From: an uncultured Pelagibacteraceae bacterium
GTDB taxonomy: Bacteria > Pseudomonadota > Alphaproteobacteria > Pelagibacterales > Pelagibacteraceae
Assembly (NCBI GenBank): GCA_902622825.1
Contig: CACNRH010000003.1
Location: forward strand, 1 to 64,000
Length of the DNA: 64,000 nt
Direction of reading: 5' to 3'
Shown here: positions 1 through 64,000 of the stretch, piece after piece
Numbering within the stretch: position 1 is the stretch's first letter
How the letters are laid out: the number at the start of each line of letters is the position of its first letter
Made by a program: the position numbers and the translations under genes
Notes under the pieces: model-generated
Told to the model about the DNA's origin: nothing
The model's input: only the letters and a program-made list of their open reading frames with translations
The model's database searches: none

Positions 1-371
1 GATTAGAGTTTGTTAATTCCAAATTTTTATACGCTGTTCAGGTCGATGCTGGAAACTCTTTTGAACTTTGCCCTTGTGATAGTAAAAATAATAATACAGA
101 AAATGATTCCGGCAATCCTGATGGAAACAAGTTTATGATACTTAAAAATTACGAAAATCCAGATATTAAAAAATATGAAAATTTTTTGAAAAATAACAAT
201 ATTGAAATTGCGGGTATTGAGTATATTAAAGATAAATCAGGTGTGAAATACACTTATGACGTTAATACTAATACCAATTATAACTCTGTAGCTGAAAAAA
301 AAGCTGGATTTGATGGGATGCTTCAAATTGCAAAGTTTTTAAAAAAAGAGTTGACTTATCAAAAAAATTAA
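1..371 (+). CDS. C-terminal fragment of an ATP-grasp (RimK-like) family protein, truncated by the window start
   Basis: The frame stays open upstream of the listed ATG to position 3 (LEFVNSKFLYAVQVDAGNSFELCPCD...). The tail IEIAGIEYIKDKSGVKYTYDVNTNTNYN resembles ATP-grasp ligase C-termini. Confidence 0.65.
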   Translation, partial: LEFVNSKFLYAVQVDAGNSFELCPCDSKNNNTENDSGNPDGNKFMILKNYENPDIKKYENFLKNNNIEIAGIEYIKDKSGVKYTYDVNTNTNYNSVAEKKAGFDGMLQIAKFLKKELTYQKN

Positions 372-382
372 CCTTTAATCAC

Positions 383-436
383 TATAGCGCCGACTTAAGG
401 CAACTTGCGGGCGCTTAATAAATCCTGCTAAAGCGT
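383..436 (+). promoter_or_regulatory. SAM-II riboswitch aptamer
   Basis: GCGCCGACTTAAGGCAACTTGCGGGCGCTTAATAAATCCTGCTAAAGCG matches the SAM-II layout (GCGC stem, loop, GCGC, AUAAA, GCUAAAG pseudoknot strand) and lies upstream of metY. Confidence 0.8.
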
Positions 437-448
437 CAGTCATCTTAG

Positions 449-478
449 ACCACCGCTTTAGACGGTGGTTTTTTTTTA
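449..478 (+). terminator. Intrinsic terminator of the SAM-II expression platform
   Basis: ACCACCG-CTTTAGA-CGGTGGT stem-loop followed by a T run. CTAAAGCG of the aptamer (428-435) is an exact complement of CGCTTTAG (454-461), giving an antiterminator pairing. Confidence 0.85.
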
Positions 479-496
479 GAAAAATCTAAAATTAAA

Positions 497-553
497 TCAG
501 GTATTTGAACCATATTGTACACCTGGCAATTGCCGAAGTACTAAAAAGGAGAA
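497..553 (+). promoter_or_regulatory. SAM-V riboswitch aptamer overlapping a Shine-Dalgarno sequence
   Basis: CAGGTATTTGAACCATATTGTACACCTGGCAATTGCCGAAGTACTAAAAAGGAG matches the SAM-II/SAM-V core (UUUGAACC.UAUUG ... UACUAAAAAGG) and overlaps GGAG. Confidence 0.8.
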
Positions 554-554
554 G

Positions 555-608
555 ATGGACAGAATTAAATTCGTTCATTCTTCTCCAGAAAGATGGAGAA
601 AAAAATGA
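555..608 (+). CDS. Putative 17-aa leader peptide MDRIKFVHSSPERWRKK
   Basis: ATG lies 4 nt after the GGAG of SAM-V; its TGA overlaps the next ATG (ATGA). Confidence 0.45.
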   Translation: MDRIKFVHSSPERWRKK

Positions 609-641
609 ACGATAAAAATGAAACAATAAGGGAGGAAATCA

Positions 642-1931
642 ATGGCTGATTTTAAAAACCCAGAAACTATTGGCTTACATGGTGGGGACTATAGAAGTGA
701 CCCAGCAACTACGTCAGTAGCAGTTCCAATTTATCAAACAACTTCATACCAGTTTAAAAACGCTGAACATGCAGCAAATTTATTCGGTTTGAAGGAATTT
801 GGTAACATTTATACACGTATAATGAATCCAACAGTTGACGTATTAGAAAAACGAGTTGCAGCGTTAGAAGGCGGTGTGGCTGCATGTGCTGTTGGCTCAG
901 GTCAAGCAGCATCAGCGATGTGTATACAAAATCTAGCACAAGCTGGAGATAACATTGTTGCATCAACTGATTTATATGGAGGCACAGTTAATTTGTTCAA
1001 AAATACTTTAAGACAACAGGGTATAGAAGTAAGGTTTGCAGATCCTGCAGATCCTAAAAACTTTGCGAAAGTAACTGATGATAAAACAAGAGCTTACTAT
1101 GGTGAGACTCTTCCTAATCCTTATCTTCGTGTATTTCCAATAAAAGAAGTTTCTGATATTGGTAGAAAAAAAGGTATACCTTTAATTATTGATAACACTG
1201 CTTCACCAGTTATATGTAAACCTTTAGCTCATGGAGCTGCAATCGTAATGCATTCTTTAACAAAGTATATTGGTGGACATGGAACTTCGATTGGTGGAAT
1301 AATTGTTGATGGAGGAAACTTTGATTGGGTTAAAGATAGAAAAAGACAACCTCTACTTAATGAACCAGATCAAAGTTATCATGGTGCAATTTGGGCCGAT
1401 GCAGTTCCACAATTAACTGGAGCTAATATCCCATTTGTGATCAGAGCTAGAGTGGTTTTACTGAGAGACTTAGGTGCTCCTTTAAGCCCATTTAATGCCT
1501 TCCAAATAATTCAAGGTTTGGAAACGGTCGCTTTAAGAATGAAACAACATTGTAGTAACGCAGAGAAAGTTGTTAATTTTTTAGATGGTCATAAAAAAGT
1601 AAAAAAAGTGATATATCCTACAAATTACCAAGGTGAAATCAGAGATAGGGCTAAAAAATATATGCAAGGAGGTTTTGGTTCATTAGTGGGAATGGACTTA
1701 GGAACTAAGGAGGCAGGAGCCAAGTTCATTGATAACTTAAAGATGCTTTACCACGTTGCAAATATTGGAGATGCTAGAAGTTTAGCTATCCACCCAGCTA
1801 CAACAACGCATAGTCAACTTACTGAAAGCGAAATGTTAGCTGCTGGAGTAACACCAGGATATGTAAGATTATCAATCGGTATTGAACATCCTGATGATAT
1901 AGTTGCAGATATTAAACAAGCGCTAAATTAA
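642..1931 (+). CDS. metY: O-acetylhomoserine aminocarboxypropyltransferase (Cys/Met PLP-dependent enzyme)
   Basis: 429 aa; VMHSLTKYIGGHG PLP-lysine motif, NPTVDVLEKRVAALEGG. SD GGGAGGA upstream. Confidence 0.93.
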   Translation: MADFKNPETIGLHGGDYRSDPATTSVAVPIYQTTSYQFKNAEHAANLFGLKEFGNIYTRIMNPTVDVLEKRVAALEGGVAACAVGSGQAASAMCIQNLAQAGDNIVASTDLYGGTVNLFKNTLRQQGIEVRFADPADPKNFAKVTDDKTRAYYGETLPNPYLRVFPIKEVSDIGRKKGIPLIIDNTASPVICKPLAHGAAIVMHSLTKYIGGHGTSIGGIIVDGGNFDWVKDRKRQPLLNEPDQSYHGAIWADAVPQLTGANIPFVIRARVVLLRDLGAPLSPFNAFQIIQGLETVALRMKQHCSNAEKVVNFLDGHKKVKKVIYPTNYQGEIRDRAKKYMQGGFGSLVGMDLGTKEAGAKFIDNLKMLYHVANIGDARSLAIHPATTTHSQLTESEMLAAGVTPGYVRLSIGIEHPDDIVADIKQALN

Positions 1932-1973
1932 CACATTGAATATTTGGCCCCATATAATTAAATGGGGCCAACT

Positions 1974-2357
1974 ATGATTAAACAAATTAAATCCTCTGAA
2001 TTAAAAAACTACCTTAAAAATAACCCAAATAGCGTTCTGTTAGATGTTAGGACAAAAGCAGAATGGAAAGATGGTGAAAAACCTAATAGTGAGGCATTAA
2101 ATTCGAAAACTTTTTTTATTACAGTTAGTCCTGATTTAACAAAATGGCAGGAACCCGATCCAAACTTTGTAGAAAATGTTAAAAAAGAAATATCGACAGA
2201 TAAAGAAATTGTTGTGATGTGTGCGGCTGGAGGTAGATCGCAATTAGCTGCGATGTTATTAACTAAAGAGGGTTTTAAAGCTCATAATTTATCTGATGGT
2301 TTTAGTGGTAATGGTGTTGATCCAGGCTGGAAGGCTGCCGGACTTCCAACTAGCTAA
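1974..2357 (+). CDS. Rhodanese-like domain protein
   Basis: Motifs LLDVRTKAEW and CAAGGRSQLAA. The ORF-track start at 1962 lies inside a hairpin; ATG 1974 is the preferred start. Confidence 0.8.
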   Translation: MIKQIKSSELKNYLKNNPNSVLLDVRTKAEWKDGEKPNSEALNSKTFFITVSPDLTKWQEPDPNFVENVKKEISTDKEIVVMCAAGGRSQLAAMLLTKEGFKAHNLSDGFSGNGVDPGWKAAGLPTS

Positions 2358-2704
2358 TCTAAATTCTCAATCTTAAAACTTTTATCTATAGAGTTTTGCA
2401 AAGAAACAAATTTTTTCTTCATCCTTTCACAGAATTCCGGAGAGGTATTCTCAAGAAAAGTGACGCATTTTACAGTCTTAATTGTAACTGGCATTTTTTG
2501 TTTATTTTTCTCTTTCGCATACCCTGCTGCATGCTCCACAGGATATTTTCCAGTTTTATTTTTTACTGCATAACTTAAGGAAGTAGTTAAAGCAGATTGT
2601 GCAATTTTACCACTAGCTACTCCTGAAGCTGGTCCTATTAAAGATGCAGAACCGTAACAACCAGTTAAAAATAAAATAGATACAATTAGTAATAATTTTT
2701 TCAT
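2354..2704 (-). CDS. Small putative lipoprotein
   Basis: Signal peptide with lipobox LFLTGC; 116 aa. Confidence 0.6.
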   Translation of the reverse strand: MKKLLLIVSILFLTGCYGSASLIGPASGVASGKIAQSALTTSLSYAVKNKTGKYPVEHAAGYAKEKNKQKMPVTIKTVKCVTFLENTSPEFCERMKKKFVSLQNSIDKSFKIENLD

Positions 2705-2800
2705 ACTTCCCTACACTTTGTGTCATATTTTTAATCAAAAAAAACAAATCAGTGTCTCAAAATGAGTTTATCAAAATCAATCAATAATAGAAATGCAAAG

Positions 2801-3751
2801 TTAATTTATTTCTCTTATCGGCTTATTATCTAGACAGGCTAACAAGTTTTCTAACATCTGATTATAGAATTTATTATAATTTTCTGCTGTCACATATCCA
2901 AGATGAGGTAATAGTAAAGCATTGGGTAAAAATCTTAGCTTATGATTTTGAGGTAGTGGTTCAATATCATAAACATCTAATCCCACACCTGCAATGATTT
3001 CGTTTTCTAAGGCCTTAATCAAATCTTTTTCATTAATGATTGGACCTCTGGAAGTATTGATTAAAAAAGCACTTTTTTTCATCATGGATAATTCTTTATA
3101 TTTAATTAAGTCTTTATATTTTTCTCCGAGAACAACATGTATAGAGATTATATCTGAAGTTTTTATTAAATCATCTTTACTCATTGGTAAAATTCCTAAT
3201 TCATTAGCATTGGATAAATTTAAATTTTCACTCCAAGCAGATACTTCCATTTCAAATGCTTTTGCAACTTTAGCAACACGTGTGCCGATCTTGCCAAGGC
3301 CTATAATACCTAACCTCTTTCCTTTTAGCTCAGCGCCTATTGTCGATTGCCAGTAACCTTGAAACATATTGTCTATCTCAACTTTCATATTTCTCATCAG
3401 TCCGTGTATTAAAGCCCAAGTTATTTCTGCTGCAGGATTTGGATTAATGTCAGTTCCGCATACTTTGATATTTTTCTTTTTAGCAGCTTTTAAATCAATG
3501 GAATTATTTCTCATTCCAGAGGTCATAATAAATTTTAGTTTAGATAGAGAGTTTATTAAAGAATTTGTTATTGGAGTTCTTTCTCTCATTATAAATAATG
3601 CATCAAAATCTTCTAATAGTACTTTTGTCTCTGTTTCGTTTTCAAAAGGTTCGGTGAAAACTTTAAATTCAATTTGAGATTTGTGCTCTTCGGTATTAAT
3701 AATTTCCTCAAAAATGTTTTGATAATCATCTAGAACTGCAACTTTTATCAT
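2801..3751 (-). CDS. D-2-hydroxyacid dehydrogenase, NAD-binding
   Basis: GKRLGIIGLGKIGTRVAKVAKAF and LINTSRGPIINEKDL motifs. Confidence 0.85.
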   Translation of the reverse strand: MIKVAVLDDYQNIFEEIINTEEHKSQIEFKVFTEPFENETETKVLLEDFDALFIMRERTPITNSLINSLSKLKFIMTSGMRNNSIDLKAAKKKNIKVCGTDINPNPAAEITWALIHGLMRNMKVEIDNMFQGYWQSTIGAELKGKRLGIIGLGKIGTRVAKVAKAFEMEVSAWSENLNLSNANELGILPMSKDDLIKTSDIISIHVVLGEKYKDLIKYKELSMMKKSAFLINTSRGPIINEKDLIKALENEIIAGVGLDVYDIEPLPQNHKLRFLPNALLLPHLGYVTAENYNKFYNQMLENLLACLDNKPIREIN

Positions 3752-3770
3752 TTCTGAACCTTCGTTTTAT

Positions 3771-5018
3771 TTAGCTAAATCTTGAGGAACTATATGGCTG
3801 TAGATTAAGATTTGTGTTTTCTTCAGAAATAATTCCTGAAATAATCTTTCCAGTAATTGCACCAAGCGTCCAACCTAAGTGCTGATGTCCAAATGAATAT
3901 ATTATATTTTTATTCTTCAAAGATGGGCCAAGCACTGGTAGAAAATCTGGAAGAGTTGGTCTAAATCCAAGCCACTCATCCTTATGATTTTTTAATTGCG
4001 GTAATAATTCTTTTGAACATCTTAATATGTAATCTATTCTCTTTTTTGACAATGGATTTTTGAGACCACCTAGCTCTACAGTGCCCACAGCTCGTAAACC
4101 TTGATTCATTGGGGTCATTCCAAATCCTCTATCCAAAAAAATTACTGGTCTTGATATCAGGTGGTCCATGTTTTCAAAGTGGACATGGTAGCCTCTTTCA
4201 GTGTCTAATGGTATATTCTCTCCAAGCTCATCTGTAAATTTTTTTGAAAATGCACCGCAAGCTAAGACTATTTTTTCAAAAGAGTAGTTTGTTTCTGAAG
4301 TAGTAATTTCGGTTTTATCTTTATCAATTTGTTTAAGATTTTTTACTTCAGATTTAATAAATTTACCGCCTTTTTTTAAAAACAATTCGAATAGTTTGAT
4401 TAATATTCCATGGGGGTCTCTTGCATGATATGCGTAGTCATAGAATGCACCGGCGTCAAAAACTGGACTTAATTTTGGCTCCAAATCTAATATTTCTTTT
4501 TGATTTAAAATTTTTTGTTTTACACCGAGTTGGTCTCTAACTTTAATTTCTAAGTCCCTACTTTTTTTATTTTTATTAGTCCATATATATATTATGCCTT
4601 TTCTTTCCACCAAGTTGGATGTATCAATTTCTTTGAATAAATCATCATATGCATCTAATGATAAATTAAGTATTTGGTGCATATACTTTGCTGTATGCAT
4701 CATAGATTTTTTTGTAGAGGACTTTAAATACTTTAAAATCCAAGGCAGCATTTTAGGTATGTAATTCCATTTCAGCGCCAATGGTCCGTATGAAGTAAAC
4801 AACATTTTGGGTATATCGTAGATTATATCTGGTCTGTTAAGCTGTAGAACTGCATAAGGAGAGAAGTGACCTGCGTTCCCATAGGAAGCCATTCGGCCTG
4901 GATCTTGTTTGTCGAAAATCGTGACTGGAATACCTTTTTTAATAAGATGAAGCCCAACACATACGCCCTGTATTCCTGCTCCCACAACTCCAACAGACTT
5001 ACATTTATAATTATTCAT
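3771..5018 (-). CDS. D-amino-acid dehydrogenase-like FAD oxidoreductase
   Basis: N-terminal VGVVGAGIQGVCVGLHLIKKG; C-terminal GHQHLGWTLGAITGKIIS as in the DadA family. Confidence 0.8.
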   Translation of the reverse strand: MNNYKCKSVGVVGAGIQGVCVGLHLIKKGIPVTIFDKQDPGRMASYGNAGHFSPYAVLQLNRPDIIYDIPKMLFTSYGPLALKWNYIPKMLPWILKYLKSSTKKSMMHTAKYMHQILNLSLDAYDDLFKEIDTSNLVERKGIIYIWTNKNKKSRDLEIKVRDQLGVKQKILNQKEILDLEPKLSPVFDAGAFYDYAYHARDPHGILIKLFELFLKKGGKFIKSEVKNLKQIDKDKTEITTSETNYSFEKIVLACGAFSKKFTDELGENIPLDTERGYHVHFENMDHLISRPVIFLDRGFGMTPMNQGLRAVGTVELGGLKNPLSKKRIDYILRCSKELLPQLKNHKDEWLGFRPTLPDFLPVLGPSLKNKNIIYSFGHQHLGWTLGAITGKIISGIISEENTNLNLQPYSSSRFS

Positions 5019-5057
5019 AAGAATATTATATATAATGTTTAGTAAAATTGTAGTGCG

Positions 5058-5513
5058 TTAGATTAAAGCTTCTGATTCTTTGTTAACAACAGCCTCAGGC
5101 TTACCGTTTTTCTTCTTTTTTTCTTCTTTTGTCTTTGAGAATAAGAAATCACCAGCTGATTTTGTCTTAGTTTGTGATTTTTTTATGTAACCTTCAATAT
5201 CAGCTCCATTTTCGGTTCTTAAGTTTGATGAAAATTCAATATCACCTTTTACAACACCAGTTGACCCTATTACTACGTTGTCTGCGGAAATTTTCCCGTC
5301 TAAATGTCCGTAAATTTCAACTTGGTCAGCCTCTATTGCACCAGAAACTGAACCTGTTTCTTTTATAACAAGTTCTTTAGAAAAAACTGGACCTTTAACT
5401 AGACCTGCAATGTCAATTGCTCCGGAGCTATTTACTGTTCCGTCAATACTTACAGTTTCACTTATTAAAGATCTTTCTGAGTCGCTAATATTTTTCTTCT
5501 TATCACCAAACAT
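5058..5513 (-). CDS. Bactofilin family polymer-forming protein
   Basis: SETVSIDGTVNSSGAIDIAGLVKGPVFSKELVIKETGSVSGAIEADQVEIYGHLDGKISADNVVI beta-helix pattern. Confidence 0.85.
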   Translation of the reverse strand: MFGDKKKNISDSERSLISETVSIDGTVNSSGAIDIAGLVKGPVFSKELVIKETGSVSGAIEADQVEIYGHLDGKISADNVVIGSTGVVKGDIEFSSNLRTENGADIEGYIKKSQTKTKSAGDFLFSKTKEEKKKKNGKPEAVVNKESEALI

Positions 5514-5597
5514 ATTATTTTAGATTAGATCACCTCATCTATAACATGGCAAGCATTAATTTATCTTTTTTTGACCATTTTGGTCTTAAAATTTGAC

Positions 5598-6722
5598 TTA
5601 ATTAACTGGCACATCCTTGTAAACTTTACAGGACATTACTATACCTAGACCTATCATCATTGCCATCATGGATGAACCACCATATGACATTATTGGAAGG
5701 GGTGCTCCCACAATAGGTAGTAAACCTAATACCATGCCCATATTTACTGCTACATATACAAAGAACGCAGTAGCAAAACTGTAACAATATAATTTTCCAA
5801 AACTACTTCTCGTTATATTCCCAATTTGAACAATCCTATAAATAATTAAACTATAAATAAGGAGTATCGTCACAGACCCAAAAAATCCAAATTCTTCAGA
5901 AAATAACGTAAATATGAAGTCAGTATGCTTTTCTGGTAAATAATCGAGGTAACTTTGTGATCCGTTCAAAAAACCTTTTCCGAATAAACCTCCGGACCCA
6001 ATAGCTATTTTTGACTGAATGATTTGATAGCCAGCTCCTAAAGGATCTCTATCTGGATTTAAAAAAGTTAATATTCTTGCTTTTTGATATGGCTTTAAAA
6101 AAGATATAGCTATCGGCATGAGTGAAATAAACAAAATAGAAGCATAAGTAAAAAACTTAACCCTTACTCCAGCAAGCCATGCAACCACTACTCCTCCTAT
6201 TGCTATTAATATCGATGTACCAAGATCAGGCTGGGTAACGACCAATAATACAGGTGCTATCAAGGCAACAATTGGTAAAAACAAATGTTTAATTCTATTT
6301 ACGTCAGCTGTAGTAATTCTATGATAATATTTCGCCAAAAATAAAATTAATGCAACTTTCATCAATTCCGATGGCTGTAAATTCATAAAGTATAAATTCA
6401 ACCATCTTTGAGATCCAGAAGATGTTAATCCGAAATATTTTACAGCTAACAAAAGTAAAAATATTGATAAATAAAATAATGTACTTATTTTATACCAAAA
6501 TCTAATTTGAAAAAATGAAACAACGAAAAACATAGTAAAAAATACTCCAAACCTTAGCATATGACTCTTTGTGTGGTATTTAAATTCTCCTCCGTCGGTA
6601 GAATACATTGCAAACATACTAATTAGACCAAGAATTAATATGCTAAATACAAGAGTATAATCAAGTGAATAGACTTTTTCTCTGAAAGACATGCTTGATT
6701 GTATCGATCTTGGTTGAAACAT
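5598..6722 (-). CDS. rodA: Rod-shape SEDS glycosyltransferase RodA
   Basis: Multi-TM SEDS protein; GSGGLFGKGFLNGSQSYLDYLPEKHTDFIF; next to PBP2. Confidence 0.92.
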   Translation of the reverse strand: MFQPRSIQSSMSFREKVYSLDYTLVFSILILGLISMFAMYSTDGGEFKYHTKSHMLRFGVFFTMFFVVSFFQIRFWYKISTLFYLSIFLLLLAVKYFGLTSSGSQRWLNLYFMNLQPSELMKVALILFLAKYYHRITTADVNRIKHLFLPIVALIAPVLLVVTQPDLGTSILIAIGGVVVAWLAGVRVKFFTYASILFISLMPIAISFLKPYQKARILTFLNPDRDPLGAGYQIIQSKIAIGSGGLFGKGFLNGSQSYLDYLPEKHTDFIFTLFSEEFGFFGSVTILLIYSLIIYRIVQIGNITRSSFGKLYCYSFATAFFVYVAVNMGMVLGLLPIVGAPLPIMSYGGSSMMAMMIGLGIVMSCKVYKDVPVN

Positions 6723-8662
6723 TATATTTCCTTCCCTAATGAAAATTGATAACTTCTTCTAAGTTCATGTCTCTCTAAAACTTTTTTAATTATTTTTTTA
6801 GCTAATGGAGCTGCGGCGCTACTTCCGGTACCACCATGTTCAACAACGACACTAATTGCATATTGAGGGTCTTTAACAGGCGCAAACGCCACAAAAAGTG
6901 CATGGTCTCTATCCTTATAATTAAGATCCTTTTGTTTTACCTCAAGCTCTCTTTGCTCAGCAGTAAACCTTTTGATTTGAGAGGACCCTGTTTTTCCAGC
7001 GAACATAAATTTTTTATCCAATAATCGCGATCTATAAGATGTTCCCCCTGCCTCATTGGTAGCTGCATACATTGCATCTTTAACAAAATTAATATTTTCT
7101 TGATTTCTGAATAATGGTTTTAAATTAAAGTTGGAAACCAACATATCTAATGGCAAAGGATCGTTTGGGTTGTCATTTTTATATTTAATAAATTCTCTTA
7201 AATTATTTTTTTCTTCATTAACCAGCAATCTTGGTTTGAGTTCAAAACCTCCGTTAGCCAACTGCGCTGTCATTAAACATAATTGTAAAGGCGTTGACTG
7301 ATAGTAACCTTGGCCAATTCCAGAGTGTAAGGTTTCACCCAGATACCAGTTTTTTCCTATAAATTTTTTCTTCCAGCTAGTGTTAGGTACAACACCAGAC
7401 CTTTCCTCAATAAACCCATCCAGTACTGTTTTTCCTAAACCAAATTTTTTTGCTGTTTCTGAAAGCCTGTCTACACCTAGTAATCTAGCAACCTCATAAA
7501 AATACACATCGCAAGATCTTTGTATGGCTGTTCTCATATTAACATTTCCATGACCCTTTTTTTTCCAACAGTGAAATTTTTCTCCATATAGCTCTGTAAC
7601 CCCATTGCAATTTAAATATCTTTTAGGATTCCATACGTCATTTTCTAAAGCACTTAATGCAACTATGGTCTTTAAAGTTGAGCCTGGAGGATATAAGCCT
7701 GAAATTACTTTATTGTTAAGGGGTTTTAGATCGTTTCCTATTAATTCCTTCCAATAATCTTTTTTCACTCCATGGACAAACGCGTTTGGATCGTAATTGG
7801 GGGAAGACACCATTGAAACAATATCTCCATTATATATATCCATCACACAAACCGCTGCTGCCTTATCTTCCAAAAGACCAGTGGTGAATTTTTGAACTTC
7901 AAGATCAATTGTTGTTCTATAATCGGTTCCTGCTTTACCTTTATCAATCTGAATTTGTTTAATTCTTTTTCCAAACGCATTTACTTCATATCTTTGAAAA
8001 CCTACTTTACCAATTATTGATTTATCTAACTTATGCTCTAATCCAGTTTTGCCGACGGAAATACCTGTCACTGCCATGTCTCTTAAATATTCTTTCTTTT
8101 CAAGATCCTTTGCGCTAACCTCAGATACATACCCTACAATATGTGCTGAAGAAGAATTATTGGGATACACTCTTGCCACAGACACTATTGGCTCAACTCC
8201 CTGAAGTTCATGAAGAAATAAATTGATTCTAGAAAATTCTGACCAAGTCAGATTATCTGAAACAATAATTGGTTCCCAGGGTTTTTGTTTGGTAATTTTT
8301 CTTTTTAAAAATGCAATACGTTTGTCTGTCAAATTTAAAATTGTTTTTAACCTAAAAAATAATTTTTCTAAATCTGGAGAGTTTTCTGGGGTAATGTGTA
8401 ATTGAAATACCTTCTTATTTGAAGCTATTTCTTGATCAAAATAATCTTTTATCAATCCTCTTTGTGGAGCAATTTTCCATTCTCTAAATCTGTTTTTATC
8501 TGATAAAGTTTTATATTTTGTCGCCTCATTAATTTGAAGAGACACTAGCCGACCAAATATTCCAAAAAACACAATTGCTTTGGCCGTGGACAGTATAAAC
8601 ATTCTCCTGCTTATTAGCTTGGATTTTATTATCGTATTTCCGCTTCCAATATTATTAATCAT
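6722..8662 (-). CDS. mrdA: Penicillin-binding protein 2
   Basis: LYPPGSTLKT (SxxK), SCD, and FAGKTGSSQ (KTG) motifs. Confidence 0.93.
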   Translation of the reverse strand: MINNIGSGNTIIKSKLISRRMFILSTAKAIVFFGIFGRLVSLQINEATKYKTLSDKNRFREWKIAPQRGLIKDYFDQEIASNKKVFQLHITPENSPDLEKLFFRLKTILNLTDKRIAFLKRKITKQKPWEPIIVSDNLTWSEFSRINLFLHELQGVEPIVSVARVYPNNSSSAHIVGYVSEVSAKDLEKKEYLRDMAVTGISVGKTGLEHKLDKSIIGKVGFQRYEVNAFGKRIKQIQIDKGKAGTDYRTTIDLEVQKFTTGLLEDKAAAVCVMDIYNGDIVSMVSSPNYDPNAFVHGVKKDYWKELIGNDLKPLNNKVISGLYPPGSTLKTIVALSALENDVWNPKRYLNCNGVTELYGEKFHCWKKKGHGNVNMRTAIQRSCDVYFYEVARLLGVDRLSETAKKFGLGKTVLDGFIEERSGVVPNTSWKKKFIGKNWYLGETLHSGIGQGYYQSTPLQLCLMTAQLANGGFELKPRLLVNEEKNNLREFIKYKNDNPNDPLPLDMLVSNFNLKPLFRNQENINFVKDAMYAATNEAGGTSYRSRLLDKKFMFAGKTGSSQIKRFTAEQRELEVKQKDLNYKDRDHALFVAFAPVKDPQYAISVVVEHGGTGSSAAAPLAKKIIKKVLERHELRRSYQFSLGKEI

Positions 8663-9173
8663 CGTGTTTCAATACCATCATCTTACTATAAAAATTAAAT
8701 ATTCCCCATACAGCTGGGTAAAATAAAAACGTAAAAAATGCATTGTAAAAAATATCAGTATATTCAAGTTTAATTTGTGAAAAATTATATATAAATATCA
8801 CAAGTACCAAATTTGAGAAAAAAATAGCAAGTATAAAAGTAAACCAATCAGTAAATAACGAAATATTAACTGTAACATTTCTTACATATGACGCTACAAA
8901 AGATACAGTTAAGTAACTAATTGAACTCAATCCAAGAGGTAATCCCATTACAACATCATTGATAATTCCAGCCAAGAATATATGGCCATTTCCAATTACT
9001 GATTGATTTTTAAGCATCCAATAATAGATTATTGCTATTTGTAGATTAAAAGACAAAATTTCAAAAAAATTACTAAAGTAAGTATCAATTTCACTTATGG
9101 ATATATAATAAAGTAATATCAATGGGCCTAAATTTAATATATTTAGTCTAAAATTTTTAAATAAAATTGCCAT
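8655..9173 (-). CDS. mreD: Rod shape-determining protein MreD
   Basis: Hydrophobic 172-aa protein between mreC and mrdA. Confidence 0.8.
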   Translation of the reverse strand: MAILFKNFRLNILNLGPLILLYYISISEIDTYFSNFFEILSFNLQIAIIYYWMLKNQSVIGNGHIFLAGIINDVVMGLPLGLSSISYLTVSFVASYVRNVTVNISLFTDWFTFILAIFFSNLVLVIFIYNFSQIKLEYTDIFYNAFFTFLFYPAVWGIFNFYSKMMVLKHDD

Positions 9174-10024
9174 TAAAAATTTTCCTTTTTTGCGTCAGTT
9201 AATTGTACAGTAACAAAAGAAAGTTGATTAGGGTCGGAGAATAATTTTACTTTTATCGATTTTTCTTCAACAATAGTTTTACCAATAGGTAATCCAGGTA
9301 TCAAAACACCATCTTTTCCAGAGGTAAAAACACTGATATTTGGTTCGGCTTCATAAGTTTCGGGCAAATATTCCATTGCAGGATCCCTTCCGCCTTTACC
9401 AGTCAGTATGGCCTGATTAGATTTTTCTCCAAAAGTGACGGGAATACGACTATTCAAATCATTTAATAATAACACTCTTGAAGAAAGAAAATTCACTTCA
9501 ACTATTCTACCTACTAAATAATTTCCATCTAGCACCGGCATTCCTTTAGCTATGCCCGAACTTGAGCCTCTATTAATTATAATTGATTTTAAGAACGGAC
9601 TATTTTTATCTATTAAAACTTTTGCTAATGTGCTTTCGCTTAAAGTATTAGTATCAGACTCAAGTATTTTTTTCAGATTGTCATTCTGATTTGTTAAATA
9701 TTCAACTTGAAACTCTTCTTTTCTTAACCTTTCGATCTCATCTTTTAATAATTTATTTTCTTTGTAGGTAAAAATAAGATCAGATGCACCTTCTTTAGTA
9801 TATGTAAAAAGTTTAAAAGGCGAAGTGGCGATATTGGAAACTCTATACAAACCATCGCTTATAAGGTTTTTAGTTAACTTTATACCTTTAACATTATAAA
9901 AATCTAAAAAAAAAATTATTGTCGATATTATAAATAGAAAAAAAAGTGAAAATTTTTGTCTAGCACCTTTTTTAAGAAGCGCTGACCGAACTGCTATACC
10001 AAAATCTTCTCTGCTCGTAGACAT
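9173..10024 (-). CDS. mreC: Rod shape-determining protein MreC
   Basis: TM, coiled coil, IINRGSSSGIAKGMPVLDGNYLVGRIVEV. Confidence 0.9.
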   Translation of the reverse strand: MSTSREDFGIAVRSALLKKGARQKFSLFFLFIISTIIFFLDFYNVKGIKLTKNLISDGLYRVSNIATSPFKLFTYTKEGASDLIFTYKENKLLKDEIERLRKEEFQVEYLTNQNDNLKKILESDTNTLSESTLAKVLIDKNSPFLKSIIINRGSSSGIAKGMPVLDGNYLVGRIVEVNFLSSRVLLLNDLNSRIPVTFGEKSNQAILTGKGGRDPAMEYLPETYEAEPNISVFTSGKDGVLIPGLPIGKTIVEEKSIKVKLFSDPNQLSFVTVQLTDAKKENF

Positions 10025-10042
10025 TAATTTTAATCAACTAAA

Positions 10043-12659
<2,617 letters not shown>

Positions 12660-12668
12660 AAGCTGAGA

Positions 12669-12698
12669 TGCATATTACAAGTAAAACGAGAATATGCA
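12669..12698. promoter_or_regulatory. Inverted repeat upstream of leuA, possible operator or UTR hairpin
   Basis: TGCATATT-N14-AATATGCA, a perfect 8-bp inverted repeat in the ilvC-leuA gap. Confidence 0.35.
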
Positions 12699-12740
12699 AA
12701 TACTTTAAATAAATTGATTAAATATTTTGATCAGATTGGG

Positions 12741-13766
<1,026 letters not shown>

Positions 13767-13769
13767 TTA

Positions 13770-14318
13770 TTAATTAAATATTTTTGCTCCCTTTGTCATT
13801 GCTACTGCCCCAGTTCTTGAAGTACTTATCAGACCATAAGGTCTTAAATCAAGTGTCAATTTATCTATTTCTCTTCTTAAAGCTGTAACTTGAATAACAC
13901 ACGATTTACTTGATTTGTCTAAAATTATTGGGTTGTATTTTTTACAAATGATTTTGACTTTAGTTTGTTTTTTTGAATTACCTAATATCTTAAATAAAGC
14001 CATTTCTCTAAACAAAATTTCTTTATCATTACGCTTGAAATCAGCAACTTTATGAACTGGGATAAGTTTTTTTAGTTGAAGCTTTATCTGTTCAATTACC
14101 TGGGGAGTTCCTTCTGTTACAATTGTTATTCTGGAAATATGTTTTTTTTTATCTACCTCTGCTACAGCTAGTGACTCTATATTATATCCTCTTCCAGAAA
14201 ATAATCCTGCAACCCTCGCCAAAACCCCTGCTTCATTATCTACCCATACTACAAGTATGTGTCTCTCCAACTTACCAATTTTTCCAGGTGTACTATAAGC
14301 AGATTTTGATTTAGGCAT
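13770..14318 (-). CDS. ilvN: Acetolactate synthase small subunit
   Basis: ACT domain VDNEAGVLARVAGLFSGRGYNIESL. Confidence 0.94.
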   Translation of the reverse strand: MPKSKSAYSTPGKIGKLERHILVVWVDNEAGVLARVAGLFSGRGYNIESLAVAEVDKKKHISRITIVTEGTPQVIEQIKLQLKKLIPVHKVADFKRNDKEILFREMALFKILGNSKKQTKVKIICKKYNPIILDKSSKSCVIQVTALRREIDKLTLDLRPYGLISTSRTGAVAMTKGAKIFN

Positions 14319-16090
14319 TAAACTAATATTTTCCCTTCATCAGATATTTCCTCTTCCTCTTCAGGTCCGAGTATCATTTGATTGTGGGGTTTGCCGGATG
14401 GGATCATTGGAAAACAATTTTCAGATTTATCTACAACACAATCAAATATTACAGGTTTATTAATATTTACCATTTCCTTAATTTTTTCGTCAAGTTCATC
14501 GGGTGTTTTAGCTCTTATACCTACACAACCATATGACTCGGCTAACTTAACAAAATCTGGTAGTGCAGCAGTATAACTTTCAGAATAATTTTTTTCGTGC
14601 AATAACTCCTGCCACTGTCTAACCATCCCCATATATTCATTATTTAAAATAAATATCTTTATAGGTAGTCTATATTGAACAGCTGTGGACATTTCTTGCA
14701 TTGTCATAAGAACTGAAGCTTCACCTGCTATATCAACGACTAACTTTTCGGGATGAGCTATTTGAACACCGATTGCTGCTGGTAAACCATAACCCATTGT
14801 TCCTAAGCCTCCAGATGTCATCCATCTATTCGGTTTTCTAAATTTATAATGTTGTGCTGCCCACATTTGATGCTGACCGACCTCTGTAGTTATGTACGTA
14901 TCTTGATCTTTTGTAATTTCATATAGTCTTTGTACAGCATGTTGTGGTTTAATAACTTTATTGCTATTTATAAAATTTAAAGACTTCTTTTCTCTCCAGT
15001 TTTCAATTTGCTCCCACCATTTGGATGTATTATGTTTATTGGATGATAAAAAGTTTTTATTTTTTTCTTTGAATCTTTTTATTAAACTTTTTAAAAGCTG
15101 TCCAACATCACTTGTGATTGCTAAATCAACTTTAATGTTTTTACCGATCGAGGAAGGATCTATATCTACATGAATTTTTTTTGAGTTGGGAGAAAACTCA
15201 TCTACTTTTCCGGTAATTCTATCGTCAAATCTTGCACCTATATTAATCATTAAATCACAATCGTGCATAGCGTTATTTGCTTCGTATGTTCCATGCATAC
15301 CTAGCATACCAAGAAATTGCTGATCGTCTCCAGGATAAGCTCCTAAACCTTGAAGCGTTGACGTGATAGGAAATCCAGTAATACTTACCAACTCTCTCAA
15401 AAGTGTACTTGCCTCTGGCCCAGAATTAATAACACCGCCTCCAGTATAAAAAATTGGCCTTGTGGAGCTTTTCATCATTTCAATGAATTTGTCTAAGTCT
15501 TTATTAGAAATTTTTGAAGTAGCTTTACCATTTAGTTTTTTCTTTAATTTGTTGTTAGTGAATTTATATATCCCTTTTTTAAATTGAATATCTTTAGGTA
15601 TGTCTATTAGTACAGGACCTGGTCTACCGGTCGTTGCAACTTCAAATGCCAAGTGTAAAGTTTCCGAAAGTTTATTTACATCTTTTACTAGCCAGTTATG
15701 TTTTGTACATGGTCTTGTGATTCCTGTTGTATCACATTCCTGAAATGCATCAGTACCAATTAAATGAGTTGGAACCTGTCCTGAAATGCAAACTAATGGA
15801 ACTGAGTCCATGTATGCATCGGTTAACGCAGTTACAGCATTAGTTGCACCTGGACCAGACGTCACTAGCATTACTCCAGCTTTACCACTTGATCTCGCAT
15901 AACCCTCTGCTGCGTGTCCTGCTCCTTGTTCGTGTCTTGCTAAAATATGTTTAACTGATTTATGATTTTTTAATTCATCATAAATAGGTAAAACTGCACC
16001 GCCTGGATAACCAAAAATATATTCAACCTTTTGGTCGATTAAGGCTTTAAAAACAATTTCTGCACCTGTGAATAATTTTGGCATCTTCAC
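14318..16090 (-). CDS. ilvB: Acetolactate synthase large subunit
   Basis: ThDP enzyme; IFGYPGGAVLPIYD; LVTSGPGATNAVT. Confidence 0.95.
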   Translation of the reverse strand: MKMPKLFTGAEIVFKALIDQKVEYIFGYPGGAVLPIYDELKNHKSVKHILARHEQGAGHAAEGYARSSGKAGVMLVTSGPGATNAVTALTDAYMDSVPLVCISGQVPTHLIGTDAFQECDTTGITRPCTKHNWLVKDVNKLSETLHLAFEVATTGRPGPVLIDIPKDIQFKKGIYKFTNNKLKKKLNGKATSKISNKDLDKFIEMMKSSTRPIFYTGGGVINSGPEASTLLRELVSITGFPITSTLQGLGAYPGDDQQFLGMLGMHGTYEANNAMHDCDLMINIGARFDDRITGKVDEFSPNSKKIHVDIDPSSIGKNIKVDLAITSDVGQLLKSLIKRFKEKNKNFLSSNKHNTSKWWEQIENWREKKSLNFINSNKVIKPQHAVQRLYEITKDQDTYITTEVGQHQMWAAQHYKFRKPNRWMTSGGLGTMGYGLPAAIGVQIAHPEKLVVDIAGEASVLMTMQEMSTAVQYRLPIKIFILNNEYMGMVRQWQELLHEKNYSESYTAALPDFVKLAESYGCVGIRAKTPDELDEKIKEMVNINKPVIFDCVVDKSENCFPMIPSGKPHNQMILGPEEEEEISDEGKILV

Positions 16091-16121
16091 AATCTACAGG
16101 AGAATTTAATTGAATCAAGTT

Positions 16122-17060
16122 TTAGCTTACCTCTTTTAAAATTTTTTTAAAAAGATTTGAAGATTTATCGCTATAAACCCTTATCCAGTCAGCCATATGA
16201 CCTCTCGACCAAGTGCTCTGTCGTTTTGCGTACTGCCTAGTTTTGATATTAATGTTATCAATTAATTGCTTATATGTCTGCCTCCCCTCAAAAAATGATT
16301 TAATTTCAGCAATACCTATAATTTTATTGGCGGGAAGAGACTTAATTATATTTAAATTTAAAAAGTTTTTTACCTCTTTTAAGCACTTTTGATCCGCTAA
16401 AATTTTTTTTGTCCTATCATTTATCTTAATCAGCAATTTTTCTCTCGGAATATTTAAGTAAATTTTTCTTACGTCATATTCTGTGAAATCCGATTTTGTA
16501 TTTTTTGCCCATTCATATATGGACTTTTTTGTGAATCTTTTAACTTCAAATGCTCTTAAAACTCTTTGCGTATCAGATGCTAAAATTTTATTTTTACAAA
16601 GCGGATCTGAGGAAATTAACTTTTTGTAAAATTTTTTATAGCCGATTTTTTCATATATTTTTTTTACGGCTTCTCTCTTTTTATTACTAATTGTAGGTAT
16701 TCTACTTAATCCTGAAGTGACTGCTTTAAAATAAAGACCTGTCCCTCCTACCAAAATTGGTACTTTACCTTTTTTAGTTATATTTATTGCACATCTTTTT
16801 ACTTTTTTGAGCCACTGTCCAACTGAAAACTTACCGCTAACTGATTGAAATCCATAGAGATGATGTTTAACTTTTTTTAAATCTGTTATCTTTGGCCTTG
16901 AAGATAAAATAGATATCTCTTTATAAATTTGCATACTATCTGCATTTATAATTTCTCCGTTAATTCTTTTTGCTAACAAAACTGATAGTTGAGACTTACC
17001 AGATGCAGTAGGGCCAGAGATTAAAATTATTTTTTTGTTATTATTTGATTTTAACCCCAA
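16122..17060 (-). CDS. miaA: tRNA dimethylallyltransferase
   Basis: IILISGPTASGKSQLS; INADSMQIYKE; VGGTGLYFKA. Confidence 0.94.
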   Translation of the reverse strand: MGLKSNNNKKIILISGPTASGKSQLSVLLAKRINGEIINADSMQIYKEISILSSRPKITDLKKVKHHLYGFQSVSGKFSVGQWLKKVKRCAINITKKGKVPILVGGTGLYFKAVTSGLSRIPTISNKKREAVKKIYEKIGYKKFYKKLISSDPLCKNKILASDTQRVLRAFEVKRFTKKSIYEWAKNTKSDFTEYDVRKIYLNIPREKLLIKINDRTKKILADQKCLKEVKNFLNLNIIKSLPANKIIGIAEIKSFFEGRQTYKQLIDNINIKTRQYAKRQSTWSRGHMADWIRVYSDKSSNLFKKILKEVS

Positions 17061-18465
17061 GATATCTTCTTTGGTTTCTGTTGTTGATAACAGTTAGTAA
17101 AAGAGTTTGCTCTTTTTGACTAATTATATTTTTTACTACTCTATTAAGTTCAGATGAGGACTTGATTGGTCTTTTTTGTACCTCAATTATAATATCATTT
17201 TTGTTTAATAGTCCCGAAAGTGGGCTGTTATTATATATCTCATTAATTACTGAACCTGTAATAGAACTTTTTAAATTTCTTGTTTTCCTGTCATTGGCAT
17301 TTATATCTCTCACATTTATTTTTAAACTGTCTATATCGAAGTTTTTACTACTCTTGGGCTTCGATGTTTTCTTTTCTTTAAACTCACTAGATGACTCTAG
17401 TCTACCTAAAACTAATCTTTTTGAAACCATTCGTTTATTTCGCCAAATTTTAAGCTGAACACTTTTACCAACTGCTGTGTTAGCAACGACTTTTGGTAGC
17501 GTCCTCATTGTATCAATTTTTTTTCCATCGAACTCAAGAATTATATCGCCGGGCTTAATGCCAGCTTTATCTGCGGGACTTTTGTCACTTACACTAGCAA
17601 CTAAAGCACCTTGGGGTTTTTTTAAATTTTCTACTTCGGCAATTTCTTTCGTAACTTGCTGTATCCTTACTCCCAACCACCCTCTTCTTGTCTCTCCAAA
17701 TTTTATTAACTGATCTATAACGTTAGAAGCAGCATTTGCAGGTATAGCAAATCCTATTCCGATAGAACCAGCTTGACCTGGAGCTATTATCGCTGTGTTT
17801 ATTCCAACCACATCGCCATCAAGATTGAACAAAGGTCCTCCAGAGTTACCTTGATTGATAGATGCATCTGTTTGTATAAAATCATCATAACGAGTAAGAT
17901 TAATATCTCTATTTCTTGCAGATATAATTCCTGAAGTTACTGTTCCACCTAAACCAAATGGATTTCCTATAGCCACAACCCAATCTCCAACTCTAGCTTT
18001 GTCAGAGTCGCCAAATTTTACTGGAGTGAATTTCTCGTTGGTTTCAATTTTTAACACTGCTATATCTGCATACGGATCTGCACCAACAACCGCAGCTTTA
18101 TACTCTTTATCTTTTATTCTTACTATTATGTCTTCAGCATTAGCAATTACATGATTATTGGTCACCACTGTTCCATCATCACTTATAATAAATCCTGAAC
18201 CCAATGATGATGCTTTTCGTTCAGTAGGCGTTTGGAACTCTTTAAACATATCTTCAAAAGGTGAACCTGGTGGAAATTGAAATGGAAAAGGATTTGCTGC
18301 AGATCTTACTGTCTGCGTCGTTGAAATATTTACGACTGATGGCATTAATTTTTCTGCTAAATCAGCAAATGACTCAGGGGCTGATCTTGACAGCGCTGAC
18401 GTAATAAACGTTGAAAAGAGAATTAAAATTGATAATTTTTTAATGAATCTCATCTTATATACCAA
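17041..18465 (-). CDS. DegP/Do family serine protease
   Basis: Signal peptide, TNNHVI, DIAVLKIE, QGNSGGPLFN catalytic motifs and PDZ domains. Confidence 0.92.
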   Translation of the reverse strand: MVYKMRFIKKLSILILFSTFITSALSRSAPESFADLAEKLMPSVVNISTTQTVRSAANPFPFQFPPGSPFEDMFKEFQTPTERKASSLGSGFIISDDGTVVTNNHVIANAEDIIVRIKDKEYKAAVVGADPYADIAVLKIETNEKFTPVKFGDSDKARVGDWVVAIGNPFGLGGTVTSGIISARNRDINLTRYDDFIQTDASINQGNSGGPLFNLDGDVVGINTAIIAPGQAGSIGIGFAIPANAASNVIDQLIKFGETRRGWLGVRIQQVTKEIAEVENLKKPQGALVASVSDKSPADKAGIKPGDIILEFDGKKIDTMRTLPKVVANTAVGKSVQLKIWRNKRMVSKRLVLGRLESSSEFKEKKTSKPKSSKNFDIDSLKINVRDINANDRKTRNLKSSITGSVINEIYNNSPLSGLLNKNDIIIEVQKRPIKSSSELNRVVKNIISQKEQTLLLTVINNRNQRRYLGVKIK

Positions 18466-18632
18466 ATTATAATAAAACCGATTGATAGAAATAATATGCC
18501 AGTTAGTCTTAATTTATTATTTGGAATATTCTCTATCATTTTAAGCATATTTTTTATTCTTGACGGAAACATGGCAACGATTAAACCCTCTATAAATAAA
18601 AGCAATCCTATTGCAGTTATAAGGTCTTTCAT
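18450..18632 (-). CDS. DUF2065-like small membrane protein
   Basis: 60 aa, LLFIEGLIVAMFPSRIKNML, between degP and hflC. Confidence 0.75.
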   Translation of the reverse strand: MKDLITAIGLLLFIEGLIVAMFPSRIKNMLKMIENIPNNKLRLTGILFLSIGFIIIWYIR

Positions 18633-18642
18633 TATTATTAGG

Positions 18643-19521
18643 TTAATTTTTTTTCGATTTAATTAGGCCAGATTTCCCAAAAAATTTGAAGAAGTCACTG
18701 TCTGGCGAAAGAATTAAGGATGTATCGCCCCCAATTAAAGATTTTTCGTATGATTGCATAGCTCTGTAAAAACTAAAAAATGAAGGATCTCTACCGAAAG
18801 CATTAGCAAATATTTTGTTTCTTTGACCATCGCCCTCACCTTTCATTATTTCTGATTTTTTCTTAGCATTAGCGAGAATTACTGTTACTTCTTTGTCGGC
18901 TGTAGATTTAATCTTCGTAGCTATTTCCGCACCTTGCGCTCTAAACTCTTTGGCTTCTCTTTGTCTTTCTGTTTGCATACGTGCATATATTGCATCGCTG
19001 TTAGCTTGCGGTAAGTCAGCTCGTTTAATTCTGACATCAACTATTTCAATTCCAAAATTTTGTGCCTCTCTATTAACATCGTTTTGAATTATCGACATTT
19101 GTTTTGCTCTGTCCTTTGAGAGAAGTGTAGCTAAATCTTGTCTTCCTAAAACACCCCTAATTCTTGAGTTAATAATTGTAGCTAATCTTTGTCGAGCCAC
19201 TCTTTCATTTCCAACAGATATATAAAATTTTAATGGGTCTATTATTTTAAATCTTGCAAAGGCATCGACTATTAATCTCTTTTGATCAGCTGCTATTACT
19301 TCTTCTGGTGGATTGTCTAAGTTTAAAACTCTTTTGTCGAGGAACGCAACATTTTGTATAAAAGGTAGTTTAAAGTTTAAACCAGATTTTTTTATAATTT
19401 TTTTTGGATCACCAAACTGTAATACTATAGCTTGATTTATTTCTTGAACAATAAAGATTGACTGAAAAGCTGTTACTCCTAAAACAACTATAATCGGAAG
19501 TAAAAATTTAGAAACTTTCAT
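18643..19521 (-). CDS. hflC: HflC, SPFH/band 7 protein
   Basis: FIVQEINQAIVLQFGDP; paired with hflK. Confidence 0.92.
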   Translation of the reverse strand: MKVSKFLLPIIVVLGVTAFQSIFIVQEINQAIVLQFGDPKKIIKKSGLNFKLPFIQNVAFLDKRVLNLDNPPEEVIAADQKRLIVDAFARFKIIDPLKFYISVGNERVARQRLATIINSRIRGVLGRQDLATLLSKDRAKQMSIIQNDVNREAQNFGIEIVDVRIKRADLPQANSDAIYARMQTERQREAKEFRAQGAEIATKIKSTADKEVTVILANAKKKSEIMKGEGDGQRNKIFANAFGRDPSFFSFYRAMQSYEKSLIGGDTSLILSPDSDFFKFFGKSGLIKSKKN

Positions 19522-20624
19522 TAACTATCTCCCTTAGGTTTTTTCAATTCTGGTAACGGCAAGTAAGGAACGACGCCTTGACCTGAATTTTTATCTATAA
19601 TAACTTTATCTATATCTGCTAAAACCTTTTCCATAGTTTCTAAATACATACGTTCTTGTGTAACTTGCTTTGCATTTTTATACTCATTATAAATTGCTAA
19701 AAATCTAGAAGCTTCACCTTCTGCAGCCGCAACTACTTCTTTCTTATATGCTTCTGCTTCTTGAAGTATTTTTTCAGCGTCACCTCGAGCCCTTGGTATA
19801 ACATCGTTAGCATACGCCTCGGCTTCATTTTTAGATCTTTCTCTATCCGCTCTGGCAGCTTGAACATCTCGGAACGCATCGATAACTTGGCTTGGTGGAT
19901 CCGCTTTTTGAGTTTGAACTTGTGTAATCTGAATTCCCGATCCGTACTCATCAAGTATGTTTTGTGTTATTTCCTGAACTTCAACCTCAATGTTTGATCT
20001 TCCCTCAGTCAAAATGGACTGTATCTCACTTTTTGCTATAACTTCTCTCATAGCTGTTTCAGAAGCGGCCTTTACTGTTTCTACAGGACTTTGAATATTA
20101 AAAAGAAATTTTCCAGCGTCTTTTATTACCCAAAAAACTGAGTAGTTGATGTCTACAATATTTTCATCCCCGGTAAGCATTAAGCTTTCTTCTGGTACTT
20201 CTCCAATACCTGAGGATCTTCCAGAGTCACTTGCTCCTCTGAAACCTACATCGATTCTATTAACTTTTGTAACTTTGGGTTTTAATACACGTTCGATTGG
20301 AAACGGAAAATGATAATTTAATCCAGGCTGTGTGGTGTTAACAAATTTTCCAAATCTTAATACTACCCCTTGTTCATCTGGAAGAACTCTATAAAGTCCG
20401 CTTAAGCCCCAGATCACAAGTAATATAAGTAATCCTAACACTATTGGTTTACTGCCGCCAGATTTTCCACCTGGTAAAAATTTATTTATCAATCTTTGTA
20501 AATTGCCAATTAATTCGTCTAAATTTGGAGGTTCTCTTCTTGCGCCAGAACCATTATTATCTCCCCGAGTAGGTCCTGATCCCCAGGGTGATTGATTTTT
20601 AAATATGTTACTAAATATCGCCAT
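19521..20624 (-). CDS. hflK: HflK, SPFH/band 7 protein
   Basis: N-terminal Gly-rich segment, YRVLPDEQGVVLRFGKFV. Confidence 0.92.
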   Translation of the reverse strand: MAIFSNIFKNQSPWGSGPTRGDNNGSGARREPPNLDELIGNLQRLINKFLPGGKSGGSKPIVLGLLILLVIWGLSGLYRVLPDEQGVVLRFGKFVNTTQPGLNYHFPFPIERVLKPKVTKVNRIDVGFRGASDSGRSSGIGEVPEESLMLTGDENIVDINYSVFWVIKDAGKFLFNIQSPVETVKAASETAMREVIAKSEIQSILTEGRSNIEVEVQEITQNILDEYGSGIQITQVQTQKADPPSQVIDAFRDVQAARADRERSKNEAEAYANDVIPRARGDAEKILQEAEAYKKEVVAAAEGEASRFLAIYNEYKNAKQVTQERMYLETMEKVLADIDKVIIDKNSGQGVVPYLPLPELKKPKGDS

Positions 20625-20697
20625 GCGATTTATATAGTGACTTTTGTGCCAAAAACAAGTTTAGTAACAGCGTTATAATGACTAGATTTAAGGATTT

Positions 20698-21501
20698 ATG
20701 AGTGACGAATTAAGAAAAAAACAGAAAAATAAGATTTTTTTAAAAAAACCAATCGATGGTATCCAAAAAACCTTAATGGTTTCTAGTGCTAAAGGGGGAG
20801 TGGGTAAATCAACAGTAGCTATCAACTTAGCTTGTGCTTTTAAAAAGATAGGGCTTACAGTAGGATATTTAGATGCTGACATCTACGGGCCCTCTTTACC
20901 AAAATTAATAAATAATAAAAAAAAACCTGAAACAAAAAATGGAAAATTAATACCTGTAGAAGAATTTGGGATAAAATTTATGAGTATGGGATTTTTAGTA
21001 AACGACAGCACTCCAATGATATGGAGGGGGCCAATGGTTATAAGTGCAATCAAAACTCTGACTGAAAAAGTTCTATGGGGTGACTTAGATATAATGGTGA
21101 TTGATATGCCTCCAGGAACTGGTGATGCCCAACTAACTTTCGCTCAAGATATAAAAATTGATGGAGCTGTAATTGTATCGACACCTCAAGATTTAGCTTT
21201 AGTGGATGTTGAGAGGGGAATTGAGATGTTTGAAAAAACTGAATTAAGGATACTAGGTTTAATAGAAAACATGAGTTTTTTAAAAACTGAAGATGGAAAA
21301 ATTATTGATTTATTTGGAAAAGGTGGAGTTGAAAAAATATCAAAAAAATATCAAAAAGAGCTTTTGGCACAAATTCCAATTCATAAAGACCTTAGAGTTT
21401 CAGCAGATGTAGGTAAGCCAATTGTTATTGAAAAAAATGAGCATGAAATTTCTAAAATTTTTATTGAGATGGCGAAAAAAATTAAACTAAGTTTTGACTA
21501 A
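20698..21501 (+). CDS. Mrp/NBP35-type Fe-S carrier ATPase
   Basis: [18 protein letters not shown] deviant Walker [12 protein letters not shown]. Confidence 0.92.
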
Positions 21502-22429
21502 ATCCAAAGGATCCCATTAACTCATTCCACTCTCTTTTAGAAAGACCAGAGCTTTCATAATCGCATTTTTTACCCTCTATCATCTTTTTAATAATTTCTT
21601 TTCCTTTAGCAGATAATTCCATTCCCCCTACCCTGTAATCTATAAATGCATCATAAGTTGTCGGCACCCATTTTTTTACGGTATTCATCATTACATCAGC
21701 GTATGCTCTAATTTCATATTGCGCGTGGCTGTCAGCTCTAAGTGACAAAAAATTTAAAAGATTTAAAAGATCAGTTTTCCAATACCATTGAGTATATGAA
21801 TTAAGTGTCAAATTCATTCTAGCTAATTCTCTAGCAAGACCTTGTTTTTTTTCGTCAATAATATCTCCATCATAAGTCTCGTTAAGCATTTTTTCATAGT
21901 TTTTATAATTTCTTTCTGCATCTTCCTTTAAAACATTAAGTATCTCATCTGCCTGTGACCCATTAATTAAGCTACCTCTACCTTGTCTATTATTTGTCGA
22001 TTGTGCTGCTAAATGCTGTTTGTCAGGAATATAAAATTCTTTATCTAAAATTGAATATCTTGCAGAGTATTCATTAACATTTGCAGTTCTATGTCTTATC
22101 CATTGCCTCGCTATAAAAATCGGTAGTTTTACATGATATTTAATTTCACACATTTCAAACGGAGTGCTGTGTCTGTGTCTCATCAAATACTTAATTAAAC
22201 CTGCATCAGTAGAAACTTTTTTTGTCCCTTTTCCATATGAAACTCTTGCAGATTGTACGATTGATGTATCGTCTCCCATGTAATCAACGACTCTTATAAA
22301 GCCATGATCGAGGACGGGTAAAGCCTCATATAATATTTTCTCTAATTCCGGAGATGTTACTCTTTTTGTAGTATTCTTTTGCGATTGTTGATCGAGAATT
22401 TCCTGATGTTGTTCTTTAGTAAGTTTCAT
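21482..22429 (-). CDS. thyX: FAD-dependent thymidylate synthase
   Basis: ThyX motif [15 protein letters not shown]. Confidence 0.95.
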
Positions 22430-22489
22430 AGAATTTATTTATTGAATCTATTCTAATACGTTTTATATTACAATTGTTGGTTTTCCAAC

Positions 22490-22732
22490 TATGACGATAA
22501 ACGAATCTCGTAATAAACATTGCGGACGTGGGGGCAGTACCCACCACCTCCACCATATACAACTTGAGGGGGTGAATTAGGCTCGACGAGTGTCTAAAAG
22601 TTTTTCTTTCGTCCGAGATGGTTCCGACGTAACGGGCTATTATAAATGCAAATAATAAATTTGCACTTGCTGCTTAATTAACTTGTTAATTAAGTGAACG
22701 GGGTTTGGGGCACCTGGCAACAGAACGCCCCT
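22490..22732 (+). ncRNA. ssrA: Circularly permuted two-piece tmRNA
   Basis: Acceptor piece ends CACCTCCACCA (22545-22555). Coding piece starts GGGGGTG (22568-22574), pairing with CACCTCC through a G3-U wobble. Tag ORF GCA AAT AAT AAA TTT GCA CTT GCT GCT TAA (22648-22677) encodes ANNKFALAA. The 5' limit is approximate. Confidence 0.88.
22707..22732 (+). repeat. 26-bp direct repeat, copy 1 (inside the 3' end of ssrA)
   Basis: GGGGCACCTGGCAACAGAACGCCCCT, identical to 23864-23889. Confidence 0.95.
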
Positions 22733-22815
22733 TACAACTTTCAAATTTTACTTAATTAATATTGCTAATCTAATAATGCAACCTAACTCGCCGAAGCTGT
22801 GACGAAACAAAACTA

Positions 22816-23751
22816 TTATTTAAGTTTCTCCTCAAAAAAATTTATCATTCTTTTTAAAGAGTCTTTGTCGGCTTTCTCATTGTATTGATTTGCTCGCCCT
22901 GGTAGATCATGAGCTTTTTCGTCACCTCTACTTAATTCTACAAGCATTTCATAATTAAATTGATGATGAGCATTTTCGTAAATAATAATCTGTAGCATGC
23001 CAGATGCAATTTGTTCAGGATCTCTTTGTTTCCACATTTTACAGTTTACAGATGAAAGCCACTCGTCTAATTCTCCTATCATGACCAAAACTGGTATTAA
23101 CAGTTTTTGTTTCCCGCAGGATGGATAAAAAGCTACTCCAGCATCAAACCAATGATTAACATTTTTAAAAAGATAGTTCTCTCTTATAAGCTCCCCAGCG
23201 AGAGATAAAACTGTCATTCCGCCTCTACTGCCTCCAGTTATTCCAAATTTACCATTTGATAGTTTTGGATATTTATTTTTTATAAATTTAATTACACTTA
23301 ATGAGCCCATATTTGGAGATGATCCTCTTGAAACTGTCCCTCTATCAACTCCAGTATTATAAAATATATCGTAGAGAACTACTCCAAAACCTTTTTCAAC
23401 TAATATGTCTGCGTATCTTCCATAAGTTTGTGCGGCTGCTCTGCTCATGCCTCCACTTCCTGGTACAATTACGACATATGGAGATGGTTTTTTATTTTTT
23501 GGTTTCCAATGAAATATATAATAATCATCTCCAGTAGGTTTTTCGCCTCTTTGTTTTTGAACCATTGTGAGAGGAAATTTTATACCTTTAATTTTTTTTA
23601 CTTTTGGGAAGTTTTTACACTCTGGATTATATTTACAGGATAACTCTTTTTTTTCCTTAAGATTTTTGCCTTCGTATTTCTTCTTTTTCTCTGCATGAAC
23701 AACTCCGCTACACAACAAACTTAAAATCACGATAGTTAAAACCTTTTTCAT
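22816..23751 (-). CDS. Secreted alpha/beta hydrolase, dienelactone hydrolase-like
   Basis: Signal peptide MKKVLTIVILSLLCSGVVHA (start at 23751 preferred over 23769); VIVPGSGGMSRAAAQTYGRYADIL; nucleophile elbow GGSRGG. Confidence 0.8.
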   Translation of the reverse strand: MKKVLTIVILSLLCSGVVHAEKKKKYEGKNLKEKKELSCKYNPECKNFPKVKKIKGIKFPLTMVQKQRGEKPTGDDYYIFHWKPKNKKPSPYVVIVPGSGGMSRAAAQTYGRYADILVEKGFGVVLYDIFYNTGVDRGTVSRGSSPNMGSLSVIKFIKNKYPKLSNGKFGITGGSRGGMTVLSLAGELIRENYLFKNVNHWFDAGVAFYPSCGKQKLLIPVLVMIGELDEWLSSVNCKMWKQRDPEQIASGMLQIIIYENAHHQFNYEMLVELSRGDEKAHDLPGRANQYNEKADKDSLKRMINFFEEKLK

Positions 23752-23863
23752 ACTACACGAATCTAGCATAAATCTTACCGATCCTCTGCCGAAATTTTAC
23801 TAAAAGTTTTAAGTTTTTAACAATCGCAAATGGCTTATATTAAGGAATAATGTTACAAAGTCC

Positions 23864-23889
23864 GGGGCACCTGGCAACAGAACGCCCCT
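23864..23889 (+). repeat. 26-bp direct repeat, copy 2
   Basis: Exact copy of the ssrA 3' end, 1157 bp downstream, with unrelated flanks. Confidence 0.95.
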
Positions 23890-23891
23890 GA

Positions 23892-24251
23892 TTATTTCTT
23901 TAAATTTTTGTAAATTAATCCGTATATTAAAATATTAATTACTATCAATGATATACCTAGATATATTTGAATTTCGGCATTTAGGCCTTTAGGATAAATT
24001 ATTTGAAAAAGATAGTTGTTGATAAAATCATTAGAATAAGTTGTCAACTCACCTTTATACAAAAACCAATTTTCTAAATAAGTTAATGGGCAAGTAGAAT
24101 TAGTTAGTTCAATATAAATTCCCCATAATAATGCTGGGAGATGAATATAGATAATTTTTGAAAAAATAAAAAAGAAAAGTCCGCCAAAGATAACAAATAA
24201 GATAAAAATTAAATGCGCAATTAAAGTAAGATTTGCAAAAAACTCGTACAT
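23892..24251 (-). CDS. DUF2784-like membrane protein
   Basis: 119 aa; ELTNSTCPLTYLENWF motif, several TM segments. Confidence 0.75.
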   Translation of the reverse strand: MYEFFANLTLIAHLIFILFVIFGGLFFFIFSKIIYIHLPALLWGIYIELTNSTCPLTYLENWFLYKGELTTYSNDFINNYLFQIIYPKGLNAEIQIYLGISLIVINILIYGLIYKNLKK

Positions 24252-24291
24252 TTAAACAACAAACCTGAACCCATGATCGCTATTAGTCTTT

Positions 24292-24927
24292 TCATTTTTT
24301 TTCATCTTCCGATGGCTGTTCTTCTTGAGGTTCAGAATTAACTTCCTCTTTGGTTGGCTGTTCTTCTTGAGATTCGGATTTAACTTCCTCTTCGGTTGGC
24401 TGTTCTTCTTGAGGTTCAACTACGACTTCTTTTCTAAAATCTCTTCTTGGAATATCAGGTGCTCTGGTTGCGCTTCTTGATGATGAATTATCTCGTTGTC
24501 TAAAATAAAAATATGCACCTGATGAAATAATTAATATTGAGCCAAATAAATATAAAGCTAATCTCAAGTAGTTTGTTCCCGAGTCTTTTGAACTCTCTAT
24601 TTCTTTACTTTCCTCTTGTGCTTCTGCCGCTGCTTTAGCTTCTGCTTCCGCTGCCGCTTTAGCTTCTGCTTCCGCTGCCGCTTTAGCTTCTGCTTCCGCT
24701 GCTGCTTTAGCTTTAGCTTTAGCTTCTGCTGCCGCTTTAGCTTCTGCTTCCGCTGCTGCTTTAGCTTTAGCTTCCGCTTGAGCTAGTTCTTCAAGATTAA
24801 CTTTTTTTTCTATAGTCTCTTTGACTATTATCTCGTTTTTTTTATTTTCTCCGCTATCTTTAGTTTGAGTATTAAAAACTCCTGTTGCTAAAACAACTGA
24901 AACTATAACAACAATTAAAAAATTCAT
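24292..24927 (-). CDS. Membrane protein with Ala/Glu/Lys repeat helix and acidic repeat tail
   Basis: N-terminal hydrophobic segment, repeated AEAEAKAA, TM LRLALYLFGSILIISSGAYFYF, then three ~14-aa EPQEEQPTEEEVKS repeats. Confidence 0.7.
   Translation of the reverse strand: MNFLIVVIVSVVLATGVFNTQTKDSGENKKNEIIVKETIEKKVNLEELAQAEAKAKAAAEAEAKAAAEAKAKAKAAAEAEAKAAAEAEAKAAAEAEAKAAAEAQEESKEIESSKDSGTNYLRLALYLFGSILIISSGAYFYFRQRDNSSSRSATRAPDIPRRDFRKEVVVEPQEEQPTEEEVKSESQEEQPTKEEVNSEPQEEQPSEDEKK
24619..24786. repeat. Imperfect tandem repeat, ~24-bp unit, inside the Ala/Glu/Lys-rich ORF
   Basis: Repeated gctttagcttctgcttccgctgcc on the + strand. Confidence 0.85.
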
Positions 24928-25030
24928 AACACTTCATTATACCACAGTGTCACTCGTGATTAACTCATTTTGGACTCATATAGGACTAAATGAAGGACGA
25001 GAATAGGCTTACACCAGGCCACAAAAATCA

Positions 25031-25111
25031 TCAAAAAATATATTTATCTCCTAAATAAAAAACTAAACCCAAGGCGATACCAGATAAAATCCAAAAAAAC
25101 GAATCTTTCAT
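25031..25111 (-). CDS. Putative 26-aa single-TM protein [26 protein letters not shown]
   Basis: ATG overlaps the TGA of the upstream pyrophosphohydrolase gene (ATGA); hydrophobic core. Confidence 0.4.
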   Translation of the reverse strand: MKDSFFWILSGIALGLVFYLGDKYIF

Positions 25112-25482
25112 CAAGCTACGAATTTTGTTAAATCTGGTTTAAAATAATTAGGACCCTTCATAACCTTCCCTTTTTCATTATAAATTGGTTTTCCATTTTG
25201 GTCTAATTTACTCATATTAGAATTTTGAACCTCTTGAAAACATTTATCTAGATTGATGCCAAAAGCATGTCCAGCTCCATAAGTTACATAAAGTATATCT
25301 GTTAAAGCATCAGCAACTTCCTTTATGTCTTTCTTGTCTATTGCTTCTTTAAATTCCCGAAGCTCTTCTTCAATTAATTCGTAACGTAATTTAGTTATTT
25401 TTTCGTTGGGAAACTCTGCTTTTTCTTTAATTTGTTGACCAAAGGTCTGCATAAACTTTTTTACACTTTCAAAATTACTCAT
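25111..25482 (-). CDS. MazG/phosphoribosyl-ATP-pyrophosphohydrolase-like protein
   Basis: [35 protein letters not shown] matches the EExxE...D MazG-fold metal motif. Confidence 0.8.
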
Positions 25483-25540
25483 ATTGTCCTTTATGTTTTA
25501 TAATTTGTTTATAAAGGTGTATTATAACAGAGAATCAATT

Positions 25541-26929
25541 ATGAAACATAGAATTGAGTTTGATAGCATAGGAAAAATTAAAGTTCCTGGTGATAAGTAT
25601 TGGGGTGCCAGCACTGAAAGGTCCAACAAATATTTTAATATTGGTGATTTTAAGGTTAGACCAATAGTTATTCACTCTATTGCTATAATTAAAAAAGCTG
25701 CAGCAATTGTAAATTCAAGAAATAAAGATTTAGAAAAAAGATTAGCAAAATTTATTATTAAATCAGCTGATGAAGTTATCAGAGGTAAACATGATGCACA
25801 TTTTCCACTAAAAGTATGGCAGACCGGATCCGGGACACAAACAAATATGAATGTAAATGAAGTAATTGCCAATAGAGCAATAGAAATGATGAAGGGTAAA
25901 CTTGGTTCAAAAAAACCTGTCCATCCTAATGACCATGTTAATAAATCTCAGTCAACAAATGACGTTTTTCCCACTGCTATGCATATATCCATAGCCTTAA
26001 AGGCCAGGGAAAAACTAATACCCTCATTAAAACTTTTGGAAAAAGAATTGGGTAAAAAAGTTAAAAAATTCAAATCAATAGTAAAAGTTGGCAGAACTCA
26101 CCTACAAGATGCAACTCCGATAACTTTAGGTCAAGAATTTTCAGGTTACCATTCGCAATTAAAAAAGTGTATTGAGAGAATTGAGAGAGCTTTACAAGAA
26201 ATATATTTTTTAGCTCAAGGTGGAACCGCTGTTGGCACAGGTTTAAATACAAGAAAAAATTTTGATAGGAAAATTGTAAAAGAAATTTCTAGAATTACAA
26301 GGTTACCTTTTAAAGTTGCACCTAATAAATTTGCAGCCTTAGCTGCTCATGACTCAATAGTCAATTTTTCAGGCACAATGAACACGACAGCGGTTTGTTT
26401 GATGAAGATTGCGAATGATATAAGATTTCTTGGTTCAGGACCTAGAGCGGGTTACGGGGAACTAATTTTGCCTTCTAATGAACCTGGTTCATCCATAATG
26501 CCTGGTAAAGTAAACCCAACTCAGTCTGAAGCGGTAACTATGGTCTGCGTAAAAGTGATTGGAAATCATAATGGTATCACCATGGCGGGATCCCATGGTC
26601 ATTTTGAATTAAATGTTTTTAAACCTCTCATCATTCATAATATTTTACAATCTATAGAAATAATGGCGGACTCTGCTAGAACATTTGCCTTGTATTGTGT
26701 GAAAGGGATAAAGGCTGATAAAAAAAGAATTAAAAGTCTTCTAGATAATTCTTTGATGAATGTTACAGCCTTAGCACCAATGATAGGTTATGATAAAGCG
26801 GCCAAAATTGCAAAACTTGCTCACCAAAATGGAACATCGCTGAAAGAGGAGATACTCAGAGAAAAAATTCTTAGTGAAAAGGATTATGATAAAATAATGA
26901 AACCAATTTCAATGACAAGGCCAAAGTAA
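25541..26929 (+). CDS. fumC: Class II fumarate hydratase
   Basis: [31 protein letters not shown]. Start at 25541 ([11 protein letters not shown]) preferred over 25484. Confidence 0.95.
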
Positions 26930-27025
26930 TCCCAAACTAGTATTGTTAAAATCTTTAATTTTCCTGTGATTATATTTCATTTTTTTTAATTTTTTTAATA
27001 GTGTATAAATGTAATTTTTAACTTT

Positions 27026-29061
27026 ATGAGTAAAATAGAAGAACTAGTAGATAATTTAAATAAAAGTCAAAAAGAGGCAGTATTAGATACTGACGGTCCA
27101 AGTTTGATTGTTGCAGGTGCTGGGTCTGGTAAAACTAGAGTGCTCACAACGAGATTGGCGTACATAATTAGTAAAAAAAAAGCGTGGTCAAATCAAATTC
27201 TTTGTGTGACTTTTACAAATAAAGCTGCGAGAGAAATGCAGAATAGAGTAATTCATTATTTAAAAGGGGAGTCAAGTGCAGTACCGTGGTTAGGCACATT
27301 TCACTCAATAAGTGTTAAAATTTTGAGAAGACACGCTGAAGCTTTAGGGTACAAAAGTAATTTTACAATTTTAGATACTGATGATCAAAAGAAATTAGTA
27401 AGAAAAATTTTAGACTCAGAAAATATAGATCAAAAAAAAATATCTCCACAATTTATATTAGCTTATATCGATAGGTGGAAAAATAAAGGCTTATTACCAC
27501 AAGATGTGAAAGTGAAAAATTCTAATGTTTTGGAAAAAACAATCCATAAAGTTTATGGCACTTATCAAAACAAGATAAAAGACTTAAATGCTTTTGATTT
27601 TGGAGATTTAATTTTATTTTGTGTCAAATTATTCGAAAAGGACGAGTCAATCAAACGTATATATAATAGTAATTTCAAATATATACTTGTCGATGAGTAT
27701 CAAGATACAAATTTTATTCAAAATAAATGGTTAAATCTTTTAGTTAATGAGAATAAAAATATTTGTTGTGTAGGGGATGATGATCAATCCATATATAGCT
27801 GGCGAGGCGCTGAAATTAAGAATTTTTTAACTTTTGATAAAATTTACGATAACTGCAAAGTTTATAAGCTGGAGCAAAACTACAGATCTACAAAAAATAT
27901 TTTGGATACAGCTTCTTCTCTTATCTCAAATAATGAGAAAAGAGTTGGTAAAAAACTTTGGTCTAATGGTGAGGAGGGAGAATTAGTAAGATTAAATTGT
28001 TATGCATCTGGAAAAGAGGAAGCTGAGGGTGTATCTGAGGTGTTAGACAAAAAAATAAGAAAAAAATACTCACTTAATAACGTTTCTATTCTATTTAGAG
28101 CAATATATCAGACCAGAGAGTTTGAAGAGCGTTTTTTAAAAATAGGCATTAATTACAGAGTCTTAGGTGGAATTAAATTTTACGAAAGAGCAGAAATAAA
28201 AGATGCGGTAGCTTATTTAAGAATCATAAACCAAAAGTACGACGATTTGGCTTTAGAACGAACTTTATCTGCGCCGAAAAAGGGGATTGGTGAAAGTACA
28301 CTGAGACAAATTTCTGAATATGCTAGTAAAAATAAAGTATGTATGGAAGATTCAATTTTAAAACTAATAGAGCTAGATAAATTTAAGCCGAAAGTAAAAA
28401 ATACTATAAAACAATTTATAAAATTAATTGAAAAGTGGAGAAACGATTTAAAAAAAATAAAGCATTTCGATTTACTTAAATTGATATTGGATGAATCGGG
28501 TTATTCTTCCACATTAAAGAATAAAAAAGACTTAGAAAATGAGAATAGACTTGAGAACCTTAAAGAACTCTTAAGAGCTATGAGAGACTACGATAATTTG
28601 AATAGTTTTTTAGAGCATGTTGCATTGGCGACTTCTATTGATCAAGATTGGGAGGGAGAAAAAGTTAATTTAATGACTATGCACGCTGCAAAAGGTTTAG
28701 AATTTGATGTAGTTTTTCTTCCTGGGTGGGAAGAAGGTTTGTTTCCACATCAAAAATCTTTGGAGGAAAAAGGAGACTTTGCTTTAGAGGAGGAAAGAAG
28801 ATTAGCATACGTTGGTATAACAAGAGCAAAAAAGGAAGCCTATATCTCTTTTGCCATGAGAAGATCTTATCATGGAGATTGGATGGACTCTTTACCCTCA
28901 AGATTTGTTAATGAATTACCAGATAGTAGCATCGAAAAAAATGAAAATAATAATGAGCTTGAGGACGAGGATTTTGATTTTAATCAAGATTTGACTGTAG
29001 AATATGACCAAGAGTACAGAAGTCCAGGGTGGGAAAGATTTAAAAATAAAAAACTTCTGAA

Positions 29062-29083
<22 letters not shown>
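27026..29083 (+). CDS. UvrD/PcrA-type superfamily I DNA helicase
   Basis: GAGSGKTRVL Walker A; VDEYQDTN; GDDDQSIYSWRGA; VNLMTMHAAKGLEF. Confidence 0.94.
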
Positions 29084-33629
<4,546 letters not shown>

Positions 33630-33676
33630 TAGACTTATTCATATCAAATAAAACTAAATAGGTAAATTTAAGGATT

Positions 33677-34603
33677 TTATGCAGTTGCAGATAAATTGAT
33701 CTTGGATTTTTTTAAGTCTTTTGTTATTAGCTCTATATTTTCGAGATCAATTAGGACGAAATTTGAACTTTCTTCAAAAATTTTTTTTAGTAAGCCTATA
33801 GTCATTTTGTGTCCACCCTCTTTGCAAGATACATTACCTAAAACTCTTGAGCCTGAAAGCATCATATCACCACATAGATCTAATATTTTATGATTTACAA
33901 ATTCGTTTTTATTTCTCAAGCCACTTGGATTTAAAACCTTGTCATTATCCACGACTATTGCATTATCTAAAGATCCGCCTTTAGCAAGTCCCGCTTTTTT
34001 AATTTGTTCAATATCTTTATAAAGACAAAAAGTTCGAGATGAGTATATGTCTTTTAATTGATCTTTATAAAAATCAACTTTATTTTTTTGATTACCTATA
34101 ATTTGATTTTCATAGCTTAATTCAAAATCTATGCTTAGACCAAAATTGTTTGGCTTTATCTCTATAGACTTAGTGCCATCTTTTAAATTTACTTCTTTGC
34201 AGATTTTCACAAATTTTCTTTTTTTTAATTGTTCCTCTGTTCCAGCGGTTTTTATTATTTCTATAAAATCTGATGATGAGCCATCCATAATTGGAACCTC
34301 ATTATTATCTATCTCGACTATCAAGTTGTCTATACCAGTTATGTATATAGCTGCCATCAAATGCTCAATCGTACTGACAGAAACACCGCTTGAATTTGAA
34401 ATTGTTGTGCATAGTTGCGCTGATGAAACATTTTTATATTCGGCTTTAATAAATTGATTTTTCTTTACATCAGTTCTTTTGAAGATTATCCCAGTGTTTT
34501 CTTCAGCAGGAATTAAAGTTACTTTTGCCATATTGCCATAATGCAAACCGACTCCCTTAAAGGAGATATTTTTTTTTATTGTATGTTGCAGATAATTATT
34601 CAT
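33677..34603 (-). CDS. lpxC: UDP-3-O-acyl-N-acetylglucosamine deacetylase
   Basis: GVGLHYG, STIEHLMAAI, HKILDLCGDM. Internal start MNNYLQHTIKK preferred over the ORF start at 34666. Confidence 0.94.
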   Translation of the reverse strand: MNNYLQHTIKKNISFKGVGLHYGNMAKVTLIPAEENTGIIFKRTDVKKNQFIKAEYKNVSSAQLCTTISNSSGVSVSTIEHLMAAIYITGIDNLIVEIDNNEVPIMDGSSSDFIEIIKTAGTEEQLKKRKFVKICKEVNLKDGTKSIEIKPNNFGLSIDFELSYENQIIGNQKNKVDFYKDQLKDIYSSRTFCLYKDIEQIKKAGLAKGGSLDNAIVVDNDKVLNPSGLRNKNEFVNHKILDLCGDMMLSGSRVLGNVSCKEGGHKMTIGLLKKIFEESSNFVLIDLENIELITKDLKKSKINLSATA

Positions 34604-34668
34604 CGAGGTAGTTATAGATTGAGATTTGGTAGAACTTAAAACAAGAAATGTTTCAAAAAATAACAAGA

Positions 34669-35859
34669 CTACTTAAATATCATTCTAAAGAACTTAGATA
34701 AAAGTGACCTTTTTTCAACTTTGATTGGTAAAGCTTCTGATTTCCACCCATTTATAACTAGACTCATAGCTGTTATATAATTATCTTCTTGTTCATCTTG
34801 GGTTTCTACGAAGGTCTCGATATTCTGGTCTAAATAAATTTTAAAATTTTTTGAAAAGTTCTTGTAAATATACGCGTCTTCAAAAGACAACTTTATAAAA
34901 ACATTTTTGTTGGCAAAACTAAGATTAATATTTTTTTTTAGCAATATATCGCAAATTTCAGATATTCTTGCATTGATAATGTCTTCAACATGTTGCAAGC
35001 TAATTTGTCTATTCTTTAAATTATTGTTATCAAAATATTTTTCTTCAATATTTGAACCTTTTTTTTTCGCGTCATTAAAGTCCGTATCTTTAATTAAATT
35101 TTGAGAATTAATTAGGCTTAGTTTACAAACTTTTGCAACGTCTTTATATATTATATCAGATCCAAAATTGAATGACTCAGAATATTTAAATGCGGCATTT
35201 TCAAAAAACGATAATTGGACATCTTTATTATTTATTTGAATATCAACTATCTTTTTTTTTCCCAAAAATGTATTTATTGAATTTATTCCTCTTATAAAGT
35301 TTTTTAAAATAATTCTTTCAACATCTAAATTACATGAGTTACACAATGCATTTATTCTTCTTTTTTCATCACTATCAATTAAAAAAAAGGATAAGGAGTG
35401 CCCATAAAAATCAGCTGTTGAATTTATAGGAATAGATTCTACTTCTTTAAAATCTAAAATAAAATTAGTATTGAAAATATGAATGATGTCTTTATTTTTT
35501 TCGTTATTGAGTACGTCTGTTTTAAGTTTATTTATCAAAAAGGTTACATCATCATTATTTATTTTGGATCCGAGCATATTTTTTGAGCTTGATACATTAA
35601 TATTATTAGAATTGTAGTAATTCAGTATGACTATTATTTTGTGAAAAATTTTGCTACTTTTTTTTTCTAGTTCATTTAGTGTTTTTTTTAATCTTTTTTT
35701 TATTTCATCATTTATAATTAACTTACCATTTTCCACACATGTTAATTCTATAATTTCTTTTTGAATGATTGATAAGATTTTATCTTTTTCTAAAATGACT
35801 AAAAATATTAAAGACCTATCATTAATTTCTAAAAATAATTTAACATTTTTCTCTGGCAT
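34669..35859 (-). CDS. ftsA: Highly diverged FtsA-like protein lacking canonical ATP-binding motifs
   Basis: Position between ftsQ and lpxC. IVDIQINNKDVQLSFFENAAFKYSESFNFGSDIIYKDVAKVCKLSLINSQNLIKD aligns with the FtsA DIGGGTTD...GGDxIT.DIA...AExLK region. C-terminal amphipathic RSLLSKFFRMIFK. Confidence 0.72.
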   Translation of the reverse strand: MPEKNVKLFLEINDRSLIFLVILEKDKILSIIQKEIIELTCVENGKLIINDEIKKRLKKTLNELEKKSSKIFHKIIVILNYYNSNNINVSSSKNMLGSKINNDDVTFLINKLKTDVLNNEKNKDIIHIFNTNFILDFKEVESIPINSTADFYGHSLSFFLIDSDEKRRINALCNSCNLDVERIILKNFIRGINSINTFLGKKKIVDIQINNKDVQLSFFENAAFKYSESFNFGSDIIYKDVAKVCKLSLINSQNLIKDTDFNDAKKKGSNIEEKYFDNNNLKNRQISLQHVEDIINARISEICDILLKKNINLSFANKNVFIKLSFEDAYIYKNFSKNFKIYLDQNIETFVETQDEQEDNYITAMSLVINGWKSEALPIKVEKRSLLSKFFRMIFK

Positions 35860-35861
35860 AA

Positions 35862-36515
35862 TTATTTTAAGATTAATTGATCTTTAATGCGGTAATCAAA
35901 CACTGAGTGATTTTTAATTAAATTGTTATCTAAATTGAGATAGTTTGTAATACTATTCTTATAATCCAATTTGGGTAACTTAATCAATTTTTTATTTTTT
36001 GTTAGAATATCCCATCTGCCTACCTCAAAATAATAATATGCTTTTATATTATTCAAATTGAAATTGAGAAGTCCTAAATCTTCATAAAATTCTACAAATT
36101 TTTTGTAATCACCAAAAACATTTGGTAATTTATTATTTACAATATCTTTATTGAATTTCAGTAATTTGTTATCTCTGGAGAGAAAAAATTTATCCTTATT
36201 TTTATTTACAATAGCAATAATTTCTCTTTCTTTTATTTTAATTACGATTTTGTCTGGGTAAACTTTTTTTAGCGATGCGTTTTCAATAAACTCGTAATCA
36301 TTTATCAAAGAATTAACTTTTTCTATATTGAGAGCCATTAAATTAGTTTCGTATAATATGGATAATTCTTTTGTAATTTCTTTTTTTGAGATATTTTTAC
36401 CTGTGGATACCTCTATCTTTTTTATTGGAAAAAATTCAATTTCAACTTTTGGATTATATGTAGGTAATAAAAAAAAAGATATAATAATTAAATATTTTAA
36501 GTTTTTATTTATCAT
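35862..36515 (-). CDS. ftsQ: Cell division protein FtsQ
   Basis: TM plus POTRA-like IEKVNSLINDYEFIENASLKKVYPDKIVIKIKEREIIAIV; dcw position. Confidence 0.85.
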   Translation of the reverse strand: MINKNLKYLIIISFFLLPTYNPKVEIEFFPIKKIEVSTGKNISKKEITKELSILYETNLMALNIEKVNSLINDYEFIENASLKKVYPDKIVIKIKEREIIAIVNKNKDKFFLSRDNKLLKFNKDIVNNKLPNVFGDYKKFVEFYEDLGLLNFNLNNIKAYYYFEVGRWDILTKNKKLIKLPKLDYKNSITNYLNLDNNLIKNHSVFDYRIKDQLILK

Positions 36516-37444
36516 TTATGTAAACTGGCATCTGATAAAATTTTATTTATAAGACTTTCAAAACTAATATTGTAATATTTTGCGATTTCAGGCACTAGAG
36601 ATAAACTTGTCATCCCGGGTTGAGTGTTAATTTCCAACAAATAAAATTTATTTTTATAAAATTTAAAATCTGATCTTGTCACGCCTCTGCATCCCATTAT
36701 TTTGTGAACCCTTTCAGCTATTTTCATTACTTTTTTATAATTTTTCTTGCTGAGATTTGCAGGCATAATATGTGTTGTTTTTGCTGACTTAGAATATTTA
36801 GCTTTATAATCATAAAATTTTCTTTTTGGCTTAAGTTCTATTGAGCCAATGGCCTTTTTGTTTATTACAGCTACTTGAATTTCTTGTCCCCCTATAAACT
36901 CTTCACACAGAATTTCTTTATAATTTTTGCTTAAACTTTTTAATGAAGATGATATTTTAGAATAATTAGAGCAAATATTTACATCAATACTTGATCCTTC
37001 TCTGATAGGTTTTAAAACAATTGGAAGTTTAAATTTTTTTTTTTTGATTATTGATTTTATCGAATTAATATCATTATCAATCAAATTTAAATGTAAAAAT
37101 CTTGGTGTTAATATTCCGTTAGAAATAAATATATTTTTTGAAATAACTTTATCCATTGAATTCATTGATGAAATTACACCTGAATGAGTATACGGTATTC
37201 TTAAATATTCAAAATTACTTTGAGCAATTCCATCCTCGCCGTATTTACCATGAAGTGCGTTGAAAATTATGTCGGTCTGATTTTTATTTATTTGATTTAA
37301 AGGTTTGTTTTTTGGATCCAAAGTTTTGACAAGATATCCCAGGTTTTTAATTGCCTTAATACAAGCTTTACCTGACTTAAGGCTTACCTCTCTCTCTCTT
37401 GATAACCCCCCTAACACCACTAAGACTTTTTTTCTTTTTTTCAT
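36512..37444 (-). CDS. ddl: D-alanine--D-alanine ligase
   Basis: VLGGLSREREVSLKSGKA; LKPIREGSSIDV; EINTQPGMTSLSL. Confidence 0.95.
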   Translation of the reverse strand: MKKRKKVLVVLGGLSREREVSLKSGKACIKAIKNLGYLVKTLDPKNKPLNQINKNQTDIIFNALHGKYGEDGIAQSNFEYLRIPYTHSGVISSMNSMDKVISKNIFISNGILTPRFLHLNLIDNDINSIKSIIKKKKFKLPIVLKPIREGSSIDVNICSNYSKISSSLKSLSKNYKEILCEEFIGGQEIQVAVINKKAIGSIELKPKRKFYDYKAKYSKSAKTTHIMPANLSKKNYKKVMKIAERVHKIMGCRGVTRSDFKFYKNKFYLLEINTQPGMTSLSLVPEIAKYYNISFESLINKILSDASLHK

Positions 37445-38340
37445 TTATCGCCAATTATTTTAATTTCTAAACTAAGAGTTACTCCACTTTTTTCCAAAAC
37501 GTTTTTTTTAACTTTATTAATAAGTCCTTCAATGTCAGATGCTTTTGCTTTACCGTTATTAACAAAAAAATTAGAGTGTTGTTCAGAAATTTGTGCGTCA
37601 CCTACTACGAACTTGTCTGACCCAGTTTTTCTTATTAATTGCCAAGCTTTTTCACCTTTTGGATTTTTAAAAGTACTACCACACGTTTTAACCCTGGAAG
37701 GTTGATCTTTCTTTTTTTTCTGAATAAAATTATTTTGAAGATTTTCAATTTTACTATTTAGTTCTTTTCTTCCTTTAAATTTAGCCGACAAAATAATTAC
37801 ATTTTTTGGTAAATTAGTTCCTCTGTAATAAAATTCTATATCCGCTTTTGAAATTTCTTTTATATCTCCATTAAAGTCCATTATTTTTAATGACTCAAGA
37901 ATTTGTGATATTTCTTGGCCATAACATCCGCTATTCATAATAATCGCACCTCCAATAGAACCCGGTATACATGATAAAAACTCAAAGCCTGTTATAGAAT
38001 TTTCTTTTGTAAAATTTGATACTTTTTTATCCAAAGTTGCGGCACCTACCTCTATCTCAGTTTCTCCATTTTTCTTAATATAAGAAAAGTTGGATCCCAG
38101 TTTGATGGCTAAACCCTTTAAACCTTTGTCACGAAAAAGAGTGTTGGAACCAGCTCCAATTACGAAAATCTTTTTGTTGAGTTCTTTTACCTCTTTAAGA
38201 AATTCTTTAATTTGTATTTCATCTGATGGCTTAAAGAAAATCTTGGCAGGCCCACCTAAATTGAACCAACTATATTTAGAGAGATTTTCATTAAAGATTA
38301 TATTTTTTTCAAACTTTTTAATTAATTTTTCTTCTATCAT
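37441..38340 (-). CDS. murB: UDP-N-acetylenolpyruvoylglucosamine reductase
   Basis: SWFNLGGPAKIFFKP; GAGSNTLFRD; IPGSIGGAIIMNSGCYG. Confidence 0.95.
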   Translation of the reverse strand: MIEEKLIKKFEKNIIFNENLSKYSWFNLGGPAKIFFKPSDEIQIKEFLKEVKELNKKIFVIGAGSNTLFRDKGLKGLAIKLGSNFSYIKKNGETEIEVGAATLDKKVSNFTKENSITGFEFLSCIPGSIGGAIIMNSGCYGQEISQILESLKIMDFNGDIKEISKADIEFYYRGTNLPKNVIILSAKFKGRKELNSKIENLQNNFIQKKKKDQPSRVKTCGSTFKNPKGEKAWQLIRKTGSDKFVVGDAQISEQHSNFFVNNGKAKASDIEGLINKVKKNVLEKSGVTLSLEIKIIGDK

Positions 38341-39734
38341 AGTTCATTTTTAAAATCTCTTATCCATTGAGATATAGATCCAGCTCCCATACCAATAATT
38401 ATTTCATCAGAGTAAATATTTCTACTTAAATATCTTAATATTTGCTTTTTATCATTGACTATCACCACATTCACTTTTGATAGTTTTGCAATAGATTTAG
38501 CAAATTTTAATTCATTATATTTTTTGTCTTTACGCTCTCCAGCAGCATAGATTGGGCACAAAAGTACGGTATCAGCATATTTAAAACTTTTGCTAAATTC
38601 TTTTTCTAAACTTAAAACTCTAGAAAATCTATGGGGTTGAAAGATAGAAATAATTTTTTTTTCTCCAGATACATCTTTAACACTTTTTAGAACAGACATT
38701 ATTTCTGTTGGGTGATGAGCATAATCATCATAGTAGTCATTTAAATTTTTAGTAAATACTTTTGTCATTCGCCTCTGAACGCCAGAATAATTATCTAAAG
38801 CCTTTTTTATTATATTAGGATTAATGCCGAGATTTAACGAAATTGTTATCGCTCCTGCCGCGTTAGAAATATTATGCCTACCCATTAAATTCAATTTAAA
38901 GTTTTTAATCAGAATTTTTTTACCCTTAAAATTCTTAATTTTTAAATCAAATCTTGAATGATTATAGTTTAATTTTAAATTTAGAATTTGATAATCGCTT
39001 TTAGAACTAAAACCATAAGTAATGTAATTTTTTATATCTATTTTTTTTATTATTTTCAAAATATTTTTATCATCTATGCATAACGCAACTTTACCAATGG
39101 GAGGCGTTTTATTAATAAATTTAATAAAAGAATTTTCAAGATTCTTAAAACTTTTATAATAATCAATGTGTTCATAATCTAAATTTGTTACTATCGAATA
39201 ATTTATTGGTAATTTTAAAAAACTACCGTCTGACTCATCCGCTTCGACGGTAGACCATTCACCCTTACCTAATTTTGCGTTATTTTTAAGAGAATTAATA
39301 ACTCCACCATTAATAATTGTTGGATCAAGTTTTGCCTCAGTTAAAATTTTGCCAATTAATGAGGTCGTTGTTGTTTTTCCATGCGAGCCTGTAATTATAA
39401 TATTTTTTTTTAATGAGATAACATTAGCTAACATTTCGGCTCTATCATATATCGGAATTTTATTTTTAATTGCTTGAATTATTTCTGGATTATTTTTTTT
39501 TATTGCAGTGGATTTTACTATTATTGTTACTTTATTTAAATTATGTTTTTTGTGACCTATGTAGACTTTAATTTTTAAATTTTTACAATTATCAATATTT
39601 CTATTTGTATTAATATCACTCCCTTGAATTTTGAATCCCATGACTTTCATAATTTGAGCTAAACCACTCATTCCGATACCGCCTATACCTATAAAGTGAA
39701 TTACTTCTTTTGATCCAATTTTTATTCTTTTCAT
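38337..39734 (-). CDS. murC: UDP-N-acetylmuramate--L-alanine ligase
   Basis: HFIGIGGIGMSGLAQIM; ITGSHGKTTTTSLIG; VEADESDGSFL. Confidence 0.96.
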   Translation of the reverse strand: MKRIKIGSKEVIHFIGIGGIGMSGLAQIMKVMGFKIQGSDINTNRNIDNCKNLKIKVYIGHKKHNLNKVTIIVKSTAIKKNNPEIIQAIKNKIPIYDRAEMLANVISLKKNIIITGSHGKTTTTSLIGKILTEAKLDPTIINGGVINSLKNNAKLGKGEWSTVEADESDGSFLKLPINYSIVTNLDYEHIDYYKSFKNLENSFIKFINKTPPIGKVALCIDDKNILKIIKKIDIKNYITYGFSSKSDYQILNLKLNYNHSRFDLKIKNFKGKKILIKNFKLNLMGRHNISNAAGAITISLNLGINPNIIKKALDNYSGVQRRMTKVFTKNLNDYYDDYAHHPTEIMSVLKSVKDVSGEKKIISIFQPHRFSRVLSLEKEFSKSFKYADTVLLCPIYAAGERKDKKYNELKFAKSIAKLSKVNVVIVNDKKQILRYLSRNIYSDEIIIGMGAGSISQWIRDFKNEL

Positions 39735-40816
39735 ATTTCTTCCACAGATCTCTCTATTTTTTTGTAAACATCATTATCATTATATTTTTTTTGATTAATT
39801 ATAACTCTCGAAAGTATAGACTTATCTCTATAAAAAGAATTAATTAATACAAATAATTTTTTTTCAATATCTATTTCCTCAATTAAAAACCCAAATTTTT
39901 TTTTTTTGAAAAATTCAGCGTTCAAAAATTGATGATTATCTGCAGAGTTAGGTAGTGGTATTGATATAAATGGCACACGACAGTTTACTAGCTCGGCTAA
40001 CATTGATGAACCTGCTCTTGTTATACATATGTCAATTTTTTTAAAGTAATTATGTAAGTTATTTTTAAAATTAAAAACTTCATGTTTAATTTTTAATTCA
40101 GAATAATATTTCTTTAATTTTTCAATTTGATCGTTGGTGCATTGTTGATAAACTACAATTTTAATATTTTTTTCTCTGCATTTTTTTATAACAGCTGGTA
40201 ATTTTTTACCAAAAGAGTCTGCAGCCTGGCTTCCACCAAGAATAAGTAAATTTAATAGTTTATTTGATTTCTTTTTTTTTGTTGAATATTTAAAATTTAG
40301 TATTTTTTTATTCAATATATTTCCAGTTACAACTATTTTATTAAAGTATTTAGGTTTTATACCCTGTAATTCTTTATAAGAGATAAAGATTTTTTTTGAA
40401 AATGGTAATAAAAATTTATTTGCCTTACCTAACAAAAGATTATTTTCATAAATTACAAATGGAACATCTAAAACTTTTGATGCCATGCAAAATGGTAGCG
40501 ACGTATACCCGCCCATTCCTATTATTAGGTCAGCTTTTTTATTTCTTATCAAAAAGAGAGATTGCAGAAATGACATTATTATTATTATGATTGAAAATAT
40601 GAATTTAATAGGGTTTCTATAATTGATTGTAGAAGAAAAAATAGTCTTGAATTTTCTCTTATCATTTTTGTTCAAAAAAATTTTGCCCCTTTTATCTGTT
40701 ATTATTTCAACATGGTTCCTCTTAGACCTTAAATCTTTATATAAATTGTAAGCCGGAAAGACATGTCCACCAGTGCCTCCAGCTATAATTAAAATTCTTT
40801 TTTTATTATTTTTCAT
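39731..40816 (-). CDS. murG: MurG N-acetylglucosaminyltransferase
   Basis: LIIAGGTGGHVFPAYNL; ITRAGSSMLAEL. Confidence 0.95.
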   Translation of the reverse strand: MKNNKKRILIIAGGTGGHVFPAYNLYKDLRSKRNHVEIITDKRGKIFLNKNDKRKFKTIFSSTINYRNPIKFIFSIIIIIMSFLQSLFLIRNKKADLIIGMGGYTSLPFCMASKVLDVPFVIYENNLLLGKANKFLLPFSKKIFISYKELQGIKPKYFNKIVVTGNILNKKILNFKYSTKKKKSNKLLNLLILGGSQAADSFGKKLPAVIKKCREKNIKIVVYQQCTNDQIEKLKKYYSELKIKHEVFNFKNNLHNYFKKIDICITRAGSSMLAELVNCRVPFISIPLPNSADNHQFLNAEFFKKKKFGFLIEEIDIEKKLFVLINSFYRDKSILSRVIINQKKYNDNDVYKKIERSVEEI

Positions 40817-41933
40817 TGAGAAACCTTTTTTTTGTAAAATTTAAGATCATCCCAGCAAGTATCGCGCTGCCAATTAAAGACGATCCGCCATAGCTTAAAA
40901 ATGGTAAAGTCATTCCAGTGGTGGGGAGTAAACTTGTATTTACTCCGATATGAATAAACGTTTGAAAAATAAGTAATGAAGATAATCCAGAAAGTGAAAG
41001 TCTGATAAATTCATTTTCTTCCTTAATGCAAATTTTTATTACTCTGTAAGAAATAAATAAAAAAATTAATACAATCATTATTGATAGTATTGACCCAAAT
41101 TCTTCTGAAATGATGGCAATTATATAATCTGTATGTGCTTCCGGCACATTATCTTTTAGTATACCTTCGCCCATGCCCTGACCCTTCAAACCTCCAAGCT
41201 TAATCGCTTCGAGCGCCTTTTCATTCTGAAAGTTGTCACCAGATGATGGGTCTAGAAAAGTTAATAGTCTATTAATTATATAACCGAATCTTTCCGGAAA
41301 TAAAAAAAATATCAATACAGATAAAGAAAGTACAAAAATACCTATCAAGACAAGATACATCACTTTTATTCCTGATATAAAAATTAAAGATAACCAAGTA
41401 GAAATGATTAAGACAGTTTGTCCAAAGTCAGGTTGATTGATCAGAAGGAATGCAACTGAAGTTAAAACAAAAAAACTTAAAAAGTAACTTACAAAGTTTT
41501 TATCAAATAGTTGAGAGCATAGTATTCTAGCGGTCATTAATATGAAAAATGGCTTAATCAACTCAACTGGCTGTAATCTTAAGAAGAAAATATTAAGCCA
41601 TCTCTTTGAGCCTTTAACCTCAACACCAATAAAAGGAACTAAAATTAATAAAATTAATAAGAACAAGAAAAGTGGTGTTATCGCTTTATCTACTATATCT
41701 AAACGAACTGACGAAATAGCCAACATTAAAGTTAATGATAAAGACGCAAAAATAAAATGTCTAATGAAGAAGAAATAATTGGCTTTGTCCAATCGCTCAC
41801 TTGCTAATGTGGAAGTAGATGAAAATGAAAAAAAAACTCCTAAAAAAAATAGAAGTAGAAAACTGAACAATATGCTTTTATCAATATTACGCCAGTAATT
41901 ATCAATGTTATCTAATAAAAATGTTTTAAGCAT
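40806..41933 (-). CDS. ftsW: Division SEDS protein FtsW
   Basis: KGSKRWLNIFFLRLQPVELIKPFFIL; PEAHTDYIIAIISEEFG; dcw position. Confidence 0.93.
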   Translation of the reverse strand: MLKTFLLDNIDNYWRNIDKSILFSFLLLFFLGVFFSFSSTSTLASERLDKANYFFFIRHFIFASLSLTLMLAISSVRLDIVDKAITPLFLFLLILLILVPFIGVEVKGSKRWLNIFFLRLQPVELIKPFFILMTARILCSQLFDKNFVSYFLSFFVLTSVAFLLINQPDFGQTVLIISTWLSLIFISGIKVMYLVLIGIFVLSLSVLIFFLFPERFGYIINRLLTFLDPSSGDNFQNEKALEAIKLGGLKGQGMGEGILKDNVPEAHTDYIIAIISEEFGSILSIMIVLIFLFISYRVIKICIKEENEFIRLSLSGLSSLLIFQTFIHIGVNTSLLPTTGMTLPFLSYGGSSLIGSAILAGMILNFTKKRFLNEK

Positions 41934-43230
41934 ACAATTTTACCATCCTTTTAAAGCTCAATCCTCTTTCTTCAAAATTTTGAAATTGATCAAATGAGGC
42001 ACTAGCTGGACACAACAACACTGTTTTTGAAAAATTTGTGTTTAACGACTTAAGCTTTTTGAGATCTTTTCTAATATCAAGAAATGCTTTTTTTAAGCTA
42101 TGACAAATTTTGTAATCAAATTTTTTATAAATTAAATTCTCAAAAAAACTAATATTTTTACCTATAAGATAAATTTTGATTATCGATTTTTTATAATTTG
42201 ATAGATTAATTTTTTCACCTTTTTTTGGGATGCCGCCTAAAATCCAAAAAATATTTTTGTATATTGAGAGTGAGTTTTTTGCTGCTTCAAAACTTGTAGC
42301 TTTAGAATCGTTAATGAATACAACACCGGCTTTTTTAACTAAATACTCACCTCGATGTGGCAATGGTTTGAAACTATTAGTTATACTAAAAAAAATTTTT
42401 CTACTGATTTTAAACTTATTTGCTATTGTGTAAACAAATCTTAAATTTTGTAGATTTGCCTCATTTTTAAAATATCTGGTTTTTATACCACTTGCAAAAG
42501 TATTTTTTAGGTTTTTTTTAATTATTATAAGTTTTCCCTTAAATTTTTTCCTCTTAAATTTTGTAATTAATTTTAAATCTTCTAGATAGGCGAAGTTTTT
42601 ATTTTTTTGATTTTGAAAAATTTTTAATTTTGAATTTAGGTAATTCGAATAATTTTTGTGCCAATCAAGATGATCATTGGAGATATTAGTGATCAAAGCG
42701 TGATTTGGTCTTAAATATTTTGAATAATATAACTGATAGGATGAAGCCTCAATTATAAATAAACTTCTTTTTTTTGGATTTTCATAGAGTATGGGTTTAC
42801 CAATATTACCTGTTAAATGAACATTATATCTTTTCGTTTTTTTAAATAAATTCTTAAGCAACTCACATGTTGTTGATTTACCATTGGTCCCAGTGACCAT
42901 TATAGTTTTTAAATTTGGATAGAATAAATAAAAAATATCTAAGTCAGTTATGATTTTTTTGGTATATTTTCTTAAAGTATTTTTTGCTATTGCTTTAGAA
43001 ATTTGGATGCCAGGGCTGATAACTATATAATCTGAATTAACAATTGCATTAGTTAAAATCTTTATTTGCCTTAATTTCTTATTTGCTTTTTTTGATATCC
43101 AATTATCGTCCCAAACAAAAAAATTTTTAATATTATTTTTTTTTAAAAAAAACTTTACAGATCTTCCAGTTTTACCAAGACCGTATATAACATACTTTCT
43201 TTTTTTTAGATTGATTAAGTCGTTTTTCAT
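41926..43230 (-). CDS. murD: UDP-N-acetylmuramoylalanine--D-glutamate ligase
   Basis: YGLGKTGRSV; VTGTNGKSTTCELL; INDSKATSFEA. Internal start MKNDLINLKK avoids overlap with mraY. Confidence 0.94.
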   Translation of the reverse strand: MKNDLINLKKRKYVIYGLGKTGRSVKFFLKKNNIKNFFVWDDNWISKKANKKLRQIKILTNAIVNSDYIVISPGIQISKAIAKNTLRKYTKKIITDLDIFYLFYPNLKTIMVTGTNGKSTTCELLKNLFKKTKRYNVHLTGNIGKPILYENPKKRSLFIIEASSYQLYYSKYLRPNHALITNISNDHLDWHKNYSNYLNSKLKIFQNQKNKNFAYLEDLKLITKFKRKKFKGKLIIIKKNLKNTFASGIKTRYFKNEANLQNLRFVYTIANKFKISRKIFFSITNSFKPLPHRGEYLVKKAGVVFINDSKATSFEAAKNSLSIYKNIFWILGGIPKKGEKINLSNYKKSIIKIYLIGKNISFFENLIYKKFDYKICHSLKKAFLDIRKDLKKLKSLNTNFSKTVLLCPASASFDQFQNFEERGLSFKRMVKLYA

Positions 43231-43235
43231 TAAAA

Positions 43236-44321
43236 TTATCTTAACTTGAGAGTAGCTAAACCTATTAACGCTAAAATAATAGCTATTATCCAAAATCTAA
43301 TTACAATAGTTGACTCGGGCCAACCTTTTTTTTCAAAATGATGGTGAATTGGAGCCATCATAAATACTCTTTTACCAGTTAGTTTAAATGAAATTACTTG
43401 AATTATTACAGAAACAGTTTCAAGCACAAATAACCCTCCAATTATAGCTAAGACAATTTCGTGTTTAACTATTACAGCTACAGCTGCTAGAGAACCCCCT
43501 AATGACAAAGACCCAGTGTCTCCCATAAAAATTTTAGCGGGAGGTGCGTTGTACCAAAGAAAGCCTAAACAAGAACCAACTATTGATCCACAAAATACTG
43601 AAATTTCACCCACGCCAGGAATAAATTGAATATATAGATAATCAGAGAAAATTACATTTCCGACTAAATAGCATATTAAAGTAAAAGATAGCGCAACCAA
43701 CATTACAGGAACTGTAGCCAAACCATCAAGCCCATCCGTTAAATTAACCGCATTTGACGCTCCTATAATTACAAATAATACAAAAGGAATAAAAAATATC
43801 CCTAGGTCTATTATTAGATTTTTAAAAAATGGAAAGTATAATTTGTCTAAATATTCGTGATCCGAAAAATTTATAAGTATTAATATTGTTAAAATTCCAA
43901 CTAGTAATTGCCCCAAAAATTTAAACTTTGAATTTAACCCTTGAGAATTCTTTTTTTTAATTTTCAAGTAATCATCAATAAAGCCTAATAGTGCTAAGGC
44001 AAGTGATATAAAAATTAATGTCCAAATGAAAATATTATTTAAATCAGACCATAACAAAGTACTGATTGTCATACTTATTATTATAATTATACCACCCATC
44101 GTTGGTGTACCGGTTTTTTTTATTATATGATCTATCGGGCCGTCTCTTCTAATTTGTCCTGTGATTTGATTGTTAGAGAAAGATCTTATTAAAGGTCCCC
44201 CAATTAAAAAAGAAATTATTAGTGAAGTTCCCACTGATAAACCAGTTCTAAAAGTTAAAAATTTAAAAACAAAAAATCCAGGGTAGGTTTCTGATAATGA
44301 TAACAGTAAACTATATAACAT
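43236..44321 (-). CDS. mraY: Phospho-N-acetylmuramoyl-pentapeptide-transferase
   Basis: GTPTMGGIIII; NAVNLTDGLDGLA; FMGDTGSLSLGG; APIHHHFE. Confidence 0.96.
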   Translation of the reverse strand: MLYSLLLSLSETYPGFFVFKFLTFRTGLSVGTSLIISFLIGGPLIRSFSNNQITGQIRRDGPIDHIIKKTGTPTMGGIIIIISMTISTLLWSDLNNIFIWTLIFISLALALLGFIDDYLKIKKKNSQGLNSKFKFLGQLLVGILTILILINFSDHEYLDKLYFPFFKNLIIDLGIFFIPFVLFVIIGASNAVNLTDGLDGLATVPVMLVALSFTLICYLVGNVIFSDYLYIQFIPGVGEISVFCGSIVGSCLGFLWYNAPPAKIFMGDTGSLSLGGSLAAVAVIVKHEIVLAIIGGLFVLETVSVIIQVISFKLTGKRVFMMAPIHHHFEKKGWPESTIVIRFWIIAIILALIGLATLKLR

Positions 44322-47061
44322 TTTTTAATCCGTTAATTATTGTCTTTGAAAATTTACTCACTCCAGTGGCATTAGACCCTTTAATCATTAAGTAATCATT
44401 GTTTTGAATAATATTTTTAAATAATTGATCCATATCACTTAAATTTTGTAAAATATTACCTTGTTTCTGTTTATCTAAATACTTGTAAGTAATCAAAACT
44501 TTTTGACCATAAGTGAATGTTTTATCAACATTAGACTTGTTAATAACATTAGAAATGTCTTTATGATAATCATTTGATTTTTTACCTAACTCGAGCATAT
44601 CCCCAATGATTAAATACTTTTTATTTTTTGTATTTAATTTCGATAAATTTTCAATTGCATTTTTTGTTGAAGATGGATTTGCATTATAACTTTCATCAAT
44701 TAAATTAAAGATCTTCTGATATCTTCTTACTCTAAAAATTTTACCTCTTCCTTCCAAAAATTTACTATTGTTAAATACATCAGAAATTTCTTTAAAATCT
44801 AAATTAAGTATTTTTAGTACTGCCAGGCAGCACATTAAGTTTAAAATATTAACTTTATTAGTATTAGCTAGTTTAAAATCAGTGATCTTTTTAAAGTGAC
44901 GTACTGTTAATTTGTTTTTTGAAATTTTTTTAATATGAATATCTGATAATTTTGAAAATCCAAATGAAATGGTTTTGAGTTTCTTTTTATCAGCAAGCTT
45001 TTTATGAAAATGGTAAAATTTATCGTCTCGATTCAAAATAATGTGACCATTTTTATTAATATTACTTATTATTTCAGCTTTAGCTTTCGCAATATCTTTT
45101 ATTGAGCTAAAATTTTCTAAGTGTGCTTCTCCAATATTAGTAATTATTCCAATATTCGGTTTGACCATTTTTGACAATTTGTGAATTTCTCCCTTTTTAC
45201 TCATCCCAATTTCAAAAATACAAAATTTATTTTTAGTTTTAAAATTTGATAGGCTTAGTGGTACACCAAATTCATTATTATAGGATTTAGGGGAAACATA
45301 CGTAGAGGAAAAATTGCTTAAAACTTTTCCAATCATTGTTTTTAAAGTTGTTTTACCTGAGCTCCCAGTAACTCCAATAAATGTAGAGTTGGAAAGATCC
45401 CTTTTTAGGCTGCCAAATAGTTTTAAAAAGTTTAAAGTATTTTTGAAGTAATAGGTGTTTTTTTTATTATTGAATGTTGTTGATCCAATTGCTCCGCTCG
45501 CTCCTTTTAATAAAGCACTATTAACAAAATTATTACCGTTATTGGTTTTTCCTTTTATAGCCACAAAAAGATTTCTTTTTTGCTTTGTTCTCGAATCTAT
45601 TGATATTGTATTAAAATAAAGTCTAGTTTTTTTATTCAAAACATTGTTAAGAATAAAATTATTGAATTTTTTATCATTATTTATTAAAACTTTATTTTTG
45701 TTGAATTGTTTTACTATTTTTTTATCAGATAAATTTAAAATATAATTGCCGTAGTTTTGAGTCGTTTCATGTCCCTTGCCAGCAATCAGTATATATTCTC
45801 CTGGAAAAGAATTTATGATTGCATGACTAATTGCTTTTGGTCGGTTTGCAATATCGGACACTTTTTCTTTGTTAATATATTTTAATAAGGACTTTCTAAT
45901 TTTTCTTGGATTTTCATACCTCGGGTTATCATCAGTAACAATGATTTTTTTACAATATTTGTTTGCAATTTTTGCCATCATCTTCCTTTTTTTAATATCT
46001 CTTTCACCACCGCAGCCAAAAACTAAAGTTACATTTTTATTGCTACCTTCAACTAGGTTTTTTAATACTTTTTCTAATGCATCAGGTGTATGTGCATAAT
46101 CTACAAAAATTTTACTATTATTAATTTCTCTGACTAATTCTAACCTGCCAGGTATTTGATGCAATTTTTTAAGAGCAAAAATAATGTTTTTTTCTTTAAG
46201 TCCGCAAATTTTTGCCGCTGCAATAGCTTTTGATAAATTTTCTAACTGAAACTTTGCTTCGAAGTTTTCTAATTTTAATTTTGTTAATTTTTTATATATT
46301 TCATGTGTTTGAAATAATTTTAATTTTTTTCTTTTTGAAATTTGTTTTATTTTATTAAATTCTGGAACTTGATTTGAGATAATAGAAAAATTACCCTTTT
46401 TTAGATATTTTCTGAATAATAAAAGTTTGGCATTTAAATAGTTTTTTTTTGTTTTATGGTAGTCTAAATGATCCTGGCTTAAGTTTGTAAATATACCAGC
46501 TTTAAAATTTAATCCATCAAGTCTACCTTGATGTAGACCATGGCTTGAGGCCTCTAAAATAACAGAGTCTATTTTTTTTCTTTTGATATCTCTCATATAT
46601 TTATGAATGGTGACAATATCCGGAGTTGTTAGAACAGATTTAATTTTTTTTTTATTTAAATACATTCCAAGAGTTCCAACGGTAGCTACCTTTTTTTTAT
46701 TCAGATATAATAATTGACGAAAATAATCTACGACTGAACTTTTTCCATTTGTTCCGGTTACTGCTATAATATTTTTAGGTTGTTCCTTATAAAATTTTTT
46801 ACATACACTGGATAGTAGAATTTTGATATTTTTGTTTTTGCAAAATATTATTTTTTTATTTGAAGATTTTTTTTCAGAGATAACTGCTATAGCTCCTCTT
46901 TTAATAGCTTCTTTTATGTAATGTGTTCCATCAAGTTTTTGACCTTTAATCGCAAAAAATAAATAGTCTTTTTTAATCTGCTTGCTATTGGTTGCGATGC
47001 CTTTGACTTTCAAATCTTTTAAAGAGTAAGGACAGTTTTTAATTAAATTTTTTAACAACAT
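44311..47061 (-). CDS. MurE-MurF fusion (both peptidoglycan ligases in one ORF)
   Basis: 916 aa with two Mur ligase P-loops (VTGTNGKSSVVDYF; VTGSSGKTTLKTMIG); DNPRYENPRKI in the MurE half; YNANPSSTKNAIENL in the MurF half. Confidence 0.94.
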   Translation of the reverse strand: MLLKNLIKNCPYSLKDLKVKGIATNSKQIKKDYLFFAIKGQKLDGTHYIKEAIKRGAIAVISEKKSSNKKIIFCKNKNIKILLSSVCKKFYKEQPKNIIAVTGTNGKSSVVDYFRQLLYLNKKKVATVGTLGMYLNKKKIKSVLTTPDIVTIHKYMRDIKRKKIDSVILEASSHGLHQGRLDGLNFKAGIFTNLSQDHLDYHKTKKNYLNAKLLLFRKYLKKGNFSIISNQVPEFNKIKQISKRKKLKLFQTHEIYKKLTKLKLENFEAKFQLENLSKAIAAAKICGLKEKNIIFALKKLHQIPGRLELVREINNSKIFVDYAHTPDALEKVLKNLVEGSNKNVTLVFGCGGERDIKKRKMMAKIANKYCKKIIVTDDNPRYENPRKIRKSLLKYINKEKVSDIANRPKAISHAIINSFPGEYILIAGKGHETTQNYGNYILNLSDKKIVKQFNKNKVLINNDKKFNNFILNNVLNKKTRLYFNTISIDSRTKQKRNLFVAIKGKTNNGNNFVNSALLKGASGAIGSTTFNNKKNTYYFKNTLNFLKLFGSLKRDLSNSTFIGVTGSSGKTTLKTMIGKVLSNFSSTYVSPKSYNNEFGVPLSLSNFKTKNKFCIFEIGMSKKGEIHKLSKMVKPNIGIITNIGEAHLENFSSIKDIAKAKAEIISNINKNGHIILNRDDKFYHFHKKLADKKKLKTISFGFSKLSDIHIKKISKNKLTVRHFKKITDFKLANTNKVNILNLMCCLAVLKILNLDFKEISDVFNNSKFLEGRGKIFRVRRYQKIFNLIDESYNANPSSTKNAIENLSKLNTKNKKYLIIGDMLELGKKSNDYHKDISNVINKSNVDKTFTYGQKVLITYKYLDKQKQGNILQNLSDMDQLFKNIIQNNDYLMIKGSNATGVSKFSKTIINGLKNVI

Positions 47062-48760
47062 TTCTATTTGTAGAATTATTTTTATTTATGGCTAAAATTG
47101 GTCCAATTCTTTCTATAACTTTGCCAGCTACATAAACCACATTCCAACCCGCTTCATTTCTAAAACCTTTAATTTTAAAGCCATTGTAATCATAAATTAG
47201 ATCACGAGCTATTTTAGGGTCATCTAACATTATTAATAAGATGTATTTTTTTTCGTTCGAAATGAAATATGATATAAATGTGTTAATATTTTTATTTTTG
47301 TCAGAATAAGACTGAGAAGTTCCAGTTTTTCCAGAAACCTCATATCCAAATATATTTGCTAAACGAGCTGTACCGTCTTTATGAGTTACAACCTTTCTAA
47401 GCATGGAATTTATGCTTTTACTAGTACTCTCTTTAATAACTCTAATTTTTTTTTTTAAAAGAGTATTTTTTTTTAGGGTAGGTTTGACGTAATATCCGCC
47501 ATTAACCATTGCAGCGTAAGCAGCCGCAGCTTGTAAAGGTGTTGTTGTTATTCCATGACCGTATGAAATTGTTTCTAGTTTACATTTATTCCATTTTAAA
47601 GAGTGCGGCGTCCCTAGCTCACCCAACTCTAAGTACGCCCTAGAATTTAAATGAAGTTTTTGTATAAAAGACTCAAATTTATTCTGACCTATCATTCTTG
47701 CAATTTTTAATGTGCCAACATTAGAGGATTTTATTAAAATTTCTTCGACAGACATCTCATTAGGAAATTTTTTCATATCAGAAATCTCGTACTTAGAACA
47801 TTTGACTTTCTTTGGTATATTTTTAATAATAGTAGAAGAAGTAACAATATTTTCATCGAGAGCCAGAGCAATAGTAAAAGTTTTAAATATTGATCCAAGT
47901 TCAAAAATTCCTTTTGTAATTTTATTTGTGAATTGATCTCCATTAATTTTTTCTCTTTTATTTAAATCAAAATCGGGCAAAGAAACTAAAGAGATTACCT
48001 CTCCGTTGTCTGCATCCATCAGCAAAGCACCCGCTCCATTAGCGTTAAAGGTATTAATTGAATTTTTTAGCTCTTTGTTTATTATGTGTTGAATATTTAG
48101 ATCGACAGTTAAAGTTAGAGGTATATCATTTAATTCAGCTTTTATTAATTCCTTGTCGAAAAAATATTCAACTCCAGATATACCATAATTGTCATCGTCG
48201 GTTTGACCAATTAAATGACTAAACAGATTTGAGTGTGGGTAAATTCTATTTTGCACAGGTTCAAATACAATTCCCTTTTCTCCCATTAGCCATAATCTTT
48301 TATACTCTTGGTTAGTTAGTCTTTTCTTTAAATAAAAATATTTCTTATTATTTAAATTATTTAATAGGTTTTCTGTATTCATTTCTGGAAATTGAAGCTG
48401 AAGCTTTAAAATTAATTTTTTTTTGTCTCTCACTAAATTTGATCTAATCGCAGCATTATACATTTGGATACTGCTTGAAATAAGATTGCCATTTCTATCA
48501 ACAATATCTCTTCTTATTGGCACGAATTCAGAAGAGGTTGAGTTATAGCTGAGCTTTTTAGGTCGCTCTATTGAAATTAAAAATACTTTAATAGAAAAAA
48601 TAAAAATTAGAAAAACAAAAACCGAAAATAATATAAATATTCTGTCGTCAATTATATTTAGCTTACTTTTACGACTTTCTGATGAATTATAAAAGTCTTG
48701 AAAATAAAAACTTTTTTGATTTTGATTAAATATTTTACTTTTTCGTTTTTTCTTTATCAT
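47039..48760 (-). CDS. ftsI: Division transpeptidase FtsI (PBP3)
   Basis: ELGSIFKTFT (SxxK), SSN, SGKTGTSQ. Confidence 0.95.
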   Translation of the reverse strand: MIKKKRKSKIFNQNQKSFYFQDFYNSSESRKSKLNIIDDRIFILFSVFVFLIFIFSIKVFLISIERPKKLSYNSTSSEFVPIRRDIVDRNGNLISSSIQMYNAAIRSNLVRDKKKLILKLQLQFPEMNTENLLNNLNNKKYFYLKKRLTNQEYKRLWLMGEKGIVFEPVQNRIYPHSNLFSHLIGQTDDDNYGISGVEYFFDKELIKAELNDIPLTLTVDLNIQHIINKELKNSINTFNANGAGALLMDADNGEVISLVSLPDFDLNKREKINGDQFTNKITKGIFELGSIFKTFTIALALDENIVTSSTIIKNIPKKVKCSKYEISDMKKFPNEMSVEEILIKSSNVGTLKIARMIGQNKFESFIQKLHLNSRAYLELGELGTPHSLKWNKCKLETISYGHGITTTPLQAAAAYAAMVNGGYYVKPTLKKNTLLKKKIRVIKESTSKSINSMLRKVVTHKDGTARLANIFGYEVSGKTGTSQSYSDKNKNINTFISYFISNEKKYILLIMLDDPKIARDLIYDYNGFKIKGFRNEAGWNVVYVAGKVIERIGPILAINKNNSTNRNVVKKFN

Positions 48761-49073
48761 GATTTACGTTTATTTTTGTTTTTTGGTATTGATGATCTAA
48801 TAATTCACTTAAATTTAAATAAATTTCTGAAAAACTTCTTGGTACATATTTTTCATTAGAAAACTCACTTAATTTATTAAAAAGATATCTGGGAGAAGAA
48901 AGATAAGAGTACTCAACTCTTGCCTCATGTAATTCATGTCTTAATTTTAAAATCTTATGATTTAAATTGTATATTTTTTTTTCTAATAATCTGGTTTCGT
49001 TTTTGATAAATGAGGTAAAAATTAACAAAATTAAAAAAATCAAACTAGTAATATAAATATTTTTATTAAACAT
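48735..49073 (-). CDS. ftsL: FtsL-like small division membrane protein
   Basis: TM plus coiled coil, 112 aa, between rsmH and ftsI. Confidence 0.75.
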   Translation of the reverse strand: MFNKNIYITSLIFLILLIFTSFIKNETRLLEKKIYNLNHKILKLRHELHEARVEYSYLSSPRYLFNKLSEFSNEKYVPRSFSEIYLNLSELLDHQYQKTKINVNHDKEKTKK

Positions 49074-50076
49074 AAGCTCTCTCTAAATTAAGTAAATTTT
49101 TAAATTTAATTATTAAGTCATTAGGAAATTGATAATTGTTAGAATTTCTTGTGGCAAATCGAAGCTTAGCAGATCTAGATGGAGGGTTTACTTTAATCTC
49201 CTTTAAACTTGGTCTGATAATTTTGTTTTTATAAACTTCAAAAAGGCTAGTATCTTTTTTTGATGTTTCTGGCAAATATCTCGAGCCACGTGCTTTGTTA
49301 CTCGAATAGTTTTTAAAATAATATTTTACTATCTTGTCTTCAATAGAGTGAAATGAAATAGTTATTAATTTACCACCAGGTTTTAAAAATTTTGTAGCGC
49401 TAGCTATACCGTGTATGAGTTCAAAAATTTCTTTATTAGCAAATATTCTTAAAGCTTGAAAAGTTTTTGTGCATGGGTTTATTTTTGAATATTTGTATTT
49501 TTTGCTACTTTTTATAATATCAGCAAGCTCTTTGACTTTAATAATTTTTTTTAATTTTCTAGCTTTTGCAATATTTTTCGAAATTAAACCTGCGTTCTCT
49601 TCGTCTCCAAAATCTCTTATTATCCTTTTTAAAAGTTCTTCACTGCAATTATTAACGATATCTTCAACTTTTATAGAATTCGGATCCATCCTCATATCTA
49701 AATCAAATTCTGAATTGAAAGAGAAACCCCTGGCGTAATCCTTAAGCTGTATAGATGAAAGGCCTAAATCAAAAATAATTGCATCAAATTTTTTTTTATT
49801 TAATATCTTTTCAATTTGACTAAATCTATTATTAAAAAAAATAAACCTATCTTTGTGGTTTTTTTTAATTTCTTGTGCAACTTTTTTAACTTTTGTGTCT
49901 CTATCAATAGCGACAACATTGGAATTTGGTATTTTTAAGAATTCCTTTGAATATCCTCCACCACCAAAAGTGCAGTCTAGTAAATCAACTTTTTTCTTAG
50001 AGAAACAGAGATCAATAACTTCATTTAACATTACTGGAAAATGAGTATTTTCCAGTAATGTTTGAGAGGAAATCAT
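49066..50076 (-). CDS. rsmH: 16S rRNA m4C1402 methyltransferase
   Basis: HFPVMLNEVIDL; DCTFGGGGYSKEFL; GFSFNSEFDLDMRMD. Confidence 0.95.
   Translation of the reverse strand: MISSQTLLENTHFPVMLNEVIDLCFSKKKVDLLDCTFGGGGYSKEFLKIPNSNVVAIDRDTKVKKVAQEIKKNHKDRFIFFNNRFSQIEKILNKKKFDAIIFDLGLSSIQLKDYARGFSFNSEFDLDMRMDPNSIKVEDIVNNCSEELLKRIIRDFGDEENAGLISKNIAKARKLKKIIKVKELADIIKSSKKYKYSKINPCTKTFQALRIFANKEIFELIHGIASATKFLKPGGKLITISFHSIEDKIVKYYFKNYSSNKARGSRYLPETSKKDTSLFEVYKNKIIRPSLKEIKVNPPSRSAKLRFATRNSNNYQFPNDLIIKFKNLLNLERAYV
50027..50062. repeat. Perfect 16-bp inverted repeat with 4-nt loop in the start of rsmH
   Basis: AACATTACTGGAAAAT-GAGT-ATTTTCCAGTAATGTT. Confidence 0.95.
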
Positions 50077-50094
50077 TATGATTGATCTGAAACA

Positions 50095-51555
50095 TTAAAA
50101 TTTTTGTTTTCTTAAAAATGCTGGGATTTCAAAATCCTCTTCGATTTCATCCTCAGTTTCGAACATTTTTATTGAATTTATATCATCAGCAAGATTGATG
50201 TTATCATTTGTGTCTACCTTTTCTTCTGAGAACAATTTAGGTGCACCAGCCTCGGCTTCATTAATGACATCTTTATCTTTAAAACTATCTAGATTATTCT
50301 CCTCAATATATGAGGTATTCTCAATTGATACGCCGTTTGCCTCTTGAAAATTGAGATAATCTTTTTTAGCATTTTCTTGAGATTCAATCCTTTGATTAGA
50401 TAAATGACTATGAGGTTGTATCTGCTCTCTTACCTCAAAATTTTCATCCAATTTTAATGCTGTTGCTCCATCAATGAGATTAATTGCATTGTTTTGAGGT
50501 TTGGCTGAATTAAATAGATTTTCTGAGTAACCATGATTTCTATTATGTATTCTGCTTCTCATGTTTAAAACTGTTCTTGTCTGAGCTTGATTACCGTCTA
50601 ATGCGGTAGCTACAATAGAGACTCTTATTTTACCGTTCATATTCTCATCTTTAATAGCTCCAAATATTGACTCAGCTTCTGGATCTACCTCAGCTCTAAT
50701 CTTATTTGTAATTTGATCTACTTCAAAAAGTGTTATGTCTTTTCCACCGGTTATATTTACTAATAATCCCTTAGCCCCCTGTAATGTATACTCATCGATT
50801 AGGGGATTGTTTAACGCCATTTCAGTCGCGACCATAGCTCTATTTTCCCCTTCTGCTTCACCAGTTCCCATCATCGCTTTACCCATGGCGCTCATCACAG
50901 TTTCGACATCAGCAAAATCCAAATTTATCATTCCAGGTCTGACCATCAAATCAGTTATACTTTGAACTCCATTTTTTAAAACTGCGTTCGATAAAGAAAA
51001 AGATTCTTCAAAACCTGTTTTCTCATTAGCGATTTTAAAAAGATTTTGATTTGGAACAACAATTACAGTATCTAAATGTTTTTTAAGTTCCTCTAGTCCC
51101 TCAACAGCTCTTCTCATTCTTTTTGGACCTTCGTACGAAAAGGGAAGAGTAGTAACACCAACTGTAAGTATATTTAACTCTTTTGCTGCTCTTGCTATTA
51201 CGTGCGAAGCACCTGTTCCAGTTCCACCACCCATGCCAGCAGTTATAAAAATCATATTACTTCCTTGAATGTAATTCACTATTTCATTCATTGACTCGTC
51301 TGCAGCTGCTTGACCTATATCTTGCTTTGCGCCAGCTCCTAAACCTTTGGTCAAGTTCATTCCAATTTGGATTTTAGCGTCAGCTTTATTTGCTCTTAAA
51401 TCCTGGGCATCTGTATTAACTGCTACAAACTCTACACCTTGTAGCCCTGACTCTATCATCGCATTAATAGCATTTCCGCCTGCTCCGCCAATACCAAGAA
51501 CTAAAATTCTAGGCTTTAATTCCTTTAACTCACCTCCTCCAATATTTATACTCAT
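50095..51555 (-). CDS. ftsZ: Cell division GTPase FtsZ
   Basis: GIGGAGGNAINAMIE; GMGGGTGTGASHVIA tubulin signature; C-terminal peptide EDFEIPAFLRKQ. Confidence 0.97.
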   Translation of the reverse strand: MSINIGGGELKELKPRILVLGIGGAGGNAINAMIESGLQGVEFVAVNTDAQDLRANKADAKIQIGMNLTKGLGAGAKQDIGQAAADESMNEIVNYIQGSNMIFITAGMGGGTGTGASHVIARAAKELNILTVGVTTLPFSYEGPKRMRRAVEGLEELKKHLDTVIVVPNQNLFKIANEKTGFEESFSLSNAVLKNGVQSITDLMVRPGMINLDFADVETVMSAMGKAMMGTGEAEGENRAMVATEMALNNPLIDEYTLQGAKGLLVNITGGKDITLFEVDQITNKIRAEVDPEAESIFGAIKDENMNGKIRVSIVATALDGNQAQTRTVLNMRSRIHNRNHGYSENLFNSAKPQNNAINLIDGATALKLDENFEVREQIQPHSHLSNQRIESQENAKKDYLNFQEANGVSIENTSYIEENNLDSFKDKDVINEAEAGAPKLFSEEKVDTNDNINLADDINSIKMFETEDEIEEDFEIPAFLRKQKF

Positions 51556-51572
51556 ACTCCCTCCCTTTTTTG

Positions 51573-52022
51573 TTAGTTGTTATTATTCCATTTTAAAGAT
51601 GACCTATTTTTAAAGGCTTTCTCTCTAGCTGATTTTTTAAATTTTTCAAAAATGATTGGATTCCAAATTTGAAAGGTTTTTCCTAACCCGACAAATAAAA
51701 AATTATTCTTTATTTTGGCATGTTGTAATAGCTTTTCGGGAAATATCACTCTGCCTTCGCTATCAAACTGAAGATTTATACATTCCGATAAAATTGAAGT
51801 TGCAAAATAATCTCTTTTTTCCTCAAAAGGATTTAGGCTATCAATGGTATCGTTGATCTTCTCTATTCTGTCCTGAGTACATCCCTCAAGGGCATTGTTA
51901 TTAAAGGAGGGATAAGTAATGAATCCATTGTATCCTAATGTGCTAAGATGTGATCTAAAAGTTGCAGGCACGGACACCCTCCCTTTTTTGTCTAGTTTGT
52001 TTTCGTAACTTGATAAAAACAT
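51573..52022 (-). CDS. mraZ: Transcriptional regulator MraZ
   Basis: KLDKKGRVSVPATFRSHL and LQFDSEGRVIFPEKLLQHA, paired AbrB/MraZ repeats. Confidence 0.92.
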   Translation of the reverse strand: MFLSSYENKLDKKGRVSVPATFRSHLSTLGYNGFITYPSFNNNALEGCTQDRIEKINDTIDSLNPFEEKRDYFATSILSECINLQFDSEGRVIFPEKLLQHAKIKNNFLFVGLGKTFQIWNPIIFEKFKKSAREKAFKNRSSLKWNNNN

Positions 52023-52057
52023 ATTTAATTAATTTTATATTCAAAATTCCTCCACTT

Positions 52058-52099
52058 TGGGATTAAATGGGATTTTATGGGTTTTTGACGTATAGTCAA
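52058..52099 (-). promoter_or_regulatory. Putative mraZ promoter overlapped by three TGGGN repeats
   Basis: On the + strand TGGGA-N5-TGGGA-N5-TGGGT at 52058, 52068, 52078. On the - strand TTGACT (52094-52099), 16-bp spacer, TAAAAT. Confidence 0.55.
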
Positions 52100-52151
52100 C
52101 ACTTTTTAATTGAATTGATTTAAGTACAAAACAGGAACAATTAGATAAGTT

Positions 52152-52500
52152 GCTAGACAGCCTGTAAGCCGGGTTTTGTCATTTAAGAGGTAATTTATCT
52201 TGGCTTAAACTCGCATTTAAGCTCTAGCGGCTAACCCAGGTAACTAATAAAGGACTATTTTTAGCTTTCGCAATGTTACCTCTATTTAGCCTTGCTCCAG
52301 ATGGGGTTTGCCGTGCGATTTTTGTTACCAAAAACCCGGTGTGCTCTTACCACACCTTTTCACCCTTGCCTTGATTAGGCGGTTTGTTTTCTGTGGCACT
52401 ATCCCTAAGGTCACCCTCGCCAGCTGTTAACTGGCATCTCGTCCTAATAGAGCCCGGACTTTCCTCTACAATTAATGTAGCTACCGTCCAGCTATCTAGC
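52152..52500 (-). ncRNA. rnpB: RNase P RNA
   Basis: Reverse complement has GGACGGTAGCT...GAGGAAAGTCCGGGCTC...ACAAAACCCGGCTTACAGGCTGTCTAGC, the conserved bacterial RNase P ends. Confidence 0.93.
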
Positions 52501-52542
52501 ATTCACTTAATATAATTTAAATATGTCCAAATCAAGTGCTTG

Positions 52543-53247
52543 TTATTTTTGTGCTAATAATTGGCTTAAAATATAGGTTTTTTTATCAATTTTTCCACTT
52601 ACCTTCTCAGGAAAATATCTCATTTGAAATGCCTTGATTATCATTCTGTCGGTAGGCTTTTTCGTTTTAATTTTGAAATATCTGTAGCCAATTAATTTTA
52701 AATTCTTAAAAAAATTTTCTCTTATTAGACTTTTTTTTTCCTTAATCTTTTTTTTGGAAAGTTTTTTAATACTGGGAATATAAATTATTAATTTCCAAGG
52801 AAATTTTTCTCCTGGGTCTTTTTTTCTTAATGGGGAAATATCAGAGTGTCCCAGTATATTTTTAAGAGGAATTTTATATTTTTTTCTCAATTTTTGGCAA
52901 AGTTTTCTTACTGCACTAACTTGTTTAATGCCATACATTTCATAATTTTTTCCGTGACCTTTATTTTGAATTTCTATACCAACTGAGCAAATATTAAGAT
53001 TTACAAATTCTCTCCATCGTGATTTACCGGCGTGCCAAGCAACATTTTTTTCAGAAACAAGTCTGTAGACATAACCATTTTTACTTATTAAATAATGACA
53101 ACTTACTTTGAATTTCTGAGATTTCAGCCGAGAAATAGATTCAATTGTAGATTGCATTCCGGTATAATGAAGAATGATAAATTTGATTCTCCTTTTTTTA
53201 CCTAAAATTTTGTCAAAATTATTTGAGAAAACGTCTATAACTCTCAT
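52543..53247 (-). CDS. N-acetylmuramoyl-L-alanine amidase, AmpD-like
   Basis: KFIILHYTGMQSTIESISRLKS; VAWHAGKSRW; LGHSDISPLRKKDPGEKFPW; C-terminal PG-binding-like segment. Confidence 0.88.
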   Translation of the reverse strand: MRVIDVFSNNFDKILGKKRRIKFIILHYTGMQSTIESISRLKSQKFKVSCHYLISKNGYVYRLVSEKNVAWHAGKSRWREFVNLNICSVGIEIQNKGHGKNYEMYGIKQVSAVRKLCQKLRKKYKIPLKNILGHSDISPLRKKDPGEKFPWKLIIYIPSIKKLSKKKIKEKKSLIRENFFKNLKLIGYRYFKIKTKKPTDRMIIKAFQMRYFPEKVSGKIDKKTYILSQLLAQK

Positions 53248-53337
53248 TTTGCAACAATTTTAACACATATCGGCTGAATTTAAACGAATTTATTATTTAA
53301 ATATGGATATTAAAACAAAATTATATATATAAGCTTT

Positions 53338-54087
53338 ATGACGAGATTTAAATTACCTTTAGTCACATTAACCATAGTGCTTTTTTTGTCGTTGTCACAC
53401 AATGAATTAAAAGCTGAGAAAGAATGCTTCGAAAAGGTCAGCCGATCAGTTTTCAAATTTAATACAGCTCTTGATAATACACTAATAGGTCCTGTTTCTA
53501 GATTATATAACAAACTGCCTCAAAAAGTTAGGGAGGGAACTGGAAATGTAACCTCCAATATTGGAAGATTATTGAGCATACCTAATCATCTTTTACAAGG
53601 AAATGTTTCTGATGCCGCGGACTCCTTTGGTACTTTTGCTATAAATTTACTTTTTGGGATTGGTGGATTAAATGATGTTGCGTCAGCTTATACTGATATT
53701 AAACCAACTCAGGAAGACTTAAGTCAAACGCTGGGAGTTTATGGAGTTAAAAATGGTTGTTACTTTGTACTTCCTGTATTGGGTCCAACTACTGTTAGAG
53801 ATACCGCAGCTATGGTTGGTGACACTTTCCTAGATCCGTTTGCTACAATGACATGGAGACAAAAAGAGGTGTTAAATGAAACATTCAACAAAAGTAATTA
53901 TGTATTGTATAAAGGAGCGGACGCCATTGACTTCAGAGGTGATAATGACACAAATATTGAAAGTTTAAAAAAGAATTCAATAGATTTATATGCAGCAACT
54001 AAGAGTTTATATTTACAAAATAAAAAGAATAAAATTGAAAATTCCACTGGTAATGAAGAAGATGGATGGGGTAATTTAGATAAATAA
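53338..54087 (+). CDS. mlaA: MlaA/VacJ family phospholipid-transport protein
   Basis: RSVFKFNTALDNTLIGPVSRLYNKLPQKVREGTGN; LPVLGPTTVRDTA. Confidence 0.9.
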   Translation: MTRFKLPLVTLTIVLFLSLSHNELKAEKECFEKVSRSVFKFNTALDNTLIGPVSRLYNKLPQKVREGTGNVTSNIGRLLSIPNHLLQGNVSDAADSFGTFAINLLFGIGGLNDVASAYTDIKPTQEDLSQTLGVYGVKNGCYFVLPVLGPTTVRDTAAMVGDTFLDPFATMTWRQKEVLNETFNKSNYVLYKGADAIDFRGDNDTNIESLKKNSIDLYAATKSLYLQNKKNKIENSTGNEEDGWGNLDK

Positions 54088-54096
54088 TATTTTTGT

Positions 54097-54693
54097 ATGA
54101 AAAAAATAGTATTTATCTTTTTTATATTTCTTGTTCTCAACAATGACAAATTATTAGCTTACAGTTCAGAGCCAAAATCTTTTGTTTCTGAATTGGTCAC
54201 AGAGGCTATAAATGTCCTCAGTGATAAAAGTTTGAGTGACGAAAAAAAGAATGATGTTATTGAAATAATAGCAAAAGAAAATGTAGATATAAAAGCTTTG
54301 GGCTATTACACGCTAGGATCTGTTAGAAAATCTTTGGATAAAAGTATTTTAGAACAATATAACAATTTATTTGAAAAATATTTTTTGAAAAGTTTAATTT
54401 CTAGGTTAAGTGAATATTCAGATCAAAAATTTCAGGTTACAGGGGCAGAGCAAAAAAGTGCAAATTATACAATTGTCTTTTCTAAGGTCAGTGGTGAAAC
54501 TAAATCTCCTGAAATTAAAGTTAATTGGAGAGTTTATACAAAAAACCCAGATAAACCATTGATTAGAGATTTAATAGTAGAAGGTCTTAGTTTGGCCAAA
54601 ACCCAAAAAGAAGAGTTCGCGTCGATATTAAATTCTAATAATAATGATGTAGCTAAATTGCTAGATGTGCTTAAAGAATTTATTAAAAATTAA
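54097..54693 (+). CDS. mlaC: MlaC/Ttg2D-like periplasmic phospholipid-binding protein
   Basis: Signal peptide; VNWRVYTKNPDKPLIRDLIVEGLSLAKTQKEEFASIL. Confidence 0.82.
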   Translation: MKKIVFIFFIFLVLNNDKLLAYSSEPKSFVSELVTEAINVLSDKSLSDEKKNDVIEIIAKENVDIKALGYYTLGSVRKSLDKSILEQYNNLFEKYFLKSLISRLSEYSDQKFQVTGAEQKSANYTIVFSKVSGETKSPEIKVNWRVYTKNPDKPLIRDLIVEGLSLAKTQKEEFASILNSNNNDVAKLLDVLKEFIKN

Positions 54694-54696
54694 TTT

Positions 54697-54773
54697 TGGT
54701 GGGCCCGCCAGGACTCGAACCTGGGACCAATACATTATGAGTGTACTGCTCTAACCAACTGAGCTACAGGCCC
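54697..54773 (-). tRNA. tRNA with CAU anticodon (elongator Met or lysidine-type Ile2)
   Basis: Reverse complement GGGCCTGTAGCTCAGTTGGTTAGAGCAGTACACTCATAATGTATTGGTCCCAGGTTCGAACCCTGGCGGGCCCACCA folds as a cloverleaf; CCA encoded. Confidence 0.93.
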
Positions 54774-54779
54774 TTGAAA

Positions 54780-55586
54780 TTAATTAAGTTTGAATTCATC
54801 TGGATGATAATATCGGCTTAAGGGAAAATGTTTAACAGATGGTTGTAAATATTGTCCGATAGTTAAAAAATCTACTTCGGCAGATCTAAGGTCATCCATA
54901 ACTTGAATAATTTCATTTTTACTTTCGCCTAGTCCAACCATGAGCCCAGATTTTGTAAAAATTTTCTTATCATATTTTTTAACATTTTTTAAAAGTTCTA
55001 AAGATGAAAAATATCTTGCTCCCGGTCTAACTGAAACATACAGTCTCGGAACTGTCTCAATGTTATGATTAAAAACATCTGGGTTAGCAGCAATTACTTT
55101 CCTGTAAGACTCGCCTTTCCTTAAAAAATCTGGAGTTAGAACCTCTATAGATGTTTTTGGATTCATGTTTCTAACTTGTGTAATTACTTTAAAGAAATGA
55201 TCTGAGCCACCGTCCTTTAAGTCATCTCTGTCAACAGAAGTAATTACAACGTGGCTTAAATTTAGTTTTTTTACTGCACTAGATATTTTTATCGGCTCAA
55301 AAATATCCAGTTCTCCGGGTTTGCCAGTTTTTACATCACAAAAAGCGCATGCTCGTGTGCATGTATCACCCATTATCATAAAAGTGGCATGTTTTTTACT
55401 CCAACACTCAGTTATATTCGGACAATTAGCTTCCTGACAAACTGTTACTAAATTGTTTTGGTTTACTACTTTTTTAGTTTCAAAAAAAACTTTTGAATTT
55501 AAGATTTTTGATCTAATCCATTCAGGCTTTTTTTTAATCGGGTTTACCGGCTTATTTATTTTCTCAGGATGTCTAGGTTTAGTCAT
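54780..55586 (-). CDS. lipA: Lipoyl synthase, apparently truncated at the C-terminus
   Basis: [12 protein letters not shown] auxiliary cluster motif; CTRACAFC radical SAM motif. Ends [12 protein letters not shown] without the RSSY region. Confidence 0.88.
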
Positions 55587-55879
55587 TTTAATCTAATTAT
55601 TTTTTCATCTTTTAAACCATAATTCAATTTTTCTCTATACAATGTATCTAAATAATCTAGGTTCATTTTTTCAGATAAAAGCTCATTTTTTTTTTCTAAT
55701 TTGTTAATTTCATTAATAAGCTGTATTTCTTTTTTTTCAAGAGCCATGGTTATCTGTTTTTTTTCAAAATATGATATTATGCCTCTTTCGCCACCTACTA
55801 GATTGGTAAAAATGTAAATACCGAAAAATAAATTAAACAGTAGAAATTTTTTTCTAAAAAAAAAGTTTTTATTAAACAT
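55583..55879 (-). CDS. ftsB: FtsB/DivIC-like septum formation initiator
   Basis: Short protein with TM then coiled coil, next to eno. Confidence 0.78.
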
Positions 55880-57138
55880 TATTTCAATTTAGCCATTTTT
55901 GCAGATTTTCCAAGTTCTTCCTCTATACGCAATAATCTGTTGTATTTAGCCACTCTTTCTGATCTTGATAAAGATCCTGTTTTAATCTGAGATGACATTG
56001 TGGCCGTTGCCAAATCAGCAATAAATGTGTCCTCCGTATCACCTGATCTGTGCGAGATTATTGTATTAATTTTTGCTTTTTTTGCTATAGAAATAACTTC
56101 CAGAGTTTCTGTCAACGTCCCTATTTGATTAGGTTTCACTAATATGGAATTGGCAGAATTTTCTTTTATACCTCTGTTCAAGCGTTTGGCATTAGTGACG
56201 AATAAATCGTCTCCTACGATTTGCACATTTTTACCCAATTCTTTTGTTATTTTTCCCCAGGAGTCCCAGTCATCCTCAGCAAAAGGATCCTCGATTGATT
56301 TAATGGGATATTTAGAAACTAATTTTTTATAATATTTTATAACATTTTCAACTGTTTCGAAATTTTTGGACTCAATCGAGTAAAGCCCCTCCTGATTTAT
56401 TAATTCATTTGCAGCTACATCAATACAAATAGCTACATCAACACCTGGCTTTAAATTAGATTTGTCTATTGCGCTTACTATAAGCTCTAATGCTTGATCG
56501 TTAGTGTCGATAGAAGGAGCAAAACCACCTTCATCACCCACATTAGTAAGCATCTTTTTTGCTTTTAATAATTTTTTTAGATTCTGAATTACCAAAAATC
56601 CTTTCTCCATTGCATCCATAAAATTAATAGCTGAGTCTGGTCTAATCATGAACTCTTGTATGTTTAAATCATTGTCTGCATGAGCTCCACCATTAATAAT
56701 ATTCATTAAAGGGACAGGTAAAGAATAATTATTGCTTAAATTTTTGAAAAGTGACTTTCTATTTACTAGGGCAGAACATTTCGAATTAGCTAAAGATACT
56801 GCTAAAATGGCGTTAGCCCCCAGGTTAGTTTTATTTTCACTACCGTCAAGTTCAAGAAGATTACAATCAATATTTTTTTGATCATTTGGGTCAAGTCCCT
56901 TTAGTTTATTTGATATTTTATCATTTATGTTTTTTACAGCAATGTTTACGCTTTTACCCAAAAAATTTTTTTCTTCGTTGTCTCGTAACTCGTGTGCCTC
57001 AAAAGCTCCAGTAGATGCACCAGAAGGAGATATAGCACTAGCAGTTATATCATTGTCTAAATAAATTTGGGCTTCAACAGTTGGGTTTCCTCGGCTATCA
57101 AAAACCTGTCTTCCTATTACACTTTTAATTTTTGCCAT
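55879..57138 (-). CDS. eno: Enolase
   Basis: RQVFDSRGNPTVEAQI; ILVKPNQIGTLTET; SHRSGDTEDTFIADLA. Confidence 0.98.
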   Translation of the reverse strand: MAKIKSVIGRQVFDSRGNPTVEAQIYLDNDITASAISPSGASTGAFEAHELRDNEEKNFLGKSVNIAVKNINDKISNKLKGLDPNDQKNIDCNLLELDGSENKTNLGANAILAVSLANSKCSALVNRKSLFKNLSNNYSLPVPLMNIINGGAHADNDLNIQEFMIRPDSAINFMDAMEKGFLVIQNLKKLLKAKKMLTNVGDEGGFAPSIDTNDQALELIVSAIDKSNLKPGVDVAICIDVAANELINQEGLYSIESKNFETVENVIKYYKKLVSKYPIKSIEDPFAEDDWDSWGKITKELGKNVQIVGDDLFVTNAKRLNRGIKENSANSILVKPNQIGTLTETLEVISIAKKAKINTIISHRSGDTEDTFIADLATATMSSQIKTGSLSRSERVAKYNRLLRIEEELGKSAKMAKLK

Positions 57139-57962
57139 TATGATTTTACAAATTTATCAATTTGAATTATTTTTTTTAATAAATCTTTAAGCTCTCTTAA
57201 AGGCACCATGTTTGGACCATCAGAAGGAGCATTGTCGGGATCCTCGTGTGTCTCTATAAATAATGCTCCAATGCCAACTGCGATTGCTGCTCTAGCTAGA
57301 TGAGGAACAAATTCTCTTTGACCTCCACTTTTTTCTCCCATCCCCCCTGGTTGTTGTACAGAATGAGTTGCATCAAATACTATTGGAAAACCAAAATTTG
57401 ACATGATCGGCAAAGATCTCATATCTGAAACAAGGGTGTTATAGCCAAAACTTGCACCTCTCTCTGTAATCAAAATATTTTTATTTCCTGAGTCTTCAAT
57501 TTTTTTTATTACATTAGCCATATCCCAAGGCGCTAAAAATTGTCCCTTTTTTACATTTATTATTTTTCCAGTCTTCGCTGCTGCAATTAGAAGGTCAGTT
57601 TGCCTACACAAAAATGCAGGGATTTGTAAAACGTCTACATGCTTTGATATTATTGAGCATTGTTCAGTGGTGTGCACATCCGTTAAAACAGGAACCTTAA
57701 CTTTTTCTTTTATCTTATCAAAAATTGGAAGTGATTTTTCTAAACCTAAACCCCTTTTACCTTTTAAACTTGTTCTATTAGCTTTATCAAAAGATGTTTT
57801 ATAAATAAAATTAATACCAAGTTCACTTGTCATATCTTTTAATTCTGATGAAATCTTAATTGCATGTTGCTCGCTTTCAAGTTGGCAAGGTCCAGCTATT
57901 AAAGTAAATGGTTTATTATTTGCGATTTCAAAATTAGAACATTTTATTTTATAATTTTTCAT
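57138..57962 (-). CDS. kdsA: KDO-8-phosphate synthase
   Basis: [26 protein letters not shown]. Confidence 0.95.
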
Positions 57963-59581
57963 TTTATCGATTTATTTTTAGCTGCTTTTATAAAGGATGA
58001 GAATAAAGGGTGTGGTTCGAGAGGTCTAGATTTAAATTCGGGATGAAATTGAACTCCTATAAACCATGGATGATCTTTCAATTCTATAGTTTCAGGCAAC
58101 CTATTATCTGGTGATAAACCTGAAAAAATCATTCCTTTATTTTCAAAATCTTTCTTAAAATTAATATTAACTTCATATCTGTGACGGTGTCTTTCTTTAA
58201 TTCTTAAAGACTTATAGATATTACTTATCTTTGTGTCTTTTTTAAGTCTTGCTTCGTAACTTCCGAGTCTCATAGTGCCGCCAAGATTTTGATCTGTTCC
58301 TTTAACTAATTTACCATCTTTTAGCCACTCATTCATTAAACCTACTACAGATGCTTTAGAGGAGCCAAATTCACTGGATGTTGCATTCTTTATTTTTAAT
58401 TCATTTCTTGCGAATTCAATAATCGCCATTTGCATTCCGAAACAAATACCTAAAAATGGTATTTTATGTTTCCTTGCAAAATTAATTGCGGAAATTTTAC
58501 CCTCAGTCCCTCTTTTACCAAACCCACCAGGTATAAGAATACCAGACACGTCACTCAATTTATTATTTATTTCACTTGGTTTGAGATAATCTGACTCGAG
58601 TCTAACTAAGTTTACTTTTAAATTATTAGCTATACCGCCATGGGTCAAAGCCTCATCTAATGATTTGTAAGCATCTTTTAATTCAACATACTTTCCTATA
58701 ACTGCTATATTTACTTTATCTTTTGTTTTTAAGACTAAATTAGTAATTTTTTTCCAGGGCTCTAAATCGACTTTCTTTTTTGATTTAATGTTGAAATATT
58801 TTAACACTCTTTCATCTAATTTTTCTTTATTAAAACTTATTGGCGCTTCATAAATAGTCTTTACGTCAACTGTTTCTATAACATCCTCTATCGCAACATT
58901 GCAAAATAATGAAATCTTTTTTCTTTGATCTAATGGTATAGATCGCTCCGATCTACAAATAATAATATCAGGTTGAATACCTATGCTTCTTAATTCCTTG
59001 ACTGAATGTTGAGTTGGTTTAGTTTTAATTTCATCTGAAGCTTTCATATAAGGGACTAAAGTAAGATGCATAAAAAGGGTTTTTTTTCTTCCTATATCAT
59101 TAGAAAATTGTCTTATTGCCTCCAAAAAAGGTAGGCTTTCTATGTCTCCGACAGTGCCACCTATTTCACAAATAACAAAATCTTCTTTTGTAATATCACT
59201 TTTTATGAACTCTTTTATTCGATTGGTAATATGTGGAATTACCTGTACTGTTTTTCCTAAATATTTTCCTTGGCGCTCTCTTTTAATAACATCGCTGTAA
59301 ATCTTTCCTGTGGTGATATTGTCAGATTTTTTCGCTGAGATACCTGAAAATCTTTCATAATGTCCTAAATCTAAATCTGTCTCGGCACCATCATCTGTAA
59401 CATAGACCTCTCCATGTTGAAAAGGACTCATCGTACCAGGATCAACATTTAAATATGGATCTAGTTTTCTTATTCTAACTCTATAACCTCTTGATTGTAG
59501 TAGGTAAGCTAATGAAGCGGAAGATAATCCCTTTCCTAGAGAAGAAACCACGCCGCCAGTAACAAATATATATCGCGCCAT
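57959..59581 (-). CDS. pyrG: CTP synthase
   Basis: [31 protein letters not shown]. Confidence 0.98.
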
Positions 59582-59625
59582 GGAAGAATGTTATACTTTA
59601 AAATTAAGACAAAAAAAAGATTAAT

Positions 59626-59925
59626 TTAGTTAGAATTAGGTATCTGAGGTAAATTAGTATCTTGCTCTTCTTGTTTTTCTAAAACAGACTGTGTTTCACG
59701 AATTTCAATTCTTGAAAGTGCAACTAAAATTAAACTATTAATAATAAATAACGTTGCAATTATTGCAGTAAATTTAGTAAGAAAGGTTCCAACTGATCTA
59801 GAGGATGTGAAATTATCTTGTGAAACACCAAGACCTAATGCTCCACCTTCAGATCTCTGTAATAATACTGAGACTACCAAAATAAAAGCTAAGATAATGT
59901 TAATTGTTATAATTATTGTTTCCAT
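59626..59925 (-). CDS. secG: Preprotein translocase subunit SecG
   Basis: LLQRSEGGALGLG; two TM; upstream of pyrG. Confidence 0.9.
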   Translation of the reverse strand: METIIITINIILAFILVVSVLLQRSEGGALGLGVSQDNFTSSRSVGTFLTKFTAIIATLFIINSLILVALSRIEIRETQSVLEKQEEQDTNLPQIPNSN

Positions 59926-59927
59926 AA

Positions 59928-60677
59928 CTAATTTCTATAATAATTTTTTATTATATCAATAAATTTTTTGTAAGATTTTGACGCCCCGCCGATCAGAAAC
60001 CCGTCTATTTCTTTTATTCTCCTTAATTCTTTGATATTACCTCCGTCAACAGAGCCTCCATATAGAACATGAGGTGTTTTCTTTGATTTAAAAATTTTTT
60101 TTAGAGTTTTTTTTATAAAAATTGTAGTATTTTTTAACTCAACTTCTTTTGGTATGAACCCTGTACCAATCGACCAGATTGGCTCATAAGCAACTATAAT
60201 ATTGTCACTTTTCATTTTAAATTTTAATACTTTTGATAGTTGTTTTTTTAAAATTAAATTAGTTTTTTTTAATTTCTTCTGTTTTTTATTTTCACCGATA
60301 CAGAATATTACTTTCATTTTATTATTTAGAGCGTTATTCACTTTTAAAGATAATTTTTTTTCATCATCTCCTTCAGATCTATTGTCCGAATGACCTAATA
60401 TCAAATACTGAACACCCAACTCCTTTATCATATAAGCGCTTATGGATCCTGTATTTGAGGAGAAATTATCTCTAAAATGACAATTCTGAGCACAGATACT
60501 TAAAAATTTACTATTAAAATTTTTAGAAAAATTCTGAAGTAAGGTGTAAGGAGGGGCAATAACTACCTTGTAATTAGACTTTTTTTTATCTTTTTTAACA
60601 TAATCTATTATTTTCTTTATAATATTTGCAGATTTTGAAACTCCAAACATTTTCCAATTTCCAATAAAATATTTCAT
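59928..60677 (-). CDS. tpiA: Triosephosphate isomerase
   Basis: GNWKMFG; YLILGHSDNRSE; VAYEPIWSIGTG; YGGSVDGGN. Confidence 0.95.
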   Translation of the reverse strand: MKYFIGNWKMFGVSKSANIIKKIIDYVKKDKKKSNYKVVIAPPYTLLQNFSKNFNSKFLSICAQNCHFRDNFSSNTGSISAYMIKELGVQYLILGHSDNRSEGDDEKKLSLKVNNALNNKMKVIFCIGENKKQKKLKKTNLILKKQLSKVLKFKMKSDNIIVAYEPIWSIGTGFIPKEVELKNTTIFIKKTLKKIFKSKKTPHVLYGGSVDGGNIKELRRIKEIDGFLIGGASKSYKKFIDIIKNYYRN

Positions 60678-60742
60678 GTTAATTGCTATAATCCAGATTT
60701 TGTTTTATAGGTGTTATGCTTTAATGTTAATAAATTATAAAA

Positions 60743-62176
60743 ATGCTTAGTTCAATAGGAAAATTATCAAAATCTATATTAATCAAAGTATTGGTAGCAA
60801 TAATAATTTTGCCATTTATTTTCTGGGGAATGGGAGATGTCTTTAGAGGAGGTAATCAAAATGTTGTGGCGACTATAGACTCTAAGAAAATAAGTTCTAA
60901 AGAATTTGTAGAGCATGTTAATCGTATATCTTTAAATAAAGAACAAATTAAGAATATTAAAGATACTGATTTAATAGAAAAAATATTATCAGATTATATT
61001 GGAAGAAAACTAATTGAATTAGAAGTAAAAGATTTTAATATCACTATAAGTGATAAAACATTAAGAGAAATAATAGTAAATGATGAAACTTTTTTTAAAG
61101 ATGGTAAATTTTCAAGATTGAAATATGAGGAGTTTTTAATTAAAAATAATTTATCTGCACCTCTTTTCGAAGACAACATTCTACAGCAAGAGAAAAAAAG
61201 ACAATTATTAAGTTACCTATCTGATGGTGCAAAAATTCCAGAGTATTTAACTAAATATGAATTTAATAAAGAAAACCAGACCAAAAAAATAAAATATATT
61301 GATTTAAAAAATTATTATGCAAAAAAAAAGATAAAAGAAGATGAATTTAAAAAAACTTACGAATTAAACAAAAATGCTTTTAATGAAGAGTTCAAATCTT
61401 TTCAGTATATAGAATTATCTCCAGAAGCCCTTATTGGAAAAAAAGAGGCAGATGAACAATATTTTAAATTAATTGATAAAATCGAAAACAATATTTTAGA
61501 TGGATCAACTCTCAAAATAATTTCAGAAGAAAATAATTTGAAAATTAATAAAATTGAGGAGATTAGTTTGTCAACCATAGATAAGAAGAAGAGCTCTGAT
61601 CTGCTCAAAAATTTTTTTGTGATAAGTGAAGAGGGAAAATCAAGATTATTTAAGGTTGAGAATAAATATTATGTTGCCGAGCTTTCAAAAAAAAGAATTG
61701 AAATCAAAAATATAGACAATCCAGAGGTGAGGGAGGCAATAACTGAGCAATTAAAATTTATGACAAAATTTAAAGAAAATAATGAAATAGCAAAAAAAAT
61801 TAATCAAAATCAAAATGTAAATTTCATCGAGTCATTTGCCCAAAAAAATAATCTAGAAGTAAAAGAGCTTTTGATATTAGGGCTCAATGATAATAAAAAA
61901 TTTAAAACTAATGTTATAAGAAGAATATTTGAGACAAAAGATGGCGAAACACATTTGATATCTGACAATACATTTAGTGATAATTTTATAATATTGACTG
62001 AAAAAACAAACTTAAAGAAGTTTGATAAAAATTCACCAAAATATATTGAATATTCAACAAAAGCTAAATTAAACTTTGCACAAAATATATATGGCGCTTA
62101 CGATAGAAGCCTTAATTCCAAGTATCAAATTAAAGTAAATGAAGGTGTTCTAAACAGAATTAAAAATTCTTTTTAA
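60743..62176 (+). CDS. PpiD/SurA-like periplasmic folding factor
   Basis: N-terminal TM ending FIFWGMGDVFRGG, SurA-N-like domain; upstream of trpE. Confidence 0.8.
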   Translation: MLSSIGKLSKSILIKVLVAIIILPFIFWGMGDVFRGGNQNVVATIDSKKISSKEFVEHVNRISLNKEQIKNIKDTDLIEKILSDYIGRKLIELEVKDFNITISDKTLREIIVNDETFFKDGKFSRLKYEEFLIKNNLSAPLFEDNILQQEKKRQLLSYLSDGAKIPEYLTKYEFNKENQTKKIKYIDLKNYYAKKKIKEDEFKKTYELNKNAFNEEFKSFQYIELSPEALIGKKEADEQYFKLIDKIENNILDGSTLKIISEENNLKINKIEEISLSTIDKKKSSDLLKNFFVISEEGKSRLFKVENKYYVAELSKKRIEIKNIDNPEVREAITEQLKFMTKFKENNEIAKKINQNQNVNFIESFAQKNNLEVKELLILGLNDNKKFKTNVIRRIFETKDGETHLISDNTFSDNFIILTEKTNLKKFDKNSPKYIEYSTKAKLNFAQNIYGAYDRSLNSKYQIKVNEGVLNRIKNSF

Positions 62177-63636
62177 TGATTACGAATTTAAATTTTAAAG
62201 ATTTTAAGAAAAGCTGTTTGCGTAGGTCACATCAAACGCTCTTTAAATCTTTAAATTGTAATAATTACAAAAAAATTGAAAATATTTTTCAATTCCTACT
62301 GTCAGAAAAAGATAGTTTTATATTTGAGTCAGTTGAGAAAGGTAAAATAAAAGGAAGATTCACAATTATCGGTCTTAATCCAGATAAAAAATGGGATATT
62401 TACAACAAAAAAATTGTGGAAATCGGAATTTCTAATAAAAAAAAAATTATTCGCAAAGACCCGCTTAAATTTATAAATGAACTAATTTCAAAGTTTAATT
62501 TTAAGATGCCTGCTGCTTTACCGAGTATGAGCTCTATGTTGGTAGGTTACTTTTCATACGATACAATTAGATATATGGAAAATATACCTGATAATTCCAC
62601 TGATGATCTGCTAATTCCAGATGTAAGATTAATGAGACCAAAAAACTTGATCATTTATGATAATTTAAAGAAGAAAATTCATTTTATTGAAAATGTATTT
62701 AGTGATAGGAAAATTAATAATTTTATTGAAGAATTTGACAATATTAATAAACGTTTAAATTATTTTCTTAATTGTGGTGAAATTAGTTTACCCAAGCAAT
62801 TAACCACTAAAAAAAACAATCATAAAATCAAATCAAACACATCAAAAGAAAAATTTAAAAAAATGGTAGTTGCCGCTAAAAAACATATTAAAAAAGGTGA
62901 TATTTTCCAAGTTGTTTTAAGTCAAAGATTTGAGAGAAAAATTATAAAAAAACCTTTAGAAATTTATAATCATTTAAGAGTATCGAACCCGTCTCCATTT
63001 ATGTTTTATTTTAATTTCGAAGATTTTAAAGTTCTCGGTAGTAGTCCAGAAATTTTAGTTAGACTAAGAAATAATACTGTAACTATAAGGCCAATAGCTG
63101 GAACTAGACCGAGGGGTATAGATGTTCAATCCGATAAGAAGTTTGAAAAGGACCTTTTAAAAGATAAAAAAGAATTATCAGAACATTTAATGTTATTAGA
63201 TTTAGGAAGAAACGATGTTGGAAAAGTCTCCAAAATAGATAGTGTAAAAGTTAATGAAAAGTTTAAAATTGAAAAATACTCTCATGTAATGCATATCGTT
63301 TCTAATGTAGAAGGTAAATTTAATCCTAAATTTTCACTATTTGAGACTTTAATGTCAGGTTTTCCTGCTGGCACTGTAAGTGGAGCCCCAAAGATCAGGG
63401 CAATGGAGTTAATTGATAAAATGGAGAAAAATAAAAGAAAACTTTATGCAGGCGGCATAGGTTACTTTAGTCCAAATAGCGAATTTGACACATGTATAGC
63501 TTTACGGACTGCTTTAATTAAAAAAGACAAAATTTATGTTCAAGCTGGTGCGGGTGTTGTGGCTGACAGTAAACCTGATAAAGAATATATGGAAACAGTA
63601 AATAAAGCTAAAGCTTTGATGAGTGCAGTTGATTAA
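62176..63636 (+). CDS. trpE: Anthranilate synthase component I
   Basis: IAGTRPRGIDVQSD; LLDLGRNDVGKVSK; PAGTVSGAPKIRAMELID. Confidence 0.95.
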   Translation: MITNLNFKDFKKSCLRRSHQTLFKSLNCNNYKKIENIFQFLLSEKDSFIFESVEKGKIKGRFTIIGLNPDKKWDIYNKKIVEIGISNKKKIIRKDPLKFINELISKFNFKMPAALPSMSSMLVGYFSYDTIRYMENIPDNSTDDLLIPDVRLMRPKNLIIYDNLKKKIHFIENVFSDRKINNFIEEFDNINKRLNYFLNCGEISLPKQLTTKKNNHKIKSNTSKEKFKKMVVAAKKHIKKGDIFQVVLSQRFERKIIKKPLEIYNHLRVSNPSPFMFYFNFEDFKVLGSSPEILVRLRNNTVTIRPIAGTRPRGIDVQSDKKFEKDLLKDKKELSEHLMLLDLGRNDVGKVSKIDSVKVNEKFKIEKYSHVMHIVSNVEGKFNPKFSLFETLMSGFPAGTVSGAPKIRAMELIDKMEKNKRKLYAGGIGYFSPNSEFDTCIALRTALIKKDKIYVQAGAGVVADSKPDKEYMETVNKAKALMSAVD

Positions 63637-64000
63637 ATGAAAATTTTGCTTATAGATAATTATGATAGTTTTACCTATAACTTGTATCATTATATTTCTA
63701 AATTCAAAAAAAACGTATATGTTATAAGGAATGACAAAATTGACGGTAAATCTGTCATAAAAAATAATTTTGACAAAATTGTCATTTCACCTGGACCTGG
63801 TAATCCAAGACAAGCAGGGAACTGTTTAAAAATTGTGAAAGAAGTTTACAAAAAAATTCCAATTTTAGGTGTTTGCCTAGGCCATCAGATCATAGGACAA
63901 GTTTTTGGTGGAAAAATCATTAACGCAAAAAAACTGATGCATGGTAAAACAAGTAAAATAAAACATAATAAAAAAGGTTTGTTTAAAAATATCCAAAAAA
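63637..64000 (+). CDS. trpG: Anthranilate synthase component II (glutamine amidotransferase), truncated by the window end
   Basis: MKILLIDNYDSFTYNLYHYI; ISPGPGNP; LGVCLGHQIIGQ. ATG directly follows the trpE TAA. Confidence 0.92.
   Translation, partial: MKILLIDNYDSFTYNLYHYISKFKKNVYVIRNDKIDGKSVIKNNFDKIVISPGPGNPRQAGNCLKIVKEVYKKIPILGVCLGHQIIGQVFGGKIINAKKLMHGKTSKIKHNKKGLFKNIQK

Follow-up and report, generated by a model that had tools for sequence, protein, structure and literature searches.

An FtsA-derived protein lacking the actin nucleotide-binding motifs in the ftsA position of a Pelagibacteraceae genome: a candidate FtsZ membrane tether

The open reading frame that occupies the ftsA position in a 64,000-nucleotide stretch from an uncultured Pelagibacteraceae bacterium (the window, i.e., the whole stretch analysed) encodes a protein which, judged on its family profile, is FtsA by descent and vertically inherited in the SAR11 lineage. 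All three nucleotide-binding motifs have been lost from it, whereas a putative FtsZ-binding residue pair and an amphipathic membrane helix are retained, as had been proposed in a first-pass annotation of the same DNA. We consider that this protein probably acts as a nucleotide-free, constitutively competent membrane tether of FtsZ and as a divisome adaptor. The role of ATP in FtsA is a long-standing question, and here natural FtsA proteins seemingly support cell division without an ATP site in a bacterial group that ranks among the most abundant in the ocean. A literature search, with coverage limited to one collection, found no paper describing an FtsA of this kind.

The gene between ftsQ and lpxC

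The gene (34669..35859, minus strand; 396 aa, ATG start) lies in a mur–ddl–ftsQ–X–lpxC–bamD run, in which the last gene was named by recognition from its sequence and is presumably bamD. It is flanked upstream by ftsQ (35862..36515) and downstream by lpxC (33677..34666), both also on the minus strand, and the same slot after ftsQ in the division and envelope gene run was found in the Pelagibacterales loci in which both flanks could be read. The source assembly is 680 kb in size and 67% complete, and the window belongs to its contig C3. Throughout the window's genus (g1; g-numbers are group codes, and the relatives are mostly draft genomes), the slot protein is 395–400 aa long and divergent, with 30%–38% identity. 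A 95% identical copy (L033) is present in the uncultured Pelagibacteraceae genome AG-907-J15, which confirms that the window belongs to SAR11. An assembly artefact was ruled out by this public copy and by about 30 separate genomes sharing the feature.

As a single sequence, the window protein showed only weak similarity to curated FtsA models. It matched the NCBIfam model TIGR01174 with an E value of 6e-16 and 58.5 bits, below the cut-off of 175.85 bits, and the matches to Pfam FtsA (13.3 bits; cut-off 31.8) and Pfam SHS2_FTSA (16.8 bits; cut-off 25.4; E 0.009; residues 88–146) were also below their cut-offs. When 33 proteins from the window's genus and its sister genus g9 were combined, however, the resulting profile aligned with canonical FtsA over 388 columns in hhalign (99.85%, E 1.3e-30), and its matches among solved structures in the PDB were to FtsA only (best 7q6d, E 1.2e-19). 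The identity as FtsA is thus certain from the family profile, in agreement with the alignment to FtsA claimed initially for this ORF, and homology to FtsA alone speaks against a fold unrelated to actin folds, which had been named as grounds for refutation. The profile–profile comparison also ruled out an unrelated protein occupying the slot. An AlphaFold2 model, built from only two sequences (the window protein and its 95% relative), had a pLDDT of 31, too low for a fold to be read from it.

With the FtsA proteins of Escherichia coli (7q6d), V. maritimus (7q6f) and T. maritima (1e4f/4a2b), the window protein shares full-length homology and the position after ftsQ, together with the IC domain, an Arg/Glu pair in subdomain IIB and the C-terminal amphipathic helix. 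It differs from canonical FtsA in scoring far under the curated cut-off and in lacking the phosphate-1 (P1), phosphate-2 (P2) and adenosine motifs; because of the absence of these motifs, it was filed as an FtsA-derived variant rather than as canonical FtsA.

Loss of the nucleotide site and retention of other parts

Six key residues were scored for the nucleotide site: the Asp and Gly of P1, the Asp and Gly of P2, and the Gly and Gly/Ala of the adenosine motif. Canonical alphaproteobacterial FtsA retained all six in 10 of 11 sequences and five in the remaining one. In the window's genus (34 sequences from 33 genomes, window included), 25 sequences retained none and nine retained one. A column-by-column alignment placed the former P1 motif (canonical IDxGSSK) at LFLEIND (residues 8–14; 35818..35838, minus strand), with the Asp mostly replaced by Glu (27 of 32) and the Gly gone. 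The former P2 loop (canonical DxGxGTT) reads QINNKDV (residues 208–214; 35218..35238, minus strand); its Asp column holds Lys, Glu, Gln or Asn, and the phosphate-loop and adenosine glycines are absent. Around residues 320–330, VFIKLSFEDAY (34870..34902, minus strand) stands in place of TGGxxQL (canonical VLTGGASQL).

These alignments largely bear out the first-pass annotation, which had read a degenerate P1 motif (EINDRS) at the same stretch, had seen no adenosine GGG motif and had noted that MreB in the window keeps all three motifs. It had also described the P2 loop as changed from DIGGGTTD to DIQINNKD. The loss of the loop was correct, but the register was off by two: the family alignment puts the Asp of DxGxGTT on Q208, and D206 is therefore not the motif Asp. 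MreB (10043–11086), a member of the actin superfamily encoded by the same genome, differs from the slot protein in its intact nucleotide motifs, including VLTGGGA, and in its location outside the ftsQ–lpxC slot. Given the loss of the P1, P2 and adenosine motifs, the slot protein has very likely given up both ATP binding and ATP hydrolysis at the actin site.

Alternatively, the protein might still be a nucleotide-binding actin, with a pocket rebuilt around the P1 Glu and the conserved FGSDIIxKD and with a cycle of ATP or another nucleotide retained. The prevalence of Glu in the P1 column is consistent with this idea, as is the retained FGSDIIYKD (35140..35166, minus strand; canonical IGGxHxTND), whose Gly233 and Asp240 are invariant among all relatives that possess domain II and could belong to an altered pocket. 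Furthermore, ATP matters for FtsA elsewhere: in Streptococcus pneumoniae, it is reported to be needed for both polymerisation and membrane attachment, and inactivating substitutions in E. coli FtsA lie mostly at the ATP site (reviewed in PMC5832921). This importance of ATP in other bacteria would likewise count against the tether reading. However, conservation among congeners would be expected of a rebuilt site, and the substitutions in the P2 Asp column and the missing glycines do not fit this expectation. Conservation of the adenosine columns dropped from the 100th percentile in canonical FtsA to the 1st in the g1/g9 set, among the lowest of all, and that of the P1 and P2 columns to approximately the 40th. 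We therefore regard a rebuilt pocket as unlikely. Since the IIB helix remained at the 99th percentile in the same set and the IC domain became the most conserved region, constraint has been lost at one site rather than by general decay.

The IC (SHS2) domain, at approximately residues 81–163 (35371..35619, minus strand; approximate boundaries, with the weak SHS2_FTSA match), had a mean column conservation of 0.68 in the window's genus compared with 0.55 overall, and the profile alignment to canonical FtsA runs through it. In subdomain IIB, R298 and E301 (34957..34968, minus strand) align to R300 and E303 of E. coli FtsA in the 7q6d alignment and do not vary in any group with domain II; we take this pair to contact the FtsZ tail. 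The C-terminal amphipathic helix, RSLLSKFFRMIFK (34672..34710, minus strand), which is putatively membrane targeting, persists as originally noted, and its hydrophobic moment ranked 8th of the 381 16-mers within the slot protein. Just N-terminal of this helix lies GWKSEALP (34726–34749), in which G, W, E, A and P are invariant across g1/g9.

The dN/dS of the slot gene relative to L033 was 0.146, and the neighbouring genes ranged from 0.045 to 0.124. This value, together with the constant length and the persistence of functional parts, indicates that the gene is not in simple decay. The low identity within the genus, the truncation in relatives of genus g6 and one genome lacking part of the N-terminus (see below) might suggest that genome streamlining has left an ftsA that is relaxed or pseudogenised, its specific function gone. 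This explanation is hard to reconcile with ORFs that are intact and vary little in length across the genus sample, a dN/dS only slightly above that of the neighbours, invariant residues, and the persistent helix and gene slot. It is therefore highly improbable, and a pseudogene was rejected on the basis of dN/dS and length constancy, the evidence of selection largely refuting it.

Proposed role of the slot protein

Canonical FtsA binds the FtsZ tail and carries a C-terminal helix, by which together it links FtsZ to the membrane, and it interacts with FtsN through the IC domain (PMC7613929; PMC5832921). In the slot protein, the ATP site is gone and two binding faces are kept, so a constitutive tether and adaptor is the simplest reading. 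The C-terminal amphipathic helix would lie on the membrane, the IIB face with R298 and E301 would hold the FtsZ C-terminal peptide, and the IC domain would touch the downstream divisome (FtsN or others), whereas switching, polymerisation or membrane release under the control of ATP would not occur. We infer the nucleotide-free state, the tethering of FtsZ, the polymerisation state and the IC partner from the sequence. The presumed partner site is the FtsZ C-terminal peptide FEIPAFLRKQKF (50098..50133, minus strand).

The cytoplasmic domain of GspL in type II secretion has an FtsA-like fold that is described as not binding a nucleotide, and serves as an adaptor in a membrane complex. It may be likened to the slot protein, but only as a conceptual precedent for a nucleotide-free FtsA-like adaptor, as it works in another machine, has no link to FtsZ and differs in domain content and membrane anchoring. 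SepF and ZipA are nucleotide-free membrane tethers of the FtsZ C-terminal peptide, similar to the role proposed here, although they belong to families unrelated to the slot protein, which had no SepF or ZipA Pfam match.

A second canonical ftsA elsewhere in the genome, which the first-pass annotation had named as evidence against its reading, was absent among the FtsA-model matches in the source assembly (67% complete). These matches were the slot protein itself, MreB and a DnaK-length protein (a 644-aa frame on contig C1). Owing to its incompleteness, the source assembly alone cannot exclude a second copy, but congeners more than 90% complete had the same number of FtsA-model matches as the source genome, which argues against one.

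In many proteobacteria, ftsZ directly follows ftsA. Unlike this canonical arrangement, the window's ftsZ (50095..51555, minus strand) is separated from the FtsA-slot gene by approximately 14 kb of mur/fts genes and lies beside an rsmH/mraW-like gene.

Variation across Pelagibacteraceae

The six nucleotide-site residues are kept in genera g5, g7, g8, g52, g53 and g56, are eroding in g51 and g55, and are all gone in g54; the motifs are also lost in the sister genus g9. A phylogeny built from murB, ddl, lpxC and bamD grouped g1 and g9 in one clade (support 100/99) and placed g54 on the other side, in a group containing g6 (support 97/99). Because these lineages are apart in the tree, the ATP site has disappeared on at least two occasions from proteins that remained full-length.

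A more drastic change was found in the sister genus g6, in which the slot protein is either 368–388 aa or 222–244 aa long (short loci: L064, L065, L067, L069, L071–L076 and L079–L081). The short form consists of IA, IC and the membrane helix, and domain II, carrying both the ATP site and the FtsZ-binding face, has been excised. Its alignment with the long form covered the first 185 columns (E 6.4e-35), and the C-terminal segment was also kept. In G074, the in-frame loss of approximately 139 residues corresponds to IIA plus IIB, and the flanks are 40% and 63% identical to those of a long relative. An AU test rejected the grouping of the short forms in one clade (p 0.0003), which rules out that they arose once; domain II was excised in g6 in at least two events, or three if the excision is irreversible. 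In the single-contig genome G073 (L071), the slot protein has only 174 aa and is N-terminally shortened, with stop codons upstream, so that erosion has here extended to the N-terminus.

The family evidently tolerates loss of the nucleotide site, since g54 lost it independently and other members excised domain II altogether. On balance, we lean towards the broader view that Pelagibacteraceae have repeatedly shed the FtsA nucleotide cycle, by at least two losses of the site with the tether kept (in g54 and in the clade of g1 and g9) and at least two excisions of domain II in g6, leaving a half-FtsA of 222–244 aa (IA, IC and helix). The full-length proteins without the site and the close relatives without the whole nucleotide-binding half are natural experiments in which tethering can be separated from polymerisation and from divisome signalling. 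They also prompt one to ask how FtsZ holds to the membrane once domain II is absent.

The sequence EIPAFLR was present in FtsZ of every family member examined, even where FtsA has no FtsZ-binding domain. A search for two anchors, ZipA and SepF, in 17 genomes of the family (16 at least 90% complete) found neither. As the FtsZ peptide is kept and neither anchor was found, tethering of the Z-ring in the short-form species must presumably take another route. Alternatively to the tether reading, the slot protein of the window's genus might serve only as a divisome adaptor, in which the IC domain and the membrane helix matter for FtsN/FtsW signalling and FtsZ is tethered otherwise. The many g6 species that keep domain I and the helix alone, yet retain the FtsZ peptide, would fit such a role, as would the strong conservation of IC in the window's genus. 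Nevertheless, every sequence with domain II carries the R298/E301 pair unchanged, and no copy read from the window's genus has lost that domain. An adaptor-only function is accordingly doubtful there, and the combination of FtsZ tethering with adaptor function remains the preferred reading for the window protein.

The extreme end of FtsZ also varies by clade: RKQKF or RRQKF occurs only in g1/g9, RRQKN in g6 and RRQTN in g5, g7 and g8. The end specific to g1/g9 may reflect co-adaptation. In one member of another family of the order (G037, L119), FtsZ lacks the usual C-terminal peptide and ends in EKDLGP; this sequence lies at a contig start, where it is perhaps incomplete or misread. Two further genomes showed irregular ftsA loci. 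G352, labelled g5, carries a complete ftsA slot of g1 type as well as a complete one of g5 type (L166 and L167), probably through contamination, and in G379, ftsA is broken along with its broken neighbours, probably by an assembly error.
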